Part shown: positions 1 through 11,148 of the stretch, piece after piece
Layout of the letters: each line of letters opens with the position of its first letter
Position numbering within the stretch: the first letter of the stretch is position 1
Source: Comamonadaceae bacterium
GTDB taxonomy: Bacteria; Pseudomonadota; Gammaproteobacteria; Burkholderiales; Burkholderiaceae_C
DNA: 11,148 nt
Assembly (NCBI GenBank): GCA_947469815.1
Contig: CANIRI010000042.1
Coordinates: forward strand, 1 to 11,148
Direction of reading: 5' to 3'
Position numbers and translations under genes: made by a program
The notes under the pieces: generated by a model
The model's input: the letters and a program-made list of their open reading frames with translations, nothing else
What the model was told of the DNA's origin: nothing
The model's database searches: none

Positions 1-479
1 CGGCTATCAATGCGCTGGACATCAATGTGATCTACACCTACCAAGCCGCTGCGCTCACTGCAGTGCAAGTGCAAGCCCTCACAACAGGTCAGTTGGGCGA
101 ACTCGATCCAGAACAAGTGGCTGCCATCGCATCCGAAGGCATTGCACAGCTCAGCGCGGCACAGGTGCCTGCCCTGAGCAGCGACGCCATCGGCGCACTG
201 CTGCCCAACCAGATGACGGCGATGACGACCGCCGCCTTGAACGCACTGACCAGCGACCAGCTGATTTCCATATCCACCGATGCCATCGCCGCACTCAGCA
301 CCGAACAAGTCCACAAGCTCAGCGACGCTCAGTTGGGCTACCTGACGGCCGACCAGCTGCAGGCCATGGATGTCTTACAGCTGGGGGCTTTGGATTCAAA
401 CCAGGTTGCGGTGCTGACCTCCGACCAGACGGTCAAGCTCAGCGAGGCCCAAATGGCGGCGCTGAACTTAAGCAGCTAA
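1..479 (+). CDS. Octapeptide-repeat protein, C-terminal part (runs off left edge)
   Basis: The reading frame is open from the left edge (first whole codon at base 3) to a TAA at 477-479, so the true start lies outside the window. The GTG at 27 is only an internal codon. The visible 158 residues are almost entirely 19 consecutive eight-residue repeats of the form [LIVM]-x-x-[LIM]-[ST/D]-x-x-[QA], for example LGYLTADQ, IAALSTEQ and VAVLTSDQ. In the middle, units ending in Q tend to alternate with units ending in A. The protein ends inside the last repeat (MAALNLSS) with no separate C-terminal domain. No cysteine, transmembrane segment or catalytic motif is visible. Regular spacing of aliphatic residues suggests a helical solenoid or fibrous surface protein, but the function is unknown. 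It is convergent with the metalloprotease gene and is the only gene read on the plus strand. Confidence 0.75.
   Translation, partial: AINALDINVIYTYQAAALTAVQVQALTTGQLGELDPEQVAAIASEGIAQLSAAQVPALSSDAIGALLPNQMTAMTTAALNALTSDQLISISTDAIAALSTEQVHKLSDAQLGYLTADQLQAMDVLQLGALDSNQVAVLTSDQTVKLSEAQMAALNLSS
21..476 (+). repeat. 24-bp / 8-residue coding tandem repeat
   Basis: There are nineteen in-frame octads from INVIYTYQ to MAALNLSS. The repeat is conserved in protein but diverged in DNA, so it is an old array kept by selection on the protein rather than a recent expansion. Confidence 0.75.
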
Positions 480-495
480 GGTCAAGGCCCACGGG

Positions 496-513
496 AGCGC
501 AGGCGCGTGCGCT
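496..513. terminator. Possible hairpin between convergent genes
   Basis: AGCGCA and TGCGCT are perfect 6-bp arms around a 6-base loop, lying between the plus-strand stop (479) and the minus-strand stop (547). Neither side has a T-tract, so it is not a classical intrinsic terminator. It may only be a pause or 3'-end stabilising stem. Confidence 0.3.
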
Positions 514-546
514 GCTGATCCCGCCTGATGTCGCCTGATTCCGCCT

Positions 547-2406
547 TTAGGCAACGAAGGCAAAGGTATTGGAAGAAACCGCTGCGCCGGCCACGGCGCG
601 GTAAGCCGCAATCTTCACGGCCGCATAGCCGCTACCCGACCCATCGGCGTCGTAATAGATGTCCCCGGTGCTTTGGTTCACCACAATGCGGCTGTCTTTG
701 CTGCGCGCTGCACCGCTCGTACCAAGGTCAATATTTTTCGCCGTCAGGCTACCAAAGAGCGACTTGCTCAGGGCGATGCGGTCACAGCTCTGCAGGTTGT
801 TGATGTCGTTGAACGCGCCCTGCTTAAAGGCTCCGTTGAGCACCACGGTATCTGCCGCCAATGCCGTGCCCAGGCTGACCTTGTTGATCTTGCTACCGTA
901 GGCCAGGGCCACATTCTTGTTACCGCTGTACTGGCGCACTGCTTTGCTGTCGGCGCTGAGCATATTGATGCTGGAGAAGGTTCCCGCGTTCAGGTTCACC
1001 GTGCTGCCCTTGCTCAAGCCCGCCAGATCGATCGTGTCGCGTCCGGTGGCTGAGTACAAGGTGGACAGCCCAGGCTTGCTGTCAGAGAAGCTGAATTGCC
1101 CGCCAGCGCCCGCGACATCACCCGCAGCGGTGGAGCCCGCAGTGTTCACCCCGTACAGGTACTGCAGCGCCGCCACGTCGTACAGCATGTAGCTCAGGTT
1201 GTTGACGCCGGCGGTGTATGCGTTGGACTTGTACGACATCAGGGAGTACTGCTGGTTGTCGGTCGCCGAGGGCAAAAACGGGCCGGTGGCGGCGCTCCCG
1301 GATGCATCGTAGTTGCCCGGGTGTTTAAGGCCCAGCGCGTGGCCCAGCTCGTGCCAAATCTCCGACCACCCCACCGTGCCTGCGGTAGAGTCGCCCACAT
1401 ACCCGCCGGGCTGGGCATTGAGGAATGTGTAGACCTTGTCGGTCAAGGGATAAGAGGCCGGCAGGTTGGAAATGCCGCCCAGCCCATAGGCGCCGCCCGC
1501 ACGCGCGCTCATGTCGTAGGTGCCGAGCTGGATGTTGCCGCTGCCGTCTGTGGCCTCGGTGAAGTTCAGCTTGGTTACCGAACTGATATACGCCAGCGCC
1601 GCCCGCGCCGCCGCTTTTTGGTTGGCATCCATCTCGGCGAATTGCTTGTCTTTCCCGATGGAGGGGAAGTCATTTTTCAAAATAGCCGTTGGCGCCTGGC
1701 TGGCGGTGGTGAAGCTGTAGCTCAGCTGCTGGCGTGCGCTCCCGGGCGACAGGGCCCACACCCCCGGCATCACCTGTGTGGTGCCCACGCTGGGCGTCGC
1801 GCCTTGCGCGTGCCACCAGGCCACATCGCGCTGCAGCATGGCGTCCAGGCTGGTGTTGCCAGTCGTTTTCGGCAGCGGGGGCTCAGTGCCCTGGATAGTG
1901 GCGTCAAAAGCGCCGGTGAATTTACCGCCCTTGGCGACAGACCAGGTGAAGGTGTATTCGCCCGACTCTTTGGCGGTGAACGTGCCGCTCTTGAGGCTCA
2001 GCGCCGTGGCCTTGGTGTCGGAGGGCCCCTTGAGGCTCAGGCTGGCGGCGGGTGCAGAGCCCTTGCTCTGGTACGCATACAAATACGAAGAGGCCGCCGT
2101 ATAGCGGAAACCCTTGATCAGATGCGCTTTGATCGTGACCGTGGACATATCCTGGTCAGCGGGGTTGAGCTCGGCAGCCGCGAAAGTCGCCTTGTGGTCA
2201 TAGCCCACGAAACCCATATTGAAGGTCAGCGCGGCCGCCGTTCCTTGTGGGCTAGCTGCCGCATCCTTGGGTGCGGCAGGCGGCTGCACGGTCACCGACT
2301 TGGTCAGCCCGTTGACCATGCGCACCACCTTCACAGGTGGGGCCAATACCGCTTGGGTACTGCGCAAGGCCAGGCTTGGCGTTCTGGACAGGGCAGCCAC
2401 TGGCAT
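547..2406 (-). CDS. Serralysin-like (M10) zinc metalloprotease without RTX repeats
   Basis: This 619-residue protein is a probable secreted endopeptidase. Residues 352-362 form the metzincin zinc site HExxHxxGxxH (HELGHALGLKH): H352, H356 and H362 bind zinc and E353 is the catalytic base. The Met-turn SLMSY is at 388-392, with Y392 the usual extra ligand of serralysins. YDVAALQYLYGVN (409-421) matches the family motif just after the catalytic domain. Residues 1-180 form a Ser/Ala-rich N-terminal region with a beta-sandwich-like part (about 60-172) and no Sec signal. After 455 the protein resembles a serralysin C-terminal domain, but I find no GGxGxD nonapeptides. It keeps the terminal DIYYDADGSGSG block (582-592) and ends TFAFVA, as type I secretion substrates often do. 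Its ATG lies 24 bases after the preceding stop, with GAAGGCAGG just upstream, so it is probably the last gene of the operon. Confidence 0.88.
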   Translation of the reverse strand: MPVAALSRTPSLALRSTQAVLAPPVKVVRMVNGLTKSVTVQPPAAPKDAAASPQGTAAALTFNMGFVGYDHKATFAAAELNPADQDMSTVTIKAHLIKGFRYTAASSYLYAYQSKGSAPAASLSLKGPSDTKATALSLKSGTFTAKESGEYTFTWSVAKGGKFTGAFDATIQGTEPPLPKTTGNTSLDAMLQRDVAWWHAQGATPSVGTTQVMPGVWALSPGSARQQLSYSFTTASQAPTAILKNDFPSIGKDKQFAEMDANQKAAARAALAYISSVTKLNFTEATDGSGNIQLGTYDMSARAGGAYGLGGISNLPASYPLTDKVYTFLNAQPGGYVGDSTAGTVGWSEIWHELGHALGLKHPGNYDASGSAATGPFLPSATDNQQYSLMSYKSNAYTAGVNNLSYMLYDVAALQYLYGVNTAGSTAAGDVAGAGGQFSFSDSKPGLSTLYSATGRDTIDLAGLSKGSTVNLNAGTFSSINMLSADSKAVRQYSGNKNVALAYGSKINKVSLGTALAADTVVLNGAFKQGAFNDINNLQSCDRIALSKSLFGSLTAKNIDLGTSGAARSKDSRIVVNQSTGDIYYDADGSGSGYAAVKIAAYRAVAGAAVSSNTFAFVA

Positions 2407-2430
2407 AAGCCTGCCTTCAGCCTCAGGGCT

Positions 2431-2742
2431 TCAGTGAAACTTCACTTGCAAAGGGCGCGCGGTGATGATCTGCAACAGCAGGGCGTAAGCCGTGGCGTTG
2501 GCCCGAAAGTCTGCCTTCGATACCGCCAGCGGCGCACCGTCTGTGACGCTGATCGAGGCGATAGACCCCGCCCCCGCAGCCACTGCCAATTCACCAAAGT
2601 GTGCCGACACTTCTTGTGCTGTGCCGGCCACCGGGATCGCCCCTGGCGCTCCGCCGGCCAAGGCCTGCAGCGCGCCAGCGGGTGTCATCACGCCGCTGGC
2701 TGCCACGGGCTCCTGACCCGTCCTGATGCTGTCATCCACCAT
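2431..2742 (-). CDS. Miniature single-unit version of the large repeat protein
   Basis: This 103-residue protein matches the architecture of the 1248-residue protein encoded just upstream, reduced to one repeat unit. Its N-terminal stretch VMTPAGALQALAGG parallels PMTAQAAIEAFEAG at residues 24-37 of the large protein. Residues 39-92 are one unit: VAGTAQEVSAHFGELA, then ASISVTDGAPLAVSKADF, matching SVEGTAAEVSLNFASLA and the VTVQDTANNVALTATQF segment of unit 2. It ends LLLQIITARPLQVKFH, comparable in position and pattern to LDKFTVDANITFTV at the end of the large protein. There is no signal peptide, cysteine or membrane segment. The ATG at 2742 has AAGG about 8 bases upstream. It sits 47 bases after the large gene and 24 before the protease. 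Function unknown: it could cap or nucleate assembly of the large protein, or be a chaperone or inhibitor for the protease. Confidence 0.75.
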   Translation of the reverse strand: MVDDSIRTGQEPVAASGVMTPAGALQALAGGAPGAIPVAGTAQEVSAHFGELAVAAGAGSIASISVTDGAPLAVSKADFRANATAYALLLQIITARPLQVKFH

Positions 2743-2789
2743 AGAGATACCTTGCTCTTTTTCAGGATCAGGTTCAGGCGTTACTGCTA

Positions 2790-5700
2790 TCAGACCGTGA
2801 AGGTGATGTTCGCGTCAACGGTGAACTTGTCAAGGACATCAAGGTAGTCTTGCGTCACAGGGCCGGCGGTGTCATCGGTGTTGCTGAAGTCGGCCAGGGA
2901 AATCGTGATGGTGTCATCGGTATCGTCCGACACGTCCAACTCGACTGCGGTCAACTTGTCGCCTGCATCGATCAGGTCTTCAAAGGCAGTGCTCAGCGCC
3001 CCGCCCATGTCCTTCACGGTAAACGAATCCACACTCTCGTCCCCCGTAGCAGCCGCAACATCGACTCCAGCCAGTTCGGTAATGGTCGCGTGGTAGACGT
3101 CCCCATTGGCATTGGTGATCTTGTCCAGCAAGCCGGTGCCTGCCGTGACGTTGTCAATGTATTGCAGACCAGTCAGTGCCAGCGCCGCATTGTCAGAAAC
3201 CACCACCTCCGAGATCTTGTCGACGTTTTCATCCAGCGCAGCCACACCGTTTGTCGCGTCACCGATGATGGCGAGGATGTTCGCGGCCGTATCTTTGACG
3301 GCAGCGAAATTCACCGAGGTATCGTCGAGCAAGGCCACTAGGTCGCCTGCTTCTACATCCTCCACCTCCCAGGTCATGGTCGACAACACGTCAGCGCGCG
3401 CGGTGGCCACGTCGGTGTAGTCGGTGTACGAAACTACGATGTCGGCAACGTCACTTTGCGTAACCGTTGTCAGCTTGGTGGCTTCATCAACGGCCCGCTG
3501 AATCGCCAGAATATTGGCGCCCAAGCCATCTGCATCGTCTTCGACATCGAATGTAATGATGTTGGTGTCGGCTAAAACCGCGTCAATGTCATCCGAGTCC
3601 AAAGCCGTGATGACAGCCTGGTATCCGGAAGTTCCGTTGGTCATGATCTTGTTCAGGGTAGCGCCGTTGGCAGCGTACTCGGCGCCGGTGAGCTCCAGCT
3701 GGTTTTCGGAACCATCATCGCCACCGTCCGTGCGGTTGATCACCTGGAGCTTGGTAGACAGCTCAAGATCTGCCAGGTTGGCTGTGATATCCGCGCCCTC
3801 GCCGCTTGCGGTGTAGGACGCCACATGGTCATCTGTGTTCACATCGTCAGCGGCATCAGCCGCATCCTCAATGGTCACTGCAGACAGCGCCAGTTTGTAG
3901 TCACCGTCGGGCACATCCGTGGTCACGTTCAAAATGCTCAGCGCCGAAGCCTTGCTGGCCGTGTACACATCAGCCGAAATGTTAATGGTATTGGCTTTGT
4001 CGGTCACCGTGATCGCGGTCAGGGTGCCGCTGGCCTCCAGAACATTCAGTTCGGCCAGCCTGCCACCCACCGAGGCACCTGCACCGGTCACCGTCATTTC
4101 TGCCACATGGGTGTTGGTCGCAGTGACAGTGGCTTTCTCAGCCGTCACATCGGTCACTTTCAGGTCGTAGTTGTTGTCGCCGTCACTGTCGACGATCTTG
4201 TCCAACATAGACTGGTAGCTTGCCGAGCTGAAGTTGGCGAATGACATTTTGATGTTGCCAGAGCCGTCATCGGTGATCTTGTCCAACTTGCCGGCGTCGA
4301 AGACCGCCTTCAGGTCGGAGAGTTTCAGGCCGATGTTCTCGGAGGTGTCGGCTACCTCCATCTTGGTGACCTTTGCGCCCCACTTGGCGTGATTCTTGAG
4401 GGCCAAGGCATCGCCGGCAGCTACGCCAGTGACATCGAGCTTGTACTCGCCAGCAGTTTGGGTGGAGCCCACTTTGCCATAAATTTTGTCAAGCACTTTG
4501 ACGATGGCGGTCTCTTGCAAATCGTCGTAGGTGATGGCGATGGCAGGACGGCCGCCTGCGGCGTCGGACTGGTTGATGCGCGACAACTTACCAGCCTCTG
4601 AGAGGTCCATTAATTCGTCGTTGACCTCACCAGCGATGTTTGCGGCATCGTCCGTGATGCTGACGCTCGTCACCTGGTCCCAGTTGTCTCCGTCGAACGT
4701 GGCGTGGGCAAGATCTGCCACCAAGACCTGGCTCAGGGAGACAGAGAAATCCGTGTTCTCCTGCGTGCCAGTAGTGACCAAGTCGGTGTCGACGCCGTTA
4801 TTGGCCCGGACCAGATCCAGGACGTTTTGCGCGCCCGTGCTCTTGTACACGGCGGACGTCATGGACATAGTGCCGTCGTCTGACAGGGTAATTCCCGTGA
4901 GAGTGCCCAAGGCCTCTGCGGCAATCAGTTGCGTCATCGCGCCGCCAAAATTGACCGCCTTGTCTTTGAACGTGAATTCGGTGATGTCATCATTGGCAAT
5001 GACTGCTGCGAGGTCTGCTGCGCCCACATCCTTGACCTTGATGGTGGCACCACCAGTGAGGTCCAACTTTTCAAAGGCAGACGCCTTGTACTGCGCCACC
5101 GTGAGTTCAATTTGATTGGCATCGCTGACGACGATGCTGGTCAGGTTTTTGCCGATCTTGGTGAGCGCGTCAAAATTTGTTTTGATGGCAGCAGCCTCAC
5201 CGGTAATCTCAGACCCGTCCATTTTGCTGTTGGTGAAAGCCTTCAGGTTGGCCATCGCATTGGTGAGGGAGTCTTCCACCTTGACTTTACTGACACTGGT
5301 GAGTTTCGTCATAGCGGCGACATCGGCGGCCAGCAGCCCGGTGACCACTGCAAAGCCGGTGGCCGCGCTGTAGGCGCCGCCAGTCGTTGCGTGCCGCTGC
5401 ACTTTCTTCAACATGGCCTGGTTGGCATTAAATTCGGCCTTGGTCAGCTCCAGTTTTCCACCCACGTCGGTGATGTTGATTTTGTCAATGCTGCCGCCCT
5501 TGGTGGCGTAATCTGTCGCAAAGGCTGCGAAGTTGGCCGTGATGTTTTCGGCGGTGTCTTCCAAGGTCGTCACATTGGTGCCATTGGCGGCCCAGTTAGT
5601 GAGCACATTGGCCACGTTGTCTTTGATGGTGACCTTGTCAACTTTGCCGGTTTGCACGGTTGCAGCCGCAGCCGCAGTGACGTTGGTCACCTTGACGTTG

Positions 5701-6410
5701 GCAGCGGCCATGATCTTGTCGTCCAAGGTCGCTTTGACAGTCGTGTCCTGGTAGTTGGCGTAGGAAATGCTGATGGTGTTGGCGCCATCGGTTTGGGCAA
5801 TAGACCCGACCTTGGCGTTGTTCAGCAGCGAAGCGGCGCCATTGCCCAACGAGGTCGTCAGATTGGCGGCAGTGTCTTTAACCGTCAGAGACTTCACGCG
5901 GGCATTGGCGGTCATAGTCGACAGGTCGCTCACCGCTGCACCGGACACCGACCAATTGACGTTACCAGCAACACCGGCGCTGTCTTTGATCTTGGCTTGC
6001 AATGTGCTCGTCGCGTTGAATTGCGTGGCCGTCAGGGCCACGTTATTTGCGGTGTCCTGCACGGTCACCAGGCTCACCTTGGCATGGCTGGTGGCAAGCG
6101 ACGCGAAGTTCAGCGACACCTCAGCGGCAGTTCCCTCGACAGACAGAGAAGACAGGCGCTTGTCAGCCAAAGCCGCCTTCAGGGTGGTGCCGCCCAAATC
6201 CAGGTCCAAGCCCTCGACGGAATAGGCGTGGAGTGCGGTTTTGGTGAACACGCTTCCCAACAAGGATTTGTTCGCCAGGTACTCGTCCGCATTCAAGGAC
6301 AGGGCCAGCGTGGTGCCGCCCGTTGTGGAGATGTTCTTAATTTTCGAACCCAACTCCAGCAAAGCACTGATATTTGTCTCGATGTTCGCTTTGGAGTCGC
6401 TGATCATCAC
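2790..6410 (-). repeat. About 13 degenerate ~280-bp coding repeats
   Basis: Units start near residues 43 and 129, then roughly every 85-105 residues, each opening with the [VF]-x-[VI]-x-D-[TSD]-x-x-N-like strand. Units 4 and 5 are compound: each holds an extra half-unit (LEDTAENITANF; EITGEAAAIKTNF). The last unit stops after its first half and ends in the C-terminal strand. Confidence 0.75.
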
Positions 6411-6536
6411 ACCGGACAGCGCCGTACCGGCCTCGAATGCTTCGATCGCAGCCTGGGCCGTCATTGGGGTCGCAACGGCGGAAGTGCGCGCAACGGCGAG
6501 GGTAGGGGCTGCGTAAGATACTGCGGAAACTTGCAT
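2790..6536 (-). CDS. Giant repeat surface/secreted protein (about 13 units of ~90 residues)
   Basis: This 1248-residue protein has a short N-terminal cap (1-42) followed by about 13 repeats. The unit core is roughly V-x-V-x-D-T-A-A-N-[IL], an amphipathic helix ending in x-x-L, then a-x-I-x-[VL]-x-D and a strand plus helix (LTAxQY), then a linker strand (YxLxVTxVxAxD) leading to the next unit. Examples are SLTVKDTAANLTTSL and KMEVADTSENIGLKL. This style occurs in large 'beta strand repeat' surface proteins of proteobacteria, often type I secreted. I see no Sec signal, cysteine or catalytic motif. Early units are Lys/Thr-rich, later ones strongly acidic (runs such as TDGGDDGSE), which would suit calcium binding outside the cell. 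The C-terminus is ITFTV, a plausible type I secretion end. The ATG at 6536 has a perfect AAGGAGT Shine-Dalgarno sequence. Candidate roles are S-layer, adhesin or filament-associated layer; the exact role is unknown. Confidence 0.8.
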   Translation of the reverse strand: MQVSAVSYAAPTLAVARTSAVATPMTAQAAIEAFEAGTALSGVMISDSKANIETNISALLELGSKIKNISTTGGTTLALSLNADEYLANKSLLGSVFTKTALHAYSVEGLDLDLGGTTLKAALADKRLSSLSVEGTAAEVSLNFASLATSHAKVSLVTVQDTANNVALTATQFNATSTLQAKIKDSAGVAGNVNWSVSGAAVSDLSTMTANARVKSLTVKDTAANLTTSLGNGAASLLNNAKVGSIAQTDGANTISISYANYQDTTVKATLDDKIMAAANVKVTNVTAAAAATVQTGKVDKVTIKDNVANVLTNWAANGTNVTTLEDTAENITANFAAFATDYATKGGSIDKINITDVGGKLELTKAEFNANQAMLKKVQRHATTGGAYSAATGFAVVTGLLAADVAAMTKLTSVSKVKVEDSLTNAMANLKAFTNSKMDGSEITGEAAAIKTNFDALTKIGKNLTSIVVSDANQIELTVAQYKASAFEKLDLTGGATIKVKDVGAADLAAVIANDDITEFTFKDKAVNFGGAMTQLIAAEALGTLTGITLSDDGTMSMTSAVYKSTGAQNVLDLVRANNGVDTDLVTTGTQENTDFSVSLSQVLVADLAHATFDGDNWDQVTSVSITDDAANIAGEVNDELMDLSEAGKLSRINQSDAAGGRPAIAITYDDLQETAIVKVLDKIYGKVGSTQTAGEYKLDVTGVAAGDALALKNHAKWGAKVTKMEVADTSENIGLKLSDLKAVFDAGKLDKITDDGSGNIKMSFANFSSASYQSMLDKIVDSDGDNNYDLKVTDVTAEKATVTATNTHVAEMTVTGAGASVGGRLAELNVLEASGTLTAITVTDKANTINISADVYTASKASALSILNVTTDVPDGDYKLALSAVTIEDAADAADDVNTDDHVASYTASGEGADITANLADLELSTKLQVINRTDGGDDGSENQLELTGAEYAANGATLNKIMTNGTSGYQAVITALDSDDIDAVLADTNIITFDVEDDADGLGANILAIQRAVDEATKLTTVTQSDVADIVVSYTDYTDVATARADVLSTMTWEVEDVEAGDLVALLDDTSVNFAAVKDTAANILAIIGDATNGVAALDENVDKISEVVVSDNAALALTGLQYIDNVTAGTGLLDKITNANGDVYHATITELAGVDVAAATGDESVDSFTVKDMGGALSTAFEDLIDAGDKLTAVELDVSDDTDDTITISLADFSNTDDTAGPVTQDYLDVLDKFTVDANITFTV

Positions 6537-6540
6537 GATG

Positions 6541-6547
6541 ACTCCTT
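6541..6547 (-). promoter_or_regulatory. Ribosome binding site of the giant repeat gene
   Basis: AAGGAGT on the minus strand, 4 bases before the ATG at 6536 (TCATC counting from GGAG), is the strongest Shine-Dalgarno sequence in the window. It fixes the start codon and suggests high expression. Confidence 0.75.
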
Positions 6548-6561
6548 GGAAGGTCTGTCTG

Positions 6562-6577
6562 GCACCACAATTGGTGC
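6562..6577 (-). promoter_or_regulatory. 5'-UTR hairpin before the repeat gene
   Basis: GCACCA and TGGTGC are perfect 6-bp arms around ATTG, 14 bases upstream of the Shine-Dalgarno sequence and inside the leader predicted from the sigma-28 promoter. It may stabilise the mRNA or affect translation. Confidence 0.45.
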
Positions 6578-6626
6578 GTTGCTTTGGTTAACAACAACTT
6601 AGAGGTGTTTAAACCCCACAGCCTAT

Positions 6627-6653
6627 GAATCGGCGTCTATTTGGAAAGCTTTA
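6627..6653 (-). promoter_or_regulatory. Sigma-28 (FliA) type promoter of the repeat-protein operon
   Basis: On the minus strand TAAAGCTT (6653-6646) is followed by exactly 11 bases and then GCCGATTC (6634-6627). The established enterobacterial FliA consensus is TAAAGTTT-N11-GCCGATAA, so 13 of 16 positions match with exact spacing. Transcription would begin near 6620, giving a leader of about 84 bases before the ATG at 6536. This puts the secreted repeat protein, its miniature and the protease under the late flagellar sigma factor. Confidence 0.72.
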
Positions 6654-6671
6654 ATAAAGATTGAGACTTTT

Positions 6672-6688
6672 GACAAAAGATTTTTGTC
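6672..6688. promoter_or_regulatory. 17-bp palindrome upstream of the sigma-28 promoter
   Basis: GACAAAA-GAT-TTTTGTC has perfect 7-bp arms around a 3-base centre and ends 18 bases upstream of the -35 element. The size and position suit a dimeric regulator site, but the regulator is unknown. Confidence 0.4.
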
Positions 6689-6752
6689 TGGGCGGATCGG
6701 GACGCCGCGCCGCCTTCAGGAATCGGTGGAATCCGCGAAAACTTGAGGGTTT

Positions 6753-6776
6753 ACCCGTGGCGCAGGCTGCGCGGGT
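6753..6776. other. Interrupted hairpin in the intergenic region
   Basis: GCGCA-GGC-TGCGC is flanked by pairing ACCC and GGGT with a 3-base bulge. No T-tract follows on either strand. It lies between the CDP-ribitol gene end and the sigma-28 promoter and may help end transcription. Confidence 0.3.
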
Positions 6777-6782
6777 GCTAAT

Positions 6783-6802
6783 GGCCGACAGGCTTGCCGG
6801 CC
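6783..6802 (-). terminator. Possible terminator stem after the CDP-ribitol synthase gene
   Basis: On the minus strand GGCCGGC pairs with GTCGGCC (one G-U pair) around a 6-base loop, starting 12 bases after the TAA. The wobble pair fits only the minus-strand RNA. The following sequence (ATTAGC) has no T-run, so termination would be weak or Rho-assisted. Confidence 0.4.
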
Positions 6803-6814
6803 TTTGGGGTCGGT

Positions 6815-8158
6815 TTAGACCCGGACCACCATGCCGGTGTTCTTGCTGCTGAGCAGCTTGCAGGCGATCAGCGCCACCTCAAAAGGATTGCGCAGCGTGC
6901 TCTCGGCCTCGCTGGCGAAGTTGCTGCGCCGCATGTCGGTGTCGGTGCGGCCGGGCACCAGGCAGTTGACCCGCACGCCCGCATCCGCCCACTCCTCGGC
7001 CAGCCCTTGCGTCATATTGACGATGCCGGCCTTGCTGGCCGAGTAAGGCGTGTAGCCCGCCCGTCCGCGGGTGTAGGACGAGGAGGAGAAATTCAGCAGC
7101 ATGCCCTTGGTCTGCTGCAAGGCGGCCAAACTGGCTTTGGCCACGTAAAAAGCGCCCAAAAGATTCACCTGGATCAGGCTCTCAATGGTCTGCAAGGGCT
7201 GGCTGCCCAGCCCCTCGTGCTGCAGCAAACCGACGGTGTTGACCACAAAATCAATCGAGCCCAGCTGGCCCAGCGCCTGCTGCACGGCCTGTTCCACCTG
7301 CTGGGGCACGCGGATGTCGCAGCCGGTGCTGCGCCCGATCTCCACGGTCTGCGCGCCGGACTCCTGCAAGACGGTGGAGATGGCTTTGCCTATGCCTTTG
7401 GTGCCGCCAAATACCAGGGCGCGGGTGTTGCGCACATTGAGCCCTTGCACTTCTGGGTCCCATTTGGAGGCCAGGGTGCGGAACAGCTCGTCGGCCAGCA
7501 CCATGTCCAGGTCTTCGGTGATTTTGATGTTTTCGCTGCTGCCTTTGACGATGCGCACCCGGCCCATGGGGTTGCATTCCATGTAGATGCCGCAGTCGTC
7601 GGTGAATTCCGACAGGCGCGAAGCCCCCACCTCTTGGTAGGCGCGCAGCAGCGGCGCAAAGTGAAAGCCCTGGGGGGTCTGGCCCCGGTAAATGTGGTTG
7701 CGCTTGGGGATGGACTGGATGAAACCGTCGCGTTCGACAATGATGGTGTCGGTGGTGGGGATGGCGACATCCACCGCCTCATGCTGCTCCAGCGCCTCCA
7801 AGACGTCATGGACGATTTGGGTGGACACAAAGGGCCGCGCCGCATCGTGCAGCACCACTTTAGCGGGCGGGTCGGCCATGAGGTGCTTCAAAGCGGACCA
7901 GGCCGAGGCCTGCCGGCTGTCGCCGCCAATCACGAATTCGGCCTGGGGGTGCGCCGCCAGCAGCTTTTTGGCCAGAGCCAAGGCGTCAGCCGGAACCACC
8001 ACGACCATGCGCGCCTGCGGGTCGTAGCTGTGCAGCGCGATGTAGCTGTGCTCCAGCAGCGAGCGGCCGGCCACGCGGATGAACTGTTTGGGGGTGGGCT
8101 GGTTCAGCCTCATGCCCTGCCCGCCTGCGAGCAGGACAAAAGCGACGCTTTTAGACAT
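6815..8158 (-). CDS. Bifunctional CDP-ribitol synthase (IspD-like cytidylyltransferase + SDR reductase)
   Basis: This 447-residue fusion has two enzyme domains. Residues 1-235 are an IspD/TarI-type cytidylyltransferase: LLAGGQGMR (9-17) with PKQF (23-26) for CTP binding, HDAARPF (104-110), TPQGF (161-165) and VKGSSENIKITEDLD (204-218). Residues 245-447 are a short-chain dehydrogenase: GGTKGIG (251-257) for NAD(P), NTVG (307-310), the serine run at 358-361, and catalytic YSASK (Y372, K376). This order is that of Haemophilus Acs1/Bcs1, which reduces ribulose 5-phosphate to ribitol 5-phosphate and couples it to CTP, giving CDP-ribitol. Other polyol phosphates are possible. The ATG at 8158 overlaps the upstream stop by 8 bases (ATGTCTAA). 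A longer TTG start at 8179 is less likely because conserved sequence begins right after this ATG. Translation is probably coupled to the LicD gene. Confidence 0.85.
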   Translation of the reverse strand: MSKSVAFVLLAGGQGMRLNQPTPKQFIRVAGRSLLEHSYIALHSYDPQARMVVVVPADALALAKKLLAAHPQAEFVIGGDSRQASAWSALKHLMADPPAKVVLHDAARPFVSTQIVHDVLEALEQHEAVDVAIPTTDTIIVERDGFIQSIPKRNHIYRGQTPQGFHFAPLLRAYQEVGASRLSEFTDDCGIYMECNPMGRVRIVKGSSENIKITEDLDMVLADELFRTLASKWDPEVQGLNVRNTRALVFGGTKGIGKAISTVLQESGAQTVEIGRSTGCDIRVPQQVEQAVQQALGQLGSIDFVVNTVGLLQHEGLGSQPLQTIESLIQVNLLGAFYVAKASLAALQQTKGMLLNFSSSSYTRGRAGYTPYSASKAGIVNMTQGLAEEWADAGVRVNCLVPGRTDTDMRRSNFASEAESTLRNPFEVALIACKLLSSKNTGMVVRV

Positions 8159-9803
8159 AGGCGCCCAGCGGGTTGGCAAAGTCGTCTGCGCGCAGGAGCG
8201 CAGGTGCTACACAAAAGCGGGCCTCGAGCTGGTCTATGAGTTGCGGGTCCATGGCCGCATCATAGGTTTGGTACTCCCGCAGCAACTGCACCACGCGCCG
8301 GGTTTTGTTGGGCTTGCCCTCCACGATGCCGCCCAGCAGCTCGAGCCGGGACACCATCATGTGGATCTCGCCCCCGACGTCCTTGGTAGACGGGCTTTGC
8401 AAGTGCGTGGCGTAGTAGGGGTCTGAAATTTCCCAGTCGCCATAGTTCTCGCGCAAATTGCGGGGAATGTCGTCTGGCACGGCAAAGTCCACGTCCAAAA
8501 AACGGACCGTCTGGAGACCGAATTTGCTGAATACAAAGTTTTGGTTGTAGCCAAATGTGCCGTGCACGCCGGTGATCAACTGCCCGTCATGGTCGTAGTA
8601 GACGAATATGTCAATGCAAATAGAGGTCGCTTTGTGCATGACCGGCAATTGGTAGATGCGGTCCAGCCGTATATACCCTTTGAGTAAGCGAAAGGTGGGG
8701 CTTTTCAGCACCAGATCGACCACGGAAAAAATATCCTGCTCCGCGAAAATGCCGACGTCGATATCTTTGTCATGCGCCAGGAAGCCGCCGTTGCGCTGGT
8801 AGCCCAGCAGGGTTCCGGACACCAGAAAAGGCACGATATCAGCGGTCTGCAACAGGGCATTGAGGTCCGTAAGCGCCAATGCAGCCGCATTGCCGTCAAA
8901 TTCCTTGGGCCGCGCCTTGGCGCCTTTGACGTCAGAGTTTTGGAATTGGGCGTCAATCTGCTCGTCGGTTTGCGCCAGCATGGTGGCGAATACCTGGTCC
9001 AGCAGATCGATGGACTGGCGGTACTCGCCCATGCTGGAGTGGGCCTGTGCGCGGCGAAATTGCAGCATCGTGGGGTTACAACCCTCTGGTGCCGGCTTGG
9101 AACACCAGGCAATGCATTCCAGGTATTCCCTGTTCTTGTGGTGGAAGGTCGCCACAATTTGTGCCAACTCGAATGCCACGCGTGGCAAGACAGGCTCCGT
9201 GTGCCGGTGCAGCGCGGTGGCAAACCGTATCCACCGCTGCATAGACTCCGGGGCCAGATCCCCTTCGAGGATCACTTTGACCCGGGTGACGATGGACTTG
9301 GCACACAAGAGCAAAAACTCCGGCGTGACTTCAGTGCGCAGATGGTTTTCCGCCAACAAGAGCGCGCTACTGAGCTGCTCATGGTCCATGCACAGCTCCA
9401 CACAGAAAAACCAGTCCTGGCCGGTCCCGGTGAGTTTTCTGCCGCCGGCTTTGCCGATAGCGATGGTTTTTTTGTCAATGATGCTCTCGACCGTGCGCCG
9501 AATCACATGGAACGGCGAGAGCTTGGCGATGTCGGGGTTGAGCTTTTTGGCAAGAATGGACTGGTAAACCTGCAAGATCATCCAGGGGCGATTCTTGGCG
9601 CTGGAGTTATGGGCCGCGATGGACGCCACAAAAATAACTGCCGGCACGTTTTTCAACTGCCGGCAATAGTCTAGAAAATCTGGGGAGGTGATGAGGTCGA
9701 GCCCATGCTCGTCCACAATCTTGTCGAACTGGTCGAACGACTTTGTCTCAATCATCCGCACCAAGGTGGACAGCAGCCACATCATTTTTTCTTTTGTGGC
9801 CAT
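8151..9803 (-). CDS. LicD/fukutin-family phosphotransferase with helical N-terminal domain
   Basis: The 550-residue protein has a C-terminal LicD-type nucleotidyltransferase-fold domain (about 308-465). VSGTLLGYQRNGGFLAHDKD runs from 328 to 347, with the metal-binding aspartates D345, D347 and D349 in DKDID. A further acidic strand CIDIF (396-400, D398) and LRENYGDWE (450-458) complete the family pattern. Family members move phospho-alcohols from CDP carriers: LicD moves phosphocholine, and human fukutin and FKRP move ribitol 5-phosphate from CDP-ribitol. The next gene is a CDP-ribitol synthase type enzyme, so ribitol phosphate is the likely donor group. Residues 1-300 look all-helical, with one TPR-like stretch (about 251-275), perhaps for acceptor binding. 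There is no signal peptide or membrane span, so it is likely cytoplasmic. Start codon ATG at 9803; GGGCGGG about 10 bases upstream is a weak Shine-Dalgarno sequence. The acceptor may be flagellin, encoded just upstream. Confidence 0.82.
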   Translation of the reverse strand: MATKEKMMWLLSTLVRMIETKSFDQFDKIVDEHGLDLITSPDFLDYCRQLKNVPAVIFVASIAAHNSSAKNRPWMILQVYQSILAKKLNPDIAKLSPFHVIRRTVESIIDKKTIAIGKAGGRKLTGTGQDWFFCVELCMDHEQLSSALLLAENHLRTEVTPEFLLLCAKSIVTRVKVILEGDLAPESMQRWIRFATALHRHTEPVLPRVAFELAQIVATFHHKNREYLECIAWCSKPAPEGCNPTMLQFRRAQAHSSMGEYRQSIDLLDQVFATMLAQTDEQIDAQFQNSDVKGAKARPKEFDGNAAALALTDLNALLQTADIVPFLVSGTLLGYQRNGGFLAHDKDIDVGIFAEQDIFSVVDLVLKSPTFRLLKGYIRLDRIYQLPVMHKATSICIDIFVYYDHDGQLITGVHGTFGYNQNFVFSKFGLQTVRFLDVDFAVPDDIPRNLRENYGDWEISDPYYATHLQSPSTKDVGGEIHMMVSRLELLGGIVEGKPNKTRRVVQLLREYQTYDAAMDPQLIDQLEARFCVAPALLRADDFANPLGAYV

Positions 9804-9829
9804 CAGCTGCTACCCGCCCTTCAATGAAT

Positions 9830-9850
9830 ATGCCGGCCCAGGGCCGGCAT
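9830..9850 (-). terminator. Hairpin after the flagellin gene
   Basis: ATGCCGGCCC and GGGCCGGCAT are perfect 10-bp complementary arms around one base (realistically an 8-bp stem with a 5-base loop), 20 bases after the flagellin stop. The minus-strand sequence that follows is ATTCATT, only partly T-rich. It probably reduces readthrough into the LicD operon without abolishing it. No separate promoter is evident before that operon. Confidence 0.55.
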
Positions 9851-9870
9851 GTGTAAAGCTTCTACCGCTA

Positions 9871-10695
9871 TCAGCCCTTGAGCAGCTGCATGACCTGCTG
9901 CGGCTGCTGGTTGGCCTGCGCCAGCATGGCAGTGGCTGCCTGCTGAATGATTTGGGTCTTGGCCAACTGCGTCGTTGCCAAAGCGTAGTCGGTGTCCATG
10001 ATGGTACTGCGCGATTGCGTGGCGTTCGAGGACACATTGGTCAGATTATCAGCGGCATACTCCATCCGGTTGATACCGGCACCGATGGCGGCGCGTTGGG
10101 TATTGATGTTTTGCAGTGATTCTTCAATGGCCTGAAGCGCTGCGGTGGCTGTGAGCACCTCCGTGATGTCCGCAGACACGATAGCGACCGCAGATCCGGA
10201 TGTAAGACCCATGTTTGCGATTTCAACTGTAATAGTCTGGCCGCTCGATGCACCCGCTTGAAATACAAACGGAACGCTGCCGTCTAATAGAACCTGGTCG
10301 TTCCATTTGGTATCCGTGGCGATTTTGCCAATCTGGGCTTTGAGTTCCAGGAATTCAGTATTTAGATAACCGCGTTGATCCCCGTCATACGTGCCGTTCA
10401 TGGCCTGCACCGCCAGCTCGCGCATGCGCTGCAACATATTGGACTGCTCCACCATCGCCCCCTCCGCCGTCTGCATCATATTGATACCGTCGTTGAGGTT
10501 GCGTACCGCCATATTCAGGCCGCGAATCTGCGAGGTCAAATTCTGACCAATGGCCAAACCGGCCGCATCGTCCTTGGCGGAATTGACGCGTGTGCCCGTG
10601 GAGAGCTGCTCCATCGCCGTGCTCATCGCACGGGAATTGGTTTTCATCGCATTTTGCGAATACATCGCGCTTACGTTGGTATTAATAACTGACAT
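9871..10695 (-). CDS. fliC: Flagellin (short)
   Basis: This 274-residue flagellin is the filament subunit exported by the flagellar type III system. The N-terminal D0/D1 region is clear: MSVINTNVSA, LSTGTRVNSAKDDAAGLAIG (31-50), LNDGINMMQTAEGA (67-80) and LQRMRELAVQAMNGT (88-102, the conserved D1 segment). The C-terminal D1/D0 helix is IGAGINRMEYAADNLTN (204-220) to LLAKTQ-type sequence and QQVMQLLKG. The variable middle (about 140-185) is tiny, so there is almost no D2/D3 domain. GGAGA at 10701-10705 precedes two adjacent ATGs (10698 and 10695). The second gives the canonical MSVINTN start with better spacing. A longer frame to 10785 is rejected because it would cover the promoter. Serine/threonine near residues 140-185 would be exposed and could carry the sugar-phosphate made by the downstream genes (inference). 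Confidence 0.93.
   Translation of the reverse strand: MSVINTNVSAMYSQNAMKTNSRAMSTAMEQLSTGTRVNSAKDDAAGLAIGQNLTSQIRGLNMAVRNLNDGINMMQTAEGAMVEQSNMLQRMRELAVQAMNGTYDGDQRGYLNTEFLELKAQIGKIATDTKWNDQVLLDGSVPFVFQAGASSGQTITVEIANMGLTSGSAVAIVSADITEVLTATAALQAIEESLQNINTQRAAIGAGINRMEYAADNLTNVSSNATQSRSTIMDTDYALATTQLAKTQIIQQAATAMLAQANQQPQQVMQLLKG
9877..10092 (-). repeat. Flagellin C-terminal direct repeat, copy 1
   Basis: This 216-bp stretch aligns without gaps to 10933-11148 at an offset of 1056 bases and encodes the conserved C-terminal flagellin helix. The two copies differ mainly at synonymous sites, so they are paralogues under strong constraint or occasional gene conversion. Confidence 0.8.
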
Positions 10696-10700
10696 CATGC

Positions 10701-10705
10701 TCTCC
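10701..10705 (-). promoter_or_regulatory. Ribosome binding site of flagellin
   Basis: GGAGA is followed by GC, ATG, ATG. The distance to the second ATG (10695) is near optimal and supports the MSVINTN start over the first ATG and over the upstream-extended frame. Confidence 0.65.
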
Positions 10706-10773
10706 AATAATGAGAAAAATGAGGTGGCAAATTCGACGAAACGATTGCCAGCTTCAACATACCAACAAGTAAA

Positions 10774-10789
10774 AGCAAGAGCCATGCCT
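10774..10789 (-). promoter_or_regulatory. Sigma-54 (RpoN) type promoter of flagellin
   Basis: The minus strand reads AGGCATGGCTCTTGCT. The established consensus TGGCACG-N4-TTGC[AT] is matched at GGCA, the following G and TTGCT, with the required 10 bases between GG (-24) and GC (-12). Transcription would start near 10764, about 68 bases before the flagellin start codon. Confidence 0.65.
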
Positions 10790-10804
10790 GGAAATATCTA
10801 CTGT

Positions 10805-10843
10805 ATTGCCGGTTTTACGGCAATGTCTTACCGGGTATTGCCG
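10805..10843. promoter_or_regulatory. Triple ATTGCCG half-site cluster (probable enhancer)
   Basis: ATTGCCG (10805-10811), its inverse CGGCAAT (10818-10824) and ATTGCCG again (10837-10843) lie about 40-80 bases upstream of the predicted sigma-54 start. Sigma-54 promoters need an NtrC-family activator bound nearby. This cluster is the natural candidate site for a flagellar activator of the FlrC/FleR/FlbD type. The regulator is inferred. Confidence 0.45.
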
Positions 10844-10883
10844 CAGGCGTCAAAATTCCATGTACGACCCCCGCCCTGGCAAT

Positions 10884-10911
10884 AAAAAAGCCCGTCTAAG
10901 ACGGGCTTTTT
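10884..10911 (-). terminator. Intrinsic terminator of the upstream flagellin gene
   Basis: AGCCCGTC-TAA-GACGGGCT is a perfect 8-bp stem, extended by A/T runs on both sides, which gives a T-tract in the minus-strand transcript. It begins 18 bases after the stop at 10930. It is symmetrical and could work in both directions. Confidence 0.92.
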
Positions 10912-10929
10912 ACGTAGGCGGCTTTACCG

Positions 10930-11148
10930 TTATTTCAGTAACTGCATGACCTGCTGTGGCTGTTGGTTCGCCTGGGCCAGCATGGCAGTGGCGGCCTGCT
11001 GAATAATCTGGGTCTTGGCCAGCTGCGTCGTGGTTATTGCATAGTCGGTGTCAATAATCGTGCTACGCGATTGCGTGGCGTTAGCCGATATATTGGACAG
11101 ATTATCAACGGCATATTCCATCCGGTTGATACCGGCACCAATGGTGGC
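10930..11148 (-). CDS. fliC: Second flagellin, C-terminal part (runs off right edge)
   Basis: The frame is open from the right edge to TAA at 10930-10932, giving the last 72 residues of a flagellin: ATIGAGINRMEYAVDNLSNI, then ANATQSRSTIIDTDYA, TQLAKTQIIQQAATAMLAQ and a QQVMQLLK end. It is the conserved C-terminal D1/D0 helix that packs in the filament core and carries the type III chaperone/assembly region. It differs from the neighbouring flagellin at a handful of residues (for example AITTTQ against ALATTQ) and lacks its final glycine. It lies upstream in the same direction, so this is a tandem flagellin array, but it has its own strong terminator and the downstream copy its own promoter. 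The start and promoter lie outside the window. Confidence 0.92.
   Translation of the reverse strand, partial: ATIGAGINRMEYAVDNLSNISANATQSRSTIIDTDYAITTTQLAKTQIIQQAATAMLAQANQQPQQVMQLLK
10933..11148 (-). repeat. Flagellin C-terminal direct repeat, copy 2
   Basis: Gap-free match to 9877-10092 (offset 1056 bases). The repeat may continue beyond the window into the rest of the second flagellin gene. Confidence 0.8.

Follow-up and report, generated by a model that had tools for sequence, protein, structure and literature searches.

The two overlapping genes that follow a flagellin in the window (the whole 11,148-nt stretch of DNA analysed here) probably form a flagellin-modification module, composed of a CDP-ribitol maker and a flagellin-binding ribitol-phosphate transferase. 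We infer the substrate, the acceptor, the cellular place and the order of events from the genes present, from their domain architecture and predicted fold, and from the conserved linkage and co-occurrence of the pair. The acceptor is very probably flagellar and the donor is quite likely ribitol, while the two together are rather likely. The window is the entire contig C42 of a 2.3-Mb metagenome-assembled genome (MAG) that is 75% complete, and its relevant features are the following.

6815..8158, minus strand: IspD-SDR gene, 447 aa from ATG, overlapping the transferase stop by 8 nt
8151..9803, minus strand: TPR-LicD transferase, 550 aa; TPR-like at about residues 1-290, predicted LicD/FKRP-type nucleotidyltransferase fold at about 300-532
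9804..9870, minus strand: gap of 67 nt separating the flagellin from the transferase; contains a GC-rich inverted repeat (GCCGGCCCTGGGCCGGC) read by eye
9871..10698, minus strand: flagellin, the proposed acceptor; 275 aa if counted from the likely start, with the ORF listed as far as 10785
10933..11148, minus strand: last 72 residues of another flagellin, truncated where the contig ends

Transcription on the minus strand runs from the flagellin C-terminus through the full flagellin and the LicD-type gene to the IspD-SDR gene. The initial annotation had named flagellin as the nearest gene and had seen no capsule or teichoic-acid genes. Both statements hold, as the ORF at 9871-10785 carries both flagellin domains and no capsule or teichoic-acid gene appeared among the six window ORFs scanned (Pfam). 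A repetitive surface-like protein is encoded at 2790-6536, and the more distant neighbours in the window resemble surface proteins and a protease. Starting at the listed TTG (8179) would lengthen the IspD-SDR protein by seven residues; its closest homologue (P0121) has 447 aa. Public data contain close homologues of the two genes at 97% and 98% identity, and neither gene is therefore an assembly artefact. The inverted repeat GCCGGCCCTGGGCCGGC is a possible attenuator. One strict Sigma-28-like promoter pattern was found upstream neither of the transferase (window and 11 loci) nor of six flagellin starts, which is uninformative, and Sigma-70 and terminator scans gave matches no commoner than in shuffled sequences.

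A second contig of the same MAG, C53, contains two full flagellins and a flagellin N-terminus cut at the contig end, along with FlgK-, FlgL-, FliD- and FlaG-type genes (FlaG by Pfam, the rest by clustering with typed genes). In the related locus L022 the order is intact (FlgK, FlgL, FliD, FlaG, four flagellins, LicD, IspD-SDR) and C53 therefore probably runs on into the window. No exact overlap was found between the ends of C53, or of a third contig (C39), and those of the window, so that the adjacency to the window of the C53 flagellins and of a glycosyltransferase (GT41) gene on C39 is drawn from gene order only.

For the first enzyme, a fused IspD-like/SDR layout as in Haemophilus Acs1/Bcs1 had been proposed, in which the IspD-type domain is N-terminal and the SDR domain C-terminal. 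This was borne out by Pfam, with IspD (PF01128, 160.6 bits) at residues 12-232 followed in one chain by SDR (PF00106, 125.7 bits) at 254-422. The accompanying claim of CDP-ribitol synthesis stood in part: the tree and sites described below are TarI-like, but the cut-off of the NCBIfam model for D-ribitol-5-phosphate cytidylyltransferase (NF001183) was missed (138 vs 166 bits). A capsule-type relative in genome G576 reaches this model (180.5 bits). The IspD model scores above the ribitol model for the window enzyme, yet it too stays below its cut-off (175.8 vs 181.3 bits needed). We have therefore not filed the enzyme under NF001183, and say of it only that it works like the Acs1/Bcs1 type. With Acs1/Bcs1 it shares the domain layout and with TarI the sites; unlike them, it lies among flagellar and not capsule or teichoic-acid genes, and it scores below the ribitol cut-off.

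In a tree of 30 IspD domains, among them 18 of the flagella-associated family, six IspD, two TarI rows and two capsule/Proteus-type rows, the six IspD were set apart from the 18, and the TarI and capsule/Proteus-type rows fell among these. Support for excluding IspD was moderate (86/78 and 87/92), with long branches and no Acs1/Bcs1 sequence included. Along the same lines, at 28 columns selected for distinguishing the 18 from the six IspD, both TarI rows agreed with the flagella family at 15 and with IspD at two, and the capsule/Proteus rows at 16 and one, respectively. These comparisons suggest, with moderate support, that the IspD half is closer to TarI and capsule-type enzymes than to housekeeping IspD. 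Given TarI-like tree and sites and a missed ribitol model, CDP-ribitol appears the most likely product, not a demonstrated one, and because of that missed cut-off we count the substrate, ribitol 5-phosphate, as inferred.

The same machinery could act on the same flagellar target with a different polyol phosphate, such as one of methylerythritol or of a pentitol other than ribitol. The missed NCBIfam cut-off would fit this, as would the flagellar locus L045, where a glycerol-3-phosphate cytidylyltransferase-like gene (145.5 vs 165.4 bits needed) replaces IspD-SDR, indicating that the LicD partner can be served by different donors. We regard it as unlikely in view of the TarI-like sites (15/28 vs 2/28), the grouping of the IspD half with TarI and capsule-type enzymes and the SDR fusion in the Acs1/Bcs1 order. 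A role as nothing more than the housekeeping IspD that serves isoprenoid synthesis is extremely improbable for the IspD-SDR gene, even though the 75%-complete MAG yielded no other full-length IspD match. A congener, G034 (99% complete), carries the pair and a separate full-length ispD, and a single full-length IspD match was obtained in each of four further congeners searched, none of which has the pair. We rejected this candidate on the second ispD of G034, the tree and the site comparison. A protein search of a plasmid collection with the IspD-SDR enzyme gave two records covering at least 80% of its length and none above 60% identity.

The partner gene had been described as an overlapping LicD/fukutin-type transferase with intact DxD-type motifs, and the analysis agrees on the overlap and on the enzyme type. 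LicD (PF04991) scores 29.2 bits against a cut-off of 22.6, a match of 32 aligned profile positions confined to residues 321-352. The putative metal motif HDKDID occupies residues 344-349 (H344-D345-K346-D347-I348-D349). Its aspartates D345, D347 and D349 align with the DxDxD of FKRP and are invariant across 37 alignment rows. The metal and catalytic Asp residues of FKRP are 360, 362, 364 and 416 (PMC6965139); read by eye, D398 may be the counterpart of Asp416. By sequence alone the FKRP match is weak (E 0.0096), and in a fold comparison with the predicted model of the LicD half FKRP ranks first. The LicD half is thus predicted to fold as an FKRP-like nucleotidyltransferase. The N-terminal half (about residues 1-290) is helical and TPR-like, albeit weakly, since single profile stretches score about 0.002-0.006. 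No Pfam TPR model passes its cut-off for the window protein alone, and in the VIA-align list this half finds no specific family, with TPR, PCI and proteasome-lid rows tied. This TPR-like domain, which the initial annotation had overlooked, is the best clue to a protein acceptor.

To place the pair in a wider context, a genome collection was scanned with the family alignment, returning 58 loci; relatives without either of two exact peptides were missed, because the scan relies on these. We took as relatives 26 loci (L022-L047, matching over most of the protein, with L031 cut by a contig end) together with L112 from genome G250; the controls comprised the scan's remaining 32 loci and four that carry related single genes. 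The fetched flanks, which range from almost nothing to 10 kb, were searched for flagellar genes by tblastn, the queries being 19 reference proteins from C53 and from these same loci, most of them typed by Pfam. Flagellar genes were found at 25 of the 27 relatives and at none of the 36 controls, although the relatives are not 27 independent cases because some loci are closely related (e.g., L038 and L039). This is the survey of neighbourhoods that the initial annotation had called for, and the pair did not lie consistently in capsule or LPS loci.

The linkage takes several forms. The pair follows flagellins in L022-L027, L040 and L043, stands beside fliE with flagellins in L028, L031 and L037, comes after flgI-K-L genes in L034, L038, L039 and L046, and adjoins flhA-flhF in seven loci from Hydrogenophaga and G250, five of which have flgE on the opposite side. 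According to their records, the host bacteria belong to, among others, Comamonadaceae, Beijerinckiaceae, other Hyphomicrobiales and Nevskiaceae. Flagellin itself is within the fetched stretch at 15 of 26 loci. Where it is outside, 10 of the 11 genomes searched gave a flagellin match below 1e-40, and G847 (the genome of L038) gave weaker Flagellin_N matches only, possibly FlgL. In Hydrogenophaga the flagellin lies just beyond the flank, at a distance that contig numbers and coordinates put at 11 kb or so for L032, L033 and L035. No flagellar gene was found in the flanks of L041 (1.4 kb on one side) or L042, and both genomes have flagellins. Flagellar genes were also absent at two more distant loci with TPR-LicD and IspD-only genes (G537, G552).

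Glycans are common targets of LicD enzymes, and a related IspD-SDR gene sits in a capsule-like locus of G576, beside a Glyphos_transf gene (Pfam) and ABC-transporter-like genes (by eye). The pair might accordingly decorate LPS, capsule or exopolysaccharide, its flagellar setting being due to chance or to a shared hot spot. Against this, the linkage of 25/27 versus 0/36 recurs at several positions and the transferase has a TPR-like domain, which makes such a target improbable. A capsule setting for the pair itself was not seen. We also considered the Ser and Thr content of flagellin as an acceptor signature and discarded it for want of a clear difference: the mean for the centre of the protein was 0.272 beside the pair (n=30) and 0.256 elsewhere (n=11, including L045 though it is beside a TPR-LicD gene), compared without a significance test.

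The two genes also travel together. IspD-SDR adjoins the transferase in 25 of the 27 relatives (L031 cannot be judged), and of 24 pairs measured with script-picked start codons 19 overlap and five are spaced by 19-28 nt. Within the window's family (399 genomes), six genomes gave a transferase match (E<=0.001), and these six alone also gave an IspD-SDR match (E<=1e-60). Across the phylum (398 genomes), four contain the enzyme (E<=1e-50), six match the transferase profile (E<=1e-20) and three have both. The fourth enzyme of this set is the one of G576. The profile match in G502 is confined to the LicD part, and in G537 and G552 TPR-LicD proteins are followed by an IspD-only gene. A separate set of 61 relatives gave transferase matches in four, two of them partial or weak.

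Another way to look at the role of the pair is to see what occupies its place elsewhere, which we compared in six stretches from five genomes. The pair is missing from the congener G027, where a 674-aa protein with an MptE-like domain (Pfam), the domain of Maf flagellin transferases, comes after flagellins that are 51-64% identical to that of L024; genes passing the curated PseI, PseF and PseC models come next. In G031 a 1230-aa protein with glycosyltransferase domains comes after a flagellin. The gene order in these two genomes indicates that other likely flagellin-modification genes occupy the place taken by the pair in the window. No likely modification gene was singled out in the remaining stretches (L153, which ends soon after the flagellin, and L155, L157 and L158, viewed by eye). 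Variable modification genes within flagellar loci, a trait of flagellin glycosylation islands, were found for the slot of the pair.

A sugar primer may be involved in part of these genomes. In L024, L025, L034, L038 and L039, members of the GT41 cluster (O-GlcNAc-transferase-like) are encoded no more than a few kb from the pair; the one in L024, the only cluster member scanned, has TPRs. They are accompanied by dTDP-rhamnose-type genes in L034 (Pfam) and in L038 and L039 (by clustering). The MAG of the window has a TPR-GT41 gene on C39 (Pfam), and three other genes of this contig resemble, by eye, those downstream of the pair in L022. No GT41 match was obtained in G147, G221 and G400, three of the seven pair-bearing genomes tested, so that there another enzyme would add the primer, if one is needed, and flagellin may be modified directly. 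The GT41 gene on C39 sits, by eye, between ALTTAQ-like genes. This position, the surface-like protein that neighbours the pair in the window and the TPR-LicD and IspD-only locus of G552, beside a 2373-aa surface-like protein, would also suit an acceptor that is the adjacent repetitive protein or another secreted one instead of flagellin. We consider this very improbable, as the gene lists of the relatives show recurring flagellar genes and no recurring surface-protein gene was seen in them (few neighbouring ORFs were Pfam-scanned).

In the proposed flagellin-modification module, the SDR half would reduce ribulose 5-phosphate to ribitol 5-phosphate, from which the IspD half would form CDP-ribitol with CTP. 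The TPR domain would hold flagellin while it is still in the cytoplasm and not yet exported, in the manner of Caulobacter FlmG. The LicD half would move ribitol phosphate from CDP-ribitol, forming the phosphodiester with the help of metal in the way that FKRP and FKTN act on alpha-dystroglycan. By hand calculation the group would add 214.02 Da, or about 417.1 Da together with HexNAc and 360.1 Da with deoxyhexose. Where a GT41 enzyme is encoded nearby, the accepting hydroxyl could be on a flagellin-attached sugar; where none is, it is perhaps on flagellin itself. Direct cytoplasmic O-ribitol-phosphorylation of flagellin Ser/Thr with no sugar primer, where the pair may be the whole island, is a tentative and somewhat doubtful version of the mechanism.

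Both enzymes of this proposed module have counterparts in the dystroglycan pathway. There, ISPD makes the CDP-ribitol used by FKTN and FKRP, with the same separation of donor-making and transferring enzymes (PMC4873967). Like FKTN/FKRP and bacterial LicD proteins, the window transferase has the nucleotidyltransferase fold, as predicted, and a putative metal Asp motif. It differs from FKTN/FKRP in its presumed cytoplasmic place and in flagellin as the proposed acceptor, and from FKRP also in a TPR-like domain where that protein has a stem domain (PMC6965139). FlmG of Caulobacter is described as having an N-terminal TPR domain of about 300 residues and a C-terminal GT-B domain and as transferring pseudaminic acid to flagellin (PMC7591256). 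The window enzyme would share the N-terminal TPR(-like) domain, a C-terminal transferase and the flagellin target, but it has a LicD domain and no GT-B, so it would work like FlmG without being a member. A precedent is one sentence on ribitol genes in two enterobacterial strains (FGI type 12; PMC4875605), where ribitol synthesis is likewise predicted within a flagellin locus. That case concerns Enterobacteriaceae, and the paper does not combine LicD with flagell- terms. Beyond it, the literature searched, mostly open-access, yielded no paper describing flagella with ribitol phosphate or with a LicD enzyme. Phosphate-containing flagellin groups are described for Clostridioides difficile 630 (GlcNAc bearing phosphorylated N-methyl-threonine; PMC4441256) and Pseudomonas aeruginosa PAO1 (a 209 Da group on rhamnose; PMC3958885), neither of them of 214 Da.

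If the proposal is true, the protein-linked ribitol phosphate of alpha-dystroglycan is matched in bacteria by a system in which labour is divided in the same way, between a donor maker and a LicD-fold transferase, and an acidic polyol phosphodiester joins flagellin chemistry. The system would be present in bacteria kept as cultured strains, e.g., Hydrogenophaga, and would offer a simple soluble means to study fukutin-type catalysis. The transferase family is currently named 'hypothetical protein', 'tetratricopeptide (TPR) repeat protein' or 'LicD family protein' and would gain a predicted acceptor. Loci L041, L042 and L046 contain two further genes, one weakly LicD-like and the other of the CTP_transf_like (glycerol-3-phosphate cytidylyltransferase-like) type, on account of which a short teichoic-acid-like chain of ribitol or glycerol phosphate on flagella is conceivable.

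Pairs of a TPR-LicD transferase gene and an IspD-only gene were also found outside flagellar loci, at two more distant loci:
L116:9070-11080, TPR-LicD and IspD-only pair, non-flagellar
L118:8449-11203, TPR-LicD and IspD-only pair, non-flagellar
The L118 pair is adjoined by the gene of a 2373-aa surface-like protein, and several exported proteins may be targets of TPR-LicD enzymes. The window itself holds three further genes:
2790-6536, minus strand, surface-like protein (1248 aa), repetitive and acidic
547-2406, minus strand, serralysin-like protease (619 aa), from a motif and weak Pfam matches
3-479, plus strand, ALTTAQ-repeat protein, partial ORF
The surface-like gene lies 278 nt downstream of the window's transferase/IspD-SDR pair, and its product gave no Pfam match up to E 0.1. 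The 619-aa product appears serralysin-like from its HExxHxxGxxH motif (HELGHALGLKH, read by eye) and weak Peptidase_M10/reprolysin matches. A frame resembling the ALTTAQ-repeat ORF was seen by eye at the end of C39, another contig of the MAG, which may adjoin the window there.

Some relatives carry additional LicD-like genes:
L041:4325-5563, second, weakly LicD-like gene
L042:12921-14159, second, weakly LicD-like gene
L046:12915-14171, second, weakly LicD-like gene
L044:6235-7821, second TPR-LicD-type copy, diverged
Those of L041 and L046 score under the Pfam cut-off. In the first three loci a CTP_transf_like (glycerol-3-phosphate cytidylyltransferase-like) gene follows, after one intervening gene in L041 and L042, and another polyol phosphate may be added there. 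The diverged L044 copy, from a Beijerinckiaceae MAG, is near two flagellins. Between flagellin and transferase, L026, L040 and L043 have hairpins followed by T runs, and the window a GC-rich hairpin without one.
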